Shown piece after piece: positions 1 to 64,000 of a stretch of DNA of 64,000 nucleotides. How positions within the stretch are numbered: position 1 is the first letter of the stretch; each line of letters opens with the position of its first letter. Source of the stretch: Frigoribacterium sp. PvP032 (GTDB taxonomy: Bacteria > Actinomycetota > Actinomycetes > Actinomycetales > Microbacteriaceae); assembly GCF_017833035.1 (NCBI RefSeq), contig NZ_JAFIBM010000001.1, positions 186,001 to 250,000 on the forward strand, given 5' to 3'. Both the position numbers and the translations under genes were made by a program. The notes beneath the pieces were generated by a model. The model was not told where the DNA came from. It searched no databases and saw only the letters and a list, made by a program, of their open reading frames with translations.

Positions 1-293
1 TGCCGTCGGTGGTGGTCGCGATGGCCGTCGGGATCCCGCTCGCCGGCTTCGTCTTCGTGCTCGACGGGGTGCTGCTCGGCGCCGGAGACGCGCGCTACCT
101 CGCGATCGCGAGCGTCGTCAGCGTGCTGGCCTACCTCGCGCTGCTGCTCCCGGTGGAGGCGCGGGTCGGCCCCGGCACGACCGGTGCGGTCGCGCTCTGG
201 CTCACGTTCGGCCTCGGCTACATCGGGGCCCGCGCGGTCACGCTCGGCCTGCGCGCGCGCACCGACCGCTGGATGGTCGTCGGCGCCGGCTGA
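1..293 (+). CDS. MATE family efflux transporter, C-terminal fragment
   Basis: The window opens inside this gene; the first complete in-frame codon is at base 3 and the TGA stop is at 291-293. About 96 residues remain and are strongly hydrophobic, with the segment FVLDGVLLGAGDARYLA, a pattern typical of the C-terminal half of DinF-like MATE exporters, followed by two further membrane helices. MATE proteins export cationic drugs and metabolites in exchange for Na+ or H+ at the cytoplasmic membrane. The substrate cannot be judged from this fragment. Family assignment is fairly safe; DinF subgroup is inferred. Confidence 0.75.
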   Translation, partial: PSVVVAMAVGIPLAGFVFVLDGVLLGAGDARYLAIASVVSVLAYLALLLPVEARVGPGTTGAVALWLTFGLGYIGARAVTLGLRARTDRWMVVGAG

Positions 294-363
294 CCACCGG
301 CCTCATCCGCGCCGCACCGGCCTCGGCGTCGGGCGCGCGCCACTCGGCACACTCGGGGTCGAC

Positions 364-412
364 TTGCCCCGAACTGTCGCCCGGCGGCCTCGCGAGCAGC
401 AGTTCGGGGCAA
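364..412. repeat. 13-bp perfect inverted repeat, possible bidirectional terminator
   Basis: TTGCCCCGAACTG at 364-376 is the exact reverse complement of 400-412, with a 23-base loop. It sits between the converging MATE gene and LacI-type regulator, where a shared terminator would be expected, but the loop is long and there is no T-run, so a REP-like palindrome is equally possible. Confidence 0.5.
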
Positions 413-454
413 CTCGAGATGCCGGTGCTCGGAACGAGCCGGGGACGGGCGCGC

Positions 455-1522
455 TCAGGCGCGCGGCGGCGCCGTCGTCGAGCCCGCGCGGAACACGCTC
501 GTGAAGATCGTGCCCGTGGCGGCCTCGCCGGCGAGCAGGGCGAGCACGGCGCGACCGGCCGCGCGGCCCTTCTCGACGGCGGGCTGCACCACGGTGGTGA
601 GGTCGGCGGCCCGGGGGTCGTCGAGCCGCACCCCGTCGTAGCCCACGACGCTGAGGTCGCCCGGCACGGAGAGGCCGAGGTCGGCAGCGGCGGCGATGAC
701 GCCCGAGGCCAGCAGGTCGCTCTGGGCGATGATCGCCGTCGGGCGCTCGGACGCCGGCACGTCGAGCAGCTGCGTGCCGGCCCGGTGCCCCTCGGACGTC
801 CAGCTGCCGCGGGTGACCAGCCCGCCGACGTCGGGGTAGACGAGGCGCGTGCCGCGAAGTCGCTCGAGGGCCGGCCAGGTCGTGCCCGCGGCGACCCGTG
901 CGTCGGTGATCGCGCCGGTCTCGCGGCCGGGCCCCAGCTCGAGGGCGACGACGGCGACACGGCGGTGACCGAGGTCGTGGAGGTGCTGGGCGAGCAGCCG
1001 GGACGCGCCCACGTTGTCCTCTCCGATGTCGAGCACGCCCTCCATCGGCGGCGCCTCGATCGAGACCAGCGGGATGCCGCGGCGGCGCACCGTCGACACC
1101 GACGAGTCGAGACGGGTGCTGCACCCGAACAGCACCAGGGCGTCGACCGGTGCGTCGAGCAGGCGGGTGTGCTCGCCCTCGGTCTCGGTGAGCAGCAGCA
1201 GGCTGTTGTCGGCAGGGCCCGTGACGTCGGCGATGCCGTCGAGCATGGCGACGTTGATCGGGTCGCGGAAGGCGTTGCTCAGGGTGTCCTCGAGGACGGC
1301 GCCGACGATGCCCGAGCGGCCGCGGCGCAGCGACCGCGCACGAGGGTCGGGCCCGCCGTAGCCGAGGTCGGCGGCGACGGCCAGCACCCGGCTGCGCGTC
1401 TCGTCCGAGACGGGGCCGGCGCCGCTGAACGCCAAGGAGGCGGTGCTCGCGCTGACCCCGGCCGCTCGCGCGACCGCGGCGAGGGTCGGCCTCGCGGCGA
1501 CGTCGCCCTCTGCCCGGCTCAT
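455..1522 (-). CDS. LacI family transcriptional regulator
   Basis: This is a 355-residue repressor-type protein. The N-terminus (TLAAVARAAGVSASTASLAFSG, given here only as the HTH at about residues 13-34) is a LacI helix-turn-helix followed by the hinge helix region, and the rest is a periplasmic-binding-protein-like ligand domain with the family segments GIVGAVLEDTL and SVVGYDG. I chose the ATG at 1522 over an upstream GTG in the same frame because the protein then begins just before the HTH, as in the family. LacI proteins normally sense a sugar; no sugar operon is adjacent, so the effector is unknown. It ends convergently with the MATE gene. Confidence 0.85.
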   Translation of the reverse strand: MSRAEGDVAARPTLAAVARAAGVSASTASLAFSGAGPVSDETRSRVLAVAADLGYGGPDPRARSLRRGRSGIVGAVLEDTLSNAFRDPINVAMLDGIADVTGPADNSLLLLTETEGEHTRLLDAPVDALVLFGCSTRLDSSVSTVRRRGIPLVSIEAPPMEGVLDIGEDNVGASRLLAQHLHDLGHRRVAVVALELGPGRETGAITDARVAAGTTWPALERLRGTRLVYPDVGGLVTRGSWTSEGHRAGTQLLDVPASERPTAIIAQSDLLASGVIAAAADLGLSVPGDLSVVGYDGVRLDDPRAADLTTVVQPAVEKGRAAGRAVLALLAGEAATGTIFTSVFRAGSTTAPPRA

Positions 1523-1592
1523 GGTGCCGCAGCCTATCCGACGGCGTCGGGACCGCGGCTGGGCCGGGACCACCGCCTCCTGCGTGGCGGCG

Positions 1593-1690
1593 GCTCAGGA
1601 ACTGACGGGTCCGAGTTCCTGATCCGTGCACGACTCAGGACTCACGCTCCTCTCCTCGCGCAGCTCAGGACCCATGTTCCTGAACGAGGA
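1593..1690. repeat. 98-bp intergenic repeat, copy A
   Basis: This is one of three 98-bp copies in the window (others at 21728-21825 and 21913-22010). The core GTGCACGACTCAGGACT is shared, and TCAGGA and TCCTGA half-sites alternate along the unit, so the strand can fold on itself. It lies between the LacI gene start and the interrupted GntR gene. No open reading frame is evident in it. Confidence 0.8.
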
Positions 1691-1707
1691 GAGAGCGAGC
1701 AGGGGCG

Positions 1708-2400
1708 TCAGCGCTCGTCGGGGCCGAGCGCCACCGCGTAGTCGGCGACGAGCACGGGCACGTCGTCCCACTCGCCGTAGTGGGCCGCGACCTCGACGAG
1801 GTCGACGATCGCTCCCCGCACGTCGTCGGAGATGGCGGGGACGACGCCGTGCACCCGCATCGCCGTCGTCGTGCCCAGGACGGACAGCGGCGTGACGATC
1901 TCGGTGAGCACCTGTCGACGGCTCGCCTCTGGCAGGACGAGCACGAGGAGCCGCACCAGGTCGAGCAGGTGGGCGAGGTCGGCCGGCAGCAGGAGGCCGC
2001 GACGGGCGACGGCCTAGGAGGCGCGAGCCGGCTCGGGCAGGTCCTCCAGCGACGGCCGGCGCCCCGCGACCACGGCGACGACGCCGACGAGCCGCCGCAT
2101 CAGGACCTCGTTGTGGCGGCGGTGCCAGACGATCACCGACCCTCCCGTGAACGGGTTCGTGCTGGTGAGGCCCGCGCGACGCAGGTCGTGCAGGGCGAGC
2201 CGGACGACCGCCTCCGTGACCTCGTGCTCGGCGGCGGCCGCCGGCACGTCGATCTCGTCGCCGGGCATCCAGCGGCCGACGGCGACATCGACCAGCAGCA
2301 GCTCGGCGACCTCGTCGGCAGACGGGAGCGTCCCGGGGCGCAGAACCGCGGCGTGCGCGCCCGGTCCGGTGGTCGTGGCGTGTGTCGTGCCGGTCATCAT
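1708..2400 (-). pseudogene. GntR family regulator interrupted by an in-frame TAG
   Basis: One reading frame of 231 codons runs from the ATG at 2400 to the stop at 1708 and is interrupted only by TAG at 2014-2016 (codon 129). The first part is a GntR winged helix (ADEVAELLLVDVAVGRWMPG; VTEAVVRLALHDLRRAGL) ending in a beta-wing. After the stop the same frame continues directly into a helical effector-domain sequence (LLLPADLAHLLDLVRLL... to ALGPDER) without a frameshift. About 230 residues is the normal length for a GntR protein with a C-terminal ligand domain. I therefore read it as a nonsense-mutated gene; a 128-residue DNA-binding fragment could still be made. Sequencing error or readthrough are alternatives. 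Confidence 0.7.
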
Positions 2401-2440
2401 GTGGTCCCCTCGTGGTCGCCCGGCGGGTCCGGACGACCTG

Positions 2441-2477
2441 AACGTATTTCATATATCGAATCTTGTCAAGATATACG
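2441..2477 (-). promoter_or_regulatory. Promoter with overlapping dyad operator for the GntR gene
   Basis: On the minus strand a consensus -35 TTGACA (2464-2469) lies 17 bases from TACGTT (2441-2446). The half-sites CATATATC (2450-2457) and GATATACG (2470-2477) form an inverted repeat matching at 7 of 8 positions, with centres 20 bp apart and flanking the -35. This arrangement suits autorepression by a dimeric GntR protein and is a conspicuous A/T-rich patch in high-G+C DNA. Confidence 0.65.
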
Positions 2478-2527
2478 AGGGGTCCTCGACGGCCCGGCCC
2501 GCGCCTCCTGCGCCGTAGGATCGTCGG

Positions 2528-3223
2528 GTGCGTCTCGTCATTGCCCGCTGCTCGGTCGACTACGCCGGCCGGCTCAGCGCCCACCTCCCCCTCGCCACCC
2601 GCCTGCTCATGGTCAAGAGCGACGGCAGCCTGCTCGTGCACTCCGACGGCGGCAGCTACAAGCCGCTGAACTGGATGAGCCCGCCGTGCACGCTCAGCGT
2701 GCTCGAGCCCGACGCCGACCAGCAGGAGGCGGGGGTCGTCGAGCTCTGGAAGGTCACGCAGGCGAAGACCGCCGACATCCTCGTCGTGTCGATCCACGAG
2801 GTGCTGCACGACTCGTCGCACGAGATGGGCGTCGACCCCGGCCTCACGAAGGACGGCGTGGAGGCCGACCTGCAGAAGCTGCTCGCCGAGCAGATCGACC
2901 TGCTGGGCGAGGGCCACGTGCTCGTCCGGCGTGAGTACATGACCGCGATCGGCCCGGTCGACATCCTCGCCCGTGACGCCTCGGGAGCCGCCGTGGCCGT
3001 CGAGCTCAAGCGCCGCGGCGACATCGACGGGGTCGAGCAGCTGACGCGCTACCTCGAGCTGATGAACCGCGACCCGCACCTCGCGCCGGTCACGGGCGTG
3101 TTCGCCGCCCAGGAGATCAAGCCGCAGGCCCGCACCCTCGCGCACGACCGCGGCATCCGGACGCTGCTGCTCGACTACGACGCGATGCGCGGGCTCGACG
3201 ACTCGCACTCGCGGCTGTTCTAG
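2528..3223 (+). CDS. nucS: Endonuclease NucS (EndoMS), mismatch repair
   Basis: The 231-residue protein starts at GTG 2528 with [20 protein letters not shown], which is the signature N-terminus of actinobacterial NucS. The C-terminal half carries the RecB-like nuclease core: VDILARD with the metal-binding Asp, then VAVELKRR with the Glu and Lys of the catalytic motif, and a following Q-L-T-R-Y segment. NucS/EndoMS cuts both strands at mismatches and, in actinobacteria without MutS-MutL, is the main mismatch-repair nuclease; it is known to interact with the beta clamp, encoded here at 30483-31631. The length is normal for the family. Confidence 0.95.
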
Positions 3224-3279
3224 CCGCACGTCCGTCCCGGCAGCGGCCGGAGCTCCGCGGCGCTCGTAAGCTGGAGCCG

Positions 3280-3969
3280 ATGATCCCCACCTACACGGCC
3301 GTCCTGTTCGACCTCGACGGCACGATCGCCGACTCGGCGCCCGCGATCACGGCCAGCCTCGCGCACACCATCGACTCGCTCGGCCTGCCCGTGCCCGATC
3401 AGTCCGAGCTGATGGCCTGGGTCGGCCCGCCCCTGCCGCAGAGCTTCGAGGTGCGCCTCGGCCTGACCGGCGACCGCCTCGCCGAGGCGATGCGCACCTA
3501 CCGCGCCCACTACCTCGCGAACGGCGCGCTCGAGGGCGAGATCTTCCCCGGGGTGCGCGACCTGCTGGCCAGCGTGCACGCGGCGGGGCTGCCCACGTCG
3601 ACCGCCACCTCGAAGCCCGAGACGCCGGCCACCAAGATCCTCGAGGCGCACGACCTCGTGCAGTACCTCGACCTGATCACCGGTGCGTCCGACGACGAGG
3701 TGCGCAACACGAAGGCGGACGTGGTCGCCGAGGCGCTCCGCCGGCTCCGCGAGCGCGGCGCCGACGTCACCCGTCCGGTGCTCATCGGCGACCGCCACCA
3801 CGACGTCGAGGGCGCGGCCGAGCACGACGTGCCGACCATCCTCGTGACCTGGGGCTACGGCGAGCCCGCCGAGCACGTCGGCGCCGTCGCCGTCGCCTCC
3901 GACGTGCGCGAGGTCGCCGACCTGCTCGGCGTCGAGCTCGTCACGGCGCCCCTGCGCGGCGCGGCGTGA
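3280..3969 (+). CDS. HAD family hydrolase, phosphoglycolate phosphatase-like
   Basis: The 229-residue protein has HAD motif I VLFDLDGTIAD near residue 7, motif II around STATSKPE near residue 107, the Lys region TKADVV, and motif IV IGDRHHDVEGA near residue 168. A helical cap lies between motifs I and II, as in Gph and PpaX-like phosphatases. Substrates in this class include phosphoglycolate and pyrophosphate, and sequence alone does not decide. Its stop overlaps the GTG start of the next gene by four bases, so the two genes are probably cotranscribed. Confidence 0.85.
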   Translation: MIPTYTAVLFDLDGTIADSAPAITASLAHTIDSLGLPVPDQSELMAWVGPPLPQSFEVRLGLTGDRLAEAMRTYRAHYLANGALEGEIFPGVRDLLASVHAAGLPTSTATSKPETPATKILEAHDLVQYLDLITGASDDEVRNTKADVVAEALRRLRERGADVTRPVLIGDRHHDVEGAAEHDVPTILVTWGYGEPAEHVGAVAVASDVREVADLLGVELVTAPLRGAA

Positions 3970-5243
3970 GGCAGGCCGGCTCGGCCGCGGTCCGCTCGCC
4001 CGCCGCCTGGCTGCTCACCCTCGCGATCGTCCTCATCGCGCTGAACCTGCGGGGCCCCATCGTCGCCACGGCGCCGGTGCTCGGCCAGATGAGCGCCGAC
4101 CTGGGCCTCACCGCCGTGGTCGCCGGGCTGCTGACCAGCATCCCCGTGCTCTGCTTCGCCCTCGCGAGCCCGCTCGCCTCGAGCCTGATCGTCAAGGTCG
4201 GCGCCGAGCGCGCCGTCAGCATCGGCCTGGCCGGGGTGCTGCTCGGCACCGTGCTGCGCGCGCTCGGCACCTCGTCCTGGCTGTACGTCGGCACGATCGT
4301 CATCGGCATCGCCATCACCGTCGGCAACGTCGTGCTGCCGGTCATCATCCGCCGCGACTACACCCCGGAGCGCGCGGGCTTCGTCACGGGCATCTACACG
4401 TCGGCCCTCAACGTGGGCTCGATGATCACGTCGCTCGCGACCGCGCCGATCGCCTCGGTCGTCGGCTGGCCGGCCGCGCTGGTCGGCTGGGGGCTGCTCG
4501 CCGTGCTGGCCGTCGCCGTGTGGGCCGTCGCCGTCGGGCCGCGGGTGGCGCTCGGCGTGGGCGCACGCACCGGTGCCGACGCGGTCGACCGAGGACGCGC
4601 CTCCTCGGCCGACGTCATGACCGGCGGCATCGACGTGGTCGAGACCGCCGCCCACGAGGCCGACGCGGAGGCGCGGCGCCGGCCGCTGCTGCGGCGCTGG
4701 ACCACCTGGGGCCTCACGCTCGCCTTCGCCGGCCAGGCCTTCGCCTACTACGGGCTCACCGCGTGGATGCCCACGCTGCTCGGCGACGAGATCGGCCTGA
4801 CCCGCGAGGCCGCCGGGGCCAGCTCGTCGGTGTTCCAGATCATGGCGGTCGTCGGAGCTCTCGGCGTGCCGTTGCTCGCGCTCCGCTGGCGCCCGTCGGC
4901 CGTGATCGCGCTGATCGGCGTGCTCTGGACCGCGATGCCCCTCGGCCTCTTCTTCGCGCCGGAGCACTGGCTGATCTGGTCGATCTTCGGCGGCGCGGCC
5001 CAGGGCGGCGGCATCACGATCATCTTCATCGTGATCGTGCGGATGGCCACGACCGGCGACGACGCCCGACGTCTGTCGGCCCTCGTGCAGGGCGGCGGCT
5101 ACGCCATCGCCTCGCTCGGGCCCCTGGCGATCGGCGGGCTGCACGACGCCTCGGGCGGCTGGGAGCTGCCCATGGTCGGCGTCTTCGTGTCGGTGCTGGT
5201 GCTCGGGGTCAGCGGAGTGCTCTCCGCGCGACGCGTGCACTGA
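3966..5243 (+). CDS. MFS transporter, CynX/NimT type
   Basis: This 425-residue protein has about 12 hydrophobic helices. The early segment LIALNLRGPIVATAPVLGQM is typical of the CynX/NimT (cyanate/nitroimidazole) branch of the major facilitator superfamily, and a polar loop of about 50 residues separates the two six-helix halves near residue 190-240. The GTG at 3966 overlaps the stop of the HAD gene (GTGA). A role in export or uptake of small organic anions is inferred from the family; the substrate is unknown. Confidence 0.85.
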   Translation: MRQAGSAAVRSPAAWLLTLAIVLIALNLRGPIVATAPVLGQMSADLGLTAVVAGLLTSIPVLCFALASPLASSLIVKVGAERAVSIGLAGVLLGTVLRALGTSSWLYVGTIVIGIAITVGNVVLPVIIRRDYTPERAGFVTGIYTSALNVGSMITSLATAPIASVVGWPAALVGWGLLAVLAVAVWAVAVGPRVALGVGARTGADAVDRGRASSADVMTGGIDVVETAAHEADAEARRRPLLRRWTTWGLTLAFAGQAFAYYGLTAWMPTLLGDEIGLTREAAGASSSVFQIMAVVGALGVPLLALRWRPSAVIALIGVLWTAMPLGLFFAPEHWLIWSIFGGAAQGGGITIIFIVIVRMATTGDDARRLSALVQGGGYAIASLGPLAIGGLHDASGGWELPMVGVFVSVLVLGVSGVLSARRVH

Positions 5244-5287
5244 GCCGCGACAGAGCGGCAGCGGCAGCGCGGGTCAGGCGGCGCGGG

Positions 5288-6175
5288 TCAGGCGCCGCGC
5301 GGCCCGAAGAGGGTCTCGATCGTGAGCGGGTCGTGGCCGGTGAGGTCGCGCACGGCGGTCGTCACGCCGGACACCTCGCCCGACGCGATCGACGTGTACG
5401 TGCTCACCCACGCGTCGGCCTGCCACGGCTCGGGCTGCCAGCGCTGCCGCGATGCGTAGGCCTCGTCGAGCGTCTCGTCGACGAACGAGAACGGCCGGCC
5501 GAGCGTCGCCGCCAGGCGGGTCGCCGCCTCCTCGAGGCCGACCGCCTCCGAGCCGGTCAGCTCGTAGGTCGCACCGGCGTGGGCCGCCGGGTCCTGCAGC
5601 ACGGCGGCGGCCACGTCGGCGACGTCCGCCCGCGCGACGGCCGCGACTCGTCCTGACCCGGCCGGCCCGCGGAGCACGCCCTGCTCGTCCGCGAACTCGG
5701 GCAGCACGTCGAGGTAGAAGGAGTCGCGCAGCAGCGTGACCTGCATGCCCGACGTGCGCAGCGCCTCCTCGGTGGCCCAGTGGTCCCTGGCGAGGGTGAA
5801 GACCGCGTCGGGCGCCGCGCCCTGGAACGACGTGTAGACGACGTGTCCCACGCCGGCCTCCGCGGCGGCGGCGACGAAGTCGAGGTGCTGGGCGCGCCGG
5901 TCGGGCGCCTCGGCGGCCGAGACCATGAACAGCACGTCGACGCCGCGCAGCGCCGCGACGGACGCCGCGTGGTCGCCGTAGGTCGCCTCGGTCACCTCGG
6001 CCCCCGCGAGCTGCGGCGCCCGCGAGGCGTCGCGCACGACGAGGCGCTGGGCGACGCCGGCCTCCGCGAGCGCCGCGGCGACGCGGCCTCCCACGGCACC
6101 GGTCGCGCCGGTCACGCCGACGAGCGGCCCCGACGAGGAGGAGCGGTGGACGGTGGAGGAGGCGGTGTCGGTCAT
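5288..6175 (-). CDS. NmrA-like NAD(P)-binding oxidoreductase
   Basis: This is a 295-residue atypical short-chain dehydrogenase. The glycine-rich dinucleotide motif GVTGATGAVGG is at about residues 21-31, and segments such as VDVLFMVSA and ELTGSEAVGLEEAATRLA fit the NmrA/YtfG quinone-reductase-like group. Members bind NAD(P) and act as redox sensors or as NADPH-quinone reductases. The ATG at 6175 gives a short disordered Ser/Thr leader before the Rossmann fold. It converges with the MFS gene, with only 44 bases between them and no clear hairpin. Confidence 0.8.
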   Translation of the reverse strand: MTDTASSTVHRSSSSGPLVGVTGATGAVGGRVAAALAEAGVAQRLVVRDASRAPQLAGAEVTEATYGDHAASVAALRGVDVLFMVSAAEAPDRRAQHLDFVAAAAEAGVGHVVYTSFQGAAPDAVFTLARDHWATEEALRTSGMQVTLLRDSFYLDVLPEFADEQGVLRGPAGSGRVAAVARADVADVAAAVLQDPAAHAGATYELTGSEAVGLEEAATRLAATLGRPFSFVDETLDEAYASRQRWQPEPWQADAWVSTYTSIASGEVSGVTTAVRDLTGHDPLTIETLFGPRGA

Positions 6176-6269
6176 GACACAGGCAACGATCGAGGCGCGT
6201 CCTCTGTTCCCCCGGCCGCGCCGGGCACGACGCAGCGCCCCGATCCGACAGCCCGCCGAGGGGGCGCCC

Positions 6270-6806
6270 CTACAGCTCGTCCTCCCACGGCAGCGCCTGC
6301 GTCCGCGACACGGGTGCGAGCGGCACGACGACCACCGGTCGCGTCTGCCGGTGGCTGAGATGCAGCGCCACGGAGCCGGCGAAGAACTCGCGCAGGCTGC
6401 CCCTGAGCCCTGCCTCGCGGCTCCCCACCACGATCATCGGCGCGTCGATCGTCCGGGCGAACGACGCGAGCCCGGTCGCGGGGTCGCCGGTCAGGGCGAC
6501 GAACGCGACCGGCCCGGCGTGGTCGACCAGCACCGTGAGCAGGCGTTCGCGCAGCTCGGGCTCGAAGACGATCTCGTCGGCCCAGCTCTCCGGGGCGATC
6601 GGGTACGAGAGGACCGTCCCGTCGATGCTCTCGGCGAAGGCCATCCGGTCGGACTCGACGGCCACGCAGGCGAGCCCCGTGCCGAACCGGCGGGCGAACT
6701 CCGCCGCCCGGGCGACGACGGCCTCGGCGGTGGCGGGGACGACGCCCACGACCACCCAGCCGCGCAGCTCCTCGGCCGGGTCGGGGATCTCTCCTGAGCG
6801 AGCCAC
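6270..6806 (-). CDS. Universal stress protein (UspA family)
   Basis: I place the start at GTG 6806 because GGAGAGG lies eight bases upstream; the product is then 178 residues. The core shows WVVVGVVPATAEAVVARAAEFARRFG at the start of the Usp fold and the family nucleotide-site pattern APMIVVGSREAGLRGSLREFFAGSVALHLSH near the end, followed by RPVVVVP. Some Usp proteins bind ATP through the G-2x-G-9x-G-S motif and modulate survival under stress. A much longer frame extends upstream but lacks family similarity and crosses the divergent neighbour. Confidence 0.8.
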   Translation of the reverse strand: MARSGEIPDPAEELRGWVVVGVVPATAEAVVARAAEFARRFGTGLACVAVESDRMAFAESIDGTVLSYPIAPESWADEIVFEPELRERLLTVLVDHAGPVAFVALTGDPATGLASFARTIDAPMIVVGSREAGLRGSLREFFAGSVALHLSHRQTRPVVVVPLAPVSRTQALPWEDEL

Positions 6807-6959
6807 GGCGACCACCTCTCCTGCTCCCGAGCGGCGGCGCCGCCGCGCGTGGCCACAGTGAACCACGCGGGAGGGCCAGAGGGGAACCGTTCGGCGGCCC
6901 CCGACGACGATGGTCCGCGACCTCTTCCCCCGGCGCCCCGACGGGAGCAGACTGGCGCC

Positions 6960-7643
6960 ATGTGCGGCCGCTACGTCATCGCGAAGGCGACGTCCGACCT
7001 GATGCCCGACCTGCTCGCCGGCCTCGGGCCCCTGCCGGACGACTTCAACGTCGCCCCGACCACGACAGTGCCCGTGGTGCGCACGCGCCACGGCGAGCGC
7101 GAGCTCGCGCAGGCCCGCTGGGGCCTGACGCCGTCGTGGTACCCCGACCTCAAGAAGCGGCCGCAGCCGATCAACGCCCGGGTCGAGACCGTCGCGACGA
7201 GCGGGATGTTCCGGCGGCCGTTCGCGCAGGCGCGCTGCATCGTGCCCGCGCTCGGCTACTACGAGTGGGTCGTGACCGAGACGGGCAAGCAGCCGCACTT
7301 CGTGCACCAGCCGGACGCCGGCCTCGCGATGGCGGGCGTGATGAGCGCCTGGCCCGACCCCGCGAAGGAGGAGGACGACCCGTCCCGCTGGGTGCTCTCG
7401 ATGTCGATCATCACCAGGGACGCGCACGTCGCGCCCGGCGAGGTGCACGACCGGATGCCGTCGTGCCTCACGCCCGACGCCTACGACGACTGGCTGGGCG
7501 ACCACCTCGACACCGGCGAGCTGCTCGCGCTGCTCGACCGCACCTCCTTCGAGGTGGCCCACGACCTCGTGCACCACGAGGTCACCCGCGACGTCGGCTC
7601 GGTGCGGAACACCGGCCCGCACCTGATCGAGCCGATCGCCTGA
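6960..7643 (+). CDS. SOS response-associated peptidase (SRAP, YedK/HMCES-like)
   Basis: The ATG at 6960 gives a 227-residue protein beginning MCGRY, where Cys2 becomes the catalytic N-terminal residue after Met removal. Other SRAP landmarks are present: FNVAPTTTVPVVR, RWGLTPSWYPD, NARVETVATSGMFRRPF, ALGYYEWV and a late H-D-R-M-P motif (VHDRMPSCL). SRAP proteins crosslink covalently to abasic sites in single-stranded DNA and shield them from error-prone processing. An in-frame upstream start would add residues before Cys2, which would abolish the chemistry, so the internal ATG is preferred. The gene is divergent from the universal stress protein. Confidence 0.93.
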   Translation: MCGRYVIAKATSDLMPDLLAGLGPLPDDFNVAPTTTVPVVRTRHGERELAQARWGLTPSWYPDLKKRPQPINARVETVATSGMFRRPFAQARCIVPALGYYEWVVTETGKQPHFVHQPDAGLAMAGVMSAWPDPAKEEDDPSRWVLSMSIITRDAHVAPGEVHDRMPSCLTPDAYDDWLGDHLDTGELLALLDRTSFEVAHDLVHHEVTRDVGSVRNTGPHLIEPIA

Positions 7644-7683
7644 CGCCGCAGGGGCGTCGGCGCGACCGAAGACACCGGGAACG

Positions 7684-7713
7684 GGAAAGGCCCTCCGTGA
7701 GGAGGGCCTTTCC
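7684..7713. terminator. Bidirectional rho-independent terminator
   Basis: A perfect 13-bp stem (7684-7696 with 7701-7713) closes a GTGA loop. The stem ends AAAGG/CCTTT, so each strand leaves a short U-run. It lies between the SRAP gene and the oppositely oriented tRNA-Leu and can serve both. Confidence 0.85.
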
Positions 7714-7720
7714 GTTCGCG

Positions 7721-7804
7721 TGCGCGAGGGGGGACTTGAACCCCCACGCCCTTTCGAGCACTGGCACCTGAAGCCAGCGCGTCTGCCAATTCCGCCACTC
7801 GCGC
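7721..7804 (-). tRNA. tRNA-Leu (anticodon CAG)
   Basis: The minus strand reads a complete 84-base class II tRNA. The acceptor arm GCGCGAG pairs with CTCGCGC, the D-loop is GGAATTGGCAGAC-like, the anticodon stem-loop holds TTCAGGT (anticodon CAG), there is a long variable arm (TGCTCGAAAGGGCGT region), and the T-arm contains GGTTCAAGTCC. The discriminator base is A, as required for tRNA-Leu. CCA is not encoded. Confidence 0.95.
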
Positions 7805-7924
7805 GAACTCGAGAACATTATCATGTCCGAGCCCCTCGTCAGAGCACCGTGACGGCTCCGGCGGGGGCCGTCCGCGCCGTCCGGCTAAGATCGGGCGACC
7901 AGTGACCCCCGAACCTGGAGACCC

Positions 7925-8638
7925 ATGGGACTGCTCGACAACTTCGAACGCGGGCTGGAGCGCGCCGTGAACGGCGCCTTCGCCAAGACGTTCCGTTCGA
8001 GCGTGCAGCCCCTCGAGATCACGAGCGCGCTGCGGCGCGAGCTCGACACGAAGGCGGCCGTGGTCTCCCGCGACCGCATCCTCGTGCCGAACGAGCTGCT
8101 GGTCCGCCTCTCGCCCGCCGACCACGAGGCGATGGCCGCGGTCGGCCCTGCGCTGATCGACGAGCTGACGCAGCTCACGCAGCGGCACGCGACGGCGCAG
8201 GGCTACCAGTTCGCCGGCCCGCTGCGCGTCCGGCTCCGTGAGGACGACTCCCTGAGCGTCGGCATCATGGTGGTCGACTCGCGCAACGTGCAGGGCGACG
8301 TGAAGTGGCGCCCGTTCGTCGACGTCGACGGTACGCGCCACGCGATCACCGGTCAGCGCACCGTGATCGGCCGGGGCAGCGACGCCGACATCACCGTGCA
8401 GGACACGGGCACGAGCCGCAAGCACGTCGAGATCCTGTGGGACGGCCAGCGTGCCCAGGCCCGCGACCTCGGCTCCACGAACGGCTCGAAGCTGAACGGC
8501 GCGCCGCTCTCGAAGGCCGCCCTGCAGCCGGACTCGGTCATCGAGATCGGTCGTACGCGTATCGTGTTCCGGGTGCTCCCCCAGTCTTCGACGCCCGACC
8601 CCTTCGACGGGCCCGACGTCCGAGGGGGATCCTGGTGA
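7925..8638 (+). CDS. fhaA: FHA domain protein FhaA (DUF3662 plus FHA)
   Basis: The 237-residue protein starts MGLLDNFERGLERAVNGAFAK, the hallmark of the DUF3662 domain that occupies about residues 1-120. The FHA domain is at about residues 145-225, with GRGSDADI, SRKHVEI and the GSTNGSKLNG strand that binds phosphothreonine. In mycobacteria FhaA binds phosphorylated MviN/MurJ pseudokinase and other PknB substrates, coordinating peptidoglycan synthesis. It heads the fhaA-fhaB-pstP-rodA-pbpA-pknA-pknB cluster, and its stop overlaps the fhaB start by four bases. The version here is shorter than mycobacterial FhaA, lacking the long disordered linker. Confidence 0.93.
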   Translation: MGLLDNFERGLERAVNGAFAKTFRSSVQPLEITSALRRELDTKAAVVSRDRILVPNELLVRLSPADHEAMAAVGPALIDELTQLTQRHATAQGYQFAGPLRVRLREDDSLSVGIMVVDSRNVQGDVKWRPFVDVDGTRHAITGQRTVIGRGSDADITVQDTGTSRKHVEILWDGQRAQARDLGSTNGSKLNGAPLSKAALQPDSVIEIGRTRIVFRVLPQSSTPDPFDGPDVRGGSW

Positions 8639-9180
8639 CCAGTGAGCTGACCCTCTTCGCCCTGCGCTTCGCCTTCCTGGCCGTGCTGTGGCTCTTCGTC
8701 TTCGCCGTCGTCTTCGCCCTGCGCTCCGATCTGTTCGGGCAGCGGGCGCGCAAGATGCCCACCGACCAGCAGCCGGGACGAGCCTCGTCGTCGGCCGCCG
8801 CGCCTCCTGCGCCCCGGCCAGTCGCCACGCCCGCGCCCGTCCCCGCGCCGCAGCGTCCCGCCGGCGCCTCGGCGCCCTCCGGCGACGGCGCCGCCACCCG
8901 GCTCGTCATCACCAAGGGCGCGAAGGCGGGCCTCGAGATGCCGCTCGGCGACGGCCCCCTCACGATCGGCCGTTCACAGGAGAGCAACCTGGTCATCCGT
9001 GACGACTACACGTCGACGCACCACGCCCGGCTCATGCTGTGGAACGGGCGCTGGGTCGTGCAAGATCTGGACAGCACGAACGGGACGTTCCTCTCCGACG
9101 AGCGCGTCACCGTCCCCACTCCGGTGCCGACCGGCGCCACGGTGACGATCGGGCAGACGAGCTTCGAGCTGCGACGGTAG
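8635..9180 (+). CDS. fhaB: FHA domain protein FhaB (FipA-like)
   Basis: I start this gene at GTG 8635, which overlaps the fhaA stop (GTGA) and leads directly into an N-terminal membrane helix (LFALRFAFLAVLWLFVFAVVFAL, about residues 5-27). A Pro/Ala-rich linker follows, then a C-terminal FHA domain with TIGRSQESNLVI, STHHARL and DSTNGTFL. The total is 181 residues, close to mycobacterial FhaB/FipA. FhaB recruits phosphorylated division and elongation proteins at the membrane. Position between fhaA and pstP is the conserved actinobacterial order. Confidence 0.92.
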   Translation: MTSELTLFALRFAFLAVLWLFVFAVVFALRSDLFGQRARKMPTDQQPGRASSSAAAPPAPRPVATPAPVPAPQRPAGASAPSGDGAATRLVITKGAKAGLEMPLGDGPLTIGRSQESNLVIRDDYTSTHHARLMLWNGRWVVQDLDSTNGTFLSDERVTVPTPVPTGATVTIGQTSFELRR

Positions 9181-9187
9181 CCGCCAG

Positions 9188-10432
9188 ATGACGACGCCCA
9201 AGAGTGCCGCCCTGTCCAACGTGGGCAAGATCCGGTCCAACAACCAGGACAGCGGCTATGCCGGTCAGCAGCTGTTCGTGGTCGCGGACGGCATGGGCGG
9301 GCACGCCGGCGGCGACGTCGCCTCGGCCATCGCCATCCGGCGCATCCGCGAGACCGACAAGCAGTACACGTCGCCAGGCGACGCCGAGTTCGCCCTGCAG
9401 TCGTCGCTGATCGCCGCCAACCAGCTGCTCGCCGAGACCGTGTTCGAGCACCAGGAACTAACGGGCATGGGCACGACCGTGAGCGCCCTGCTCCGGGTCG
9501 GCGACAGCATGACGATCGCCCACATCGGCGACTCGCGCATCTACCTGTGGCGCGACGGCGAGCTCAGCCAGATCACCGCCGACCACACGTTCGTGCAGCG
9601 CCTCGTCGACAGCGGCCGGATCACGGCCGAGGAGGCGGCGGTCCACCCCCGCAGGAGCGTCCTGATGCGCGTCCTGGGCGACGTCGACGCAGCCCCCGAG
9701 ATCGACACGGCCATCATCGGCACCCAGCCGGGCGACCGCTGGCTGATCTGCTCGGACGGCCTCAGCAGCTACCTCGCCGAGGACCGCATCAAGAAGGCCC
9801 TGGCCGCCGGGCTCGACGCCGACGAGACGACGCGTCGCCTGGTGAAGGAGACCCTCGACCACGGCGCCCCCGACAACGTCACCGTGGTGGTCGTCGACGT
9901 CGACGACAGCGGCGACTCGGCGGTCGAGCCCCCCGTGACGGTCGGCTCCGCGGCGGCCCCCCTGACGTTCGAGGGCGAGACGGGTCGCAAGTCCCTGCGC
10001 CTGCCCACGATCCTGCTGCACCCGCTCAAGGTCGCCTCGACCCCGGAGGACAGCCACTTCGAGCCCGAGTCGGACGAGTACCTCGCCGAGCTCATCGCAG
10101 AGGACAGGCGTCGGCGTCGACGGCGCCGCGTCACCTGGCTGGTCGCGCTCGTCGTCGCCGTCGGCGCACTCGTGGCCGGCCTCCTCCTCGCCTACCAGTG
10201 GACCCAGGACCACTACTACGTGGGCGAGCGGAACGGCACGGTCGTGATCTACAAGGGCGTGCAGCAGACCCTCGGCCCGATCACGCTGAGCGAGGTGCAC
10301 GAGGTCACCGACGTCCGGGTGGACGACCTGCCGAACTACACGCAGCAGACCGTCGAGGACACGATCAACGCGGACTCGCTAGGGGACGCGCGCGCCATCG
10401 TCGAGAGGCTGTCCGATGCCGTCGCTCGATGA
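9188..10432 (+). CDS. pstP: PP2C family Ser/Thr phosphatase PstP
   Basis: The 414-residue protein opens with a PP2C catalytic domain (about residues 1-240): the N-terminal VGKIRSNNQDS, the metal-binding FVVADGMGGHAGGD, AHIGDSRIYL, ICSDGLS and GAPDNVTVVVVD. A single membrane helix lies near residue 320 (VTWLVALVVAVGALVAGLLL), followed by an extracellular tail of about 75 residues, as in mycobacterial PstP. It reverses phosphorylation by PknA and PknB. The ATG 9188 follows the fhaB stop by seven bases, and the 3' end overlaps rodA by 17 bases, so expression is coupled. Confidence 0.95.
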   Translation: MTTPKSAALSNVGKIRSNNQDSGYAGQQLFVVADGMGGHAGGDVASAIAIRRIRETDKQYTSPGDAEFALQSSLIAANQLLAETVFEHQELTGMGTTVSALLRVGDSMTIAHIGDSRIYLWRDGELSQITADHTFVQRLVDSGRITAEEAAVHPRRSVLMRVLGDVDAAPEIDTAIIGTQPGDRWLICSDGLSSYLAEDRIKKALAAGLDADETTRRLVKETLDHGAPDNVTVVVVDVDDSGDSAVEPPVTVGSAAAPLTFEGETGRKSLRLPTILLHPLKVASTPEDSHFEPESDEYLAELIAEDRRRRRRRRVTWLVALVVAVGALVAGLLLAYQWTQDHYYVGERNGTVVIYKGVQQTLGPITLSEVHEVTDVRVDDLPNYTQQTVEDTINADSLGDARAIVERLSDAVAR

Positions 10433-11912
10433 CCAGAGGTCCTCGGACGAGGCGTCGACCGAGCTGATCGGCCGTCCTACAGGAGGCGCAGGAGCGTCCC
10501 GCGGACCCGCTCGCGCCTCCGGCGACTCGTCCCGAGACCCCGCCCAGGCGCAGAACCTGACGCAGGCGATCACGTTGCGGCTGCGCCAGCCCGCGAAGCT
10601 CCGCAACCTCGAGCTCCTGCTGCTGATCGTCGCGGCCGGGATCTGCGCCGGTGCGATCGTCCTCGTCCAGCTCGGCGCGACCGGGGCGATCGACGCCTCC
10701 GTGCTGGTGGCCGGCTCCGCGGTGCTCGGCCTCGGGCTGATCTTCCACCTGGTGCTCCGCGTCGTGGCCCGCGAGGCCGACCCGTTCCTGCTGCCGATCG
10801 CCCTGACGCTCAACGGCATCGGCATCTCGATGATCTACCGCATCGACCTCGCCTACGGGCGTGAGGGCTGGGCGGCCTTCGGCATCAAGCAGATCGCCTG
10901 GACGGTCATGGCGATGACGATCGCGCTGGTCGCCCTGATCGTGATCCGCAACTACCGGGTGCTCTCGCGCTACCGGTACATCGCCATGTTCGTGTCGATC
11001 GCGCTGCTGCTGCTGCCGTTGATCCCCGGGCTCGGCCGTGAGGGCCTCAACGCCCGCGTCTGGATCGACATCGGGCCGTTCTCGTTCCAGCCGGGCGAGA
11101 TCGCGAAGATCACGCTGGCGATCTTCTTCGCCGGCTACCTGGTGACCGCACGGGACAACCTGTCGCTGATGGGGCCGAAGATCCTCGGCATGCGGTTCCC
11201 CCGGGCCCGCGACCTGGGTCCGATCCTGATCGTGTGGGTCGTCGCGATGGGCGTGCTCATCTTCCAGCGCGACCTCGGCACCTCGCTGCTCTACTTCGGC
11301 CTGTTCCTGGTCATGATCTACATCGGCACCGGGCGCGGCAGCTGGATCGTGCTCGGCCTCACGATGTTCCTCGGCGGCGCCATCGTCGCCAGCACGTTCC
11401 TCGGCTACGTCCAGGGCCGGTTCCGTGCCTGGCTGAACCCGTTCGACCCGACCGAGTACTCGGCCGACGGCGGCTCGTACCAGCTCGTCACCGGGCTGTT
11501 CGGCTTCGCGAACGGCGGCCTCGTCGGCACCGGGCTCGGTCAGGGCCGCCCCCAGACGACGCCCCTCGCCGAGAGCGACTACATCTTCGCGTCGCTCGGG
11601 GAGGAACTCGGCCTGGCCGGCATCTTCGCGATCCTGGCCCTCTACCTGCTGCTCGTCTCCCGCGGCTTCCGCATCGGATTCGTCGGGCAGGACGACTTCG
11701 GGCGGATGCTCGGCGTCGGGATCGCGTTCGTCATCGCCCTGCAGGTGTTCGTCGTCATGGGCGGCGTCACGCGCGTGATCCCGCTGACCGGGCTGACGGC
11801 TCCCTTCATGGCCGCGGGCGGCTCCTCGCTCGTGGCGAACTGGATCATCGTGGCCCTCCTGCTGCGGCTGTCCGACTCCGTCCGCGACCAACCCAGGCTG
11901 GTGATCGGCTGA
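10416..11912 (+). CDS. rodA: SEDS glycosyltransferase RodA/FtsW family
   Basis: The 498-residue polytopic protein has about ten or more membrane helices after a disordered N-terminus of about 55 residues. SEDS landmarks are visible: [31 protein letters not shown] and [12 protein letters not shown]. RodA polymerises lipid II glycan strands together with a class B PBP, which is the next gene (TGATG overlap of one base). Position in the kinase cluster identifies it as the elongation enzyme RodA and not FtsW. The start within pstP is the only one that keeps the family N-terminus. Confidence 0.93.
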
Positions 11913-13384
11913 TGAACAAAGAACTGAAGCGCGTGAGCCTCGTCGTGCTCGCCATGTTCGTGGCGCTCTTCATCTCGAGCTCGTACATCACGACCGTGCA
12001 GGCAGACTCCCTCCGGGCGGACGGGCGGAACTACCGTTCGCTGCTCGCCAGCTACTCGGCCCAGCGAGGCCCGATCCTCGTCGGCGGCCAGCCCGTGGCG
12101 CAGTCGGTGCCGGTCGACGACGTCTACGAGTTCCAGCGGACCTATCCCCAGCCCGAGCTCTACGCCCCCGTCACGGGCTACTACACGCTCGGCCAGGGCT
12201 CGCGCGGCGTCGAGGACGCCATGAACCAGCAGCTGACCGGCAACGCGAACTCGCAGTTCTTCGACCAGATCAACTCCCTGCTCACCGGCCAGGACCCCGA
12301 GGGCGCCACGGTGAACCTCACGCTCGACCCCACGGTGCAGCAGGCGGCGTACGACGCCCTGGGCGACAACTCGGGCTCGGTCGTCGCGATGGACCCGGCG
12401 ACCGGCAAGATCCTCGCGATGGTGTCCAAGCAGAGCTACGACCCGAACCCGCTGGCGTCCCACGACCCCGCCGCGGTCAAGAGCTCGTACGACGCCCTGG
12501 TCGCCGACCCGTCGGACCCCCTGCAGAACAGGGCGATCCAGGGCGACCTGTACGCCCCGGGCTCCACCTTCAAGCTCGTCACGGTCGCGGCCGCGCTCGA
12601 GAGCGGCGACTACACGCCCGACAGCGCCTTCCCGAACCCGGCCACCCTGCAGCTGCCCGGCTCCACCTTCAGCATCAACAACGCCGAGGGCGGCAGCTGC
12701 GGAGGCGGCGAGACGGCCACCATCGCGACCGCCCTGCGCCTGTCGTGCAACATCCCCATGGCTCAGCTCGGCCAGGCCCTGGGCGCCGACGCGATGGCCG
12801 ACCAGGCCGCCGCGTTCGGCTTCGGCGACGACTCGATCGCCATCCCCCAGGCCGTGACGCCGAGCCGCTTCCCGATCGAGCGCGAGGGCGAGCCGATCGA
12901 CGACGCGACGCTCATGCTGCAGTCGTTCGGCCAGGGCTCGGACCGGGTCACGCCCCTCCAGATGGCCATGGTGTCGTCCGCGATCGCCAACGGCGGCACG
13001 TTGATGGACCCCACGCTGATCGAGAGCGTCCTGAACCCGGATCTCAGCCCTGTGGAGGACTTCTCGCCCAGCGAGTACGGGAAGCCCGTCAGCACGGCGA
13101 CGGCCCAGACGATGACCGACATGATGGTGCAGGACGTCGCCGACGGCGCCGCCAGCGGTGCGAGAATCTCTGGCGTCGACGTCGCGGGCAAGACGGGAAC
13201 GGCCGAGAACGGCCCTGGCGACCCCTACACGTTGTGGTTCACCGGCTTCGCGCCGGCGGCGAACCCAGAAGTGGCCATCTCGGTGGTCGTCGAGAACGGC
13301 GGCGGACTCGGACAGTCCGCGTTCGGGAACAGTGTCGCGTCACCAATCGCGAAGAAAGTACTAGAGGCGGTGCTGAACAAATGA
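11912..13384 (+). CDS. pbpA: Penicillin-binding protein PbpA, class B transpeptidase
   Basis: The 490-residue protein has one N-terminal membrane anchor (about residues 8-26) and a compact dimerisation region. The transpeptidase domain contains the active-site S-x-x-K motif in APGSTFK (Ser at about residue 218), the S-x-N motif in LRLSCN, and GKTGTA near residue 427. It crosslinks peptidoglycan and partners with RodA. The ATG overlaps the rodA stop, and its own stop lies inside the ATG-proximal codons of pknA, so the set is one transcription unit. The size and order match mycobacterial PbpA. Confidence 0.95.
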
Positions 13385-15171
13385 GACCTTCCGGCGGAAT
13401 CACCTTCGGTGGGCGATACCAGTTGTCGACCCGCGTCGCCATCGGCGGCATGGGCGAGGTCTGGGAAGCCACGGACCTGGTCATCGGCCGAACGGTCGCG
13501 ATCAAGATCCTCAAGGACGAGTACCTGGGCGACCCCGGGTTCCTCGAGCGCTTCCGCGCCGAGGCGCGGCACGCCGCGCTCGTCAACCACGAGGGCATCG
13601 CGAACGTCTTCGACTACGGCGAGGAGGAAGGCAGCGCCTACCTCGTCATGGAGCTCGTCCCCGGCGAGGCCATGTCGACCGTGCTCGAGCGCGACCGGGT
13701 GCTGCCCACCGACAAGGTGCTCGACATCGTCGCGCAGACCGCGTCCGCCCTGCAGGCCGCCCACGCCGCGGGCCTCGTGCACCGCGACATCAAGCCCGGC
13801 AACCTGCTCGTGACTCCCGACGGCCGCGTCAAGATCACCGACTTCGGCATCGCCCGCATCGCCGACCAGGTGCCGCTCACCGCCACCGGCCAGGTGATGG
13901 GCACCGTCCAGTACCTCTCGCCCGAGCAGGCGAGCGGGCACCCGGCCTCGCCGAGCACCGACATCTACTCGCTCGGCATCGTGGCCTACGAGGCCCTGGC
14001 CGGACGACGTCCGTTCACGGGCGAGTCGCAGGTCGCCATCGCCATGGCCCAGATCAACGAGCAGCCGCCGGACCTCCCCTCGACGGTCTCCGAGCCCGTG
14101 CGACGTCTCGTGCTGTCGTGCATCGCCAAGAAGCCGGCCGACCGGCCCGCGAGCGCCTCGGCGCTGGCCCAGGCAGCCCGGGCGCTGCGCCGAGGCGACG
14201 TGGCGGCCGCGACCGTGGCCGTCCCGATGATCGGCATGGCGGCCGCCGGAGCCGCCGACGCCGCCACCCGGGCGTTCAGCGCCCAGGACGCCACCACGCA
14301 GCTGTACGACCCCACCGGCAGCACCCGCCAGCAGCCGGGTGCCGCGGCCTGGACGCCCGGCGCCGCCGACCCCGAGGCCCAGCGCGGCGGGGGCGACGAG
14401 CCGGACGACGAGAAGAAGCCCCGGAGCCCCTGGTTCTGGCCCCTGATCGTCCTCGGCGTCATCGTGCTGGCCGGCGTGGGCGCCCTGATCGCCTTCGCCG
14501 TCGGCTCGGACGACCCGGCCCCGGCGCCGACCACGCCGTCCTCCTCCGCCCCGGCGCCGTCCCCGTCGTCGTCGTCCCCCGAGCCCGAGCCGAGCCCGAC
14601 CACGGTCGCGGTCGACGAGAGCGTCTACATCGGCCTCGCCGAGGACGACGCACGCGGGCGCCTCGGCGACCTCGGCCTCGACGTCACGTCGGTCGACGCG
14701 ACGACCCCGGCTCCCGACCAGGCCGCGGTCGGGACGGTCGCGGGTCTCGACCGCAGCGGCAACGTGCCCATCGGCGCCTCGGTCACGATGTACATCTACC
14801 GGGCGGCGCCCACGCCCCCGCAGCCGACGGCACCGACCGCCTCCGCCCCCAGCGTGCTCGGGGACGGCGTCCAGACCGTGGACATCTCGTGGCAGGCCTT
14901 CGGCAACTGCCCCGTCGGCTACACGCTGACCGGGTACACGTACTCGATCACGGGCGGCACCGACATGGGCGGCCAGACGAGCGGACAGCTCGGCACCAAC
15001 GTGACGAGCGTCGCCGTGAAGTCGGCGACGCCCGGCAACATGACGGTGCAGTACGTGGCCGTGTGCGGGCAGCTGAGCTCGGCCCCGTCGGCGGGCGTGA
15101 CCGTCACCGTGACCGCGCCCGTCGAGACGCCGAGCCCCGTCCCGACCGACGGGAACGGCGACGAGGGGTAG
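13381..15171 (+). CDS. pknA: Ser/Thr protein kinase PknA-type with one PASTA-like and one FN3-like extracellular module
   Basis: The 596-residue kinase begins at ATG 13381 (overlapping the pbpA stop). The kinase domain (about residues 12-275) shows the glycine loop [15 protein letters not shown] Lys, HRDIKPGN catalytic loop, DFGIARI and the [10 protein letters not shown] activation segment. A cytoplasmic Ala/Asp-rich linker precedes one membrane helix near residue 355. Outside the membrane are a Ser/Pro-rich stalk, a single PASTA-like repeat with a [18 protein letters not shown] core, and a C-terminal domain of about 115 residues that looks fibronectin-III-like. Mycobacterial PknA lacks PASTA repeats, so this tail is a lineage feature. 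It phosphorylates cell-shape and division proteins. Confidence 0.9.
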
Positions 15172-15186
15172 CGGCGCTCCCCTCCT

Positions 15187-15230
15187 CGACCGAGGCCACG
15201 ATCGTCCCCCGACGGTCGTGGCCTCGGTCG
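15187..15230 (+). terminator. Rho-independent terminator after pknA
   Basis: A 19-base-pair stem with one G-T pair (15187-15205 with 15212-15230) closes a short C-rich loop and is followed by TT. It separates the fhaA-to-pknA operon from pknB, which therefore probably has its own promoter within 15231-15368, where I see no strong consensus. Confidence 0.7.
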
Positions 15231-15368
15231 TTCCGGGGTGTCACGAACCGCTGACAATCATCCCTCTGGCGTAGGCGACGGCCCCGTCCGGGGGCCGACG
15301 CCCGGATACACTGGGTCCGGTTCGGAAGGGTCGCGCAGGCAGCGGGGTCCCAGAGGGGAGACTGGCGC

Positions 15369-17078
15369 GTGGCTGAAGGCGTGAGAGAGGGCATCCACCT
15401 CCTCGCCAACCGGTACCAGATCGGCGAGCTGATCGGCCGGGGCGGGATGGCCGACGTCCACGTCGGGACCGACGCGCGGCTCGGCCGCCGCGTCGCGATC
15501 AAGCTGATGAAGCCGTCGCTCGCCACCGATCCGGCGTTCCGCACCCGTTTCCGACAGGAGGCGCAGGCCGCGGCCCGCATGGCGCACCCCACCATCGTCC
15601 GCGTCTTCGACGCCGGCGAGGAATCGACCAGGGACCGCAGCGGTCACGAGGTGCAGGTCCCCTTCATCGTCATGGAGTACGTCGAGGGCCGCCTCCTCAA
15701 GGACATCGTCCGCGAGGGCCCGATGGACCCGGCCGAGGCCGTGCGCATCACCGAGGGCGTCCTCACCGCTCTCGAGTACTCGCACCGCGCGGGCGTCGTG
15801 CACCGCGACATCAAGCCGGGCAACGTCATGATCACGCACTCCGGCCAGGTCAAGGTGATGGACTTCGGCATCGCCCGTGCCATCTCCGACTCGTCCGCGA
15901 CGGTCGCGCAGACCACCACGATCCTCGGCACCGCCCAGTACTTCAGTCCCGAGCAGGCCCGCGGCGAGACCGTCGACGCCCGCTCCGACCTGTACTCGAC
16001 CGGGGTGCTGCTCTTCGAGCTCCTCACGGGTCGTGCGCCGTTCCGCGGCGACTCTCCCGTCGCGGTCGCGTACCAGCACGTCAGCGAGGCACCGGTGCCC
16101 CCGAGCACCGTCGCCCCTGCGGTCTCCCCGGCCCTCGACGCCGTCGTGCTGCGGGCCCTCGCGAAGGACCGCTTCGAGCGCTTCCAGACGGCCGCCGACT
16201 TCCGGACCGACGTCCACGCCGCAGGCGAGGGGCGCGCGCCCGAGCGCCGCCGCCCGGCACCGGAGGCAGGCTCGACGCTCTTCGGCGTCGACCCCCACAG
16301 CCGCGTCGGCAGCGAGGCCGCCCTCAAAGAGCTCTCCTCCGACGACAACGACCGTCCGCAGCGCACGCAGACGCGGCCTCCGGTCGCCTGGATCTGGGCC
16401 GGCATCGTGCTCGTCGGCATCGTCATCGTGGCCGTCGTGTTCTGGGTGGTGAACCTCCAGCCGCCCGAGATCGACAACGCCCAGACCTCGACGATCCCCG
16501 TCGTCGTCGGCAGCACCTACGACGACGTCGCGGCCCAGCTGGGCGACCTCGACCTGACGGTGACCCGTACCGACGAGCCGAGCGACACGGTCGACGAGGG
16601 CCGGGTCATCTCGACGAACCCCGAGGCCGGGACGTCGGTGCTCAAGAACTCGCCCGTCGCCGTCACCGTGTCGTCGGGTCCCGTGCAGATCGCGATGCCG
16701 TCGGTGGACGGTCAGCAACTGGACGCCGCCTGGGCCGCGATCACGGCGGCGGGGCTCGCCCAGGGGCAGCAGACCTCCGACTACTCGCCTGACGTCCCGG
16801 AGAACGCCGTCCTGGAGTCGACCCCTGCCGCCGGCAGCGAGGTGGCCGAGGGGACGACGGTCGACCTCGTCGTCAGCAACGGCAAGGTCAGCGTCCCCGA
16901 CGTGACGCGGCAGTCGTTCGAGCAGGCCGTGTCGGTCCTCGGCGACCAGCTCGGCCTGACGGTCAAGTCGTACGTCGACCCCGGCTGCTCCGGCGGCAGC
17001 GTGTCCAACCAGTCCCTCCCGCCGGGAGACCAGCCGCAGGGTTCCGAGATCACCCTCGGCGTGTGCAGCGCGGGCTGA
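15369..17078 (+). CDS. pknB: Ser/Thr protein kinase PknB with three PASTA domains
   Basis: The 569-residue kinase starts at GTG 15369. Its kinase domain (about residues 14-280) has [34 protein letters not shown] and GTAQYFSPEQ. One membrane helix lies at about residues 338-360 (WIWAGIVLVGIVIVAVVFWV). The extracellular part contains three PASTA repeats, starting near residues 370, 440 and 508; the last contains two Cys in PGCSGGS and GVCSAG that may form a disulfide. PASTA repeats bind muropeptides or lipid II and signal cell-wall status. PknB activity is opposed by PstP. Four PASTA repeats are usual in mycobacteria; three are seen here. Confidence 0.95.
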   Translation: MAEGVREGIHLLANRYQIGELIGRGGMADVHVGTDARLGRRVAIKLMKPSLATDPAFRTRFRQEAQAAARMAHPTIVRVFDAGEESTRDRSGHEVQVPFIVMEYVEGRLLKDIVREGPMDPAEAVRITEGVLTALEYSHRAGVVHRDIKPGNVMITHSGQVKVMDFGIARAISDSSATVAQTTTILGTAQYFSPEQARGETVDARSDLYSTGVLLFELLTGRAPFRGDSPVAVAYQHVSEAPVPPSTVAPAVSPALDAVVLRALAKDRFERFQTAADFRTDVHAAGEGRAPERRRPAPEAGSTLFGVDPHSRVGSEAALKELSSDDNDRPQRTQTRPPVAWIWAGIVLVGIVIVAVVFWVVNLQPPEIDNAQTSTIPVVVGSTYDDVAAQLGDLDLTVTRTDEPSDTVDEGRVISTNPEAGTSVLKNSPVAVTVSSGPVQIAMPSVDGQQLDAAWAAITAAGLAQGQQTSDYSPDVPENAVLESTPAAGSEVAEGTTVDLVVSNGKVSVPDVTRQSFEQAVSVLGDQLGLTVKSYVDPGCSGGSVSNQSLPPGDQPQGSEITLGVCSAG

Positions 17079-17133
17079 CCCGCGGCCGCTGACGCCGACG
17101 GGCTCCGACCGCCGACGCGGTGGGGGGCCGACG

Positions 17134-17772
17134 TCAGCTCAGGTCGACCAGCGGGCTCAGCGAGCGCGCCGTGACCGCCGCCTCCGGCAGCCCGGCCACG
17201 CCGAGCCAGTTGCCGATCATCTGGTAGCCGCCCTGGGTGAGCACCGACTCCGGGTGGAACTGCACCCCGTAGAGCGGTGCAGAGCGGTGCTGGAGTCCCA
17301 TGATCACCCCGCCCGAGGTGCGGGACGTGACCTCGAGGTCGGCGGGCACCGTCTCGTCGACGACGGCAAGAGAGTGGTACCGCGTGGCCGTGAAGGGCTG
17401 CGGCACGTCGGCGTAGAAGGCGCTGTCGTCGTGCTCGACGCGCGAGGTCTTGCCGTGCATCAGCTCTTCGGCGTGCGTGACGGTGGCGCCCAGGGCCTCG
17501 GCGATCGCCTGGTGCCCGAGGCAGACGCCGAGCAGCGGCTTGTCGACCGCAAGGGCAGCGTGCACGACGTCGACCGAGACGCCCGCGGCTGCCGGTGTGC
17601 CCGGGCCGGGCGAGAGCAGGACGGCGTCGTACTCTGCGATGCGACCGGCGATCTCGTCGGGGCCGAAGGCGTCGTTGCGCACGACGTCGGTCTCGGCCCC
17701 GAGCTGCTGCAGGTAGCCGTTCAGCGTGTAGACGAAGCTGTCGTAGTTGTCGACGACCAGGATGCGCGTCAT
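17134..17772 (-). CDS. Glutamine amidotransferase, anthranilate or aminodeoxychorismate synthase component II
   Basis: The 212-residue class I glutaminase has the oxyanion motif LLSPGPGTP near residue 53, the nucleophile in LLGVCLGHQAI (Cys near residue 83), and the catalytic His and Glu in GVQFHPESVLT near residue 175. Such proteins supply ammonia to TrpE or PabB. In this genomic location (opposite pknB, with srtE and crgA) the gene is usually named trpG or pabA; no component I gene is in the window, so the choice is open. Its start overlaps the small upstream membrane-protein gene by four bases. Confidence 0.9.
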   Translation of the reverse strand: MTRILVVDNYDSFVYTLNGYLQQLGAETDVVRNDAFGPDEIAGRIAEYDAVLLSPGPGTPAAAGVSVDVVHAALAVDKPLLGVCLGHQAIAEALGATVTHAEELMHGKTSRVEHDDSAFYADVPQPFTATRYHSLAVVDETVPADLEVTSRTSGGVIMGLQHRSAPLYGVQFHPESVLTQGGYQMIGNWLGVAGLPEAAVTARSLSPLVDLS

Positions 17773-17930
17773 TGTTCCTCCACGGTGACGTCAGGGGCAG
17801 GGACGAGCTCGTTCACGAGCGGGAAGACCCACTCGACCAGGACGAACAGGACGGCGGCGAGGAGCACGAGCAGCAGCAGGAGCCGCAGCCACCAGGGGCC
17901 CGGGAGCACGCGCCAGAGGGCGCCGTACAC
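17769..17930 (-). CDS. Small single-pass membrane protein between srtE and trpG/pabA
   Basis: A GTG at 17930, two bases after the sortase stop, opens a 53-residue frame with MYGALWRVLPGPWWLR followed by a run of Leu/Val (about residues 17-40) and an acidic tail. Its end overlaps the amidotransferase start by four bases, so all three genes appear translationally coupled. Tight packing and the clear membrane helix support it as a real gene. Function is unknown; it may be a small partner of the sortase, but this is inference from position only. Confidence 0.7.
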   Translation of the reverse strand: MYGALWRVLPGPWWLRLLLLLVLLAAVLFVLVEWVFPLVNELVPAPDVTVEEQ

Positions 17931-17932
17931 GG

Positions 17933-18706
17933 TCAGCCCCCGATCCCGGCCGCGGCCAGGGCGGCGGGCGGGCCGTCCGAGAGCGGCTGCCACGAGTCGA
18001 AGACGCCGTAGGCGACGATGCGCTCCTGGGCGGTGAACATGGGGTTGCAGCTGGTGAGGGTGATGAGGCGCTCCCCGGAGGCGGCGGACACGTCGGGCGA
18101 GTCGGGCACGGGCTGCAGCACCGAGACCTGGGTCGCCTGCACGTACTGGAGGTTGCGGAAGGTGTAGGTGTACCAGCCGTCGGCCGTCTGGACGTAGAGC
18201 TCGTCGCCCGGGCGCAGGTCGGCGATCTTGTTGAACGGGGCGCCGTAGGTCGTCCGGTGCGCCGCGACCCCGAAGTTGCCGACCTCGCCGGGCATCTGCG
18301 TGTCGTCGTAGTGGCCGATGCCGATCTTGTTGAGGGTCCGGACGGTGCTCGTGCCGCCCGCGATCGGCACGGCGTAGTCCGCCCCGAAGCGCGGCACGTA
18401 GAGGTTCGCGAACGTCTCCGCCTCTGCTGGTGCGGCGGTGACCGGCGGGTCGCCGGCCTCGTCCGCGGTCGCGGGAGGCGCCTCCTCGGCCTGGCGTTCG
18501 AGCTGCTGCGACAGCTGCGAGGCCTGGTCGCGGTGCTCGCCCGCGACGACCAGGTCGTTGAACCACTGCTGCCACGCGATGAACAGCAGCACCAGGACGC
18601 CGGCGGTGATGAGGAGCTCGCCCAGGACGCCCACGAACGTCACGCGAGGACGCCGTCGCCGGGAACGCCGACCGTCGGCTGGAGCGAGGCGCGCGTCGAC
18701 GGTCAT
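17933..18706 (-). CDS. Class E sortase
   Basis: The 257-residue protein starts at ATG 18706; an upstream frame extension adds only Ala/Arg-rich residues. A basic N-terminus precedes one membrane helix (about residues 23-45), followed by an acidic linker and the sortase domain. The catalytic His lies in VAAHRTTYGAPFNKIADL, the Cys in the TLTSC motif near the C-terminus, and the Arg in ERIVAYG. Class E sortases of actinobacteria attach LAXTG-type proteins to peptidoglycan. Substrates are not encoded nearby. The position between crgA and trpG is conserved in the phylum. Confidence 0.92.
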   Translation of the reverse strand: MTVDARLAPADGRRSRRRRPRVTFVGVLGELLITAGVLVLLFIAWQQWFNDLVVAGEHRDQASQLSQQLERQAEEAPPATADEAGDPPVTAAPAEAETFANLYVPRFGADYAVPIAGGTSTVRTLNKIGIGHYDDTQMPGEVGNFGVAAHRTTYGAPFNKIADLRPGDELYVQTADGWYTYTFRNLQYVQATQVSVLQPVPDSPDVSAASGERLITLTSCNPMFTAQERIVAYGVFDSWQPLSDGPPAALAAAGIGG

Positions 18707-18820
18707 GAGGTCGATCCTAACCGGGGCGCCTGGGGCGTCGGCGGCTGTGTCCGCTGCCCTGTGGACGAGCTCCTGGCGGGCTCCGGGGCCCGCCAGGGGC
18801 GCCACGCTAGGATGTGCGCC

Positions 18821-19084
18821 ATGGCTGCAGACAAGAACCCCACCTCGAAGCCCGCCCGCGCCCGCGCGGACCGCTCCGCCGAGGCGCGCCCCGCGGCCGA
18901 CGCCCCGAACCCGGTGTGGTTCAAGCCGGTCATGTTCGGCTTCATGCTGATCGGCCTCGCCTGGATCGTCGTCTTCTACGTCAGCCAGAGCGCCCTGCCG
19001 ATCGGCTCGCTCGGCTCGTGGAACATCCTCATCGGCTTCGGGATCATGTTCATCGGGTTCCTGATGACCACCCGCTGGCGCTGA
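18821..19084 (+). CDS. crgA: Cell division protein CrgA
   Basis: The 87-residue protein has a basic, disordered N-terminus, then two membrane helices: KPVMFGFMLIGLAWIVVFYVSQ (about residues 32-52) and WNILIGFGIMFIGFLMTT near the end. The intervening SALPIGSLGSWN and the terminal TTRWR fit CrgA. CrgA localises to the septum and helps recruit division proteins including FtsQ, FtsI and CwsA. I take the ATG 18821, which has AGGA eight bases upstream, over the ATG nine bases earlier. It is divergent from srtE. Confidence 0.95.
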   Translation: MAADKNPTSKPARARADRSAEARPAADAPNPVWFKPVMFGFMLIGLAWIVVFYVSQSALPIGSLGSWNILIGFGIMFIGFLMTTRWR

Positions 19085-19157
19085 GGACGGCCCTGCTCCG
19101 CCAGGTCCCTGCGGCTCGAACAGGCGTTCGCACTTACACGGCTGTAACTATCCCCAC

Positions 19158-19190
19158 TGTGGACAACCCTGTGGACAACTCGGTGGAGAA
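19158..19190. promoter_or_regulatory. DnaA-box array in 12-bp tandem register
   Basis: Two perfect actinobacterial DnaA boxes (TGTGGACAA, reverse of TTGTCCACA) start at 19158 and 19170, and a degenerate third (GGTGGAGAA) starts at 19182. The spacing is exactly 12 bp, so the region is a short tandem repeat. It lies between crgA and its terminator, about 12 kb from oriC. Confidence 0.6.
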
Positions 19191-19219
19191 CATCGGCCGC
19201 TGAGAACCGCCAGCTGCGA

Positions 19220-19263
19220 CGACGAAGGAGGCGGCACCCAGGTGGGTGCCGCCTCCTTCGTCG
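19220..19263. terminator. Bidirectional terminator between crgA and rhomboid gene
   Basis: The arms 19220-19239 and 19244-19263 are perfectly complementary over 20 bp with an AGGT loop. It serves two converging genes. No long T-run follows, which is usual for high-G+C terminators. Confidence 0.85.
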
Positions 19264-19296
19264 TGCCTGACCAGCGTCAGGAACCCGCTGGCCGTG

Positions 19297-20142
19297 TCAG
19301 AGGAAGCCGAGGTACATCGCCGACCGTCCGAGAACGATCAGCAGGCAGATCGCGCCGATGGCCACGAGGCCCGCGGTCTGCACCCGTGCCTTGGAGCGGT
19401 GCCGTGTCTTCGTGAACAGGAACGCCACGAGGGCACCCACGACCAGCCCGCCGAGGTGCGCCTGCCACGAGATGTTCGGCGAGACGAAGCCGATGGCGAG
19501 GTTGATGCCCAGCAGCACGAGCAGCTGCACGCCGTTCGAGCCGCCGAGGCTGCGGGCGATCACGAAGAAAGCCGCCATCAGGCCGAAGATCGCCCCCGAG
19601 GCACCCACCACGGGAGTGGTCGGCGACAGGAGCGTCACCGCCGCCGCGCCGCCCAGGCCGCTGATGAAGTAGAGCGCCGCGTAGCGAGCCCTGCCCAGCG
19701 TCCGTTCGAGCTGCGCCCCGAAGATGTACAGCGCGTACATGTTGAAGAGGATGTGCAGCACGCTGCCGTGGGTGAACATCGAGGTGACGATGCGCCACGG
19801 CTCGGTCAGCGCGATCGGCGCGAAGTACGAGAACGCCGAGCTGACGACACCGCCAGTGAGCACCTGCGCGAGGTACACGAGCACGCTCACGCCGATGAGG
19901 CCGTAGGTCACGACCGGGGCCCCGCCGCGCGACGCGCTCCGGATGCTGCCCATGACCCGCGGCTGCACGCGCGGTGCCGAGGCCTGGGCCTCACGCACGC
20001 ACTCGGGGCAGTGCACCCCCACCGCGGCCGGGGTCTGGCACTGGCCGCAGATGGTGCGGCCACAGCGCTGGCAGAGCACGAAGCTCTGCCTGTCGGGGTG
20101 CCGGTAGCAGTAGTTCGCTGCGTCGGCGGGGACCTGTGTCAC
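19297..20142 (-). CDS. Rhomboid family intramembrane serine protease with N-terminal zinc-binding module
   Basis: The 281-residue protein begins at GTG 20142, directly after the cyclophilin stop. Residues 1-55 contain a Cys/His cluster (CYRHPDRQS, CQRCGRTICGQCQ, VHCPECV), a B-box-like zinc module common in actinobacterial rhomboids. Six or so membrane helices follow, with the catalytic Ser in GASGAIFGLMAAF and the catalytic His in AHLGGLVVGALVA. The HG/N motif region (FTHGSVLHILFNMYAL) is also present. Rhomboids cleave transmembrane substrates; the substrate here is unknown. Confidence 0.92.
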   Translation of the reverse strand: MTQVPADAANYCYRHPDRQSFVLCQRCGRTICGQCQTPAAVGVHCPECVREAQASAPRVQPRVMGSIRSASRGGAPVVTYGLIGVSVLVYLAQVLTGGVVSSAFSYFAPIALTEPWRIVTSMFTHGSVLHILFNMYALYIFGAQLERTLGRARYAALYFISGLGGAAAVTLLSPTTPVVGASGAIFGLMAAFFVIARSLGGSNGVQLLVLLGINLAIGFVSPNISWQAHLGGLVVGALVAFLFTKTRHRSKARVQTAGLVAIGAICLLIVLGRSAMYLGFL

Positions 20143-20682
20143 CTAGACCTCGTCGATGGTGACGCTCTCGATCACGACGTCCTCGAGGGGCTTGTCGCGC
20201 GCGTCGGTGGGGACGCCCTCGATGGCGTCGACGACCTTCTTGGACTCGTCGTCGGCGACGACGCCGAAGATGGTGTGCTTGCCCTGGAGCCAGGGAGTCG
20301 CGACCGTCGTGATGAAGAACTGCGAGCCGTTGGTGCCGCGGCCGCCCTGCTTGCCGGCGTTCGCCATGGCGAGCACGTAGGGCTCGCCGAAGGTGAGCTC
20401 GGGGTGGATCTCGTCGTCGAACTGGTAGCCGGGGCCGCCGATGCCCTGGCCGAGCGGGTCGCCGCCCTGGAGCATGAAGTCCTTGATGATGCGGTGGAAC
20501 ACGACGCCGTCGTAGAGGCGATCGGTGCTGACCTTGCCCGTGGAGGGGTGGGTCCACTCGATGGTGCCGGTCGCGAGACCGGTGAAGTTGGCGACGGTCT
20601 TGGGTGCGTGGTCGCCGAAGAGGTTCACGGTGATGGTGCCGTGGTTGGTCTTGATGGTGGCGACAGCAGTGTGCGTAGACAT
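20143..20682 (-). CDS. ppiA: Peptidyl-prolyl cis-trans isomerase, cyclophilin type
   Basis: The 179-residue cyclophilin starts at ATG 20682 (MSTHTAVATIKTNHG); a longer frame adds ten non-conserved residues. The catalytic core is seen in VVFHRIIKDFMLQGGDP (Arg and Phe of the active site), LAMANAGKQGGRGTNGSQFFIT and the Trp in the PWLQGKHTIFGVV loop. There is no signal peptide, so it is cytoplasmic. It accelerates proline isomerisation during folding. The gene lies between tRNA-Ala/Ile and the rhomboid gene, a common order in Micrococcales near gyrA. Confidence 0.93.
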   Translation of the reverse strand: MSTHTAVATIKTNHGTITVNLFGDHAPKTVANFTGLATGTIEWTHPSTGKVSTDRLYDGVVFHRIIKDFMLQGGDPLGQGIGGPGYQFDDEIHPELTFGEPYVLAMANAGKQGGRGTNGSQFFITTVATPWLQGKHTIFGVVADDESKKVVDAIEGVPTDARDKPLEDVVIESVTIDEV

Positions 20683-20820
20683 GCGGCCATTCTCCCACAG
20701 GGGCATCCTCACCTCAGCGGGTGCCCAGCGAGCGCGGTGTTACCTGCCAGGAAGCCTCGTGCCAGACTGGGAGGCCAGCATCGAACCGAGCCGTTGCCTA
20801 CTAGTCGTTGGAGGAACACT

Positions 20821-21366
20821 GTGGCCCTGTCACGCAAGCAGAAGAAAGAACTGAAGAAGTTCAAGAAGCACGCGTTCGACGTGTGGTCGGAGCAGCGTGA
20901 GGTCGTCAGCCACGCAGGCAAGGTCATCGGCGACGCCCGCGACCACGGCGTCCGCTACGCCAACAAGAACGTCACGCCGCGCATCAAGCACGCCGTCGAC
21001 CAGAACGTCCGTCCGGCCGTCTCCCAGGGCCTCTCGGCCGGCAGCCACGCCGCGACCGTCGCCCAGGACCGACTGAAGCACGACGTCTACCCGGCCCTCT
21101 CCTCTTACTTCGGCGGTCTCGACCTGGTCAACGACCCCAAGGTGAAGAAGGCCGTCAAGAAGGCCAAGAAGCAGGGCGGCAAGTTCGCCTCGCAGGCGTC
21201 GAATTACGCCCCCACCAAGAAGAAGTCGGGCCCCGGCGTCGGCGGCGTGCTGCTGATCGGCCTCGGCCTGGTCGCGCTCGGCGGCCTGGTCTTCGCGGCG
21301 GTGCAGACGCTCCGCGCCGACGACGAGCTCTGGGTCGCCGACGACGACGCCGACACCAAGGCCTAG
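20821..21366 (+). CDS. Lys-rich protein with C-terminal membrane helix, unknown function
   Basis: A GTG at 20821 with GGAGGA about eight bases upstream opens a 181-residue protein. The N-terminus is strongly basic (SRKQKKELKKFKKHAFDVW), the middle is amphipathic with His/Asp-rich helices and a KKAVKKAKKQGGK patch, and one membrane helix occurs at about residues 143-165, followed by an acidic tail ending DDDADTKA. The layout suggests a cytoplasmic, possibly nucleic-acid or membrane-surface-binding domain anchored by its C-terminus. I do not recognise the family. The good ribosome site and neighbour-like codon use support it as real. Confidence 0.75.
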   Translation: MALSRKQKKELKKFKKHAFDVWSEQREVVSHAGKVIGDARDHGVRYANKNVTPRIKHAVDQNVRPAVSQGLSAGSHAATVAQDRLKHDVYPALSSYFGGLDLVNDPKVKKAVKKAKKQGGKFASQASNYAPTKKKSGPGVGGVLLIGLGLVALGGLVFAAVQTLRADDELWVADDDADTKA

Positions 21367-21494
21367 TCACACCCGCACCTCGCACCTCGCACCACCTCGC
21401 AGGGCCCGTCTCCACCCGGAGACGGGCCCTTCGCGCATCCCCCGCCCGCGCCTCCTTGCCTGCCGCGTCTCGTGCTGCGCAAGCGGCCAGCTGC

Positions 21495-21566
21495 TCGAGG
21501 GCGGGTGATCCGGGTCGAGGGCGGGTCGCCCACGACCCGCCCTCGAGCCGAAAGACCCGCCCTCGA
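21495..21566. repeat. Four 12-mers at 20-bp phase with central inversion
   Basis: TCGAGGGCGGGT starts at 21495 and 21515, and its exact reverse complement starts at 21535 and 21555. All spacers are eight bases long but differ in sequence, so the array is a nested palindrome with two-helical-turn periodicity. Confidence 0.85.
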
Positions 21567-21727
21567 CGATCGTCACGCTCCGCGCCCGCCCGATACGACG
21601 GGTACGACGGCAGCCCGGTCCATCGACGGTCTCGCGCGGTTCGTGGTTCCGGGGGCGCGCCTGCGGAACTCGCGCGCTCGCTCGGATTCGATGGGCGCAT
21701 CTCAGGGACGTTCCCTCGCCCCGCACT

Positions 21728-21825
21728 GTTCAGGAGGCGCGAGTCACGAAGTCCTGATCGGTGCACGACTCAGGACTGAGACTCCTGCCCCCGCGCAGTT
21801 CAGGCCTCACACTCCTGAACGGGGA
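21728..21825. repeat. 98-bp intergenic repeat, copy B
   Basis: This copy has the same length and the same order of TCAGGA/TCCTGA half-sites as copies A and C. The central block GTGCACGACTCAGGACT is identical, while flanking bases differ. It is in the same orientation as copies A and C. Confidence 0.8.
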
Positions 21826-21912
21826 GCTCCGCAAGCCCCAACAGGTCGGCTCGTCGCCCCTGACGCCCCGCGCCCACACTCGCACAGCGCAGGCCGGCCG
21901 GCCGGGCTCGTG

Positions 21913-22010
21913 ATTCAGGACGCGCGCCTGCGGAAGTCCTGATTCGTGCACGACTCAGGACTCAGACTCCTGCCCCCGCGCAACTCAGGCCCGAACCTCC
22001 TGAATGAGGA
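21913..22010. repeat. 98-bp intergenic repeat, copy C
   Basis: This copy starts 185 bp after copy B starts. It shares ACTCCTGCCCCCGCGCA with copy B and the GTGCACGACTCAGGACTCA block with copy A. It ends just before the tandem hairpins at 22021. Confidence 0.8.
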
Positions 22011-22020
22011 GCCGCTCCCA

Positions 22021-22102
22021 CGGCAACGAGCGAAGCGACGTTGCGCCCCACGGCAACGAGCGAAGCGACGTTGCGCGCGGCGACGAGCGAAGCGACGTCG
22101 CC
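22021..22102. repeat. Three tandem GAGCGAAGC hairpin units
   Basis: Units at 22021-22045 and 22051-22075 are identical with a 30-bp period; a third at 22079-22102 differs. In each, six-base arms (GCAACG with CGTTGC, or GCGACG with CGTCGC) surround a GCGAAGC mini-hairpin sequence. The third unit changes A-T to G-C in the stem at matching positions. Confidence 0.8.
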
Positions 22103-22240
22103 TGCTCCGCAGGCGGCTGTACCGTGGCGGTCGGCGGAGCCGACACGCTGCGCCGCAGCAGCGGCGGCGCAGCCAGACGAGCACGACGAGATGTCCGCGC
22201 GAGCGAACGAAGTGCGCGAACAGGAGAAGCCGATATCGAG

Positions 22241-22313
22241 TGGAGCCTAGGAGAATCGAACTCCTGACATCCTGCTTGCAAAGCAGGCGCTCTACCAACT
22301 GAGCTAAGGCCCC
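22241..22313 (-). tRNA. tRNA-Ala (anticodon TGC)
   Basis: The minus strand reads a complete 73-base tRNA: acceptor GGGGCCT with AGGCTCC and discriminator A, D-arm AGCTCAGTTGGTAGAGC, anticodon loop TTTGCAA with anticodon TGC, and T-arm ending GTTCGATTC. The G-T pair at position 3-70 of the acceptor is the alanine identity element. CCA is not encoded. Confidence 0.96.
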
Positions 22314-22350
22314 GAGGTGCCGGGTGGACCCGTCGGACGACCTACGGGAG

Positions 22351-22424
22351 TGGGGCTAACAGGACTTGAACCTGTGACCTCTTCGTTATCAGCGAAGCGC
22401 TCTAACCGCCTGAGCTATAGCCCC
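22351..22424 (-). tRNA. tRNA-Ile (anticodon GAT)
   Basis: The minus strand reads a 74-base tRNA: acceptor GGGGCTA with TAGCCCC and discriminator A, D-arm AGCTCAGGCGGTTAGAGC, anticodon GAT in CTGATAA, and T-arm GGTTCAAGTCC. It precedes tRNA-Ala by 37 bases in the direction of transcription, the usual Ile-Ala pair downstream of gyrA in actinobacteria. Confidence 0.96.
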
Positions 22425-22495
22425 CGGACCGTCGTAAAGCCTACAGCACCACGACGGAGATGACGAATCGGCCGCGGGGGCCGATCCGACCCGGA

Positions 22496-22903
22496 TCAGT
22501 TGTTCGTGAAGCCGACCAGGAGGCCGCCGGTGACGCGGACGCTCAGGTTGTAGAGCACGGCGACGACGGCGCCGAGCACGGTGCCCACCACGACGTTCAG
22601 CACGGCGACGACGATCGAGAACAGCATGACCTGGCCGACGTTGAAGCTGTCCTGGATGGTGAAGTTCTGGTCGCCCAGGATGTCGCGGAGCACCTGGTCG
22701 AGGTCGTTGAAGATGCCGGTCTGGTTGAGGATCAGCCAGATCAGGAACGTCGCCACGACCGTGACGATCCCGAGCGCGACGGCGATCAGGAACGACAGCT
22801 TCACCACGGACCAGAAGTCGATGTAGACGAGCTTGAGGCGCACCTGCTTGGTGCCGGACGGGCGAGCGGTCTTGCGCTGAAGCTTCTCGGCGACGCTACT
22901 CAT
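22496..22903 (-). CDS. DUF3566 membrane protein
   Basis: The 135-residue protein has a basic N-terminus ([21 protein letters not shown]), then two long membrane segments: [27 protein letters not shown] (around residues 35-60) and a Gly/Val-rich segment in the C-terminal half (about residues 88-115). This fits DUF3566, found immediately downstream of gyrA throughout actinobacteria. Its start overlaps the gyrA stop by eight bases. The function is not established; synteny with gyrase suggests a link to chromosome or envelope biology but nothing in the sequence proves it. Confidence 0.88.
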
Positions 22904-25568
22904 TGATCGGTTCCTCTCCGGTGCTGCTGTCGTCGGCCGTGGCCTCGTCGGCGCCCGTGGCGGGCTCGACGGCGTCGATCACGTCTCCGGGGCTGACTGC
23001 GGGCACGGCGTCGTTGTCGCCGACGGCGTCGATGACGGCCTCGTCGGACGGTGCCACGAGGTTGCGCTCAGTGTTGCGCGCCAGTGCGATGATGCGGTCG
23101 TCGGCGGCGAACCGGGCGAAGACGACACCCATGGTGTCACGCCCCTTCGCCGGTACCTCGGCCACGGCAGAACGTACCACCTTGCCGCTCGAGAGCACGA
23201 CGAGCACCTCGTCGTCGTCGCCGACGATGAGGGCGCCGGCCAGGTCTCCCCTGGCCTCGGCGAGCTTCGCGACCTTGATGCCGAGCCCGCCGCGGTTCTG
23301 GACGCGGTACTGGTCGGCGCCGGTGCGCTTGGCGTAGCCGCCCTCGGTGACGACGAAGACGTAGCCCGCGTCGTCGGCCACGGAGGCGGACAGCAGCGTG
23401 TCGCCCTCGCGGAAGGTCATGCCCTTGACACCCGACGTCGAGCGGCCCATCGGGCGCAGCGAGTCGTTGGTGGCCGTGAACCGCAGCGACATGCCGTGCC
23501 GCGACACCAGCAGCAGGTCGTCGCTCTCGTCGACGAGCAGGGCCGAGACGAGCTCGTCGTCGTCGCGGAGGTTGATCGCGATGATGCCGCCCGTGCGGTT
23601 CGTGTCGTACTCGGTCAGGGCCGTCTTCTTGATGAGGCCGTCGCGGGTCGCGAGCACGAGGTACTGCGCGACCTCGTAGTCGCGGATGTCGAGCACCTGC
23701 GAGATCGACTCGTCCGGCTGCATGGCGAGCAGGTTCGCGACGTGCTGTCCCTTGGCGTCGCGTCCCGCCTCCTGCAGCTCGTAGGTCTTGGCCCGGTAGA
23801 CCCGGCCCTTGTCCGTGAGGAACAGGAGCCAGTGGTGCGTCGTGGTGACGAAGAAGTGGTCGACGACGTCGTCGGCCCGGAGCTGCGCGCCGCGCACGCC
23901 CTTGCCGCCTCGGTGCTGGCTGCGGTAGTTGTCGCTGCGCGTGCGCTTCACGTAGCCGCCGCGGGTGATGGTGACGACCATCTCCTCCTCGGGGATCAGG
24001 TCCTCGACGCTCATGTCGCCGTCGAAGCCGAACATGATCTCCGTGCGCCGGTCGTCGCCGAACTTGTCGGTGATCTCGCGCAGCTCGTCGCTGACGATCG
24101 TGCGCTGGCGCTCGGGCTTGGCGAGGATGTCCTTGTAGTCGGCGATCTCGCGCTCGAGCTTGTCCGCGTCGTCCTGGATCTTCTGGCGCTCGAGGGCGGC
24201 GAGGCGGCGCAGCTGGAGGTTGAGGATCGCGGAGGCCTGGACCTCGTCGACGTCCAGCAGGTCCATCAGGCCCGTGCGCGCCTCCTCGACCGTGGGCGAA
24301 CGACGGATGAGCGCGATGACCTCGTCGAGGGCGTCGAGCGCCTTCAGGTAGCCGCGGAGGATGTGCGCGTCCGCCTCGGCCTTGCGCAGGCGGAACTGCG
24401 TGCGCCGCACGATGACGTCGATCTGGTGCGCGACCCAGGCGGAGATGAAGCCGTCGAGCGCGAGCGTGCGGGGCACGCCGTCGACGATGGCGAGCATGTT
24501 CGCGCCGAAGTTCTCCTGCAGGGAGGTGTGCTTGTACAGGTTGTTCAGGACGACCTTGGCGACGGCGTCGCGCTTCAGCACGATGACGAGTCGCTGGCCG
24601 GTGCGGCCAGAGGTCTCGTCGCGGATGTCGGCGATCCCGCCGATGCGGCCGTCCTTGACGAGCTCGGCGATCTTGATCGCGAGGTTGTCGGGGTTGACCT
24701 GGTAGGGCAGCTCGGTGACGACGAGGCAGGTGCGGCCCTGGATCTCCTCCACGTTGACGACCGCGCGCATCGTGATCGAGCCACGGCCCGTGCGGTAGGC
24801 GTCCTGGATGCCGCGGACGCCGAGGATCTGCGCGCCGGTGGGGAAGTCGGGCCCCTTGATGCGCTCCATCAGCGCCTCGAGCAGCTCTTCGCGGGAGGCC
24901 TCGGGGTGGGCCAGCGACCACTGGGCGCCCTCGGCGACCTCGCGGAGGTTGTGCGGCGGGATGTTCGTAGCCATGCCGACGGCGATGCCGACGGAGCCGT
25001 TGACGAGGAGGTTCGGGAAACGTGCCGGGAGGATGGCCGGCTCCTGGGTGCGACCGTCGTAGTTGTCCTGGAAGTCGACGGTGTCCTCGTCGATGTCGCG
25101 GACCATCTCGAGGGCGAGCGGCGCCATCTTCGTCTCGGTGTACCGGGGGGCGGCGGCGCCGTCGTTGCCGGGCGAGCCGAAATTGCCCTGCCCGAGGGCC
25201 AGCGGGTAGCGGAGGCTCCACGGCTGGACCAGCCGCACGAGGGCGTCGTAGATCGCCGTGTCGCCGTGGGGGTGGAACTGGCCCATGACGTCGCCGACGA
25301 CGCGCGAGCACTTCGAGAACGCCCGGTCGGGCCGGTAGCCGCCGTCGTACATCGCGTAGATCACGCGACGGTGGACCGGCTTCAGGCCGTCTCGCACCTC
25401 GGGGAGCGCACGGCCGACGATGACGCTCATCGCGTAGTCGAGGTACGAGCGCTGCATCTCGAGCTGGAGGTCGACCTGCTCGATGCTGTCGCGCTTGACC
25501 GCCGCGGGGAACGCGGTGGTGCCCTCGGCGTCGGTGCCCTCGGGGGTGTCGTTCGGCTCGTCGGCCAT
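22896..25568 (-). CDS. gyrA: DNA gyrase subunit A
   Basis: The 890-residue subunit has an acidic N-terminal extension of about 30 residues, then the breakage-reunion domain with [14 protein letters not shown] near residue 55. The catalytic Tyr is in APRYTE (about residue 143). The quinolone-resistance region reads [10 protein letters not shown], with Thr at about residue 104 in the position of E. coli Ser83 and Asp at about 108 for Asp87. The C-terminal domain has the GyrA-box-like blades ([20 protein letters not shown]) that wrap DNA. An acidic tail ends the protein. It forms the A2B2 gyrase with the upstream gyrB product and introduces negative supercoils. Confidence 0.98.
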
Positions 25569-25645
25569 GATTCTCCGTCTGTCGTGGTCTGCCCCGGTGT
25601 CCTCCGCGGGGCGCGGGCGTGCCCCGGCTCAGCCGGGGTCACGCG

Positions 25646-27775
<2,130 letters not shown>

Positions 27776-27784
27776 TCACCCTCC

Positions 27785-28354
27785 CTAGCCGTAGGTATCG
27801 CGAGGGCCACGCCCTGGGACCGATCTGGGGCCGCGTTTCCAGGACGGGGCGTTGGGTGCCAAGAAACGCACCGACTGGATGCCCGCGTCGGGGTACCGCT
27901 GGACGATGGTCGTCGTCACCGTCCCGCGCATCAGCCGGAGCTGCGTCGCCCAGGCCGTCGAGTCGCACTGCACCGTCAGGGTGCCGTCGTCGATCGACAC
28001 CGGGTGCGAGTGCGCGGAGAGCTCGTCGCCGACCATGTCGGGCCACGCCGCCATCAGGTCGGACTGCGCCAGGGGCGACTTCCAGCCCATCTCGGTCGTG
28101 ACGCTCGCGAGCACGTCGGCGATCCCCCGCGGCTCGCGGCCTGTGCCGAACGGCTGGCTCGGCGAGCCGAGCTTGATCGCTTTGCGCCGACGGCCGTCGC
28201 GCGACCGCCCGTTCGGGTCGCCGAAGACGCGACGGAACCTCAGGTAGACCCGCTGCGCCTCGTCGTCGGGCAGGGGCTCGGGGGGCGCAGGAGGCGGCGG
28301 TCCCGTCGTCGAGGAGGGCGCCTCCTCCGCGGGTCGGTCGTCGTCACCGCTCAC
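27785..28354 (-). CDS. dciA: DUF721/DciA family protein, predicted replicative helicase loader
   Basis: The GTG at 28354 overlaps the recF stop by four bases and gives 189 residues. After an acidic, Pro-rich N-terminus, the C-terminal domain (about residues 90-175) reads ADVLASVTTEMGWKSPLAQSDLMAAWPDMVGDELSAHSHP-like positions with L-V-Q-C-D-S-T-A-W-A-T-Q-L, which matches DUF721 (split here; see residues 90-150). This is the position of mycobacterial Rv0004, which belongs to the DciA family that loads the DnaB replicative helicase in bacteria lacking DnaC or DnaI. No DnaC or DnaI is seen here. The assignment to helicase loading follows from family knowledge. Confidence 0.85.
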   Translation of the reverse strand: MSGDDDRPAEEAPSSTTGPPPPAPPEPLPDDEAQRVYLRFRRVFGDPNGRSRDGRRRKAIKLGSPSQPFGTGREPRGIADVLASVTTEMGWKSPLAQSDLMAAWPDMVGDELSAHSHPVSIDDGTLTVQCDSTAWATQLRLMRGTVTTTIVQRYPDAGIQSVRFLAPNAPSWKRGPRSVPGRGPRDTYG

Positions 28355-29526
28355 GACTCGACGTCCTCGACGTCCTCGACGATGGTGCCCGCCGAGATGC
28401 GCACCGTGTGCGCCGCCAGCCGGTCGGGCACGTCCTCCTCGACGGCGGCGGTGATGAGCACCTGCTCGTAGTCGGCCACCGCGTCGGCGAGCCGCTCGCG
28501 TCGAGATCCGTCGAGCTCGGCGAAGACGTCGTCGAGCACGATGACGGGGTCGCCCGTGCTGGCGCCGGCGCGGACGACCGCTGCGGAGGCCAGCTTCAGG
28601 GCGAGGGCGAACGACCAGGACTCGCCGTGGCTCGCGTAGCCGCGGGCGGGGAGGCCGTTGAGCGAGAGGAAGAGGTCGTCGCGGTGCGGCCCGACCAGGG
28701 TGAGGCCGCGATCGAGCTCGCTGGGCCGGACCCGGCCGAGCGCCTCGCGGAACACGTCGGCGACCTCGGCCGGCGCCACCTGCTCGGTGGGCGCCTCCGG
28801 TGCCGGAGCGTCGTCGTCGACCGTCGCGCCCCGGATGCTCAGGACGGTCGAGAGACGTGCCGCGTGGTCCTCGCCCGCGACGGCGGCGTACGACCGTGCC
28901 ACCTCGGGGGCGAGATCTGCGACGAGCCTCTCGCGCGCGACGACGATCTCCGTGCCCAGCGCCACGAGGCGCTCGTCCCAGATGTCGAGGGTGCCGAGCT
29001 GACCTGCCTTGACGCCGGAGGCGCGGGCCGACTTGAGGAGGGTGTTGCGCTGACGGAGCACCCGGTCGTAGTCCGCCTGCACCCCGGCGAAGCGGGGCGC
29101 CCGGGTCACGAGCAGCTCGTCGAGGAACCGACGGCGACCCGAGGGCTCGCCGCGCACGAGCGCCAGGTCCTCTGGGGCGAAGAGCACGCTGGTGAAGTAG
29201 CGCGGCAGCTCGCGGGGCTTGATCGCGCTGCGGTTGACCTGGGCGCGGTTGGCGCCGGTGCGGTTGATCTGCACCTCGGCCAGGAGCTCGCGCCCCTCGG
29301 ACTCGAGACGGGCCCTCACGATCGCCGAGTCGGTGCCCTGCCGGATCATCGCCGCGTCGGACGACACCCGGTGCGACCCGAGGGTCGCGAGGTAGCCGAG
29401 CGACTCGACCAGGTTCGTCTTGCCCTGGCCGTTGCGGCCGACGAAGAGGTTGGGCCCGCGCGCGAGTGCGACTTCGGCGGAAGCGTAGTTCCGGAAGTCG
29501 GTCAGGCTCAGATGGAGTACTCGCAC
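28351..29526 (-). CDS. recF: DNA replication and repair protein RecF
   Basis: The 391-residue SMC-like ATPase opens with MRVLHLSLTDFRNYASAEV and the Walker A motif GRNGQGKTN near residue 33. The signature motif is in YASHGESWSFALALKLA and Walker B in DPVIVLDDVFAELD. RecF recognises gapped DNA and, with RecO and RecR, loads RecA. Length and position after dnaN match the family. The start at ATG/GTG 29526 is fixed by the conserved N-terminus, and its stop overlaps the dciA start. Confidence 0.96.
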   Translation of the reverse strand: MRVLHLSLTDFRNYASAEVALARGPNLFVGRNGQGKTNLVESLGYLATLGSHRVSSDAAMIRQGTDSAIVRARLESEGRELLAEVQINRTGANRAQVNRSAIKPRELPRYFTSVLFAPEDLALVRGEPSGRRRFLDELLVTRAPRFAGVQADYDRVLRQRNTLLKSARASGVKAGQLGTLDIWDERLVALGTEIVVARERLVADLAPEVARSYAAVAGEDHAARLSTVLSIRGATVDDDAPAPEAPTEQVAPAEVADVFREALGRVRPSELDRGLTLVGPHRDDLFLSLNGLPARGYASHGESWSFALALKLASAAVVRAGASTGDPVIVLDDVFAELDGSRRERLADAVADYEQVLITAAVEEDVPDRLAAHTVRISAGTIVEDVEDVES

Positions 29527-29541
29527 GCGGGCCGGAGGCGA

Positions 29542-30426
29542 CTAGGCCTTCTTGACCGCGTGGCCGCCGAACTGGTTGCGCAGCGCGGCGACGGCCTTCA
29601 TGGTGGGCGAGCCCTCGCCCTGACGCGACACGAAGCGCGCGAAGATCGACGCGCTCAGCGCCGGCATCGGCACGGCGTGGGCGATGCCCTCCTCGAGCGT
29701 CCAGCGGCCCTCGCCGCTGTCGTCGACGTATCCCGAGAGCGCGTCGAGCTTGGGGTCGGCGTCGAGCGCGAGGACCATGAGCTCGAGCAGCCAGGAACGG
29801 ACGACCGTGCCGCGCTGCCACGCCTTGAAGACAGCGGGGACGTCCTCGACGAGGCCCTTGGCCTCGAGGAGCTCGTAGCCCTCGCCGTACGCCTGCATGA
29901 TGGCGTACTCGATGCCGTTGTGGACCATCTTCGCGTAGTGGCCGGCGCCGACGGGGCCCGCGTGGCTGAAGCCCTCCTCGCGGGGGCCCTCGGGGCGCAG
30001 CGCGTCGAAGACGGGCATCGCGCGCTCGACGTCGGCGGAGTCGCCGCCGACCATCAGGCCGTAGCCGTTCTCGAGGCCCCAGACGCCGCCGGAGACGCCG
30101 GCGTCCATGTAGCGGATGCCCTTGGCGTCGAGGAGGGTCGCGTGGACCTCGTCGTCGAGCCACTTCGAGTTGCCGCCGTCGATGACGAGGTCGCCCGGCT
30201 CGAGGACCTCGCCGAGGTCCTTGATGACGGCGTCCGTGATCTGGCCGTGCGGGACCATGACCCAGACGAGGCGCGGCGACGGGAGCGCCTGGGCGAGGGC
30301 GCCCAGGTCGGCGACGTCGGAGACGGCGGGGTTGGCGTCGTAGCCGGTCACCTCGATGCCCGCGTTGCGCAGGCGAGCGCGCATGTTGTTGCCCATTTTG
30401 CCGAGACCGACGAGGCCGATGTGCAT
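29542..30426 (-). CDS. gnd: 6-phosphogluconate dehydrogenase (decarboxylating), short GndA/YqeC type
   Basis: The 294-residue enzyme starts MHIGLVGLGKMGNNMRARL, a Rossmann fold, followed by DLVIDGGNSKWLDD and the catalytic region MDAGVSGGVWGLENGYGLMVGG with VGAGHYAKMVHNGIEYA carrying the Lys and His-Asn motif. About 300 residues is the short form lacking the long C-terminal tail, often NAD-preferring. It oxidises 6-phosphogluconate to ribulose 5-phosphate and CO2. Its place between dnaN and recF is a recurrent actinobacterial arrangement and is not evidence of a replication role. Confidence 0.93.
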   Translation of the reverse strand: MHIGLVGLGKMGNNMRARLRNAGIEVTGYDANPAVSDVADLGALAQALPSPRLVWVMVPHGQITDAVIKDLGEVLEPGDLVIDGGNSKWLDDEVHATLLDAKGIRYMDAGVSGGVWGLENGYGLMVGGDSADVERAMPVFDALRPEGPREEGFSHAGPVGAGHYAKMVHNGIEYAIMQAYGEGYELLEAKGLVEDVPAVFKAWQRGTVVRSWLLELMVLALDADPKLDALSGYVDDSGEGRWTLEEGIAHAVPMPALSASIFARFVSRQGEGSPTMKAVAALRNQFGGHAVKKA

Positions 30427-30482
30427 GAGGATCCTTCGTTCTGTGGGGACGTCGAGTGCGGCGTCTCCGTCGTGTGGCGCTG

Positions 30483-31631
30483 TCAGCGCAGGAGGAGGTT
30501 GGGCTGCAGCAGGTAGCGGTAGCTGTCAGCCCCCGCCTGGTCCTTGGACGACTGACTGGTGATCAGCACGGGACCGGGCTTGTTCGGGTTCTCCGTCTTG
30601 GTGAAGGAGATCCGCACGAACTCGGAGTGGACAGCTCCGAGGCCGTCGAGGAGGAACTGGGGCTTCAACGAGACCACCGTGTCCTCTCCCGTCAACAACG
30701 CGTCGATCGACTCTGATGCCTGCGCTTGTTCGCTGCCGACCGCCTCGAGGGTGAGGCCGTCGATCGTGAACGTGAACCTGAGGGCCGCCTCGCGCTCGAG
30801 CACGAGCGAGACGCGGCGGATGGACTCGACGAGCTCGGCGGTGTTGATCACCGCGTAGTTCTCGACGGTCTCGGGGAAGAGCCGCTTGACCGGGGGGAAG
30901 TTGCCCTTGATGAGCAACGACGTGACCGTCTTGTCGCCGGCCTGGAAGGCGATCAGCTCGCGGTCGTCGCTGCCGGTGATCGACACGGACACCGTGCTCG
31001 CGCTGCCGAAGGTCTTGCCGACCTCCTGCAGGGTGCGGGCAGGGACGAGAGCCGTGGTCGTCTCGGTGCTGGCTGCGGTGCCGGGATCGAACTCGATCCC
31101 CCGGACGGCGACCCGGTAGCGGTCCGTCGCGACGAGGGAGAGGGCGTTCTCGGTGACCTCGAGCTGGACGCCCGTGATGACGGGAGTCACGTCGTCGCGG
31201 GAGGCGGCGACGGCGACCTGGGAGATGGCCAACGAGAACGCGTCGCCGGGCACGACGCCCGACCGCTCGCCCACCGTCGGCAGCGTCGGGTACTCCTCGA
31301 CGGGCATGCTCAGCAGCGAGAAGTTCGCCGAGCCGCAGCTCACGGCGATGCGGTTCTCGTCGGTCGAGAACGTGACGGGCGCATTCGGAAGGCGGTTCGC
31401 GATGTCGGCGAGGAGGCGGCCCGAGACCAGGATCGTGCCCGGCTCGTCGACCTCGGCCGCGATGCTCGTCTGGGCCGAGACCTCGTAGTCGAACGACGAG
31501 AGCGTGAGCCCGTCGGCGTCGGCCTCGATCAGCACTCCGCTGAGGATCGGCAGGGTCGTCCGCTGCGGGAGGAGCTTCACGGCGAAGGAGACGGCATCGC
31601 TGAAGACGTCGCGGTTGACCTGGAACTTCAC
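30483..31631 (-). CDS. dnaN: DNA polymerase III sliding clamp, beta subunit
   Basis: The 382-residue protein begins MKFQVNRDVFSDAVSFAVKLLPQ and contains the three repeated clamp domains. Landmarks include PILSGVLIEADADGLTLSSFDYEVS in domain 1, VATDRYRVAVR in domain 2, and FLLDGL plus the C-terminal YRYLLQPNLLLR-like end that forms the protein-binding pocket. It tethers polymerase III to DNA and also binds partners such as NucS. It is divergent from nothing: dnaA lies upstream in the same direction across the oriC spacer. Confidence 0.97.
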   Translation of the reverse strand: MKFQVNRDVFSDAVSFAVKLLPQRTTLPILSGVLIEADADGLTLSSFDYEVSAQTSIAAEVDEPGTILVSGRLLADIANRLPNAPVTFSTDENRIAVSCGSANFSLLSMPVEEYPTLPTVGERSGVVPGDAFSLAISQVAVAASRDDVTPVITGVQLEVTENALSLVATDRYRVAVRGIEFDPGTAASTETTTALVPARTLQEVGKTFGSASTVSVSITGSDDRELIAFQAGDKTVTSLLIKGNFPPVKRLFPETVENYAVINTAELVESIRRVSLVLEREAALRFTFTIDGLTLEAVGSEQAQASESIDALLTGEDTVVSLKPQFLLDGLGAVHSEFVRISFTKTENPNKPGPVLITSQSSKDQAGADSYRYLLQPNLLLR

Positions 31632-32121
31632 GCGGGGACCCCTGTTCGACTACTCGCTCGTGGATGGCCCGCCAATACTGCCACAGCGAGGAGGCGGGCG
31701 GTCCCGGGCCCGAGGACGGCCGCCAGCTGTCCACAAGGTTGTCTCTCCAACAATTTCTTGTAATCAGGATTAACAGTCTTAACCGTTGTGCACAGTGTGG
31801 ATAACCTGTTTAAAACCCCGAGGCCAGAGGGAACTACACCTTTGTGACTTGTGCACGGCATGTGGACTCGACGGGGTGGACCAGCGGTGAGCGACCCGGT
31901 GGTCGAGTCCGGTTCCCACAGGTCCGATCGATCCGTGAACACATCGGGCCGAGTTGTCCACGTCTTTCCACAAGTTATCCACACTGTGGGATCGATGGCT
32001 GTCCCCAGGGGCGGCAGACCGCCTCCTGCAGGCTCGTGGACGCACGAACGGGCGCCGACCCGAGGTCGACGCCCGTCAGGGGCCTGCTGCGAGGAGGCGC
32101 CCCCAGGGGGCCTCGACTCGC
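31632..32121. promoter_or_regulatory. oriC: Probable chromosomal origin oriC (dnaA-dnaN spacer)
   Basis: This 490-base spacer holds DnaA boxes and the most A/T-rich patch of the replication block. Perfect TTATCCACA boxes are at 31796-31804 (reverse) and 31975-31983 (forward); near matches are CTGTCCACA at 31727-31735, TTGTCCACG at 31954-31962 and CTTTCCACA at 31964-31972. The stretch 31737-31815 (ATTTCTTGTAATCAGGATTA and onward) is a plausible unwinding element. Other box-like words lie in the dnaA-rpmH spacer, so the functional origin may include both. Confidence 0.8.
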
Positions 32122-33537
32122 CTACTTGTAGCGGGTGTCCTGCTTGATCCGGCTCGTCAGCTCGGTCACCTGGTTGTAGATCGAGCGGCGTTCCTTCATG
32201 AGCTCGCTGATCTTCTTGTTCGCGTACATGACCGTGGTGTGGTCGCGGTTGCCGAAGAGCTGGCCGATCTTGGGGAGGGACAGGCTCGTCAGCTCGCGGC
32301 AGAGGTACATCGCGATCTGGCGGGCGGTCGCGATCGCCTGCGAGCGGGACGACCCGTAGAGGTCGTCGACCGAGAGCTTGAAGTAGTCGGCGGTGTGGTT
32401 GATGATGTCGACCGGCGCGACGATGTTGTCCTCGTCGAGGGTGATCAGGTCCTTCAGGACTGTCTGGACGAGGGCCATGTCGACCGCGGTGCGGTTCAGG
32501 CTGGCGAACGCCGTGACCCTGATCAGCGTGCCCTCGAGCTCGCGGATGTTGCTCGACACCTTCGTGGCGATGAACTCGAGCACCTCGTCGCGGACCTGCA
32601 GCTTCTCGCTCTGGGCCTTCTTGCGGAGGATCGCGATGCGGGTCTCGAGGTCGGGCGCCTGCACGTCGGTGATCAGGCCCCACTCGAAGCGCGAGCGCAT
32701 CCTGTCCTCGAAGCCGGTCAGGTGCTTGGGCGGCAGGTCGCTCGTGATCACGAGCTGCTTGTCGTGGTCGTGCAGGGTGTTGAAGGTGTGGAAGAAGGCC
32801 TCCTGCGTCGAGTCCTTGCCCTGCAGGAACTGGATGTCGTCGATCAGGAGGATGTCGATCTCGCGGTAGCGCTGCTGGAACAGGTTCGAGCGGTTGTTGG
32901 CGATCGAGTTGATGAAGTCGTTCGTGAACTCCTCGCTGCTGACGTAGCGGACGCGGATGCCCGGGTACATCGTCTCGGCGTAGTGGCCGATCGCGTGGAG
33001 GAGGTGCGTCTTGCCCAGCCCGGACGAGCCGTAGATGAAGAGAGGGTTGTACGCCTTGGCCGGTGCCTCGGCGACGGCCACCGCCGCCGCGTGGGCGAAA
33101 CGGTTCGAGGCGCCGATGACGAAGTTGTCGAAGCTGTACTTGGGGTTCAGCCGCGAGTCGTTCCGCTTGCCCGTGGAGGGCGACTCGACCGGCGCCGGCA
33201 CGAACGGCGCCTCGATGTAGTGGGCGGGCTCGGACTCCTCGGGCTGCTGGGTGAGGGTGTCCGGCGTGATGTCGGGGTTGACGGTGATGGCGAAGCTCGC
33301 GACCGAGGTGTCCCCCAGAGCGGCGATCGACTCGAGCAGGGGCGTCCGGATGCGCTGCTCGAGCATGCCGCGGGTGAGGTCGTTGGGCACCTCGAGGTAG
33401 AGGGTGCCGCCGAGCACGCCCTTCGGCTCGACCAGGCTGATGAAGCCGTGCAGCTGAGGAGTGATGCGGTCGTCGGTCGTCAGGGTCGCGAGCACGGATC
33501 GCCAGAGGTCCTGGACCGGATCGACGGTGTTCGCCAC
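32122..33537 (-). CDS. dnaA: Chromosomal replication initiator protein DnaA
   Basis: The 471-residue initiator has domain I (about residues 1-90, QDLWRSVLATL), a short Pro-rich domain II, and the AAA+ domain III beginning NPKYSFDNFVIGASNRFAHAAA (split across 131-152) with Walker A GSSGLGKTH at about 170-178, Walker B LLIDDIQFL and sensor regions. Domain IV carries the DNA-binding signature GNRDHTTVMYA near the C-terminus. It binds the DnaA boxes in the flanking spacers. A short domain II distinguishes it from the long streptomycete form. It is divergent from rpmH and collinear with dnaN. Confidence 0.98.
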   Translation of the reverse strand: MANTVDPVQDLWRSVLATLTTDDRITPQLHGFISLVEPKGVLGGTLYLEVPNDLTRGMLEQRIRTPLLESIAALGDTSVASFAITVNPDITPDTLTQQPEESEPAHYIEAPFVPAPVESPSTGKRNDSRLNPKYSFDNFVIGASNRFAHAAAVAVAEAPAKAYNPLFIYGSSGLGKTHLLHAIGHYAETMYPGIRVRYVSSEEFTNDFINSIANNRSNLFQQRYREIDILLIDDIQFLQGKDSTQEAFFHTFNTLHDHDKQLVITSDLPPKHLTGFEDRMRSRFEWGLITDVQAPDLETRIAILRKKAQSEKLQVRDEVLEFIATKVSSNIRELEGTLIRVTAFASLNRTAVDMALVQTVLKDLITLDEDNIVAPVDIINHTADYFKLSVDDLYGSSRSQAIATARQIAMYLCRELTSLSLPKIGQLFGNRDHTTVMYANKKISELMKERRSIYNQVTELTSRIKQDTRYK

Positions 33538-33844
33538 GGGGCTCTTCCTACCTACTTATGCACAGGTTTCTCCACCGGCCGACGATCGCCGTCAGGGCCA
33601 GGAACACTGCTACTTCCCCAGAACTACGCGGATGCGGAGCGGGAGGTGCCCACTTTAGTTCGTCCGCCCACACCCTCCGCAACCGAAGTTGTCAACACTG
33701 TGGAGAACCTCGGCGAGGGGCGCCGTTTGACCCGGGGACAGAACCCGCGTACTTTTAATCAGTTGAATCCCAGCCGACTCGGCTGTCGAAGACTTCTCGG
33801 ATCACGGCACCAGGCCAGGTCCGCATCCCCCTGGAGAGAACACC
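33538..33844. promoter_or_regulatory. dnaA-rpmH divergent spacer with DnaA-like boxes
   Basis: This 307-base spacer carries TTATGCACA at 33556-33564 just upstream of dnaA, and TTGTCAACA (33689-33697) directly followed by TGTGGAGAA (33699-33707); each differs by one base from a strong box. They are placed to allow DnaA autoregulation. The rpmH promoter is at 33727-33755. Confidence 0.65.
33727..33755 (+). promoter_or_regulatory. rpmH promoter
   Basis: TTGACC at 33727-33732 is separated by 17 bases from TACTTT at 33750-33755, followed by an A/T-rich start region and an 80-base leader to rpmH. The match is close to the primary sigma-factor consensus. Confidence 0.75.
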
Positions 33845-33982
33845 ATGAGCAAGAGAACGTTCCAGCCGAACAACCGTCGTCGCGCCAAGAAGCACGGCTT
33901 CCGTGCTCGCATGCGCACCCGTGCAGGCCGCGCCATCCTGGCGCACCGCCGCGGCAAGGGCCGCGTCGAGCTCTCCGCGTAG
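33845..33982 (+). CDS. rpmH: 50S ribosomal protein bL34
   Basis: The 45-residue, highly basic protein starts [19 protein letters not shown] and ends GKGRVELSA, the complete bL34 family pattern. GGAGAG lies upstream of the ATG. bL34 sits in the 50S subunit near 23S rRNA helices of domain I. It heads the conserved rpmH-rnpA-yidD-yidC-jag-rsmG-parA-parB order. Confidence 0.98.
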
Positions 33983-33990
33983 CAGCTTCC

Positions 33991-34326
33991 GTGTTGGCCC
34001 GGGCCAACCGGATCGTCCGCGCAGACGACTACCGCAACACAGTGCGCCGTGGCCGCAAGTCGGGCACGGCGCACTCGGTCGTCTACGTGCGTCGTCGTGA
34101 CGACGACCTGGTCCGGTTCGGCTTCATCGTGGCCAAGACGGTCGGCAACGCGGTGGCTCGCAACACCGTCCGTCGTCGGCTGAAGCACGTCTGCCACGAC
34201 ATCCTCCCGACGGTTCCGCCCGGCACCGACGTGGTGGTCCGCGCACTGCCAGGCAGCCTCGACGTTCCGTGGTCTACCCTGCTCAGGGACATCTCGGGGG
34301 TCGTCGACAAGGTCGTGGGACAGTGA
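33991..34326 (+). CDS. rnpA: Ribonuclease P protein component
   Basis: The 111-residue basic protein starts at GTG 33991, eight bases after rpmH. The N-terminal VLARANRIVRADDYRNTVRRG and the RNR-type motif VGNAVARNTVRRRLK are the family signatures of the RNase P protein. It helps the RNase P RNA (not in this window) bind precursor tRNA 5' leaders. Its stop overlaps the yidD GTG start by four bases. Confidence 0.96.
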   Translation: MLARANRIVRADDYRNTVRRGRKSGTAHSVVYVRRRDDDLVRFGFIVAKTVGNAVARNTVRRRLKHVCHDILPTVPPGTDVVVRALPGSLDVPWSTLLRDISGVVDKVVGQ

Positions 34327-34685
34327 AGAATGCGGTGCAGTTCGTGACGTTGCTGCCGCGCAACGTCTGCGTGGTGCTTCTCCGTGCCTACCGGGCCGTC
34401 ATCTCGCCTCTCTACGGCGAGGTCTGCCGGTACCACCCGTCGTGCTCGCGCTACGCGCTCGAGGCCATCCAGCAGCACGGTGTCGTGCGGGGGTCGGCCA
34501 TGGGCGCCTGGCGGATCGGCCGCTGCAACCCCTGGGCGGCCGGCGGAATCGACGACGTCACCCCGCCCCGGCGTCAGAACTACACCACCACGGCCTTCGG
34601 CTTCGTGGTCCCTCGATCCGACGTGGTCGCGCCTGCCCCCGGCAGCGTGCCCCGTCTCCTCGTCCAGAGCCACGGAAAGGGCTGA
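34323..34685 (+). CDS. yidD: Membrane protein insertion efficiency factor YidD
   Basis: The 120-residue protein starts at GTG 34323 within the rnpA stop (GTGA). An amphipathic N-terminus (LLRAYRAVISPLYGEVCRYHPSCS, given as residues 19-42) contains the conserved Cys residues and is followed by RYALEAIQQHG and GAWRIGRCNPW. These are the YidD landmarks. It is membrane-associated and assists YidC. The C-terminus of about 40 residues after the family core is longer than in E. coli. Confidence 0.93.
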   Translation: MKNAVQFVTLLPRNVCVVLLRAYRAVISPLYGEVCRYHPSCSRYALEAIQQHGVVRGSAMGAWRIGRCNPWAAGGIDDVTPPRRQNYTTTAFGFVVPRSDVVAPAPGSVPRLLVQSHGKG

Positions 34686-34695
34686 CCCGAACACC

Positions 34696-35658
34696 ATGGA
34701 CTTCATCGGAACCATCCTCTGGCCCCTCAGGTGGGTCGTCGAGGCGATCCTCGTGGGCTTCCACAACGTGCTCACCGCCCTCGGCATGGACACGGCCGCC
34801 GGCAGCACCTGGGTCCTGTCGATCGTCGGCCTGGTCCTCGTGGTCCGCGCCGCCCTGATCCCGATCTTCGTCCGCCAGATCAAGAGCCAGCGACGCATGA
34901 TGGAGATCGCGCCCCGGCTCAAGAAGATCCAGGACAAGTACAAGGGCAAGCGCGACCAGTTCAGTCGCGAGGCCATGTCCCGCGAGACCATGGCGCTCTA
35001 CAAGGACACGGGCACGAACCCGCTCAGCTCCTGCCTGCCGCTGCTGATCCAGATGCCCATCTTCTTCAGCCTCTACACGGTGCTGCACAACGCCCAGCAG
35101 GACAAGGTCGGCATCGGCCTCCTCAGCCAGGCTCTCTCCACCTCCTTCGGCGAGTCCTCGCTCTTCGGCGCACCGCTCAAGGAGACCTTCCTCGGCGCCA
35201 CGACCTGGGAGGTCCGGCTGATGGCCGGCATCATGGTCGTCGTCATGACCGCGTCGCAGTTCATCACCCAGCTGCAGATCGTCTCCAAGAACATGTCGCC
35301 CGAGACCAAGGCGAGCCCGATGTTCAAGCAGCAGCGCATGCTGCTCTACTTCCTGCCCCTGGTGTTCGTCTTCTCGGGACTCTCGTTCCCCCTCGGCGTC
35401 ATGTTCTACTGGCTGACCTCCAACATCTGGACGATGGCCCAGCAGTTCATCGTCATCCGGAACATGCCCACCCCCGGCAGCGAGGCGGCCCTGGCCCGCG
35501 AGGAACGACTCGCGAAGAAGGCCCAGCGCAAGGGCCTCGGCCTCGGGGACATCACGGTCACCGAGATCGAGTCCGCCCCTGCCGTGCCCAAGGCGACGCA
35601 GCGCGCGCAGCCCGTCGGCAAGAACCGCGCCAAGAAGCAGAACGGCGCCAAGAAGTGA
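34696..35658 (+). CDS. yidC: Membrane protein insertase YidC
   Basis: The 320-residue insertase belongs to the short Gram-positive YidC/Oxa1 type. It has membrane helices near residues 8-30 and 35-60, the hydrophilic-groove region with RQIKSQRRMMEI, then LLIQMPIFFSLYTVL, and further helices at about 175-195 and 215-265. The tail is basic (KKAQRKGLGLGD ... AKKQNGAKK), as in proteins that contact ribosomes. It inserts membrane proteins independently of or with SecYEG. The stop overlaps the jag start by four bases. Confidence 0.96.
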   Translation: MDFIGTILWPLRWVVEAILVGFHNVLTALGMDTAAGSTWVLSIVGLVLVVRAALIPIFVRQIKSQRRMMEIAPRLKKIQDKYKGKRDQFSREAMSRETMALYKDTGTNPLSSCLPLLIQMPIFFSLYTVLHNAQQDKVGIGLLSQALSTSFGESSLFGAPLKETFLGATTWEVRLMAGIMVVVMTASQFITQLQIVSKNMSPETKASPMFKQQRMLLYFLPLVFVFSGLSFPLGVMFYWLTSNIWTMAQQFIVIRNMPTPGSEAALAREERLAKKAQRKGLGLGDITVTEIESAPAVPKATQRAQPVGKNRAKKQNGAKK

Positions 35659-36251
35659 GAGAGAACGACATCGACGCCACCGGCAGCGACCTTCCCGAGC
35701 TGAGCACCGACGGGCCCGAGGAGGCGGCGGTCACGGACGACCGGCAGCGCACTTTCGGCGCAGCTGACTCTGTCGACGGCGCCGAGCCCGCGTCGGCCTC
35801 CGTGATCGACGAGGGCGAGATCGCCGCGGACTACATCGAAGAGCTCCTCGACATCTGCGACTTCGACGGTGACATCGACATCGAGGTGCGCGGCGGCCGC
35901 TCGTACATCTCGGTCGACGCCTCCGGCGAGGGCTCGCTGCGGGTGCTGTCGAAGCCCGACACGGTCACGGCCCTGCAAGAACTGACGCGCATCGCCGTGC
36001 AGACCAAGACGGGCGAGTTCTCCCGGCTGATCCTCGACATCGGCGGCTCGCGGCAGACCCGCGAGGCCGAGCTCGGGGCGATGGTCGACAAGGCCGTCGA
36101 GCGCCTCGAGGAGGGGGCAGAGGCTGCGTCCCTGCCGCCCATGTCGTCCTACGAGCGCAAGCTCGTGCACGACATCGTCGCCGCGCGCGGTTTCGTCTCG
36201 GAGTCCGAGGGCGAGGGCCGCGACCGGCACACCGTCATCAAGCGCGGCTGA
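35655..36251 (+). CDS. jag: Jag-like R3H and KH domain RNA-binding protein (KhpB type)
   Basis: GTG 35655 in the yidC stop gives 198 residues. An acidic N-terminus of about 55 residues replaces the Jag-N domain. A KH-like domain follows (about 60-125; IEVRGGRSYISVDA). The R3H domain is at about 130-198, with PPMSSYERKLVHDIVAARGF and the terminal HTVIKRG. Jag/KhpB proteins bind RNA and are linked to cell-elongation control in Gram-positive bacteria. Confidence 0.9.
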   Translation: MRENDIDATGSDLPELSTDGPEEAAVTDDRQRTFGAADSVDGAEPASASVIDEGEIAADYIEELLDICDFDGDIDIEVRGGRSYISVDASGEGSLRVLSKPDTVTALQELTRIAVQTKTGEFSRLILDIGGSRQTREAELGAMVDKAVERLEEGAEAASLPPMSSYERKLVHDIVAARGFVSESEGEGRDRHTVIKRG

Positions 36252-36259
36252 GCTCGATC

Positions 36260-36925
36260 ATGAGCACCGAGCAGGGCACTGCCGAGCAGACCGGCGATCT
36301 CGAGGCCGAGCCCGCCATTGCGCGCGAGATCTTCGGTGATCGCCTGGAGGTCGTGCGCCAGTTCACTGCCGACCTCGCCCAGCACGGCGAAGAACTCGGC
36401 CTGATCGGGCCTCTCGAGCTCCCGCGTCTGTGGACGCGCCACGTGATCAACTCCGGGCTGGTGGCTCCGCTGCTCCGGTCGGGTGCTCGGGTCGGCGACA
36501 TCGGCTCGGGCGCAGGCCTGCCGGGCCTGGTGCTCGCGGCTGCCCGACCCGACACCACCCTGCTGCTGATCGAGCCGATGGAACGGCGGACCGACTGGCT
36601 GTCCGCCGAGGCCGAGCGCCTGGGCCTGACGAACGTCGAGGTGATCCGTGCCCGCGCGGAGGACGTCGAGCTCGACACCTGGCTCGACCAGGCGACCGCG
36701 CGTGCCGTGTCCGCACTGACGAAGCTGATCCCCCTGACGGCTCGGCTGGTCAAGACCGGTGGCGAGCTGATCCTGATGAAGGGTGCCCGCGTCGACCAGG
36801 AGGTCGACGCCGCCCGCAAGGTGATCGCTCGCACCCACCTCGTCGACGTCGAGGTGCTCGAGCTCGGCGTCGGCGTCGTCGACCCTGCCGAGACCACCAG
36901 GGTCTTCCGCGCCACACTGGACTGA
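36260..36925 (+). CDS. rsmG: 16S rRNA (guanine-N7) methyltransferase RsmG
   Basis: The 221-residue SAM-dependent methyltransferase shows WTRHVINSGLVAPLL, the SAM motif VGDIGSGAGLPGLVLAAARP near residue 80 and IEPMERRTDWLSAEAERLGL. RsmG methylates G527 of 16S rRNA (E. coli numbering). Loss of it gives low-level streptomycin resistance in many bacteria. It starts eight bases after jag and precedes parAB, the usual order. Confidence 0.95.
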   Translation: MSTEQGTAEQTGDLEAEPAIAREIFGDRLEVVRQFTADLAQHGEELGLIGPLELPRLWTRHVINSGLVAPLLRSGARVGDIGSGAGLPGLVLAAARPDTTLLLIEPMERRTDWLSAEAERLGLTNVEVIRARAEDVELDTWLDQATARAVSALTKLIPLTARLVKTGGELILMKGARVDQEVDAARKVIARTHLVDVEVLELGVGVVDPAETTRVFRATLD

Positions 36926-37266
36926 TCGTCGCCCGGGAGGCGCAGGCCGGCTCCACAGGAAGCGATCTGAGCGACTGGGTCTGGCTTGCACCGTCCGGAG
37001 GCTCGCTCTCCGTCCTGAGTCTCATTCGTGGTTCACGGGGGCGCAATAGTGTCTCTCAACAGGGTATTTGCTCTTGACTGCGGGTATCGTGGCAGACCCG
37101 GATCCATGAGGTTCGGTGACCGCCGAGGCTTGTCACGTGTAGGCCCGCGAGCTGCTCGGACCGCGGCGGAACCTCGCCTCGACGTAGTTATGCACATGTT
37201 GGCGGGGCTGTGTACAAACGGTGATGTGCGCTGCTGACAGTGCCACCTCCGGTGGGTCTCTGATCG

Positions 37267-37282
37267 TGTTTCACGTGAAACG
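37267..37282. promoter_or_regulatory. parS site 1
   Basis: TGTTTCACGTGAAACG matches the parS consensus TGTTTCACGTGAAACA at 15 of 16 positions. It is upstream of parA and is expected to bind ParB. Confidence 0.95.
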
Positions 37283-37390
37283 CGACCTTGTCGCGGCGGT
37301 CGAGATGCCTGCCGCAGCGACGCGGCGAGATAGAGTGGAGGCTCGGCCCAGGAGCGACGACGACTGTCGATCTCAGCTCTCAATCAAGGT

Positions 37391-37406
37391 CGTTTCACGT
37401 GAAACA
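37391..37406. promoter_or_regulatory. parS site 2
   Basis: CGTTTCACGTGAAACA matches the consensus at 15 of 16 positions. It lies 20 bases before the proposed parA start, so ParB binding could repress parAB. Confidence 0.95.
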
Positions 37407-37426
37407 CAGCGATGCGGAGATCCCCG

Positions 37427-38329
37427 GTGAGTTCATCCACGGAGTACGACGACAGCACTCCCCTGGCACGCGAGCTCGCTGATCTCCGACGCCGGCGCGA
37501 GGCTCTCTCGAAGGACCCGCTGCCGGCCCCCGCCAAGACCCGCATCCTCACGGTGTCGAACCAGAAGGGCGGCGTGGGCAAGACCACCACGACCGTCAAC
37601 CTCGCTGCGGCACTGGCTCGGAGCGGTGCCAGGGTGCTGGTGATCGACCTCGACCCCCAGGGGAACGCCTCGACGGCTCTCGGGGTTGAGCACCGCGCGG
37701 AGACACCGAGCGTGTACGACGTCATCGTCAACGAAGGCGACATCGCCGATGTCGTGCAGCAGAGCCCCGAGTTCCCCGACCTGTTCTGTGTGCCGGCGAC
37801 GATCCACCTCGCCGGCGCCGAGATCGAGCTCGTCAGCCTGGTCGCCCGTGAACAGCGCCTCCGCACCCAGCTCGACGCCTACCTCTCGGCGACCGAAGCT
37901 GCCGGCGAGCGTTTCGACTACGTCTTCATCGACTGCCCGCCCTCGCTCGGGCTCCTCACCATCAATGCATTCGTCGCGGCAGGCGAGGTGCTCATCCCGA
38001 TCCAGTGCGAGTACTACGCGCTGGAGGGGCTCAGCCAGCTGCTCCGCAACATCCAGCTGATCGAGAAGCACCTGAACCCGAGTCTGCAGGTCTCCAGCAT
38101 CCTGTTGACCATGTACGACGGGCGGACGAACCTCGCTCGTCAGGTCGTGGCCGACGTGCGTGAGCACTTCCCGGTCGAGGCCCTGCAGACGCTCATCCCC
38201 CGCAGCGTCCGCATCAGTGAGGCGCCGGGCTACGGCCAGACCGTCATCAGCTACGACACGAACTCACCCGGCTCGATCTCGTACCTCGAGGCCGCAGCAG
38301 AACTAGCACGACGAGGAGCACCCCAGTAG
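37427..38329 (+). CDS. parA: Chromosome partitioning ATPase ParA (Soj)
   Basis: I prefer GTG 37427, which has GGAG seven bases upstream, over ATG 37412, whose first codons contain that ribosome site. The product is then 300 residues. The deviant Walker A motif KGGVGKTT is at about residues 47-54, followed by DLDPQGNAS and IDCPPSLGLLT. A basic N-terminal extension of about 35 residues precedes the ATPase. ParA-ATP dimers on the nucleoid pull ParB-parS complexes apart after replication. It overlaps parB by one base. Confidence 0.96.
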   Translation: MSSSTEYDDSTPLARELADLRRRREALSKDPLPAPAKTRILTVSNQKGGVGKTTTTVNLAAALARSGARVLVIDLDPQGNASTALGVEHRAETPSVYDVIVNEGDIADVVQQSPEFPDLFCVPATIHLAGAEIELVSLVAREQRLRTQLDAYLSATEAAGERFDYVFIDCPPSLGLLTINAFVAAGEVLIPIQCEYYALEGLSQLLRNIQLIEKHLNPSLQVSSILLTMYDGRTNLARQVVADVREHFPVEALQTLIPRSVRISEAPGYGQTVISYDTNSPGSISYLEAAAELARRGAPQ

Positions 38330-39291
38330 TGGCAACCAAGAGAACCGGCCTCGGACGCGGCATCGGCGCGCTCATCCCCGTGACGGAGGAGGGTGCCGAC
38401 AGGCCCGTCGACGTCTTCTTCCCGACGGGCCAGCAGACGGCCGACGAACTGGTGGCTGTGCCCGGAGCGCGCCTGGCGAACCTCAACCCCCTCGACGTCG
38501 TGCCCAACGCGCAACAGCCCCGGGCCGAGTTCCGCGAGGAGGAGCTGGCCGAGCTGGTCACCAGCATCCGTGAGGTGGGCGTCCTGCAGCCCATCGTGGT
38601 CCGGCCTCTCCCCCGCGATGCGTCCGCGAAGGGCGCGACGGCTGCTCCGCAGTACGAACTGGTCATGGGCGAACGTCGTCTGCGGGCCACGAAGCAGCTC
38701 GGGCTCGCGACGATCCCCGCCATCGTCAAGGAGACCGCGGACGAGTCGATGCTGCGGGACGCCCTGCTCGAGAACCTGCACCGGGCAGAGCTGAACCCGC
38801 TCGAGGAAGCGTCGGCCTATCAGCAACTTCTCGCCGACTTCGGCATCACGCAGGACGAGCTGTCGAGCCGGATCGGTCGCAGCCGACCGCAGATCTCGAA
38901 CACGCTGAGGCTGCTGCGCCTGCCCGCGAGCGTGCAGCGGCGGGTGGCGTCGGGCGTGCTGTCGGCCGGGCACGCGCGGGCGATCCTGTCGACTGGGGAC
39001 TCCCTGCTGATGGAGCGCCTCGCGGACAAGATCGTCAACGAAGACCTGTCCGTCCGTGCCGCGGAGGCTGCTGCCGCAGGGACGAGCATCAAGCCCAGGA
39101 CCACACGAGGCGCTGTCGGGCGCCACCAGGCACACCTGGACGAGGTCGCGGAGAATCTCGGTGACAAGCTCGAGACCAAGGTGAAGGTGAGGATGGGCGC
39201 GCGGAAGGGCTCGATCGCCATCGACTTCGCCTCGATGCAGGACCTGAATCGCATCCTCGCCGCCCTGGGCCAGGACCCGTACTCCCAGTAG
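38329..39291 (+). CDS. parB: Chromosome partitioning protein ParB (Spo0J)
   Basis: The 320-residue protein starts at GTG 38329, sharing a G with the parA stop. KRTGLGRGIGALIP is the N-terminal ParA-interaction motif. The ParB/Srx CTP-binding domain includes NPLDVVPNAQQPR and the GERRLRATKQLGL box, and the HTH lies near LSSRIGRSRPQISNTLRLLRLP. The C-terminal dimerisation domain ends the protein. It binds the four parS sites in this window and spreads as a CTP clamp, recruiting SMC. Confidence 0.97.
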   Translation: MATKRTGLGRGIGALIPVTEEGADRPVDVFFPTGQQTADELVAVPGARLANLNPLDVVPNAQQPRAEFREEELAELVTSIREVGVLQPIVVRPLPRDASAKGATAAPQYELVMGERRLRATKQLGLATIPAIVKETADESMLRDALLENLHRAELNPLEEASAYQQLLADFGITQDELSSRIGRSRPQISNTLRLLRLPASVQRRVASGVLSAGHARAILSTGDSLLMERLADKIVNEDLSVRAAEAAAAGTSIKPRTTRGAVGRHQAHLDEVAENLGDKLETKVKVRMGARKGSIAIDFASMQDLNRILAALGQDPYSQ

Positions 39292-39335
39292 CACCACTGC
39301 CCCGGCTGGCTCAGCGAGCCGGTCCGGGCAGTACG

Positions 39336-39351
39336 TGTTTCACGTGAAACG
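39336..39351. promoter_or_regulatory. parS site 3
   Basis: TGTTTCACGTGAAACG is identical to parS site 1 and lies 44 bases after the parB stop. Confidence 0.95.
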
Positions 39352-39377
39352 CCCGCCTTCTCGACCGAGAGGGCGGG

Positions 39378-39393
39378 CGTTTCACGTGAAACA
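39378..39393. promoter_or_regulatory. parS site 4
   Basis: CGTTTCACGTGAAACA is identical to parS site 2. It lies 42 bp from site 3, four helical turns, so both are on the same face of the DNA. Confidence 0.95.
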
Positions 39394-39396
39394 ACG

Positions 39397-40356
39397 TCAG
39401 GCGTGGTCGAGCACGGCCTTCTCTGCCAGGGCGGCGTAGACCAGGCCGAGCTCGAACCCTGCTGCGTCGAGGGCCATCGGCACGAGGGAGGTCTCGGTGA
39501 GCCCGGGCAGCACATTGACCTCGAGGAACCACGGGGTGCCCGCTGCGTCCACGATGAGGTCGACCCGCGAGAGGTGACGCAGGCCGAGCGCCCGGTGCAC
39601 AGTGACGGCTGTCTCGGCCACCGCCTCCTGCGCTCGGGCATCGAGGCGGGCCGGGGTGAAGAACGTGGTCTCGCCGGCGTTGTAGCGCGCCTCGAAGCCG
39701 TAGACGCCGTTGCGCGGCACGATCTCGACGGCCGGCAGCGCGGACGGACCGTCACCAGTGTCGATGACGCCGACAGCGACCTCGGTGCCCGTGATCTTCT
39801 GCTCGACGATCACGTCGTCGCAATAGGTGTAGGCGTCGACCATCGCGCGAGGCAGCTGATCAGCAGATTCCACGACGGTGACGCCCTGGGCCGACCCGCC
39901 GCGGGCGGGCTTGACCACGACGGGCGCGGGGTGCTCCTCCGAGATCGCAGCCAGCACGCCCGCGGCACCGAGCTCGCGGAAGGCGTCGTGCGAGAGCGTG
40001 ATGCCCCGGGGCGTGCGGACCCCGGCGCGGTGCGCCAGCTCCTTGGCGGTGGGCTTGTCCCACGCGAGGCGGGCTGCCGCCGAGCTGCTCCCCACGAAAG
40101 GGATGTCCAGGGCCTCGAGAAGCCCACGCAGCGCACCGTCCTCGCCGCTGGCTCCGTGCAGGGCCGGCCAGACGACGTCGGGTCGGGTGGCCGTCAGGTG
40201 TCCGAGCAGCGAGGCGTCGGGATCGCGCAGGTCCACCTCGATGCCGTTCGCGACGAGGCTGTCGACAACGCGCCTCCCCGACCTCAACGACACGTCTCGC
40301 TCGTGGGAGATGCCCCCGGCCAGGACGGTGACCTTCTTGACGGCACTCTGAGTCAT
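39397..40356 (-). CDS. ddl: D-alanine--D-alanine ligase
   Basis: The ATG 40356 (MTQSAVKKVTVLAGG) gives 319 residues, normal for Ddl. The N-terminal domain has ISHERDVSLRSG and ALHGASGEDGALRGLLE; the ATP-grasp part has VVKPARGGSAQGV, the glutamate VEIVPRNGVYGFEARY, and the metal-binding WFLEVNVLPGLTETS. It joins two D-Ala for peptidoglycan stem peptides. I see Ser and Tyr in place for D-Ala-D-Ala, with no sign of a D-Ala-D-Lac variant, though this is not decisive by eye. Confidence 0.93.
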   Translation of the reverse strand: MTQSAVKKVTVLAGGISHERDVSLRSGRRVVDSLVANGIEVDLRDPDASLLGHLTATRPDVVWPALHGASGEDGALRGLLEALDIPFVGSSSAAARLAWDKPTAKELAHRAGVRTPRGITLSHDAFRELGAAGVLAAISEEHPAPVVVKPARGGSAQGVTVVESADQLPRAMVDAYTYCDDVIVEQKITGTEVAVGVIDTGDGPSALPAVEIVPRNGVYGFEARYNAGETTFFTPARLDARAQEAVAETAVTVHRALGLRHLSRVDLIVDAAGTPWFLEVNVLPGLTETSLVPMALDAAGFELGLVYAALAEKAVLDHA

Positions 40357-40421
40357 CGGGGCTCTCTCTCGCGGGTCTGCCACGTGATCGTTCCGTGGCG
40401 GCATCTCGGGTTAAATGCTGA

Positions 40422-41729
40422 TCAGTTGGTGTTCGGCGGCGGCGTCGACACTCCGCTGCGCATGGTGAGCGGCGAGCCCAGCCTGGCACCGGAGAACGTC
40501 GCCAGCAGGTCGAGCTCGCCGTTGACCACGGTCGCGAGCCGGGCGATGCCGGTCCGGATCGACTCGGGCGTCGGGTAGCAGAACGACAGCCGGATGTTCT
40601 GGCGGCCGCCGCCGTCGGCGAAGAAGGCGGTGCCGGGCGTGTACGCGACGAGCTCCTTGACGGCGCGGGGGAGCATCGCCTTCGAGTCGAGCTCGTCGGG
40701 CAGGGTGACCCAGACGAAGAAGCCGCCGTCGGGCACGGTCCAGCTGAGCGACGGGAGGTACTCCCCCAGCGCCGAGATCATCGAGTCGCGACGCTCACGG
40801 TAGAGACCGCGGAACGACTCGATCTGCCCGCGCCAGTCGGCCTGGTCGAGGTACTCGGTGATGACGAACTGACCGAACGAGTTCGGCGAGAGCGTCGCGG
40901 ACTCGTTGGCGAGGATGAGCTTCTCGCGGATCGCGTGCGGGGCCAGGGCCCAGCCGACCCGGAAGCCGGGAGCGAGCGTCTTGGAGAACGACCCGAGGTA
41001 GATGACGCCCTCGTCGTCGACCGAGCGCATGGCCTGCGGGGCCGGCTGGTCGAAGTACAGGAGGCCGTAGGGGTTGTCCTCGAGGACGAGGATGCCCGCG
41101 TCGCGGCAGATCTCGAGGATCTCGAGTCGCCGGGCCCTTGTCAGCGTCACGCCGGCCGGGTTGTGGAAGTTGGGGATCGTGTAGAGGAACTTGATCGTGC
41201 GGCCCTCGGACCTGACCCGGGCGATCGTCTCTCGCAGCGCCTCCGGCACGAGGCCCTCGGCATCGGTCGCGACGTGCGAGACGTCGGCCTGGTAGGCCTT
41301 GAAGACGCCCAGGGCGCCCACGTAGCTGGGGGACTCGGCCAGCACGACGTCGCCAGGGTTGACGAAGAGCCGGGTGACCAGGTCGAGGGCCTGCTGGGAG
41401 CCGGTGGTCACGACGACGTCGTCGGCGCTGCCCCGGATGCCCTCCATCGCCATGATCTGCATGATGTGCTCGCGGATGGCCGGGGTGCCCTGCCCGGAGC
41501 CGTACTGCAGGGCCATCGCCCCGCCGTTCTGCGACATCACGCGGTCGATCGCCCCGGTCACGAGCTCGCGCGGCAGGGCGGACACGAACGGCATGCCGCC
41601 GGCCAGGGAGACGACCTCGGGTCGGCTGGCGACGGCGAAGAGGGCTCGCACCTCGGAGGCGCTCAGGCCGGCCGTGCGGTCGGCGTACGAGTCGTACCAC
41701 GGGTCGAGGTTGGTGCCCTTGTCGGTCAT
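40422..41729 (-). CDS. PLP-dependent aminotransferase, class I/II (2-aminoadipate type)
   Basis: The 435-residue fold type I enzyme shows VVSLAGGMPFVSALP, YGSGQGTPAIREHI, TTGSQQALDLV, PNFHNPAGVTLTRARR, the PLP Lys in GSFSKTLAPGFRVGW and the carboxylate-binding Arg in IRLSFCYPT. It resembles the LysN/aminoadipate and MocR-like aminotransferases without a GntR domain. The substrate is probably an aromatic or branched-chain amino acid, but this is inference. It follows the trxA terminator and is upstream of ddl in the same direction. Confidence 0.88.
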   Translation of the reverse strand: MTDKGTNLDPWYDSYADRTAGLSASEVRALFAVASRPEVVSLAGGMPFVSALPRELVTGAIDRVMSQNGGAMALQYGSGQGTPAIREHIMQIMAMEGIRGSADDVVVTTGSQQALDLVTRLFVNPGDVVLAESPSYVGALGVFKAYQADVSHVATDAEGLVPEALRETIARVRSEGRTIKFLYTIPNFHNPAGVTLTRARRLEILEICRDAGILVLEDNPYGLLYFDQPAPQAMRSVDDEGVIYLGSFSKTLAPGFRVGWALAPHAIREKLILANESATLSPNSFGQFVITEYLDQADWRGQIESFRGLYRERRDSMISALGEYLPSLSWTVPDGGFFVWVTLPDELDSKAMLPRAVKELVAYTPGTAFFADGGGRQNIRLSFCYPTPESIRTGIARLATVVNGELDLLATFSGARLGSPLTMRSGVSTPPPNTN

Positions 41730-41792
41730 GTGCGTCCCTGTCGGTCAGAGGTGGTGCCGTTCAGGATATGCCCGGAGCGGTCCGGAGACGGC

Positions 41793-41826
41793 GAGAGCCC
41801 GCCCAGCGGGTGCTGGGCGGGCTCTC
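41793..41826 (-). terminator. Rho-independent terminator after trxA
   Basis: A perfect 15-bp stem (41793-41807 with 41812-41826) closes a four-base loop GGGT. It lies 27 bases after the trxA stop and upstream of the aminotransferase start. Confidence 0.85.
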
Positions 41827-41852
41827 CGGCGGTGCGTCGACTCGGGGTCGAC

Positions 41853-42179
41853 CTACGCGAGGAACTCCGCCAGGTCGGCCTCGAGGGCCGGCTTGGGCTT
41901 GGCGCCGATGACGGTCTTGACGACCTGGCCGCCCTTGTAGACTTTCATCGCCGGGATCGACGTGATCTGGTACTGCATCGCGGTCTGCGGGTTGTCGTCG
42001 ACGTTGAGCTTGACGATCTCGATCTTGTCGGCGTGCTCGGCCGCGATCTGGTCGAGGATCGGCGACACGGCGCGGCACGGGCCGCACCACTCGGCCCAGA
42101 AGTCGACCAGGATCGTCTTGTCGGACTTGAGGACGTCGGCCTCGAAGGAGGCGTCGGTGACTGCCTTGGCGCTGCTCAT
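41853..42179 (-). CDS. trxA: Thioredoxin
   Basis: The 108-residue protein has the redox site FWAEWCGPCRAVSP (Cys at about residues 32 and 35), the buried Asp in ILVDFWAEW, the cis-Pro in ITSIPAMKVYKGG and a C-terminal helix. It is reduced by the product of the upstream trxB and donates electrons to cytoplasmic disulfides. The 70-base trxB-trxA gap and shared direction fit an operon. Confidence 0.97.
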   Translation of the reverse strand: MSSAKAVTDASFEADVLKSDKTILVDFWAEWCGPCRAVSPILDQIAAEHADKIEIVKLNVDDNPQTAMQYQITSIPAMKVYKGGQVVKTVIGAKPKPALEADLAEFLA

Positions 42180-42249
42180 GGTGGTTCCTTTCGTCAGGGG
42201 GTTCGTCAGGTGTGCGGGCGGGCCGACGTCGTCGACCTGCGGTCGCGGG

Positions 42250-43257
42250 TCAGGCGGAGACGGGCTCCGGGGCGACCGACTCGGCGGTGTCGATGCCCTC
42301 GGCGGCGCCCTCGGTGTGCTCGGCTAGAAAGGTCTGGTCGAGGCTCGCCAGGAAGTGCTCGGCGTCGAGTGCCGCGACGACCCCGGAGCCGGCCGCGGTG
42401 GCCGCCTGGCGGTAGGTGTCGTCGACGACGTCGCCCGCCGCGAACACGCCGCGGAGGTTGGTCTTCGAGCTGCGGCCCTCGACGGCGATGGTGCCGCTCG
42501 AGGTGAGGTCGACCTGGCCGTGCACGAGGTGCACGCGGGGGTCGTTGCCGATGGCGATGAAGAGGCCGTCGAGGTCGAGGTCGCTGGTGCTGCCGTCGAC
42601 AGTGTCGGTCAGCTGCACGCCCGTGGCCTTCTCGTCGCCCAAGATCGCCGTGACCTGCTTGTTGAACAGGAACTCGATCTTGTCGTTGCCCTGCGCCCTG
42701 TCCTGCATGATCTTCGAGGCGCGCAGCGTCTCCGAGCGGTGGATGACGTAGACCTTCGAGGCGAAGCGCGTCAGGAACGTCGCCTCCTCCATGGCCGAGT
42801 CGCCGCCTCCCACGACCGCGATCTCCTTCTGCTTGAAGAAGAAGCCGTCGCAGGTGGCGCACCAGCTGACGCCGCGGCCGCTGAGTCGTTCTTCGTCGGG
42901 CAGGCCGAGCTTGCGGTACGCGCTGCCGGTCGCGAAGATCACGGTCAGCGCCTCTTCCACGGTGCCGCTGCCGAGAGTGACCTTCTTGACGTCACCGGTC
43001 AGGTCGACGCTGGTGACGTCGTCGAGCAGCACCTCTGCGCCGAACTTCTCCGCCTGCTCCTGGAGCTTGAACATCAGCTCGGGGCCCTGGATGCCGTCGG
43101 GGAACCCGGGGAAGTTCTCGACCTCGGTGGTCTTCATGAGCTCGCCGCCTGCCTCGACCGAGCTCGCCACGATGAGCGGCTCGAGACCGGCACGCGCCGC
43201 GTAGATGCCCGCCGTGTAGCCGGCGGGGCCGGAGCCGATGATGATGATCTGGCGCAT
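42250..43257 (-). CDS. trxB: Thioredoxin reductase
   Basis: I take ATG 43257, with AGGAAGG about five bases upstream, over the GTG six bases earlier. The 335-residue flavoenzyme has the FAD motif IIIIGSGPAGYTAG, the redox site WCATCDG (Cys about 133 and 136), the NADPH motif VVGGGDSAMEEA and GVFAAGDVVDDTYRQA. A C-terminal tail of about 30 residues extends beyond the E. coli enzyme. It reduces thioredoxin with NADPH. Confidence 0.96.
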   Translation of the reverse strand: MRQIIIIGSGPAGYTAGIYAARAGLEPLIVASSVEAGGELMKTTEVENFPGFPDGIQGPELMFKLQEQAEKFGAEVLLDDVTSVDLTGDVKKVTLGSGTVEEALTVIFATGSAYRKLGLPDEERLSGRGVSWCATCDGFFFKQKEIAVVGGGDSAMEEATFLTRFASKVYVIHRSETLRASKIMQDRAQGNDKIEFLFNKQVTAILGDEKATGVQLTDTVDGSTSDLDLDGLFIAIGNDPRVHLVHGQVDLTSSGTIAVEGRSSKTNLRGVFAAGDVVDDTYRQAATAAGSGVVAALDAEHFLASLDQTFLAEHTEGAAEGIDTAESVAPEPVSA

Positions 43258-43441
43258 GGGCACCTTCCTCAGTGACGTTCGTGGATGACGGGAGAGGAAC
43301 CGCGGGCTGTGCGCCCGTCTAGCCCTCGCTCGACCGTCTGGTGCAACACATCCTAGGGTCGGCGCATTCCGGCGGCCCGGGGCTCGCAGACGGCGCTCAG
43401 CGACCGGCTCGCGCGCGGCTCGTGCGCTGGTCGCGGGCAGG

Positions 43442-45115
43442 TCAGCGGCGAAGGAGGCGCGAGGCCAACGGGCGCACCCGGCGGATCACCGGGGCGGTCA
43501 GGTCGGTCAGCTCGGGCAGGCGGATCAGCGCCAGGAGGCCGAGGTACACGGCCGCCATGACCAGCCCGGCGACGGCGACGGTCAGGATGCCGGCGATCCG
43601 GCCCGACTGGGCGAAGCCGTCCGGGCTGAAACCTCCCAGAGCGGTGACGACGACCAGCCCGACGGCGCCGGCGATCAGCGAGAAGAAGGCGAACTGCAGG
43701 TAGCGGCGCAGCACCCAGCGGCCGTCGATGCCGCCGAGGCGGCGCTTGACCAGCACGAGGGCGACGATCGTCTGGGCCGAGCCGGCGATCGAGGTGGTGA
43801 TCGCGATGGCCACGGCGACGAGCTCGTCGGGCACCACGGCGGACGAGATCAGGGTCCCGATCACGAAGATGCCCGACTGGACGATCTGCATGAAGAACGG
43901 CGTCCGCTGGTCGTGCAGGGCGAAGAAGACGCGCTGCACGACGAACAGGACGCTGAACAGGACGAGCCCCGGCATGAAGCCGAGGATGACCTGCGCCATC
44001 TGGCTCGCCCCGGTGAAGCTGCTCTCGAAGAAGCTCGCGAACGGGTAGGCGACGACGCACATGGCGACTGTCGCGAACACCATGAACATGCCGATGGTGC
44101 GGAGCGACTGTGACAGGTCGGTGCGCACGGCGCGCAGGTCGCCGCGTGAGGCGTGCCCGCTCATGCGCGTGAAGTACGCGGTCGCGATCGACACCGCGAC
44201 GATGCCGTGGGGCAGCATGAAGAGCAGCCACGAGTTGGCGAGCACGGCGTTCGAGGCGCCCGTGCCGCTGCCCTCGGACGCGACGCGGCTCTGCACGAGG
44301 CCGGCGAGCTGCGTCACGAGCACCATGCCGAAGAGCCAGCCGGCGGCCTTGCCTGTGGCCCCGAGGCCGACCCCGCGCCAGCGGAAGTCCGGGCGGAACG
44401 ACAGGCCCGCCCGGCGCCAGAAGAGCAGCAGGAAGCCCGCCTGCGCCAGGACGCCGAGGCTGGCGGTGCCGGCGAGGACGGTGATGCGGCCGGGCGTCCA
44501 GACGTCGACCACGGAGTTCTCAGCAGAGCCGCCGAACAGCACCATGAACACGACGAGCCCCGCGATCGCCACGACGTTGTTGATCACGGGCGCCCAGGTG
44601 AACGGCCCGAACACCTGTCGCGCGTTCAGCACCTCGCTCAGCAGCGAGTACATCGCGTAGAAGAAGATCTGCGGCAGGCACCAGTAGGCGAACGCCGTGG
44701 CCAGGGCGATCGCGTCGGAGGTGTAACCACCTTGGCCAGTCGACCCCGCCTGCTGGGCGTAGAGGCGCACGAGCAGGGGCGCGAGCAGGGTGCCGACGAG
44801 GCCGACGGCCGCGAAGACGATCGTGCCGAGCGTCACGATCTTGTTGATGAAGCGCTGGCCGCCGTCGTCGTCGTGGGTGGCGGCCCGCACGATCTGCGGC
44901 ACGAGCACCGCGCTCAGCAGGCCCCCCGCGATGAGGGCGTAGATGTTGTTCGGCAGCTGGTTCGCGAGGGCGAACGAGTCGGCCGCGCGGCTCGCCGACT
45001 GGCCGATGGCCGCAGCCAGCACGGCCGTCTTGACGAAGCCGAGCACCCGGGACACCATCGTGCCCGAGGCGAGCAGCACGCTCGCGCGGCCGAGGCCGCC
45101 CTGCTGTGCGCTCAC
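43442..45115 (-). CDS. murJ: Lipid II flippase MurJ (MviN)
   Basis: The GTG at 45115 overlaps the stop of the upstream DUF6049 gene (GTGA) and gives 557 residues. About 14 membrane helices are visible, with the MOP-superfamily N-terminus SGTMVSRVLGFVKTAVLAAAIG and MurJ-like ADSFALANQLPNNIY. It flips lipid II across the membrane. The mycobacterial homologue has a cytoplasmic pseudokinase tail that FhaA binds; here the protein ends soon after the last helix (RPLASRLLRR), so that tail is absent. Confidence 0.93.
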   Translation of the reverse strand: MSAQQGGLGRASVLLASGTMVSRVLGFVKTAVLAAAIGQSASRAADSFALANQLPNNIYALIAGGLLSAVLVPQIVRAATHDDDGGQRFINKIVTLGTIVFAAVGLVGTLLAPLLVRLYAQQAGSTGQGGYTSDAIALATAFAYWCLPQIFFYAMYSLLSEVLNARQVFGPFTWAPVINNVVAIAGLVVFMVLFGGSAENSVVDVWTPGRITVLAGTASLGVLAQAGFLLLFWRRAGLSFRPDFRWRGVGLGATGKAAGWLFGMVLVTQLAGLVQSRVASEGSGTGASNAVLANSWLLFMLPHGIVAVSIATAYFTRMSGHASRGDLRAVRTDLSQSLRTIGMFMVFATVAMCVVAYPFASFFESSFTGASQMAQVILGFMPGLVLFSVLFVVQRVFFALHDQRTPFFMQIVQSGIFVIGTLISSAVVPDELVAVAIAITTSIAGSAQTIVALVLVKRRLGGIDGRWVLRRYLQFAFFSLIAGAVGLVVVTALGGFSPDGFAQSGRIAGILTVAVAGLVMAAVYLGLLALIRLPELTDLTAPVIRRVRPLASRLLRR

Positions 45116-47442
45116 GGGCTGACACCGTTCTCGGGGGTGTCGCGGCGGACACCGGTCTCGGTGGTGTTGACGCCGGTGGCGTCCGACGTCGTGGCGGGAG
45201 CAGTCGCCGCCGCCGTCTCCGTCTCCGCCGCCGCCGCCTTCTCCTCGCGAGCGAGGCGCCGCTTGTGGAACGTCCGGTAGATGCCGCCGCCGAAGAGCAC
45301 CAGGAAGCCGACGGCGAAGACCCAGGTGATCGCGGTCTCCCAGCCGGCCTGCACCGAGATCGACACGGTGGACGGCGTCGAGATGGCGACCCCGGTCGAG
45401 CTCACGAGGCTGAGCGACACGTCGACGGTGCCGTTGGCGACGGACTGCACGGGGACGCGGACGCGGGCCTGAGAGTCGGACGCGATGGTCACCTCGATGC
45501 GGTTCTGGTCGACCGACAGCAGCGAGTTCGACGGCTGCACCATCAGGTAGACGGTCGCCGCCGACGAGGTCGAGTTCTGCACGTAGAGGGGAAGGGAGGT
45601 GCGGTCGCCGAGGATCGACAAGTCGCTGCCCTGCACGATCGAGACGAGCCCCGACGTGGCGACCGACTCGGCGTCCGCGGCGGCCACCTCGGTGGCGAGC
45701 CCGTCGGGGTTGGCCCGCCACGCGTGCGAGGCGAGGGCGAGCGTCCGCAGGCGCGCGGGGCCTGTCACCGTCTGCGGCTGCTCTAGGGCGGTGGAGAAGT
45801 CGGAGACGCGGCGGTCCGCCGTCGCGAGCGTGCGCATCAGGGCGGCTCGTGCGTCGTCGACCGGCTCGTCGACGACGGTGGCGGGCGTCGGGGCGGTGGC
45901 CACCGCCTCCTGCAGGGTGCTCGCGGTCGACCACGGGAGGTCGCGCAGCGCGGCCAGCGTCCGGGTCAGGTACGCGCTGTCGGGCGACCAGCCGCGGCCG
46001 AGCGTGGCGAGGAGCGTGCGGGCGTCGCTCGGCCGCTCGCGGGCGACCGTGGCGACGCTGGCGGAGAGCTCGGCCATCGCGGTGGCCCAGGCCGCGTCGT
46101 CGGAGGCGCCGGCCGCGTCCGAGAGGAGCGTCGAGAGGACGTCGTCGGAGACGAGCCCCGTGGTGGCCCCGAGCTGCGTCGCCGCGTTCTCGGTCGCACC
46201 CGTCGAGACGTCGACGTTCGAGCTGGAGAGGATCGTCGAGGTGTAGCCGCTCGCGGCCAGGACGCCCAGGTCGGCCGCGACGACCGTGTCGGCCTCCGGC
46301 CAGGCGATGCCGGTGGACGACCACGGCCAGCTCAGCAGCGACTCGGTGGTGGGCAACGGCGGCGCGGCCGTGGGGTCGTCCCCCTGGCCGGAGCCGTCGC
46401 CTCCCCCGGTGCCCCCGGTGCCGCTGCCGTCGGCGGGCGGGTCGACCGACGAGGGGTCGGAGGTGCCGCTCGGCGAGGGCTCCGGCGTGCTGCTCGGGGT
46501 CGCCTCGGCGAAGAGCGACGGGTCGACGAGGGCGTCGAACGAGACGGGCGTCGGGATCGACGCCGCGCCTCCTTGGCTCAGGCCCGCGACGTCGGCGTCC
46601 GCGTACGCGAGCGGGAACATCTCGAGTCCGGACTGCTGCAGCTGGTCGAGCCACTCGAGCGCGGACGGCGGCGCCGAGGTGCCCAGCAGGCGGACGGACG
46701 CGATGATCATCGGGTCGACGGCCACGGCGGCCTGCGAGCCCTGCACGGCCCGCAGCTGGCGCGTCAGGGTGCCGTCGATCGACGTGTAGGCCGCCAGGGC
46801 GCTGGCGTCGAGCACCCCGTTCTCGGTCTCGGGCGTCGTGATCGGCACCGCGACGGCGACCTTCGTCGCCTGGAAGCTCTCGGCCGGGAACCACGCGACG
46901 CTGCTGCGCGCCTGGGCGAGCTGCGCGCCGTCGTCGTCGACCAGCCGGGCGCCCAGGGCACGGGCGCCCCAGCCGTAGCCGCCGAGGGCGACGGTCGCCG
47001 CGGGCACGGTCACGGAGCCGACGGTGCGCGACTGCCCCGACGGGACCTCCGGCACGTCGACGCGCGTCAGGGAGGTGCCGAGGTAGTCGCTCCCGCTCGT
47101 CGAGTCGGGCGACAGCCAGCTCGCCAGCTTGGCGCGGGTGATGAAGGCGTTCCGGTCGAGGTAGATCCGGGCGACGGACGCGGGCAGGTCGTCCTCGGTC
47201 GTGTTGGTGACGACGACGTCGAGCACGAGGTCGCGATCCGGCACGAGCACGCCGGACTCGGCGGGCGCCAGCGAGAGCGTGACGGCGTCGTCCGACGCGC
47301 TGGAGGGCGCTGACGCCGCGGCAGCCGGCGAGGCGCCGAGCCCGCCGAGCCCGCCGAGCGCCGGGCCGGCCACGGCGGGCAGCCCGACGACCACGACGAA
47401 CACCGCCGTCAGCGCGGCGAGCAGGGCGTGGAGTCGTCTCAT
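45112..47442 (-). CDS. DUF6049 secreted/membrane-anchored protein upstream of murJ
   Basis: The 776-residue protein has a signal peptide (about residues 1-28, ending AVAGPALG), a large extracellular region with beta-rich start (VTLSLAPAESGVLVPDRDL), a Ser/Pro/Gly-rich linker near residues 300-350, and a C-terminal membrane helix (WVFAVGFLVLFGGGIYRTF) with a basic/Ala-Glu-rich cytoplasmic tail. This matches the actinobacterial DUF6049 family (mycobacterial Rv3909), always next to murJ. It may act with MurJ in cell-wall export; no biochemical function is established that I can name. Confidence 0.88.
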   Translation of the reverse strand: MRRLHALLAALTAVFVVVVGLPAVAGPALGGLGGLGASPAAAASAPSSASDDAVTLSLAPAESGVLVPDRDLVLDVVVTNTTEDDLPASVARIYLDRNAFITRAKLASWLSPDSTSGSDYLGTSLTRVDVPEVPSGQSRTVGSVTVPAATVALGGYGWGARALGARLVDDDGAQLAQARSSVAWFPAESFQATKVAVAVPITTPETENGVLDASALAAYTSIDGTLTRQLRAVQGSQAAVAVDPMIIASVRLLGTSAPPSALEWLDQLQQSGLEMFPLAYADADVAGLSQGGAASIPTPVSFDALVDPSLFAEATPSSTPEPSPSGTSDPSSVDPPADGSGTGGTGGGDGSGQGDDPTAAPPLPTTESLLSWPWSSTGIAWPEADTVVAADLGVLAASGYTSTILSSSNVDVSTGATENAATQLGATTGLVSDDVLSTLLSDAAGASDDAAWATAMAELSASVATVARERPSDARTLLATLGRGWSPDSAYLTRTLAALRDLPWSTASTLQEAVATAPTPATVVDEPVDDARAALMRTLATADRRVSDFSTALEQPQTVTGPARLRTLALASHAWRANPDGLATEVAAADAESVATSGLVSIVQGSDLSILGDRTSLPLYVQNSTSSAATVYLMVQPSNSLLSVDQNRIEVTIASDSQARVRVPVQSVANGTVDVSLSLVSSTGVAISTPSTVSISVQAGWETAITWVFAVGFLVLFGGGIYRTFHKRRLAREEKAAAAETETAAATAPATTSDATGVNTTETGVRRDTPENGVSP

Positions 47443-47615
47443 AGGCAGGGTGCGGCCGGCACGGGACGGCCGACGAGCATGCCGAGTCTAGGCAATCGAG
47501 ACCGTCCGGTCGCGGTGGGCGCCCCGAGACGGGACCGTCGACGGACGGGCTCAGCCCTGGGGAGGAGGCGGTCGCCGCCCGGTCAGCCGGGCGCACTGTG
47601 GCAAAGTGGTCGGTC

Positions 47616-49046
47616 ATGGACACCGTCGCCTCCGCAGTCGAGCGACTGGACCGACTGGCCGCCGCTCCCCGCATCGAGAAGCTCGCCGCCGCGTTCGCCG
47701 CGGCCGGCCACGAGCTCGCCCTCGTCGGCGGTCCCGTCCGCGACGCGTTCCTCGGCCGGCAGGTCAACGACTTCGACTTCACGACCGACGCCTCCCCCGA
47801 CGAGATCCTCGAGATCGTCGTGCCCCTGGCCGAGGCGCACTGGGACGTGGGGCGCCAGTTCGGCACCATCGCGGCCCGCGTCGACGGCGAGGTGGTCGAG
47901 ATCACGACCTACCGCAGCGACGTCTACGACGGCGAGACCCGCAAGCCCGTCGTCGAGTTCGGCGACACCCTCGAGGGCGACCTGGTGCGCCGCGACTTCA
48001 CCGTCAACGCGATGGCCCTGCGCCTGCCGGAGCGCGTGCTCGTCGACCCGTCGGGCGGTGTGGAAGACCTGCTGGCCGGTCGTCTCGCGACGCCCGGCAG
48101 CGCGGTCGACTCGTTCCGTGACGACCCGCTGCGGATGATGCGCGCCGCACGTTTCGTCGCACAGCTCGGGTTCTCCGTCTCGGACGAGGTGCGCGAGGCG
48201 ATCTCGGCCCGCGCCTCCACCCTCTCGATCGTCTCGGTCGAGCGCGTCGCCGACGAGCTCTCGAAGCTGCTCCGCACCGACACGCCCCGCGACGGCATCC
48301 GGCTGATGGTCGACACCGGCCTCGCCGACCACGTCCTGCCCGAGCTCGCCGCGATGCGCCTCGAGATCGACGAGCACCACCACCACAAGGACGTCTACGA
48401 GCACAGCCTCACGGTGCTCGACCAGGCGATCGGCTACGAGCGCGAGCGGCACCCCGGCGAGGCGCCCGACCTCACCCTGCGGCTGGCCGCGCTGCTGCAC
48501 GACTGCGGCAAGCCCGACACCCGCAGGCTCGAGCCGGGCGGGGTCGTGACGTTCCACCACCACGACGTCGTCGGGTCGAAGCTGGCCCGCAAGCGCCTCA
48601 GGGCGCTGCGCTTCGACAACGACACGACCAAGGCCGTGTCCCGGCTGATCGAGCTGCACCTCCGGTTCTTCGGCTACACCGAAGGCGCGTGGACCGACTC
48701 GGCCGTGCGCCGGTACGTCCGCGACGCCGGCGACGAGCTCGAGCGCCTGCACATGCTGACGCGCGCCGACGTGACGACGCGCAACAAGCGCAAGGCCGAT
48801 CGCCTCGGCTTCGCCTACGACGACCTCGAGGCCCGCATCGCCGACCTGCGCGAGCGCGAGGCGATCGACTCGCTCCGTCCCGACCTCGACGGCGACGACA
48901 TCCAGCGGGTGCTCGGCATCTCCCCCGGCCGCGAGGTCGGCGAGGCGTACCGGTTCCTGCTCGAGCTGCGCACCGAGGAGGGGCCCCTCGGCAGCGAGGT
49001 CGCGACCGACCGGCTGCTGGCCTGGTGGGCCGCGCGCGCCTCCTAG
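47616..49046 (+). CDS. pcnA: CCA tRNA nucleotidyltransferase
   Basis: The protein has the nucleotidyltransferase signature LALVGGPVRDAFLGR with the DFDFTTDA catalytic acids, then RRDFTVNAMAL, FRDDPLRMMRAARF, and a C-terminal HD domain (LHDCGKPDTR; H-x-H-D in VTFHHHDVVG). An HD domain is characteristic of the actinobacterial version. It adds or repairs the CCA end of tRNA; none of the three tRNA genes here encodes CCA. ATG 47616 gives 476 residues; GTG 47598 in the same frame is an alternative. It is divergent from DUF6049, as in mycobacteria. Confidence 0.93.
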   Translation: MDTVASAVERLDRLAAAPRIEKLAAAFAAAGHELALVGGPVRDAFLGRQVNDFDFTTDASPDEILEIVVPLAEAHWDVGRQFGTIAARVDGEVVEITTYRSDVYDGETRKPVVEFGDTLEGDLVRRDFTVNAMALRLPERVLVDPSGGVEDLLAGRLATPGSAVDSFRDDPLRMMRAARFVAQLGFSVSDEVREAISARASTLSIVSVERVADELSKLLRTDTPRDGIRLMVDTGLADHVLPELAAMRLEIDEHHHHKDVYEHSLTVLDQAIGYERERHPGEAPDLTLRLAALLHDCGKPDTRRLEPGGVVTFHHHDVVGSKLARKRLRALRFDNDTTKAVSRLIELHLRFFGYTEGAWTDSAVRRYVRDAGDELERLHMLTRADVTTRNKRKADRLGFAYDDLEARIADLREREAIDSLRPDLDGDDIQRVLGISPGREVGEAYRFLLELRTEEGPLGSEVATDRLLAWWAARAS

Positions 49047-49062
49047 GCCGTACTGTCGGGTC

Positions 49063-50469
49063 GTGCGCACCCGACCCAGCTCCGTCACGATCGCCGCCGC
49101 CGTCTGCGTCCTCGTGGTCGCCGGCTCCGCCGTCGGCATCGCCGCGTTCGGCGCCTCCCACTCGTCGTCGCGCCCGACGGCGTCGCCCGGCCGGGACGGG
49201 CACACGGTCGTGACCGTCCGCCTGTGGGACGAGACCGTCGCCGCCGGCTACGAGAAGTCGTTCGCGACCTTCGAGCGCGACAACCCGACGATCGACGTGG
49301 ACGTCGAGGTGGTGCCCTACGCGGAGTACGCCGCCGACCTCGACTCGGACGTCGACGCCGGCACCGCTCCCGACGTCTACTGGCTGAACAGCGCCGCCTA
49401 CGCCGACAAGGCCGAGGCAGGCGACCTGCTCGACGTCGACCAGGTGCTCGGCGCCTCGGCCCACCGCGCCTGGAGCCCCGAGGTCACCGAGCAGTACACG
49501 CTCGACGGCCGGCTCTGGGGCGTGCCCCAGCTCAGCGACGGCGGCGTGGCGCTCTACTACAACGCCGACCTGCTGGCCGCGGCGGGCGTCGACCCCGCGG
49601 CGCTCGACGACCTGACCTGGGCGCCGGGCGGCGGCGAGGGCGACACCCTGCTGCCGGTGCTCGAGCAGCTCACCCGCGATGCCCAGGGCCGCAGCGCCGC
49701 GGATCCCGCGTTCGACGGCACCCCGGTGCAGTACGGCTACAACGCCGGTGAGGACCTGCAGGCGATCTGGCTCGACTACCTCGGGTCGAACGGGGCGAGC
49801 CTCGAGAACGCGACGGGCACCTCCTTCGAGCTGGACACGCCGGAGGCGCAGGCCGCGTTCCAGTACGTGGTCGACCTGGTGCAGCAGCACCGCGTCGCTC
49901 CCCCGGCGTCGCTCACCAACGCCGACCCCGACTACAGCCGCGACCAGTTCACGTCGGGCCACATGGCGCTGTTCCAGTCGGGGCTGTACAGCCTGGCGCC
50001 GGTCGCCGCCGCGTCCGACTTCACCTGGGGCGTCGCGCGGATGCCCGCCGGGCCCGAGGGGCGCGTCAGCGTGTCGAACGGCATCGTCGCGGCCGGCAAC
50101 GCGCACACGTCGCACCTCGACGCCACGGCGCGGGTGCTCGCCTGGCTCGGCTCGACCGACGGCTCGCGGTACATCGGCGCCGAGGGCGCGGCCGTGCCCG
50201 CAGTGCTCGGCGCCCAGGCCGCCTACTACGAGCACTGGTCGGACCAGGGCGTCGACGTCGCGCCGTTCTTCGACGTCGTGTCCGCGGGACGCTCGATCCC
50301 CGCCCCGACCGGCATCTGGGGCCACGCGCAGCCGGTCGTCGACCCGCTGCTCGACGAGATGTTCCTCGGCACGACGACGGTCGAGGAGGCGCTGGCCAGG
50401 GCCCAGGAGGCGGCGACCGCCACGCTCGAGGACGACCCGGCCGCGGGCGGTCGCGGCACGCCTCGCTGA
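49063..50469 (+). CDS. Extracellular solute-binding protein, sugar ABC type (orphan)
   Basis: The 468-residue protein starts at GTG 49063 with a basic N-terminus and one hydrophobic segment (about residues 8-30), then a Ser-rich linker. The mature part fits the MalE-like cluster: VTVRLWDETVAAGYEKSF, the APDVYWLNS hinge motif, WGVPQLSDGGVALYYNADLL, and GHMALFQSGLYSL. The hydrophobic segment contains a Cys but not a convincing lipobox, so the protein may be anchored by the helix. No permease or ATPase genes are adjacent; it may rely on components encoded elsewhere. Confidence 0.85.
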   Translation: MRTRPSSVTIAAAVCVLVVAGSAVGIAAFGASHSSSRPTASPGRDGHTVVTVRLWDETVAAGYEKSFATFERDNPTIDVDVEVVPYAEYAADLDSDVDAGTAPDVYWLNSAAYADKAEAGDLLDVDQVLGASAHRAWSPEVTEQYTLDGRLWGVPQLSDGGVALYYNADLLAAAGVDPAALDDLTWAPGGGEGDTLLPVLEQLTRDAQGRSAADPAFDGTPVQYGYNAGEDLQAIWLDYLGSNGASLENATGTSFELDTPEAQAAFQYVVDLVQQHRVAPPASLTNADPDYSRDQFTSGHMALFQSGLYSLAPVAAASDFTWGVARMPAGPEGRVSVSNGIVAAGNAHTSHLDATARVLAWLGSTDGSRYIGAEGAAVPAVLGAQAAYYEHWSDQGVDVAPFFDVVSAGRSIPAPTGIWGHAQPVVDPLLDEMFLGTTTVEEALARAQEAATATLEDDPAAGGRGTPR

Positions 50470-50491
50470 TCGGACGCCTGGCTGTCCGGCA

Positions 50492-50520
50492 TTGTGCGGG
50501 GCGGGCCGACCGGCTACGCT
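50492..50520 (+). promoter_or_regulatory. rpsF operon promoter
   Basis: TTGTGC (50492-50497) and TACGCT (50515-50520) are 17 bases apart. The resulting leader of about 90 bases before rpsF is long enough for ribosomal-protein feedback control; I do not see a structure I can name. Confidence 0.6.
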
Positions 50521-50618
50521 GGGAAGGTTGCGTCTGCCCCCGGGTGGGCGCGACGTCATGAACACCCTCCTGCTGCAGAACGTCTGTAGCCGCGAAGTCC
50601 GAAGGAGGTGGGTTAGTC

Positions 50619-51089
50619 ATGCACCAGTACGAACTGATGGTCATCCTGGACCCCGAGATCGATGAGCGCACCGTCGCCCCGAGCTTGGACAAGTTCCTCA
50701 ACGTCATCCGCAACGACGGCGGCACGATCGACAACATCGACATCTGGGGTCGTCGTCGTCTCGCCTACGAGATCAAGAAGAAGACCGAGGGCATCTACGC
50801 CGTCGTCAACATGACCTCGAACTCGGCCGCCACGGTCGAGCTCGACCGTCAGCTGGGTCTCTCCGAGGCCGTTCTCCGCACCAAGGTGCTGCGCGCCGAG
50901 GAGGCCATCGCGATGGTCGCCGAGGCCAAGAAGCTCTCGGAGGAGAAGGCAGCCCGCAAGGCCGCCAAGGCACCCGCCGCAGCTCCGGCCGCCGCTGCTG
51001 AGCCGGCTGCCGCCGGTTCCGCGACGCCTGCCGGCTCTGCGACGCCCGCCGCTCCTGCGGCTCCCGCCGCGCCGAAGGCTGCCGAGTAG
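50619..51089 (+). CDS. rpsF: 30S ribosomal protein bS6
   Basis: The 156-residue protein begins [18 protein letters not shown] and contains the bS6 core [21 protein letters not shown] and [22 protein letters not shown] precedes the ATG. The C-terminal 50 residues are an Ala/Pro-rich low-complexity tail absent from the core family and variable among actinobacteria. bS6 binds 16S rRNA together with bS18, encoded two genes downstream. Confidence 0.97.
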
Positions 51090-51092
51090 CCG

Positions 51093-51665
51093 ATGGCAGG
51101 CGAGACCGTCATCACAGTGGTGGGCAACCTCACCAGTGACCCCGAGCTGCGCTACACGCAGAACGGGCTCGCGGTCGCGAACTTCACCATCGCGTCGACC
51201 CCCCGCACGTTGGACCGCGCGTCCAACGAGTGGAAGGACGGCGAGGCGCTCTTCCTCCGTGCCAGCGTCTGGCGCGAGTTCGCCGAGCACGTGGCGTCGT
51301 CGCTGACGAAGGGCTCGCGCGTCATCGTGCAGGGCCGTCTGAAGCAGCGCAGCTACGAGACGAAAGAGGGCGAGAAGCGCACCAGCTTCGAGCTCGACGT
51401 CGACGAGATCGGCCCCTCGCTCCGCTACGCGACCGCTCAGGTCACGCGTGCGGCCTCGTCCCGCGAAGGCGGCGGCGGCGGCTCCTTCGGGGGCGGCCGT
51501 GGCGGCGGTCAGCAGGGCCAGGTCGGCGGCGGCCAGCAGTCCGAGCCGTGGGGTCAGTCCGCACCGGCTCAGGGCGGCGGCCAGCAGGGCGGCGGTTCCC
51601 AGGGCGGCGACGTCTGGAACACCCCCGGCGGCGGCGGCACCTACAACGACGAGACGCCTTTCTAG
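51093..51665 (+). CDS. ssb: Single-stranded DNA-binding protein
   Basis: The 190-residue protein begins [22 protein letters not shown] and has the OB-fold segments [12 protein letters not shown] and [26 protein letters not shown]. The middle is a Gly/Gln-rich flexible linker (about residues 125-175), and the C-terminus ends NDETPF, the acidic tip with terminal Phe that recruits replication and repair partners. It lies three bases after rpsF, as in most bacteria. Confidence 0.97.
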
Positions 51666-51716
51666 GCCTCGTCGCACCTCACTTCTTCTTCATCTGAACT
51701 CGAAAGCAGAAAAACA

Positions 51717-51977
51717 ATGGCTGGAAAGAGCAGCGGCGACCGCCGCAAGCCCCTCCGCGGCAAGGGCGGCAAGAACGCCGCTCCCGCGAAGGCGATCCGC
51801 GTCGGCGTCATCGACTACAAGGACGTCGCGACCCTCCGCAAGTTCATCTCGGAGCGTGGGAAGATCCGCGCCCGTCGCATCACCGGCGTCTCCGTCCAGG
51901 AGCAGCGCCTCATCGCCCGTGCCGTGAAGAACGCCCGCGAGATGGCGCTCCTCCCCTACGCCGGCTCCGGCCGCTGA
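51717..51977 (+). CDS. rpsR: 30S ribosomal protein bS18
   Basis: The 86-residue basic protein has the family core [27 protein letters not shown] (residues about 29-55) and ends LLPYAGSGR. There are no Cys residues in the N-terminal part, so it is the zinc-independent (C-minus) form as far as the sequence shows. It pairs with bS6 on the platform of the 30S subunit. Confidence 0.97.
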
Positions 51978-52005
51978 TCAGCGGCGAACGGAAGAAAGAG
52001 CAACC

Positions 52006-52458
52006 ATGTCCAAAGTGATCCTCACGCACGAGGTCTCCGGCCTCGGCTCGGCCGGTGACGTCGTCGACGTCAAGAACGGCTACGCCCGCAACTACCTCGT
52101 CCCCCAGGGCTTCGCCGTGGCGTGGTCGCGTGGCGGCGAGAAGCAGGTCGAGCAGATCCGCACCGCCCGCACGACCCGCGAGCTCAAGACCATCGAGGAG
52201 GCGCACGACCTCAAGGCCCGCCTCGAGGCCCAGAAGATCCGCCTCACGGTCAAGACCGGTGCCGACGGCCGCCTGTTCGGCTCCGTCCGCCCCGGCGACG
52301 TCGCGGACGCGGTCAACGCCCAGGGCGTCGCGACCATCGACAAGCGCAAGGTCGAGATCCCCACGGCGATCAAGCTCGTGGGCGACCACGAGGCGACCCT
52401 GCGCCTGCGCGAGGACGTCGTCGCCACGATCACCCTCACGGTGGTCAGCGCGAAGTAG
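52006..52458 (+). CDS. rplI: 50S ribosomal protein bL9
   Basis: The 150-residue protein starts [35 protein letters not shown]-like (family N-domain, residues 1-35), then a long connecting helix with [18 protein letters not shown] and a C-domain with [10 protein letters not shown] and [12 protein letters not shown]-type motifs. It binds 23S rRNA near the L1 stalk. It ends the rpsF-ssb-rpsR-rplI operon before a strong terminator. Confidence 0.97.
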
Positions 52459-52498
52459 TCCCGCCCTGCGTCAGCAGCCAGCAGCACCGCAGCACAGC

Positions 52499-52530
52499 AG
52501 AGCGGCGGCCCCCTCGGGGGTCGCCGCTCT
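52499..52530 (+). terminator. Rho-independent terminator after rplI
   Basis: A G+C-rich stem of about 14 bp (52499-52512 with 52517-52530, one G-T pair) closes a tight loop and is followed by a T/C stretch. It separates rplI from dnaB. Confidence 0.8.
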
Positions 52531-52773
52531 TCTGCGTCCCGTGGGGCCCACAGGGGCCTGCGGGAGGCGGGGGACAGACCCCGAACAGGGGGTTACGGCA
52601 AGCTGAACGCGGCCTGCGCTCGTACCGGGCACCGCACCTCCTTGTCAACTTCTCTGTGCACAGCCAGAAGTCAAATCGGGACTCTCAACCCACGGTTCAA
52701 GGAACTTTCTACACACAGGCTGACGAAAAAGAAAGTGCAGGTCAGAGGACCCTCGACCGCGTGAAGTATCTTT

Positions 52774-52869
52774 TTGTCCACAGGACGATCCACAGTTGTC
52801 AACAAGCACCCCCGGCGTTTCTCACCGGTTCTCCCCAGAGTTATCCACAGGTGCATTTGCTGTGGAGAA
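52774..52869. promoter_or_regulatory. DnaA-box cluster upstream of dnaB
   Basis: Perfect boxes are TTGTCCACA at 52774-52782 and TTATCCACA at 52841-52849. One-mismatch words are TTGTCAACA at 52796-52804 and TGTGGAGAA at 52861-52869, the same pair found in the dnaA-rpmH spacer. They lie 150-240 bases before dnaB in a 480-base non-coding region, suggesting DnaA control of dnaB or a DnaA-titration site. Confidence 0.7.
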
Positions 52870-53012
52870 CTAGGTGTCCATAAGGTGTACCGCGCTCGCC
52901 AGACGGGGGTCGCGGGGGCTCGGCACGGGGATGTCGGTGGCTCGCTGTAGAACCGTCCTGGACGACGTCCGTCGCCGTCCGGCACGCACCCGAACACCTT
53001 GCAGGAGGTCCC

Positions 53013-54416
53013 ATGTCGATCGCTCACCTCGGCCTCGCGAGCGGCACCTCCGGCGACAGCGACCGGCAGCAGCGCAGCGACCGCGGCGGCATGGGCACCG
53101 GCATGGACCGGGTGCCCCCGCACGACCTGCTGGCCGAGCAGAGCACCCTCGGCGGCATGCTGCTGAGCAAGGACGCCGTCGCCGACGTCATCGAGACCGT
53201 CCGCGGCATGGACTTCTACGTGCCGAAGCACGAGGTCATCTACGACGCCGTCCTCGGCCTGTACTCGCACGGCGAGCCCACCGACGTCATCACGGTCAGC
53301 GACGAGCTGATGAAGACGGGCGACCTGTCGAGGGCAGGAGGCGCGGAGTACCTCCACACGCTCACCGGCGTCGTGCCCACGGCCGCCAACGCCGGCTACT
53401 ACGCGTCGATCGTCGCCGAGAAGGCGGTGCTGCGGCGCCTGGTCGAGGCCGGCACCCGCATCGTGCAGATGGGCTACGCGAGCGAGGGCGAGGTCGTCGA
53501 CCTGGTCAACAACGCGCAGGCCGAGGTCTACAACGTCGCCGGGGGAGTCCAGACCGAGGACTACGTGCCCCTGAACGAGGCCGTGACGGTCGCGATCGAC
53601 GAGATCGAGGCGGCCAAGGGCCGTGACGGGCAGATGACCGGCGTGCCCACCGGCTTCGCGCAGCTCGACGCGCTGACGAACGGTTTCCACCCCGGCCAGC
53701 TGATCATCGTGGCCGCGCGACCGGCGCTCGGAAAGTCGACGCTGGCGCTCGACCTCGCGCGGGCAGCGTCGATCAAGCACGGCCAGGCCTCGGTCTTCTT
53801 CTCGCTCGAGATGGGGCGCAGCGAGATCGCGATGCGCCTGATGTCGGCCGAGTCGAGCGTGCCGCTGCAGAACATGCGCAAGGGCACCGTCGACGCTCGC
53901 GACTGGACGAACATCGCGCAGGTGCGCGGTCGCATCAACGACGCGCCCCTCTTCATCGACGACTCGCCCAACATGACGCTGGTCGAGATCCGTGCGAAGT
54001 GCCGCCGGCTGAAGCAGCAGCACAACCTCAAGCTCGTGGTGATCGACTACCTGCAGCTGATGACCTCGGGCAAGCGCGTCGAGAGCCGCCAGCAGGAGGT
54101 CTCGGAGTTCTCGCGTGCCCTGAAGCTGATGGCGAAGGAGCTGCAGGTGCCCGTGATCGCGCTGTCGCAGCTGAACCGTGGCCCCGAGCAGCGTGCCGAT
54201 AAGAAGCCCGCCATCAGCGACCTGCGTGAGTCCGGCTCGCTCGAGCAGGACGCCGACATGGTCATCCTGCTGCACCGCGAGTCCGCCTACGAGAAGGACA
54301 ACCCGCGCCAGGGCGAGGCCGACTTCATCGTCGCCAAGCACCGCAACGGCCCGACGGACACGATCACCGTGGCCTTCCACGGCATGTTCTCGCGGTTCGT
54401 GGACATGCCCAGCTAG
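53013..54416 (+). CDS. dnaB: Replicative DNA helicase DnaB
   Basis: The 467-residue helicase has a disordered N-terminus of about 30 residues, the primase-binding N-domain (PHDLLAEQSTLGGMLLS; AEYLHTLTGVVPTAANAGYY), a linker, and the RecA-like domain with Walker A ARPALGKSTLALD, Walker B LVVIDYLQLM, DLRESGSLEQDADMVILLHR and an Arg finger in FIVAKHRNGPT. No intein interrupts it. It is the last clearly chromosomal core gene; the low-G+C island begins right after its stop. Confidence 0.97.
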   Translation: MSIAHLGLASGTSGDSDRQQRSDRGGMGTGMDRVPPHDLLAEQSTLGGMLLSKDAVADVIETVRGMDFYVPKHEVIYDAVLGLYSHGEPTDVITVSDELMKTGDLSRAGGAEYLHTLTGVVPTAANAGYYASIVAEKAVLRRLVEAGTRIVQMGYASEGEVVDLVNNAQAEVYNVAGGVQTEDYVPLNEAVTVAIDEIEAAKGRDGQMTGVPTGFAQLDALTNGFHPGQLIIVAARPALGKSTLALDLARAASIKHGQASVFFSLEMGRSEIAMRLMSAESSVPLQNMRKGTVDARDWTNIAQVRGRINDAPLFIDDSPNMTLVEIRAKCRRLKQQHNLKLVVIDYLQLMTSGKRVESRQQEVSEFSRALKLMAKELQVPVIALSQLNRGPEQRADKKPAISDLRESGSLEQDADMVILLHRESAYEKDNPRQGEADFIVAKHRNGPTDTITVAFHGMFSRFVDMPS

Positions 54417-54839
54417 TCACGGTTGTGTGTGGATTCTCACGCGAATCTGCCACTTCTCAACTTTGTTTGCCACACCTGAGGCACACGATGCTCATGGGAA
54501 AGCCTAAGTTCCCCTCCGCTTCACGGCAGCGAAGATTGGCGCATCTAGAACGACCGTGCCGCGCCGGACCCGGCTATGCTCGTCCCCCGTCCCTGTCACT
54601 CTTGAGCCCAACCGTCTGCATTGATGTAGCCACGGCTTGCTCACCGTCGGAGACGTTCTCGTCTGAATGTCAGTCAGCTGCTTGCTGACGCAGGTCGTCG
54701 GGTTGGAGGGTGAAAGCAGCCCACGTGTGGATACCCTTCGCGGAGAAGCGACTTGGACCGGTACCCAAGCCGGTGAGCCACTACGATGTGCATAGAATCC
54801 TGAAATGCCTCGTAGACCCAAGTACAGGATCAAACTTCC
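54417..54839. other. 423-base spacer at the island boundary
   Basis: No gene is supported. Base composition shifts here from the high-G+C chromosome to the A/T-richer island. I looked for an integrase, tRNA fragment or direct repeat marking an attachment site and found none. A minus-strand frame at 54504-54833 has no protein-like features. Confidence 0.6.
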
Positions 54840-56726
54840 TTAGATCAGGACGATCTCGTCGGAGCCAAACCACTCATTGTCAGCGGCAAACGAGTGCACC
54901 GCTGCCGGGTCATTCGAGTAGGCAACGATGGCCAGACTTTGCATGGCTCGGCTACACGTGACGTACATGAGCCGTCGCGTGCGGTCCAAGGACGTGTCCC
55001 TTCCAGCCATCTGGTTGTCGGTGTCGGCCTTCGTGAGGGGCTTGGCTCCAAGGAGCTTCTCGTAGCTGAACATAAAGCCACGAGCTTCGAAGTCGCTAAT
55101 CACCACCATTACCCGTGGGAACTCGAGCCCCTTGACGCCCTGGTGGGTGGCGAACGGCGATGCGCCCTTGATGTAGGTGCCGTAGTTAATTAGTTCACTG
55201 AAGGGGGCGGCGAGGGCGGACTGCCAAGCAGCGGTCTCCGTGGTGACGGTGTCGTCACCTCCAGACGACTGTCCTGTGACGAGTGCCGTCTGCACGGCCG
55301 GCGCAAGTACGAAGACGCTTGTGTCGTTTAGCACCATAGCGACCTCGCGCAGCGTGGGAGTTGCGTTCGCATTCCAAAGCCCGGTCAGCCGGTCGACCGC
55401 CAATTGGCAAGTCCGAAGAACTTCTCGGAGTGTTCCCGCTTGTTGGGAGGCGTCCTCGAGGACGCGTGTGGCCATGAGTGGAGAATTTTCGCGGACGATT
55501 CGAGCAATGCGAAAGTTGTCGTTCTGGCGGTGAGCCTCCATCAGAGGCTTGATTTGCTTCAGGAAGACCTGAAGGCCTGAGATCGAACCATCCAAGAGGC
55601 TCGTGCGCTCTGAGTCGAGCGAAGACAGCGCGGAGAATAGCTCCGCGAAGCCAAGGCGTTGAGCTGCCATGTGGTGTTCGAGAATTAGGCGCTTGACAAC
55701 CCGGCCATCGGTTGAGTCGGTGTCTGGCTTGGTTGCAGTGGACCATCCAGGGTCGTGCGTGATCACCGCCATTTGCTGGGCTACAGCTGACTCAATTGTT
55801 TCCACGTCGGAGCTAGAGGGCGCGATGAACAGGCGGACAATACCGTTGCCTCGGTCGGCTCGGGCTTGCTGTGGGTGGTCGTCGACATCGGCTCTAATGC
55901 GGTTGCTTAGTCGGACAATGCGTTCGGGGCTCCGGTGGTTCATGACTTTCACCGGTGTGGCCCATGTGGCTGGCACGGCTTCTCCGATGTCTGTCTTCCC
56001 GTCGGTGTATATGCGTTGCATCGTGTCGCCAAAGAGACCCAGGACAAACTCCCCTTCATGTGACGCAGCCACCAGCATGAATGCTTCCAGGAGAGTCTTG
56101 TTCGTATCCTGACTTTCGTCGATGAACAGAATTGGGTGTCGCGTGATGAGGCTCTGTCCGAGTAGCGGCTTGGTCGTCAGGAGGTCCGCGGTGAGGCTAA
56201 TCACCTGGGCGTGGTTTAGTGCTTCTCGACCCCGGTTCTCTCCTGCGGGATTGTAGGTAAAGCGTCGAACCTCGTCGAGAGTAGAGATGCGGTCCCGTGC
56301 GCGTTGCAGACGGTGCACGCGGTCCATCTCCTTCTTCGAGCCGGCCTTGCTCGACTGAGATTCGAGCTCGGTGATGGTCGCTTTCAGTTCAACTTCCACG
56401 CAGTGTCGGATGTCCTCCTGAAATTCCCGAATGAGATTCCAAGCGAATGAGTGGATGGTCGACACCCTGACGAGCGGATCGAAATCGAGCCTGCTGGAGA
56501 TCTCAGTGGCGGCGGCATTGGTGAAGGTGATGACGGCGAGCTGCTGCCCCCGAAGGGCCAGCTCACGTCCGCGCGAAGTCGTTCCATGTCGTACGGCGTT
56601 CACAAGAGACCGCGTCTTGCCCGAACCGGCGCCGGCATATAGGAAGAAGGAGCGGGGCGCCTCCGGTGCCAGACACTCAGCTATCTCAACATCGACGTGG
56701 TCATCGACGGACGGGTCAGTCGGCAT
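54840..56726 (-). CDS. gajB: UvrD/Rep-family helicase, Gabija GajB-like
   Basis: The 628-residue SF1A helicase has motif I LYAGAGSGKTRSL (about residues 29-41), Ia AVITFTNAAATEI, motif II FIDESQDTN (about 201-209), motif III LGLFGDTMQRIY, IV VMNHRSPERIVRLSNRIR, motif V HQGVKGLEFPRVMVV and VI RRLMYVTCSRAMQ. It overlaps the upstream OLD-type gene by 11 bases, so the two are cotranslated. This gene pair defines Gabija, in which GajB couples to the GajA nuclease to cut or deplete phage DNA and nucleotides. The third codon positions are far less G+C-rich than in dnaB. The system name is inference from the pair, not from a search. Confidence 0.82.
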   Translation of the reverse strand: MPTDPSVDDHVDVEIAECLAPEAPRSFFLYAGAGSGKTRSLVNAVRHGTTSRGRELALRGQQLAVITFTNAAATEISSRLDFDPLVRVSTIHSFAWNLIREFQEDIRHCVEVELKATITELESQSSKAGSKKEMDRVHRLQRARDRISTLDEVRRFTYNPAGENRGREALNHAQVISLTADLLTTKPLLGQSLITRHPILFIDESQDTNKTLLEAFMLVAASHEGEFVLGLFGDTMQRIYTDGKTDIGEAVPATWATPVKVMNHRSPERIVRLSNRIRADVDDHPQQARADRGNGIVRLFIAPSSSDVETIESAVAQQMAVITHDPGWSTATKPDTDSTDGRVVKRLILEHHMAAQRLGFAELFSALSSLDSERTSLLDGSISGLQVFLKQIKPLMEAHRQNDNFRIARIVRENSPLMATRVLEDASQQAGTLREVLRTCQLAVDRLTGLWNANATPTLREVAMVLNDTSVFVLAPAVQTALVTGQSSGGDDTVTTETAAWQSALAAPFSELINYGTYIKGASPFATHQGVKGLEFPRVMVVISDFEARGFMFSYEKLLGAKPLTKADTDNQMAGRDTSLDRTRRLMYVTCSRAMQSLAIVAYSNDPAAVHSFAADNEWFGSDEIVLI

Positions 56727-59031
56727 GTTCTGCAGCCTCGAGAGTGAGAGCTTCCGGCTTGGCGAGTCGCGTCGCTAGCCAGGCGAGACCCTCCTCGATG
56801 TACTGGGGCGGCGCGATCGTGTCGAATGCGGGGTCAGCGAGCACGTCGAGGGCTAGTTCTGCTTTGTTGCCGGTCTTCAGATGCTTGTGCAAGTCACTGG
56901 CGGCGGCCGTGACATCAATACTCGTCAACAAGGTTTCCTTGAACTTTTTCGTGAGACCTGCGCCTTTCAGTGTCCCGAAGTAGGTGACGTTTTCGAAAGC
57001 GAGAGCGTCCTCGAACGTCGTAGGCAAAACTTCGTCCGTGTTGGCTCTTGGCAAATTGGTCGTCACTGGTACTTGATAGGCAAACCTGACGGCGAATTGG
57101 TCATCACCCGTCAGCTCTTTAGTGTCAGCTAGGGCGCCTAGGAGAATGTCAATATCATCTCCCTGGTTCCGCCACTGTCTTAGCGTCGGGTTCCCTGTCT
57201 TCTGGCCGACGCTGCGAGCAGTCGGGGTGCTCTTACCTTCCAATTGCGGATCGATATCCGTAATCACGAGTGTCGGGATTTTCAGTGCTTCGATCAGAGG
57301 GCGCAAACGGTGAGCATGGCTTCCTCCTATCTCCAGCATGGTGACGTAGGCGTGGTGAACAGCCGGGTGTCGTTTTTCGATGAAGTGCGGTATTAGCATT
57401 CGCTCGGCCGGTCCCTCGACCAGGATCAAGGCATCGGCAAAAAAGACGTCCGCGTGCTGAATACGCAGGTACCGGGTGACGAACTGCTGTGTTTCTGTTT
57501 TTGACCCAAAAATGCTCCCTATGTTGATCACAGCTGACGTGGGAACAGGAACCTGAGTGCCCGCCTGCAGCCTCCGGAAATAGCGAAGGCTCTCGAAGGG
57601 AAGCTCGTGGGCAATGTGGCTGGAGTGTGTACTAATGACGAGCTGGGTGGTGAGGACAGTCTTGTCGCCCAGATCGGGATGCTTCCTTAGCACCTCAAAT
57701 GCTTTCTTTGCGAAGACCTGTTGCACCTGGACGTGCAGGTGCGCTTCGGGTTCCTCGACAAGTACCAGGTGGATCGGTTCGATCGGGTACTCATGATTTG
57801 ATTTCGCCGCTTTGCCGACGCGCATCCATCGGTCCCTAAAGCTCATTAGGCGGAAAACCATGGATATGAGGTTCTGGTAGCCGAGACCGTTCTGCCCTTC
57901 CGGCAGGTGCATGTCCCGGGTTGCCGGCCTGCCCGCGATATCCAAGGCGAAGGACACAGCGGACTCGTGATCCAGGCTTTCGGATGCGCTCAGCTTGGAC
58001 GCCACACGGATCCTAGGATCAGTGACACCCGGGTAATTAAGTGTGGCCATCTCATGGAAGGCGATTTGGAAAGCTTCCTCCAGGCGAACGTCGAATTGCC
58101 GTTGAGCAACCGAAATAGTCTCGAGCGCGTTGAGATCTTCCAGATCAGGGTGATCAGAGGGGTCGAGGTGGTTTGCGTAGTACTCGCCGAGCTGCCTAGA
58201 CAGCCGCGCCGTCTCAGAGATCCGCCGCGTCGTACCATCACCGCTGGGCTCGGTGACGTCACCCAAGCCGCGCTGGGCGTTGATCTCGTCAATACGCACT
58301 ATGTGCTCCAGTGGGTTCGACGGCAAGGGGTCGGCGCCAGGAGGCAATGGCTGAACCCGGGCGGCGTCCCCCTCCGGTTCCTGAAGCTGGGACGGGTCGA
58401 GCACGTAGTACCGGAGCTTCATGTGCTTGTGGAAGTCGCGTGAAAGAAAGTCGACGAGATTCTCGGGCCACAACGGCAAGTCGCCGGGCTTTGCTGGTTC
58501 GCCGCTCTCGCCGTCGCCGTCGCCCTCGTCCGCGGTTTGGCTTGTGCCCGTCGGGCGCTTCTCCCGCCACTGCTCTCTCAACGAATGTCTCGTGGACCAG
58601 ACTTCGCGGAAACTTCGAGCTAGTTCGACCTCATCCTCTGGCTCTAGGGCAATGCGAACACCGACCAACCCGCCCGTCCAATCCAACGTCGGTATGAGGG
58701 GGCTGACTCGATGGACTTCTCGGTCCTCCACCTCTAGCCACACATCCAGTGACGGAAAAAGACGATCCCATGTGCCGGGTTCAATGGTTGTTGTCGCATC
58801 GGAGGCGACCCAAGCTTGACCAATCTCGTTGACGTCGTGCCAGTGGGAGAGGGTGAGATCGTTCTTGCCGAACGCCCGAATGCCATCCTTCAAGAAGGAT
58901 CGGAGCGCGATGAGTGCCGACGTCTTACCGCTGTTATTCGCACCGACGAGCAAGGTTGTATCTCTGGACAGATCCAGACGCACAGACACAAGCTTGCGGA
59001 AGTTGCGGATTTCGATTGCTTCGATGCGCAT
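56716..59031 (-). CDS. gajA: OLD-family ATPase with TOPRIM nuclease domain, Gabija GajA-like (long form)
   Basis: The 771-residue protein starts MRIEAIEIRNFRKLVSVRLD with Walker A VGANNSGKTSAL at about residues 29-40. The ABC signature region is LPEGQNGLGYQNLI (about 376-389) and Walker B LVLVEEPEAHLH (about 422-433), followed by ISTHSSHIA. The TOPRIM domain begins ALILVEGPAERMLIP (Glu about 539) and has VITDIDPQ with the acidic pair at about 592-594. The classic GajA is nearer 580 residues, so this is a long version; part of the extra length is a charged insert near residues 155-190. It is expected to be an ATP-regulated DNA endonuclease acting with the downstream helicase. Confidence 0.82.
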   Translation of the reverse strand: MRIEAIEIRNFRKLVSVRLDLSRDTTLLVGANNSGKTSALIALRSFLKDGIRAFGKNDLTLSHWHDVNEIGQAWVASDATTTIEPGTWDRLFPSLDVWLEVEDREVHRVSPLIPTLDWTGGLVGVRIALEPEDEVELARSFREVWSTRHSLREQWREKRPTGTSQTADEGDGDGESGEPAKPGDLPLWPENLVDFLSRDFHKHMKLRYYVLDPSQLQEPEGDAARVQPLPPGADPLPSNPLEHIVRIDEINAQRGLGDVTEPSGDGTTRRISETARLSRQLGEYYANHLDPSDHPDLEDLNALETISVAQRQFDVRLEEAFQIAFHEMATLNYPGVTDPRIRVASKLSASESLDHESAVSFALDIAGRPATRDMHLPEGQNGLGYQNLISMVFRLMSFRDRWMRVGKAAKSNHEYPIEPIHLVLVEEPEAHLHVQVQQVFAKKAFEVLRKHPDLGDKTVLTTQLVISTHSSHIAHELPFESLRYFRRLQAGTQVPVPTSAVINIGSIFGSKTETQQFVTRYLRIQHADVFFADALILVEGPAERMLIPHFIEKRHPAVHHAYVTMLEIGGSHAHRLRPLIEALKIPTLVITDIDPQLEGKSTPTARSVGQKTGNPTLRQWRNQGDDIDILLGALADTKELTGDDQFAVRFAYQVPVTTNLPRANTDEVLPTTFEDALAFENVTYFGTLKGAGLTKKFKETLLTSIDVTAAASDLHKHLKTGNKAELALDVLADPAFDTIAPPQYIEEGLAWLATRLAKPEALTLEAAEHAD

Positions 59032-59541
59032 AACTCATGCTGACATGGGAAAGGCTGAGGGCCATGTTCAAAGGACAGAAAAATAAGACTTGGTGCGCTG
59101 TGAACAAGCAATTTCAAGCGTTTTGCATGCCCTGACTGTTCGAGGCATTCCAATTGTGCTCAAAACAGTCGAATCTTCCGTATCAGCGCGACTCCTACCC
59201 CTGGGAACACGAGATGTCTTGTCGGCCGGCCACTCGAGTAACTCATTCTTCGGCAACCTGCTTCGTGACCATGTCTGACACCCGATCAGTCGCCGGATAG
59301 CACGGCCCCTGACCGGGTCCGAAGTGCCTGAAGGACCCGCTCATCCGGCTCGTCTCGGAGCGATTCGCCACGGAGCCAGCCCTCAGCTTCCCCCAGCGCT
59401 CCACTGGGCCTGGAACCAACATCCGAAACGGACTCACCATGACTCGCATCGGCACTTCTGACCTGCCCGCAGGGACACGTCGACGGGTACCGGGCCGGGC
59501 TCATCCTCGACGAGGCCCATCTAAAAGCTCCGGTCCACGAG
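59032..59541. other. Spacer upstream of the Gabija-like operon
   Basis: This stretch should carry the minus-strand promoter of the Gabija-like pair. I see A/T-rich DNA but no convincing -10/-35 pair and no credible gene; small frames on both strands look random. Confidence 0.5.
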
Positions 59542-59862
59542 ATGCCCGCCTTAGACATACTGCCCGCGCGACTGCAACCAGGCGGCCGGATAGACGAGCT
59601 CAATCTCACGTCCTTTCACGCGCTCCTCGAGCGCGGCGTGCGGTCAGTCGTGGGACTCGGAAAGTCGGCTGGCATCTCGGCCGAGACGGTCCCGCTTGTC
59701 GTCGCTGCACGCCCTCCGAACTACCGCACCCAACATTCATCCGACGCCGATTGGTCCGCCCTGCGTCATGACATCCGAGCGAGCAAAGTCGTCAATATCC
59801 CCGACAGCCTCGGCGCAGCCAAAACTGTCCCACCGGGTTGGGCTGATACTGAAGCCCTGTAG
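59542..59862 (+). CDS. Unrecognised protein, possibly a gene remnant
   Basis: An ATG frame of 106 residues (MPALDILPARLQPGGRIDEL ... WADTEAL) reads as a plausible protein. The same frame is open upstream to a TGA near 59438 and encodes TCPQGHVDGYRAGLILDEAH without a start codon, so a longer ancestral gene may have lost its 5' part. I recognise no family. Low confidence; it could also be chance. Confidence 0.3.
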   Translation: MPALDILPARLQPGGRIDELNLTSFHALLERGVRSVVGLGKSAGISAETVPLVVAARPPNYRTQHSSDADWSALRHDIRASKVVNIPDSLGAAKTVPPGWADTEAL

Positions 59863-59932
59863 GGCTAAATAGGCCTCTCGGGTAGGAGCCATAGTCTGAC
59901 GGACTAAGGGCGGCGTTTTCAGAGGGGGATTG

Positions 59933-60571
59933 ATGATTGATATGAGAGTCGTGCGGAGTGACCTCTCGGAAAAGGGATGGTCACGGCAGAAGACGACCCT
60001 CGACGAGGTGCGGCGCGCTGCAACTTTGGACGGGCTGCGCGGGGCCGGCAGACCTGGCTCGAGTGAACGAGTCCTTGTGCCTTACGAGTCGGCCAAAGCT
60101 CCCCGACGTTCCCTGAGCGCGGTGTACGGATTAGGTAAGCAGCCGCTACATACGGACGGCGCGCACTTGCGTGTCCTTCCCGACGTCATTGTGCTTCATT
60201 CCGCCATGCCCTCGACGACACCTACCGTGATCTGGACCCCCAGCCGGCGCGGGGAGAACGTGATCCCGTCTGCTGCACGGCAGGGCGTCTTTACGGTTCG
60301 GGGCAGCGGCGAGAGCTTTTTGGCCTCAGCTTTTGACGAGAGCGGTCTCCGCTTCGACCCTGTTGTCATGAGTCCCGGGGACGCGTTCGCCCGCCAGACC
60401 GCCGAATACTTCCAAGACGCTCGCTCGCGTGCGCATGTTCACGAATGGGACGAACCCGACATTGCCCTTGTCATAGCTAATAGAAAGGCCCTTCACGCGC
60501 GAGACGACGTCTCAGACGCTGAGAGGCGGACAATAACCCGAATCGCCTACACGTGGGGATCGACGGAATGA
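59933..60571 (+). CDS. TauD/TfdA-like Fe(II)/2-oxoglutarate oxygenase, small form
   Basis: ATG 59933 with AGAGGGGG just upstream gives 212 residues. The metal triad of the TauD fold appears present: HTD in KQPLHTDGAHLRVLPD (about residues 67-69), and the distal His in ALVIANRKALHARDD (about 186), followed by the Arg of RRTITRIAYTW that would hold 2-oxoglutarate. This is shorter than typical TauD enzymes of 270-300 residues. The stop overlaps the next gene's ATG (ATGA), so the two are coupled. Family assignment is from motifs only; the substrate is unknown. The codon use is A/T-richer than the core genes. Confidence 0.62.
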   Translation: MIDMRVVRSDLSEKGWSRQKTTLDEVRRAATLDGLRGAGRPGSSERVLVPYESAKAPRRSLSAVYGLGKQPLHTDGAHLRVLPDVIVLHSAMPSTTPTVIWTPSRRGENVIPSAARQGVFTVRGSGESFLASAFDESGLRFDPVVMSPGDAFARQTAEYFQDARSRAHVHEWDEPDIALVIANRKALHARDDVSDAERRTITRIAYTWGSTE

Positions 60572-61494
60572 CGACACCTTGGGACTCCGAGGCGCTTTGG
60601 CTCAAGTCGCGGATGTTCGTCAATCGGGCCATGGACCCTGATCGTGAATTCGAAGAACAGGCTTTTTGGGCTGCCGCAGCGCTTGAGCTCCTCGGCAAGG
60701 CCGCCCTGGTGAGAATCTCTCCCATGCTCATCGCCCACCCCGATGACGACGGGCGAAGCATCTTGCTCGCAAGCGGGGCCGTCGACTACACAGGCATCTT
60801 TGGCAGCGTTCAGGCCAAAGCGATCTGGTCGCGCTGTGCGCGAGTATTCCGCACCTTCAACGAAGCAGAAGCTAGAAAAATAGCAGCGGGTCGCAACGGA
60901 TACATCCACTCCACGGGGGTGGGATTTGATGCCATCCCACAGGCCGTCTGGTGGCCACGCTACTGGGCACAAGCCTTCATCCTCGTCGAACACCTCGACC
61001 GGACAATCGTCGACCTCGTGGGTCCAAGTCGGTCTCTATTGGTCACGAAGTACCTGGCCGAGAACAAGGAGTACGTCGCTCAGAGGCTCGCAACATTGAA
61101 AGAGCGTGCCAATTCCCTTCTCAGTCGACACAGGTCCGGTTCTCTGAGTGCTCGACTCGAAACAGAATGGCAACGATTTGACCTGGCGACTTACCTCTAT
61201 ACGGAGCCCCGAGAGTGTGTGGCCTGCGGTGCCACGGGTGAGGTCGGCGGGGACGAAGTCATCGAAAGCCACATGGAATACCCTGAATACTCAAGCTTTG
61301 ACCCCGAGGACCAATTTTCTGATCCTCGTTCTATCACCTTGGACATTGCCCCATTCGAGTTCAACTGCCCCGTATGCCATCTCGTCCTGGACGAACCGGA
61401 ATTGCTCGACGAGGCCGGACTGAGCGACCCCTTCCAAGCCGAAGGCGATCCCGAAGACATGTACGACGACGGCCCCGAATACGAGAACGAGTAG
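60568..61494 (+). CDS. HEPN-like protein with C-terminal four-Cys zinc site
   Basis: ATG 60568 overlaps the oxygenase stop by four bases; the product is 308 residues. The helical N-terminal part contains AGRNGYIHSTG, an R-x4-H motif (Arg about 109, His about 114) typical of HEPN ribonucleases and shaped like the RNxxxH of that clan. The C-terminal part has ECVACGA (Cys about 217 and 220) and FNCPVCHL (Cys about 267 and 270), which together suit one zinc-ribbon site, and a very acidic tail. I infer an RNase or nucleic-acid-binding effector. No exact family is recognised. Confidence 0.6.
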   Translation: MTTPWDSEALWLKSRMFVNRAMDPDREFEEQAFWAAAALELLGKAALVRISPMLIAHPDDDGRSILLASGAVDYTGIFGSVQAKAIWSRCARVFRTFNEAEARKIAAGRNGYIHSTGVGFDAIPQAVWWPRYWAQAFILVEHLDRTIVDLVGPSRSLLVTKYLAENKEYVAQRLATLKERANSLLSRHRSGSLSARLETEWQRFDLATYLYTEPRECVACGATGEVGGDEVIESHMEYPEYSSFDPEDQFSDPRSITLDIAPFEFNCPVCHLVLDEPELLDEAGLSDPFQAEGDPEDMYDDGPEYENE

Positions 61495-61627
61495 GTAGCC
61501 GATACGCAGTGGTCATGACGAATGTGATCATCATCAACACCGAGTGCTCCGGACTTTAGGCCCGGCTACCGGGCCCGGCGTCAACCATTCTCTTGGCCAA
61601 TATTATCGAGCCTGCAAAGCTCGCCTA

Positions 61628-62104
61628 GTGGAAACTGTCTGGTACTCCTTTCTCCCGCAGGTGCTTGTGGCGATAGCTTCCGTGGCTGCCCTTGGCACGT
61701 CTCTCTGGAAAGAGCGGCATCCGCTGGCTTCTATCGAACGGCTGACTCAGCTGACAGACAAGATGCGGCCAGGTGCGACTCGAGATGGCCTTGCCGACTA
61801 CCGGGACCAACGCGCGAGTCTTTGGCTCCTTGAAGAGCGAGCTCCTCGAGAGGGTGGGTTGTTGGGCCTCGGTAGATGGCTCGTAGCCGGATCTGCCGTG
61901 GCTTTTGTCACTTGGCTGATCCTTGCTGCACTGGCCCCCACCTCCACCGGGACCTGGACCGCGTACGTCATTGGACTCGTGCTCATCTTTGCCTCGACGT
62001 GGGCTTTTCGGAAACGAAGAAAGCACCGCCGCGCATGGATTGAGCAAGAAACTCATTGGCGACGGCTACCCCTGCCCGTAGAAGCAAGTCGCGTACGCAC
62101 CTAG
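61628..62104 (+). CDS. Three-helix membrane protein, unknown function
   Basis: A frame from GTG 61628 encodes 158 residues; GTG 61544 in the same frame would add 28 less convincing residues. Hydrophobic helices are at about residues 6-25 (FLPQVLVAIASVAALG), 90-112 (WLVAGSAVAFVTWLILAALA) and 115-135 (AYVIGLVLIFASTWAF). A soluble loop with RASLWLLEERAPREGG lies between helices 1 and 2, and the tail is basic. It follows the HEPN-like gene in the same direction after about 130 bases. A membrane protein beside a HEPN gene could be a toxin or effector, but this is only inference. Confidence 0.55.
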   Translation: METVWYSFLPQVLVAIASVAALGTSLWKERHPLASIERLTQLTDKMRPGATRDGLADYRDQRASLWLLEERAPREGGLLGLGRWLVAGSAVAFVTWLILAALAPTSTGTWTAYVIGLVLIFASTWAFRKRRKHRRAWIEQETHWRRLPLPVEASRVRT

Positions 62105-62293
62105 TCGAGCTTTATAGGATCGCGAAGAACGCCACGCACGGCACGTTCAGCGGTTGCAGTACTGGTATGGCGGCCAGTCCTGCCCACGCCTTTGGGAGAA
62201 CCATGCACACTGGGGCGCAAATCTTCTTCTGGTCGCCCTCTATGCGGAAGACTGGTTAGAAGCGGCCTCTCGATCTACGGTTCTGTCAGCAGA
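62105..62293. other. Short convergent spacer
   Basis: This 189-base spacer separates the membrane-protein gene from the converging ApeA-like gene. I see no clear terminator hairpin and no gene. Confidence 0.5.
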
Positions 62294-63601
62294 TCAAGCC
62301 ACGACCCAGGGAGCAGCCTGAGGGTCTTCGCGCAAGCGTTCTCGAAGCACGGAGCTATCGACACCTAACTCCTGCGCACACCATGCACGCACTATCAGCG
62401 TGCATTCGCGTTCCACGTTGAGGATTTGTAAGTCGTCGGGCAGCTGACGATTTGCATGCTTGATTCCGTTGTAGACGCTCGCGGCACGATCATCCCAACC
62501 GGCGCTTTCGAACGGCAGCAAGTCTCCGATGTCGTCCAGTATCCGCCTGGCTCGTCCCGCAAAGGAAACGCCGCTGGCCTCCTTCGACCCCATGCCGTCT
62601 CGTTGCAACAGCTCGTACCCAAGCGCTTCAAGCCCTGGTCCTACTTGAGCCAACACAGCGGCCGGACTTGCGGACCGCAAGGAAATGCTGCTGACGATCG
62701 GGTCGATCGCCCGCTGGAAACGGTCCCGCAATTCAAACCATTGCCTCAGGCCGCGAATACCCAGCTCTTCGTAGGTCACTAGGTGCCGGCGCTCGGCGAA
62801 GGGGGGATCGTCCCGCACTCGGCTCGATGCAACTAGACGCCACGTGGGGCGGGTTCCAAAAACCTTGTCCTCCGGGTGGAGGACTGAATAGGTGATTACG
62901 TTCTCATCACTCCAGGCGGATATGACGAGCAAATCGCGCAGGGCTTTTGGGGCACGTAGGTGAGTAGCCCATTCAGCGGGCTCAGTAGTTGTTGTCTGCA
63001 CCCAGAGAGAGCTTCCCAGTGTGATCTCGTCGGGATCTATAGGCTCCTTGACTATTGCGACGGGCTGCAATGCCATCCGCATGCCGCCCCATACCCCGAG
63101 ATCGATGTCTTCGGACAGTTCCTTTCGATACGCGAGCGCCCCACTCGAATTTTCCTCATGAACCCATGAATGGGCTCGCACCCAAGATCGCAAATGCGAG
63201 ACAGTCGACCTCAAGCCAGCGACGGAGTCGAAATCAACCGGTGCCGGTGCGCCAAAGACAGCCTCTTGTACAAGAACTCGTCCCGTTCCGGGACCACCTA
63301 AGTTCGTTGTATAACCGCCTTTGTGGCACCCCAGAAGGCCGACCACTCCTCGAGCATCTCGGAAGGTAAGCCGTCGCGGAGGGACGGGCTCAGGCTCGTC
63401 GACGGAACTCGGAAAATCCCGTGATGAACGGAACCACCCTACAAATGAGCCTGAGTCGGACGAAGGCCACCAAACGGTCAAGACAATGCCTTCGCTGGTG
63501 CGCTCCAGGCTGACGCTAGATTCAGCCGAGTCCTCGCCTAAGAGCTGGCCAAAGCGACGATCACCGATGGCGAGCGTGTTTCGACTCATTAGCGGATTCA
63601 C
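62294..63601 (-). CDS. ApeA-like HEPN domain protein, predicted abortive-infection RNase
   Basis: The 435-residue protein (GTG 63601; ATG 63589 is an alternative) has a beta-rich N-terminal half with RLTFRDARGVVGLLGCHKGG and a VWWPSSDSGSFVGWF strand pattern, like the ApeA N-terminal domain. The C-terminal half is helical and contains DDRAASVYNGIKHANRQLP (about residues 370-388), the N-x3-H form of the HEPN active site (His about 382). ApeA proteins are single-gene phage-defence HEPN RNases. The assignment rests on architecture and short motifs, so a related HEPN family is possible. Confidence 0.6.
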   Translation of the reverse strand: MNPLMSRNTLAIGDRRFGQLLGEDSAESSVSLERTSEGIVLTVWWPSSDSGSFVGWFRSSRDFPSSVDEPEPVPPRRLTFRDARGVVGLLGCHKGGYTTNLGGPGTGRVLVQEAVFGAPAPVDFDSVAGLRSTVSHLRSWVRAHSWVHEENSSGALAYRKELSEDIDLGVWGGMRMALQPVAIVKEPIDPDEITLGSSLWVQTTTTEPAEWATHLRAPKALRDLLVISAWSDENVITYSVLHPEDKVFGTRPTWRLVASSRVRDDPPFAERRHLVTYEELGIRGLRQWFELRDRFQRAIDPIVSSISLRSASPAAVLAQVGPGLEALGYELLQRDGMGSKEASGVSFAGRARRILDDIGDLLPFESAGWDDRAASVYNGIKHANRQLPDDLQILNVERECTLIVRAWCAQELGVDSSVLRERLREDPQAAPWVVA

Positions 63602-63772
63602 CGACCTTTACCTGGGTGGACAATTCGAAAGTCTAGAACGAGCGTTAAAGTGCTACGCGAAACGCACAAAATGCGTTGCGAGCGGCGGTGCTAAAGACCA
63701 CACGAGGTCAGCATATTCGCGGAGACGGCTGGCCTCATTTGACTCGTCCCGCTCATCTTGAGCTAACGCATC

Positions 63773-64000
63773 CTAGAAGTCCGGCGCGGGATACTTTGGC
63801 AGAATTTCAGCGAGAACGGGCTTGGCACGTCTGTTGAGAAATCCAGACCAGAACAGGGCTGGGTTGGCAGACTCCTTTGAGAAACCACATTGTGTCCTTC
63901 GCGAATCAGTTTGTCGCAAGTCAAGACCGCAGTTGTCGGGACTGGGTGTTGCGTCCCAAGTGAATTTTCCAGGCGGTGGACGCGCAAAGGGTTGGCACTT
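63773..64000 (-). CDS. C-terminal fragment of an unrecognised protein, cut by window end
   Basis: The minus strand is open from the window edge to a TAG at 63773-63775, giving 75 residues that read like a real protein end (KCQPFARPPPGKFTWDATPS at the edge; NPALFWSGFLNRRAKPVLAE and PKYPAPDF near the end). A shorter ATG frame overlapping it is less protein-like. No family is recognised. The gene starts beyond the window. Confidence 0.4.
   Translation of the reverse strand, partial: KCQPFARPPPGKFTWDATPSPDNCGLDLRQTDSRRTQCGFSKESANPALFWSGFLNRRAKPVLAEILPKYPAPDF

Follow-up and report, generated by a model that had tools for sequence, protein, structure and literature searches.

An oxygenase gene joined to a HEPN gene

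A 64,000-nucleotide stretch of the single-contig, 3.33-Mb genome of Frigoribacterium sp. PvP032 (NZ_JAFIBM010000001.1, positions 186,001 to 250,000; hereafter the window) carries a gene for a predicted oxidation enzyme that overlaps a gene for a predicted HEPN protein, and this arrangement raises the question of what the one protein might do for the other. Many phage-defence systems use HEPN effectors, and how each of these is held off and released is often unclear. The answer that we prefer, and that we hold only tentatively, is that the two genes (A and B) form a two-gene system in which A binds, and most likely hydroxylates, the C-terminal tail of B and would thereby determine the state of a putative HEPN RNase. 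The features on which the argument depends are as follows.

54840-56726, minus strand: GajB of a Gabija pair, upstream of A and divergent from the A-B pair
56716-59031, minus strand: GajA of the same Gabija pair
59933..60571, plus strand: gene A, Fe(II)/2-oxoglutarate (2OG) oxygenase, 212 aa from ATG
60568..61494, plus strand: gene B, HEPN-zinc protein, 308 aa from ATG
60892..60909, plus strand: HEPN motif of B, R109-N-G-Y-I-H114
61216..61377, plus strand: split zinc-type site of B, C217xxC220 ... C267xxC270
61480..61491, plus strand: tail of B, Y305-E-N-E308 (consensus YGND, free C-terminus)
61544-62104, plus strand: ORF for a small membrane protein with a GTG start
62294-63601, minus strand: ApeA-like gene, downstream

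The stop codon of A and the start codon of B share the four bases ATGA, exactly as a preliminary description made from the letters of this DNA had stated. The same description placed the genes between a Gabija-like pair and an ApeA-like gene, and this also holds. PADLOC matches GajA with an E-value of 4e-264 and GajB with an E-value of 9e-226, and the gene on the other side is matched by Pfam ApeA_NTD1 above the cut-off and by HEPN_Apea under it, and is without a PADLOC match.

The preliminary description had further proposed a module of three genes, with the small membrane protein as its third member. This ORF does run in the same direction, begins 49 bases past B and has three hydrophobic peaks, which is what one would expect if it encoded the effector of a three-gene unit. 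However, none of the ORFs at 92 other loci is related to it, and a search of 119 further genomes from the family likewise yielded no relative. We regard a role for it as the effector as very improbable. The conserved unit is two genes, not three.

The two genes travel together

There are 93 sources of B in our collection: 80 loci kept from the 82 relatives that an alignment of B detected in a scan of GTDB species genomes, one viral contig, 11 copies from plasmids and genomes, and the window itself. These are not fully independent, because two loci were fetched twice (L003 is L016, and L004 is L047) and the B proteins of L066 and L067 are identical. The best relative found in the scan of species genomes is from Agreia. 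In 91 of the 93 sources, B is immediately preceded on its own strand by an A gene or a remnant of one, and the other two are a locus in which B is split (L023) and a fragment (L012). The spacing picked by script between the two genes is -4 in 52 sources and -8 in 23.

The same pattern is seen when whole genomes are searched. Of 394 Actinomycetes genomes, the seven that have A (E <= 1e-15) are also the seven that have full-length B (E <= 1e-39), and the two genes are adjacent in each of them. Thus, the homologues do co-occur, a point on which the preliminary description had let its proposal depend. One genome (G187) has an additional partial match to A (L126:3816-4445) on a 4.8-kb contig without a B match. 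The pair is not frequent, and is present in 3 of 120 genomes of the family (one with a truncated B) and in 7 of 394 of the class.

Residue counts in this report refer to 75 aligned rows, which are the 93 sources minus 18. Those set aside are the plasmid and genome copies L003-L013, together with L023, L040, L047, L052, L054, L088 and L091, which are truncated, broken, unclear in their ORF start or located at a contig end. According to the record titles, the rows come from Actinomycetota, Pseudomonadota, Verrucomicrobiota, Planctomycetota, Bdellovibrionota and Bacillota, with a single row each for the last three. The Planctomycetota row is a bin that is near-identical to a Marinobacter copy, and a bin titled Akkermansia sits within Burkholderiales; binning error or recent transfer is possible for both.

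Path distances on the A tree and the B tree are correlated (r 0.90 overall, 0.73 in the 32 actinobacterial rows and 0.88 in the 43 others), which indicates that the two genes travel together. A and B form a near-obligate pair with common descent. We take them for a single system of two genes, for which mobile islands and plasmids are the carriers. There is no match to A or B in 50,697 phage records, and a viral collection yielded one contig with the pair (L094).

Protein A resembles enzymes that act on free amino acids

Protein A is a short Fe(II)/2OG oxygenase of the TauD/TfdA, clavaminate-synthase-like type with the residues H73-T-D75, H188, R199 and R203. The HxD motif and distal histidine of TauD-like enzymes had been read from the sequence in the preliminary description, and they are borne out by the alignment and by a Pfam TauD match that barely clears its cut-off (28.1 versus 27 bits). 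H73 is present in 75 of 75 rows, as is an aspartate or glutamate at position 75, and both H188 and R199 are present in 74, the sole exception being a frame-broken copy (L024). No PADLOC family matches A at E <= 1.

The predicted fold of A is the double-stranded beta-helix of the TauD/clavaminate-synthase family that had been expected for it, and the AlphaFold2 model is nearest to AsnO, an asparagine oxygenase. More generally, the nearest folds and profiles are those of asparagine, arginine and lysine hydroxylases and of clavaminate synthase (the AsnO, VioC and KDO1 group). The likeness to this group extends over the fold of all of A, the H-x-D/E...H residues and an arginine located 11 positions past the distal histidine. 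These closest enzymes, as their PDB titles also indicate, hydroxylate free amino acids, which bear a free alpha-carboxylate. A differs from them in that its gene is coupled to a HEPN gene and in its length of 212 aa, compared with roughly 310-340 in the solved chains. Compared with the solved AsnO it lacks about 100 residues, and its structure may be more open.

Protein B has a HEPN domain and a zinc-type module

Protein B consists of an N-terminal HEPN domain (RNxxxH) and a C-terminal CxxC..CxxC module. The R-x4-H motif and the split pair of CxxC elements that had first drawn attention to this protein are strikingly well preserved: R109, N110, H114 and all four cysteines are the same in every one of the 75 rows. 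The motif also falls within the R-x4-6-H pattern of the HEPN superfamily in every row. Conservation of the motifs in A and B is far beyond chance.

A comparison of predicted folds (VIA) gives B the HEPN helical bundle, in agreement with the earlier proposal, with AbiV structures among the fold matches. Other searches are less telling. Foldseek returns nothing for B at E <= 0.001 and HEPN entries are just among its weak matches, nothing convincing is found when a sequence profile of B is compared with the PDB, and B of the window has no match at E <= 1 in Pfam, PADLOC, PHROG or NCBIfam. With Pfam, the 75 relatives of B give weak, mixed zinc-ribbon matches and one Apea-HEPN match among the matches listed, and the CxxC..CxxC module has no name in the family libraries. 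From the motif and predicted fold, we infer that B is an effector of the HEPN ribonuclease type.

The C-terminus of B is nearly fixed

The feature of this system that is new relative to the preliminary description is the conserved C-terminus of B. There are 64 rows of the 75 that end in YGND, three that end in YGNC, two in YENE (the window and L014) and two in YGNE, and the endings YNNE, YDNE, YMDE and YNND occur in single rows. The tyrosine is present in 75 of 75 rows and the asparagine in 74, and in none of the 75 does the protein extend past the tail. Conservation averages 3.99 bits at residues 305-308, versus 2.67 bits at residues 1-150 and 1.72 bits at residues 285-300, and the tail is preceded by a variable linker. 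We had considered whether the tail might be the best conserved part of the protein, and this was rejected because two other stretches of four residues score higher, namely the one around LELL in the HEPN helix, with 4.27 bits, and the first CxxC, with 4.13 bits. The tail ranks third.

There are departures from this pattern. The paired B proteins of L141-L144 end in YEDDNNER, and the last piece of the frame-broken L145 ends in NNERF. Thus, both the YGND sequence and its position at the very end admit exceptions. Tails without the asparagine are found in L018 (YMDE) and L146 (YQDE). The latter locus, on an Agrobacterium pAt plasmid, has an unannotated oxygenase gene (L146:5037-5615) located 5' of the HEPN-zinc gene, and this oxygenase is without the arginine at +11 from the distal histidine. 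An apparent covariation between residue 144 of A and the tail, suggestive by eye, comes down to 2-3 independent contrasts on the tree.

One alternative is that A modifies RNA, such as tRNA or phage RNA, and that B binds RNA or cleaves it in its modified or unmodified state. A HEPN domain combined with a zinc module would fit RNA binding, and the near-obligate pairing of the two genes is compatible with this reading. However, the nearest solved relatives of A act, by their titles, on free amino acids or similar small molecules rather than nucleic acids, and the C-terminal tail is left unexplained. We therefore consider this alternative quite unlikely.

Intact relatives of B without an oxygenase gene lack the tail

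There are 17 intact loci for B-like HEPN-zinc proteins that have no A-like match within 1 kb, of which 8 are from genomes and 9 from 41 plasmid records that match B. The upstream sequence covered is 144 bases at L119 and 525 bases at L118. No A is found at E <= 1e-15 anywhere in the five Actinomycetes genomes behind L115, L118, L119, L120, L121 and L124. These 17 proteins retain R[ND]xxxH and two CxxC elements, and the ending Yx[ND][DEC] is found in none of them. On a tree of 57 B proteins, this ending is present in 39 of 42 paired and in 0 of 15 solitary proteins. Paired and solitary proteins are two clades separated by one change, and the association of tail and oxygenase consequently amounts to a single evolutionary event.

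Three loci have a broken B that ends in YGND or YGDE with no A match beside it (L023, L123 and L125, the last of which starts at a contig end), and these are probably decayed pairs. The solitary HEPN-zinc proteins of Streptomyces plasmids and actinobacterial genomes (L120, L121, L132-L139) are like B in having, by profile match, a HEPN domain and CxxC..CxxC, and they differ from it in that no oxygenase gene was found beside them and in the absence of a YGND tail. It is possible that they are a separate HEPN family. They are annotated as hypothetical in the fetched plasmid records. Streptomyces accounts for 31 of the 41 plasmid records that match B, and paired copies occur in a few of these 41.

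The tail may instead be a docking or plug peptide that occupies the active site of A, such that A and B restrain each other until 2OG, O2, iron or a phage factor opens the complex. The near-fixed free C-terminus with its invariant tyrosine and near-invariant asparagine is consistent with this, as are the intact oxygenase-less relatives without the tail. However, the conserved H-x-D/E, H and R residues of A point to catalysis and would be less needed for mere docking, which leaves this reading rather unlikely.

A possible mechanism

In the mechanism that we favour, the tail is a substrate. The zinc module of B would hold out the short acidic peptide Tyr-Gly-Asn-Asp (Tyr-Glu-Asn-Glu in the window), and A would be a stripped-down relative of the amino-acid beta-hydroxylases AsnO, VioC and KDO1 and of clavaminate synthase. 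The tail, with its free terminal carboxylate, would enter the site in which the relatives of A hold a free amino acid, and A would most likely hydroxylate the asparagine or a neighbouring residue. Perhaps the modification then sets whether B cuts RNA. What leads us to the tail is that the relatives of A act on amino acids with a free alpha-carboxylate, and that the Asn-Asp at the C-terminus of B likewise ends in a free carboxylate. We infer the identity of the substrate, the reaction and the benefit, which might be defence or plasmid maintenance. The preliminary description had already suggested that an oxygenase could control a HEPN RNase, and the finding of an A-associated tail on B strengthens this idea.

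As to the direction of such control, the order of the genes leans slightly towards A restraining B, and the broken copies do not confirm this. B is broken and A is whole or nearly so at three loci (L004, which is L047, L013 and L145), and A is broken and B is whole at another three (L011, L024 and L040), with draft assemblies among these loci. An asymmetry of broken genes, considered as evidence for an antitoxin, was rejected given this tally of 3 versus 3. The loci with a broken A and a whole B indicate that A is not visibly needed for B to be harmless, and the idea of A as a strict antitoxin gains nothing from the broken copies.

There is a broader form of the proposed mechanism, in which the pair is a widespread immune or addiction module wherein A hydroxylates the terminal asparagine or aspartate of B, and oxygen, iron and 2OG license or release RNA cleavage. 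We regard this form as possible and somewhat doubtful.

Relation to known systems

The closest parallel to the proposed mechanism is the type VII system HEPN-MNT (HepT-MntA), which like A-B is a tight two-gene unit with a HEPN fold carrying R-x4-H, an enzyme as partner and the partner gene placed first. In HEPN-MNT the partner enzyme covalently modifies the HEPN toxin, and in A-B oxygenase chemistry would take the place of AMPylation. The tyrosine of HEPN toxins that can be modified by MNT is located directly past the motif, in R-x4-6-H-x-Y. The residue of B at H+2 is glycine in 39 rows, alanine in 24, serine in 7, proline in 3, and threonine and isoleucine in one each. Thus, A-B differs from HEPN-MNT in that the modified tyrosine is absent from B (0 of 75 rows), in that the partner is a TauD-type Fe(II)/2OG oxygenase instead of a nucleotidyltransferase, and in that B has an additional zinc module and a conserved C-terminus.

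AbiV and ApeA are HEPN proteins that, like B, occur in phage-defence settings, and B of the window has no Pfam or PADLOC match to them. We know of no oxygenase partner for HEPN proteins of the AbiV or ApeA type.

Partner enzymes that modify HEPN proteins are known, as two reports describe the AMPylation of HEPN toxins by MNT antitoxins (PMC7641770, PMC11586414). In parts of an earlier survey (PMC3710099, Anantharaman et al. 2013), modification of HEPN toxins by the MNT partner is predicted and the antitoxin gene is said to come usually first in toxin-antitoxin dyads; the text of this survey has no words beginning with oxygenase, dioxygenase, hydroxylase, TauD or 2-oxoglutarate. DS-11, a DefensePredictor system, is described in part of PMC13092281 as a HEPN nuclease with a regulatory part that probably governs its activity. 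This resembles what we propose for A-B, except that the regulatory part is a CBS domain within one protein. The main text of PMC13092281 has no words beginning with oxygenase, dioxygenase, TauD, hydroxylase or oxoglutarate. Passages of PMC8195603 and PMC7159879 are unrelated to HEPN/oxygenase pairing. We found no description of a HEPN/TauD or HEPN/2OG pair in the open full texts searched, a set that lies apart from bioRxiv and most subscription papers.

Whatever its mechanism, the pair links an oxidation enzyme to a HEPN protein in distant bacteria, and the near-fixed C-terminal peptide is an obvious contact point. If the tail is the substrate of A, then this would be a new way of controlling a HEPN protein, and post-translational hydroxylation would be a switch in bacterial conflict. 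Signalling by oxygenases is best known from animal oxygen sensing. Hydroxylation of the tail would give it a counterpart in bacteria, with antiviral or plasmid conflict as the setting and 2OG, iron or oxygen as possible infection signals.

Genomic setting

Many carriers of A-B are plasmids, and a clustering of neighbouring ORFs places an integrase-type cluster at 14 loci and type I restriction (HsdR) at 6. The plasmids and integrases, together with the position of A before B, which is the usual order for an antitoxin gene, invite the reading that the pair is a toxin-antitoxin module for the addiction of plasmids or islands, without an antiphage role. However, a whole B shows no need for A at the broken-copy loci, and several copies adjoin named defence genes. 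We judge this reading unlikely, and continue to favour modification of the tail of B by A, which could serve either defence or plasmid maintenance.

Proximity to defence genes had been claimed for the window, and the claim stands in the form of examples, since named defence genes (among them Gabija, AbiV and AbiH annotations, and RT_UG23) are found near many copies. A PADLOC scan covered 213 of the 225 neighbouring ORFs that were picked (96 actinobacterial and 117 other), and the matches listed include type IIG, type IV and type I restriction, Lamassu, DISARM and Old. A control with the 34 ORFs in the first 53 kb of the window also matched 37 families, mostly PD-T4-6 models with 2 members each among the matches listed. 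Raw PADLOC tallies thus overcount; they were rejected as proof of defence enrichment, and named systems were used instead. The association of A-B with defence rests on individual examples and not on a statistic. In this ordinary-looking part (window:1-53000), PD-T4-6 and MkoA models match 2 of the 34 ORFs.

One of these examples is a Ketogulonicigenium plasmid (L143:1-4906), in which GajA, GajB, the oxygenase and the HEPN-zinc protein are all encoded in one direction. Here the Gabija pair is located directly upstream of A-B on the same strand, and this is a second Gabija association, different from that of the window. In Sinorhizobium, the pair has neighbours annotated as AbiV and AbiH, although PADLOC does not match that AbiV. 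A divergent oxygenase-HEPN pair has a reverse transcriptase of the RT_UG23 type about 50 bases upstream of A (L122:6013-9624).

A large ATPase is encoded 9-15 bases upstream of A at seven loci of the neighbour clustering, and its annotated members belong to the TrlF family. In L085, L007 and L079 the PADLOC Ppl model matches the ATPase only over the C-terminal part of the model, and in L008, which has its ATPase gene after B, the match covers the entire model. ATPases of the TrlF type precede A in the proteobacterial copies L007, L009, L010, L056, L069, L077, L079 and L085, of which L009 is outside the clustering and had its spacing taken separately. In the annotated plasmids L007, L009 and L010, a GIY-YIG gene is located downstream of the pair, and the ATPase, A-B and GIY-YIG genes possibly form a larger operon.
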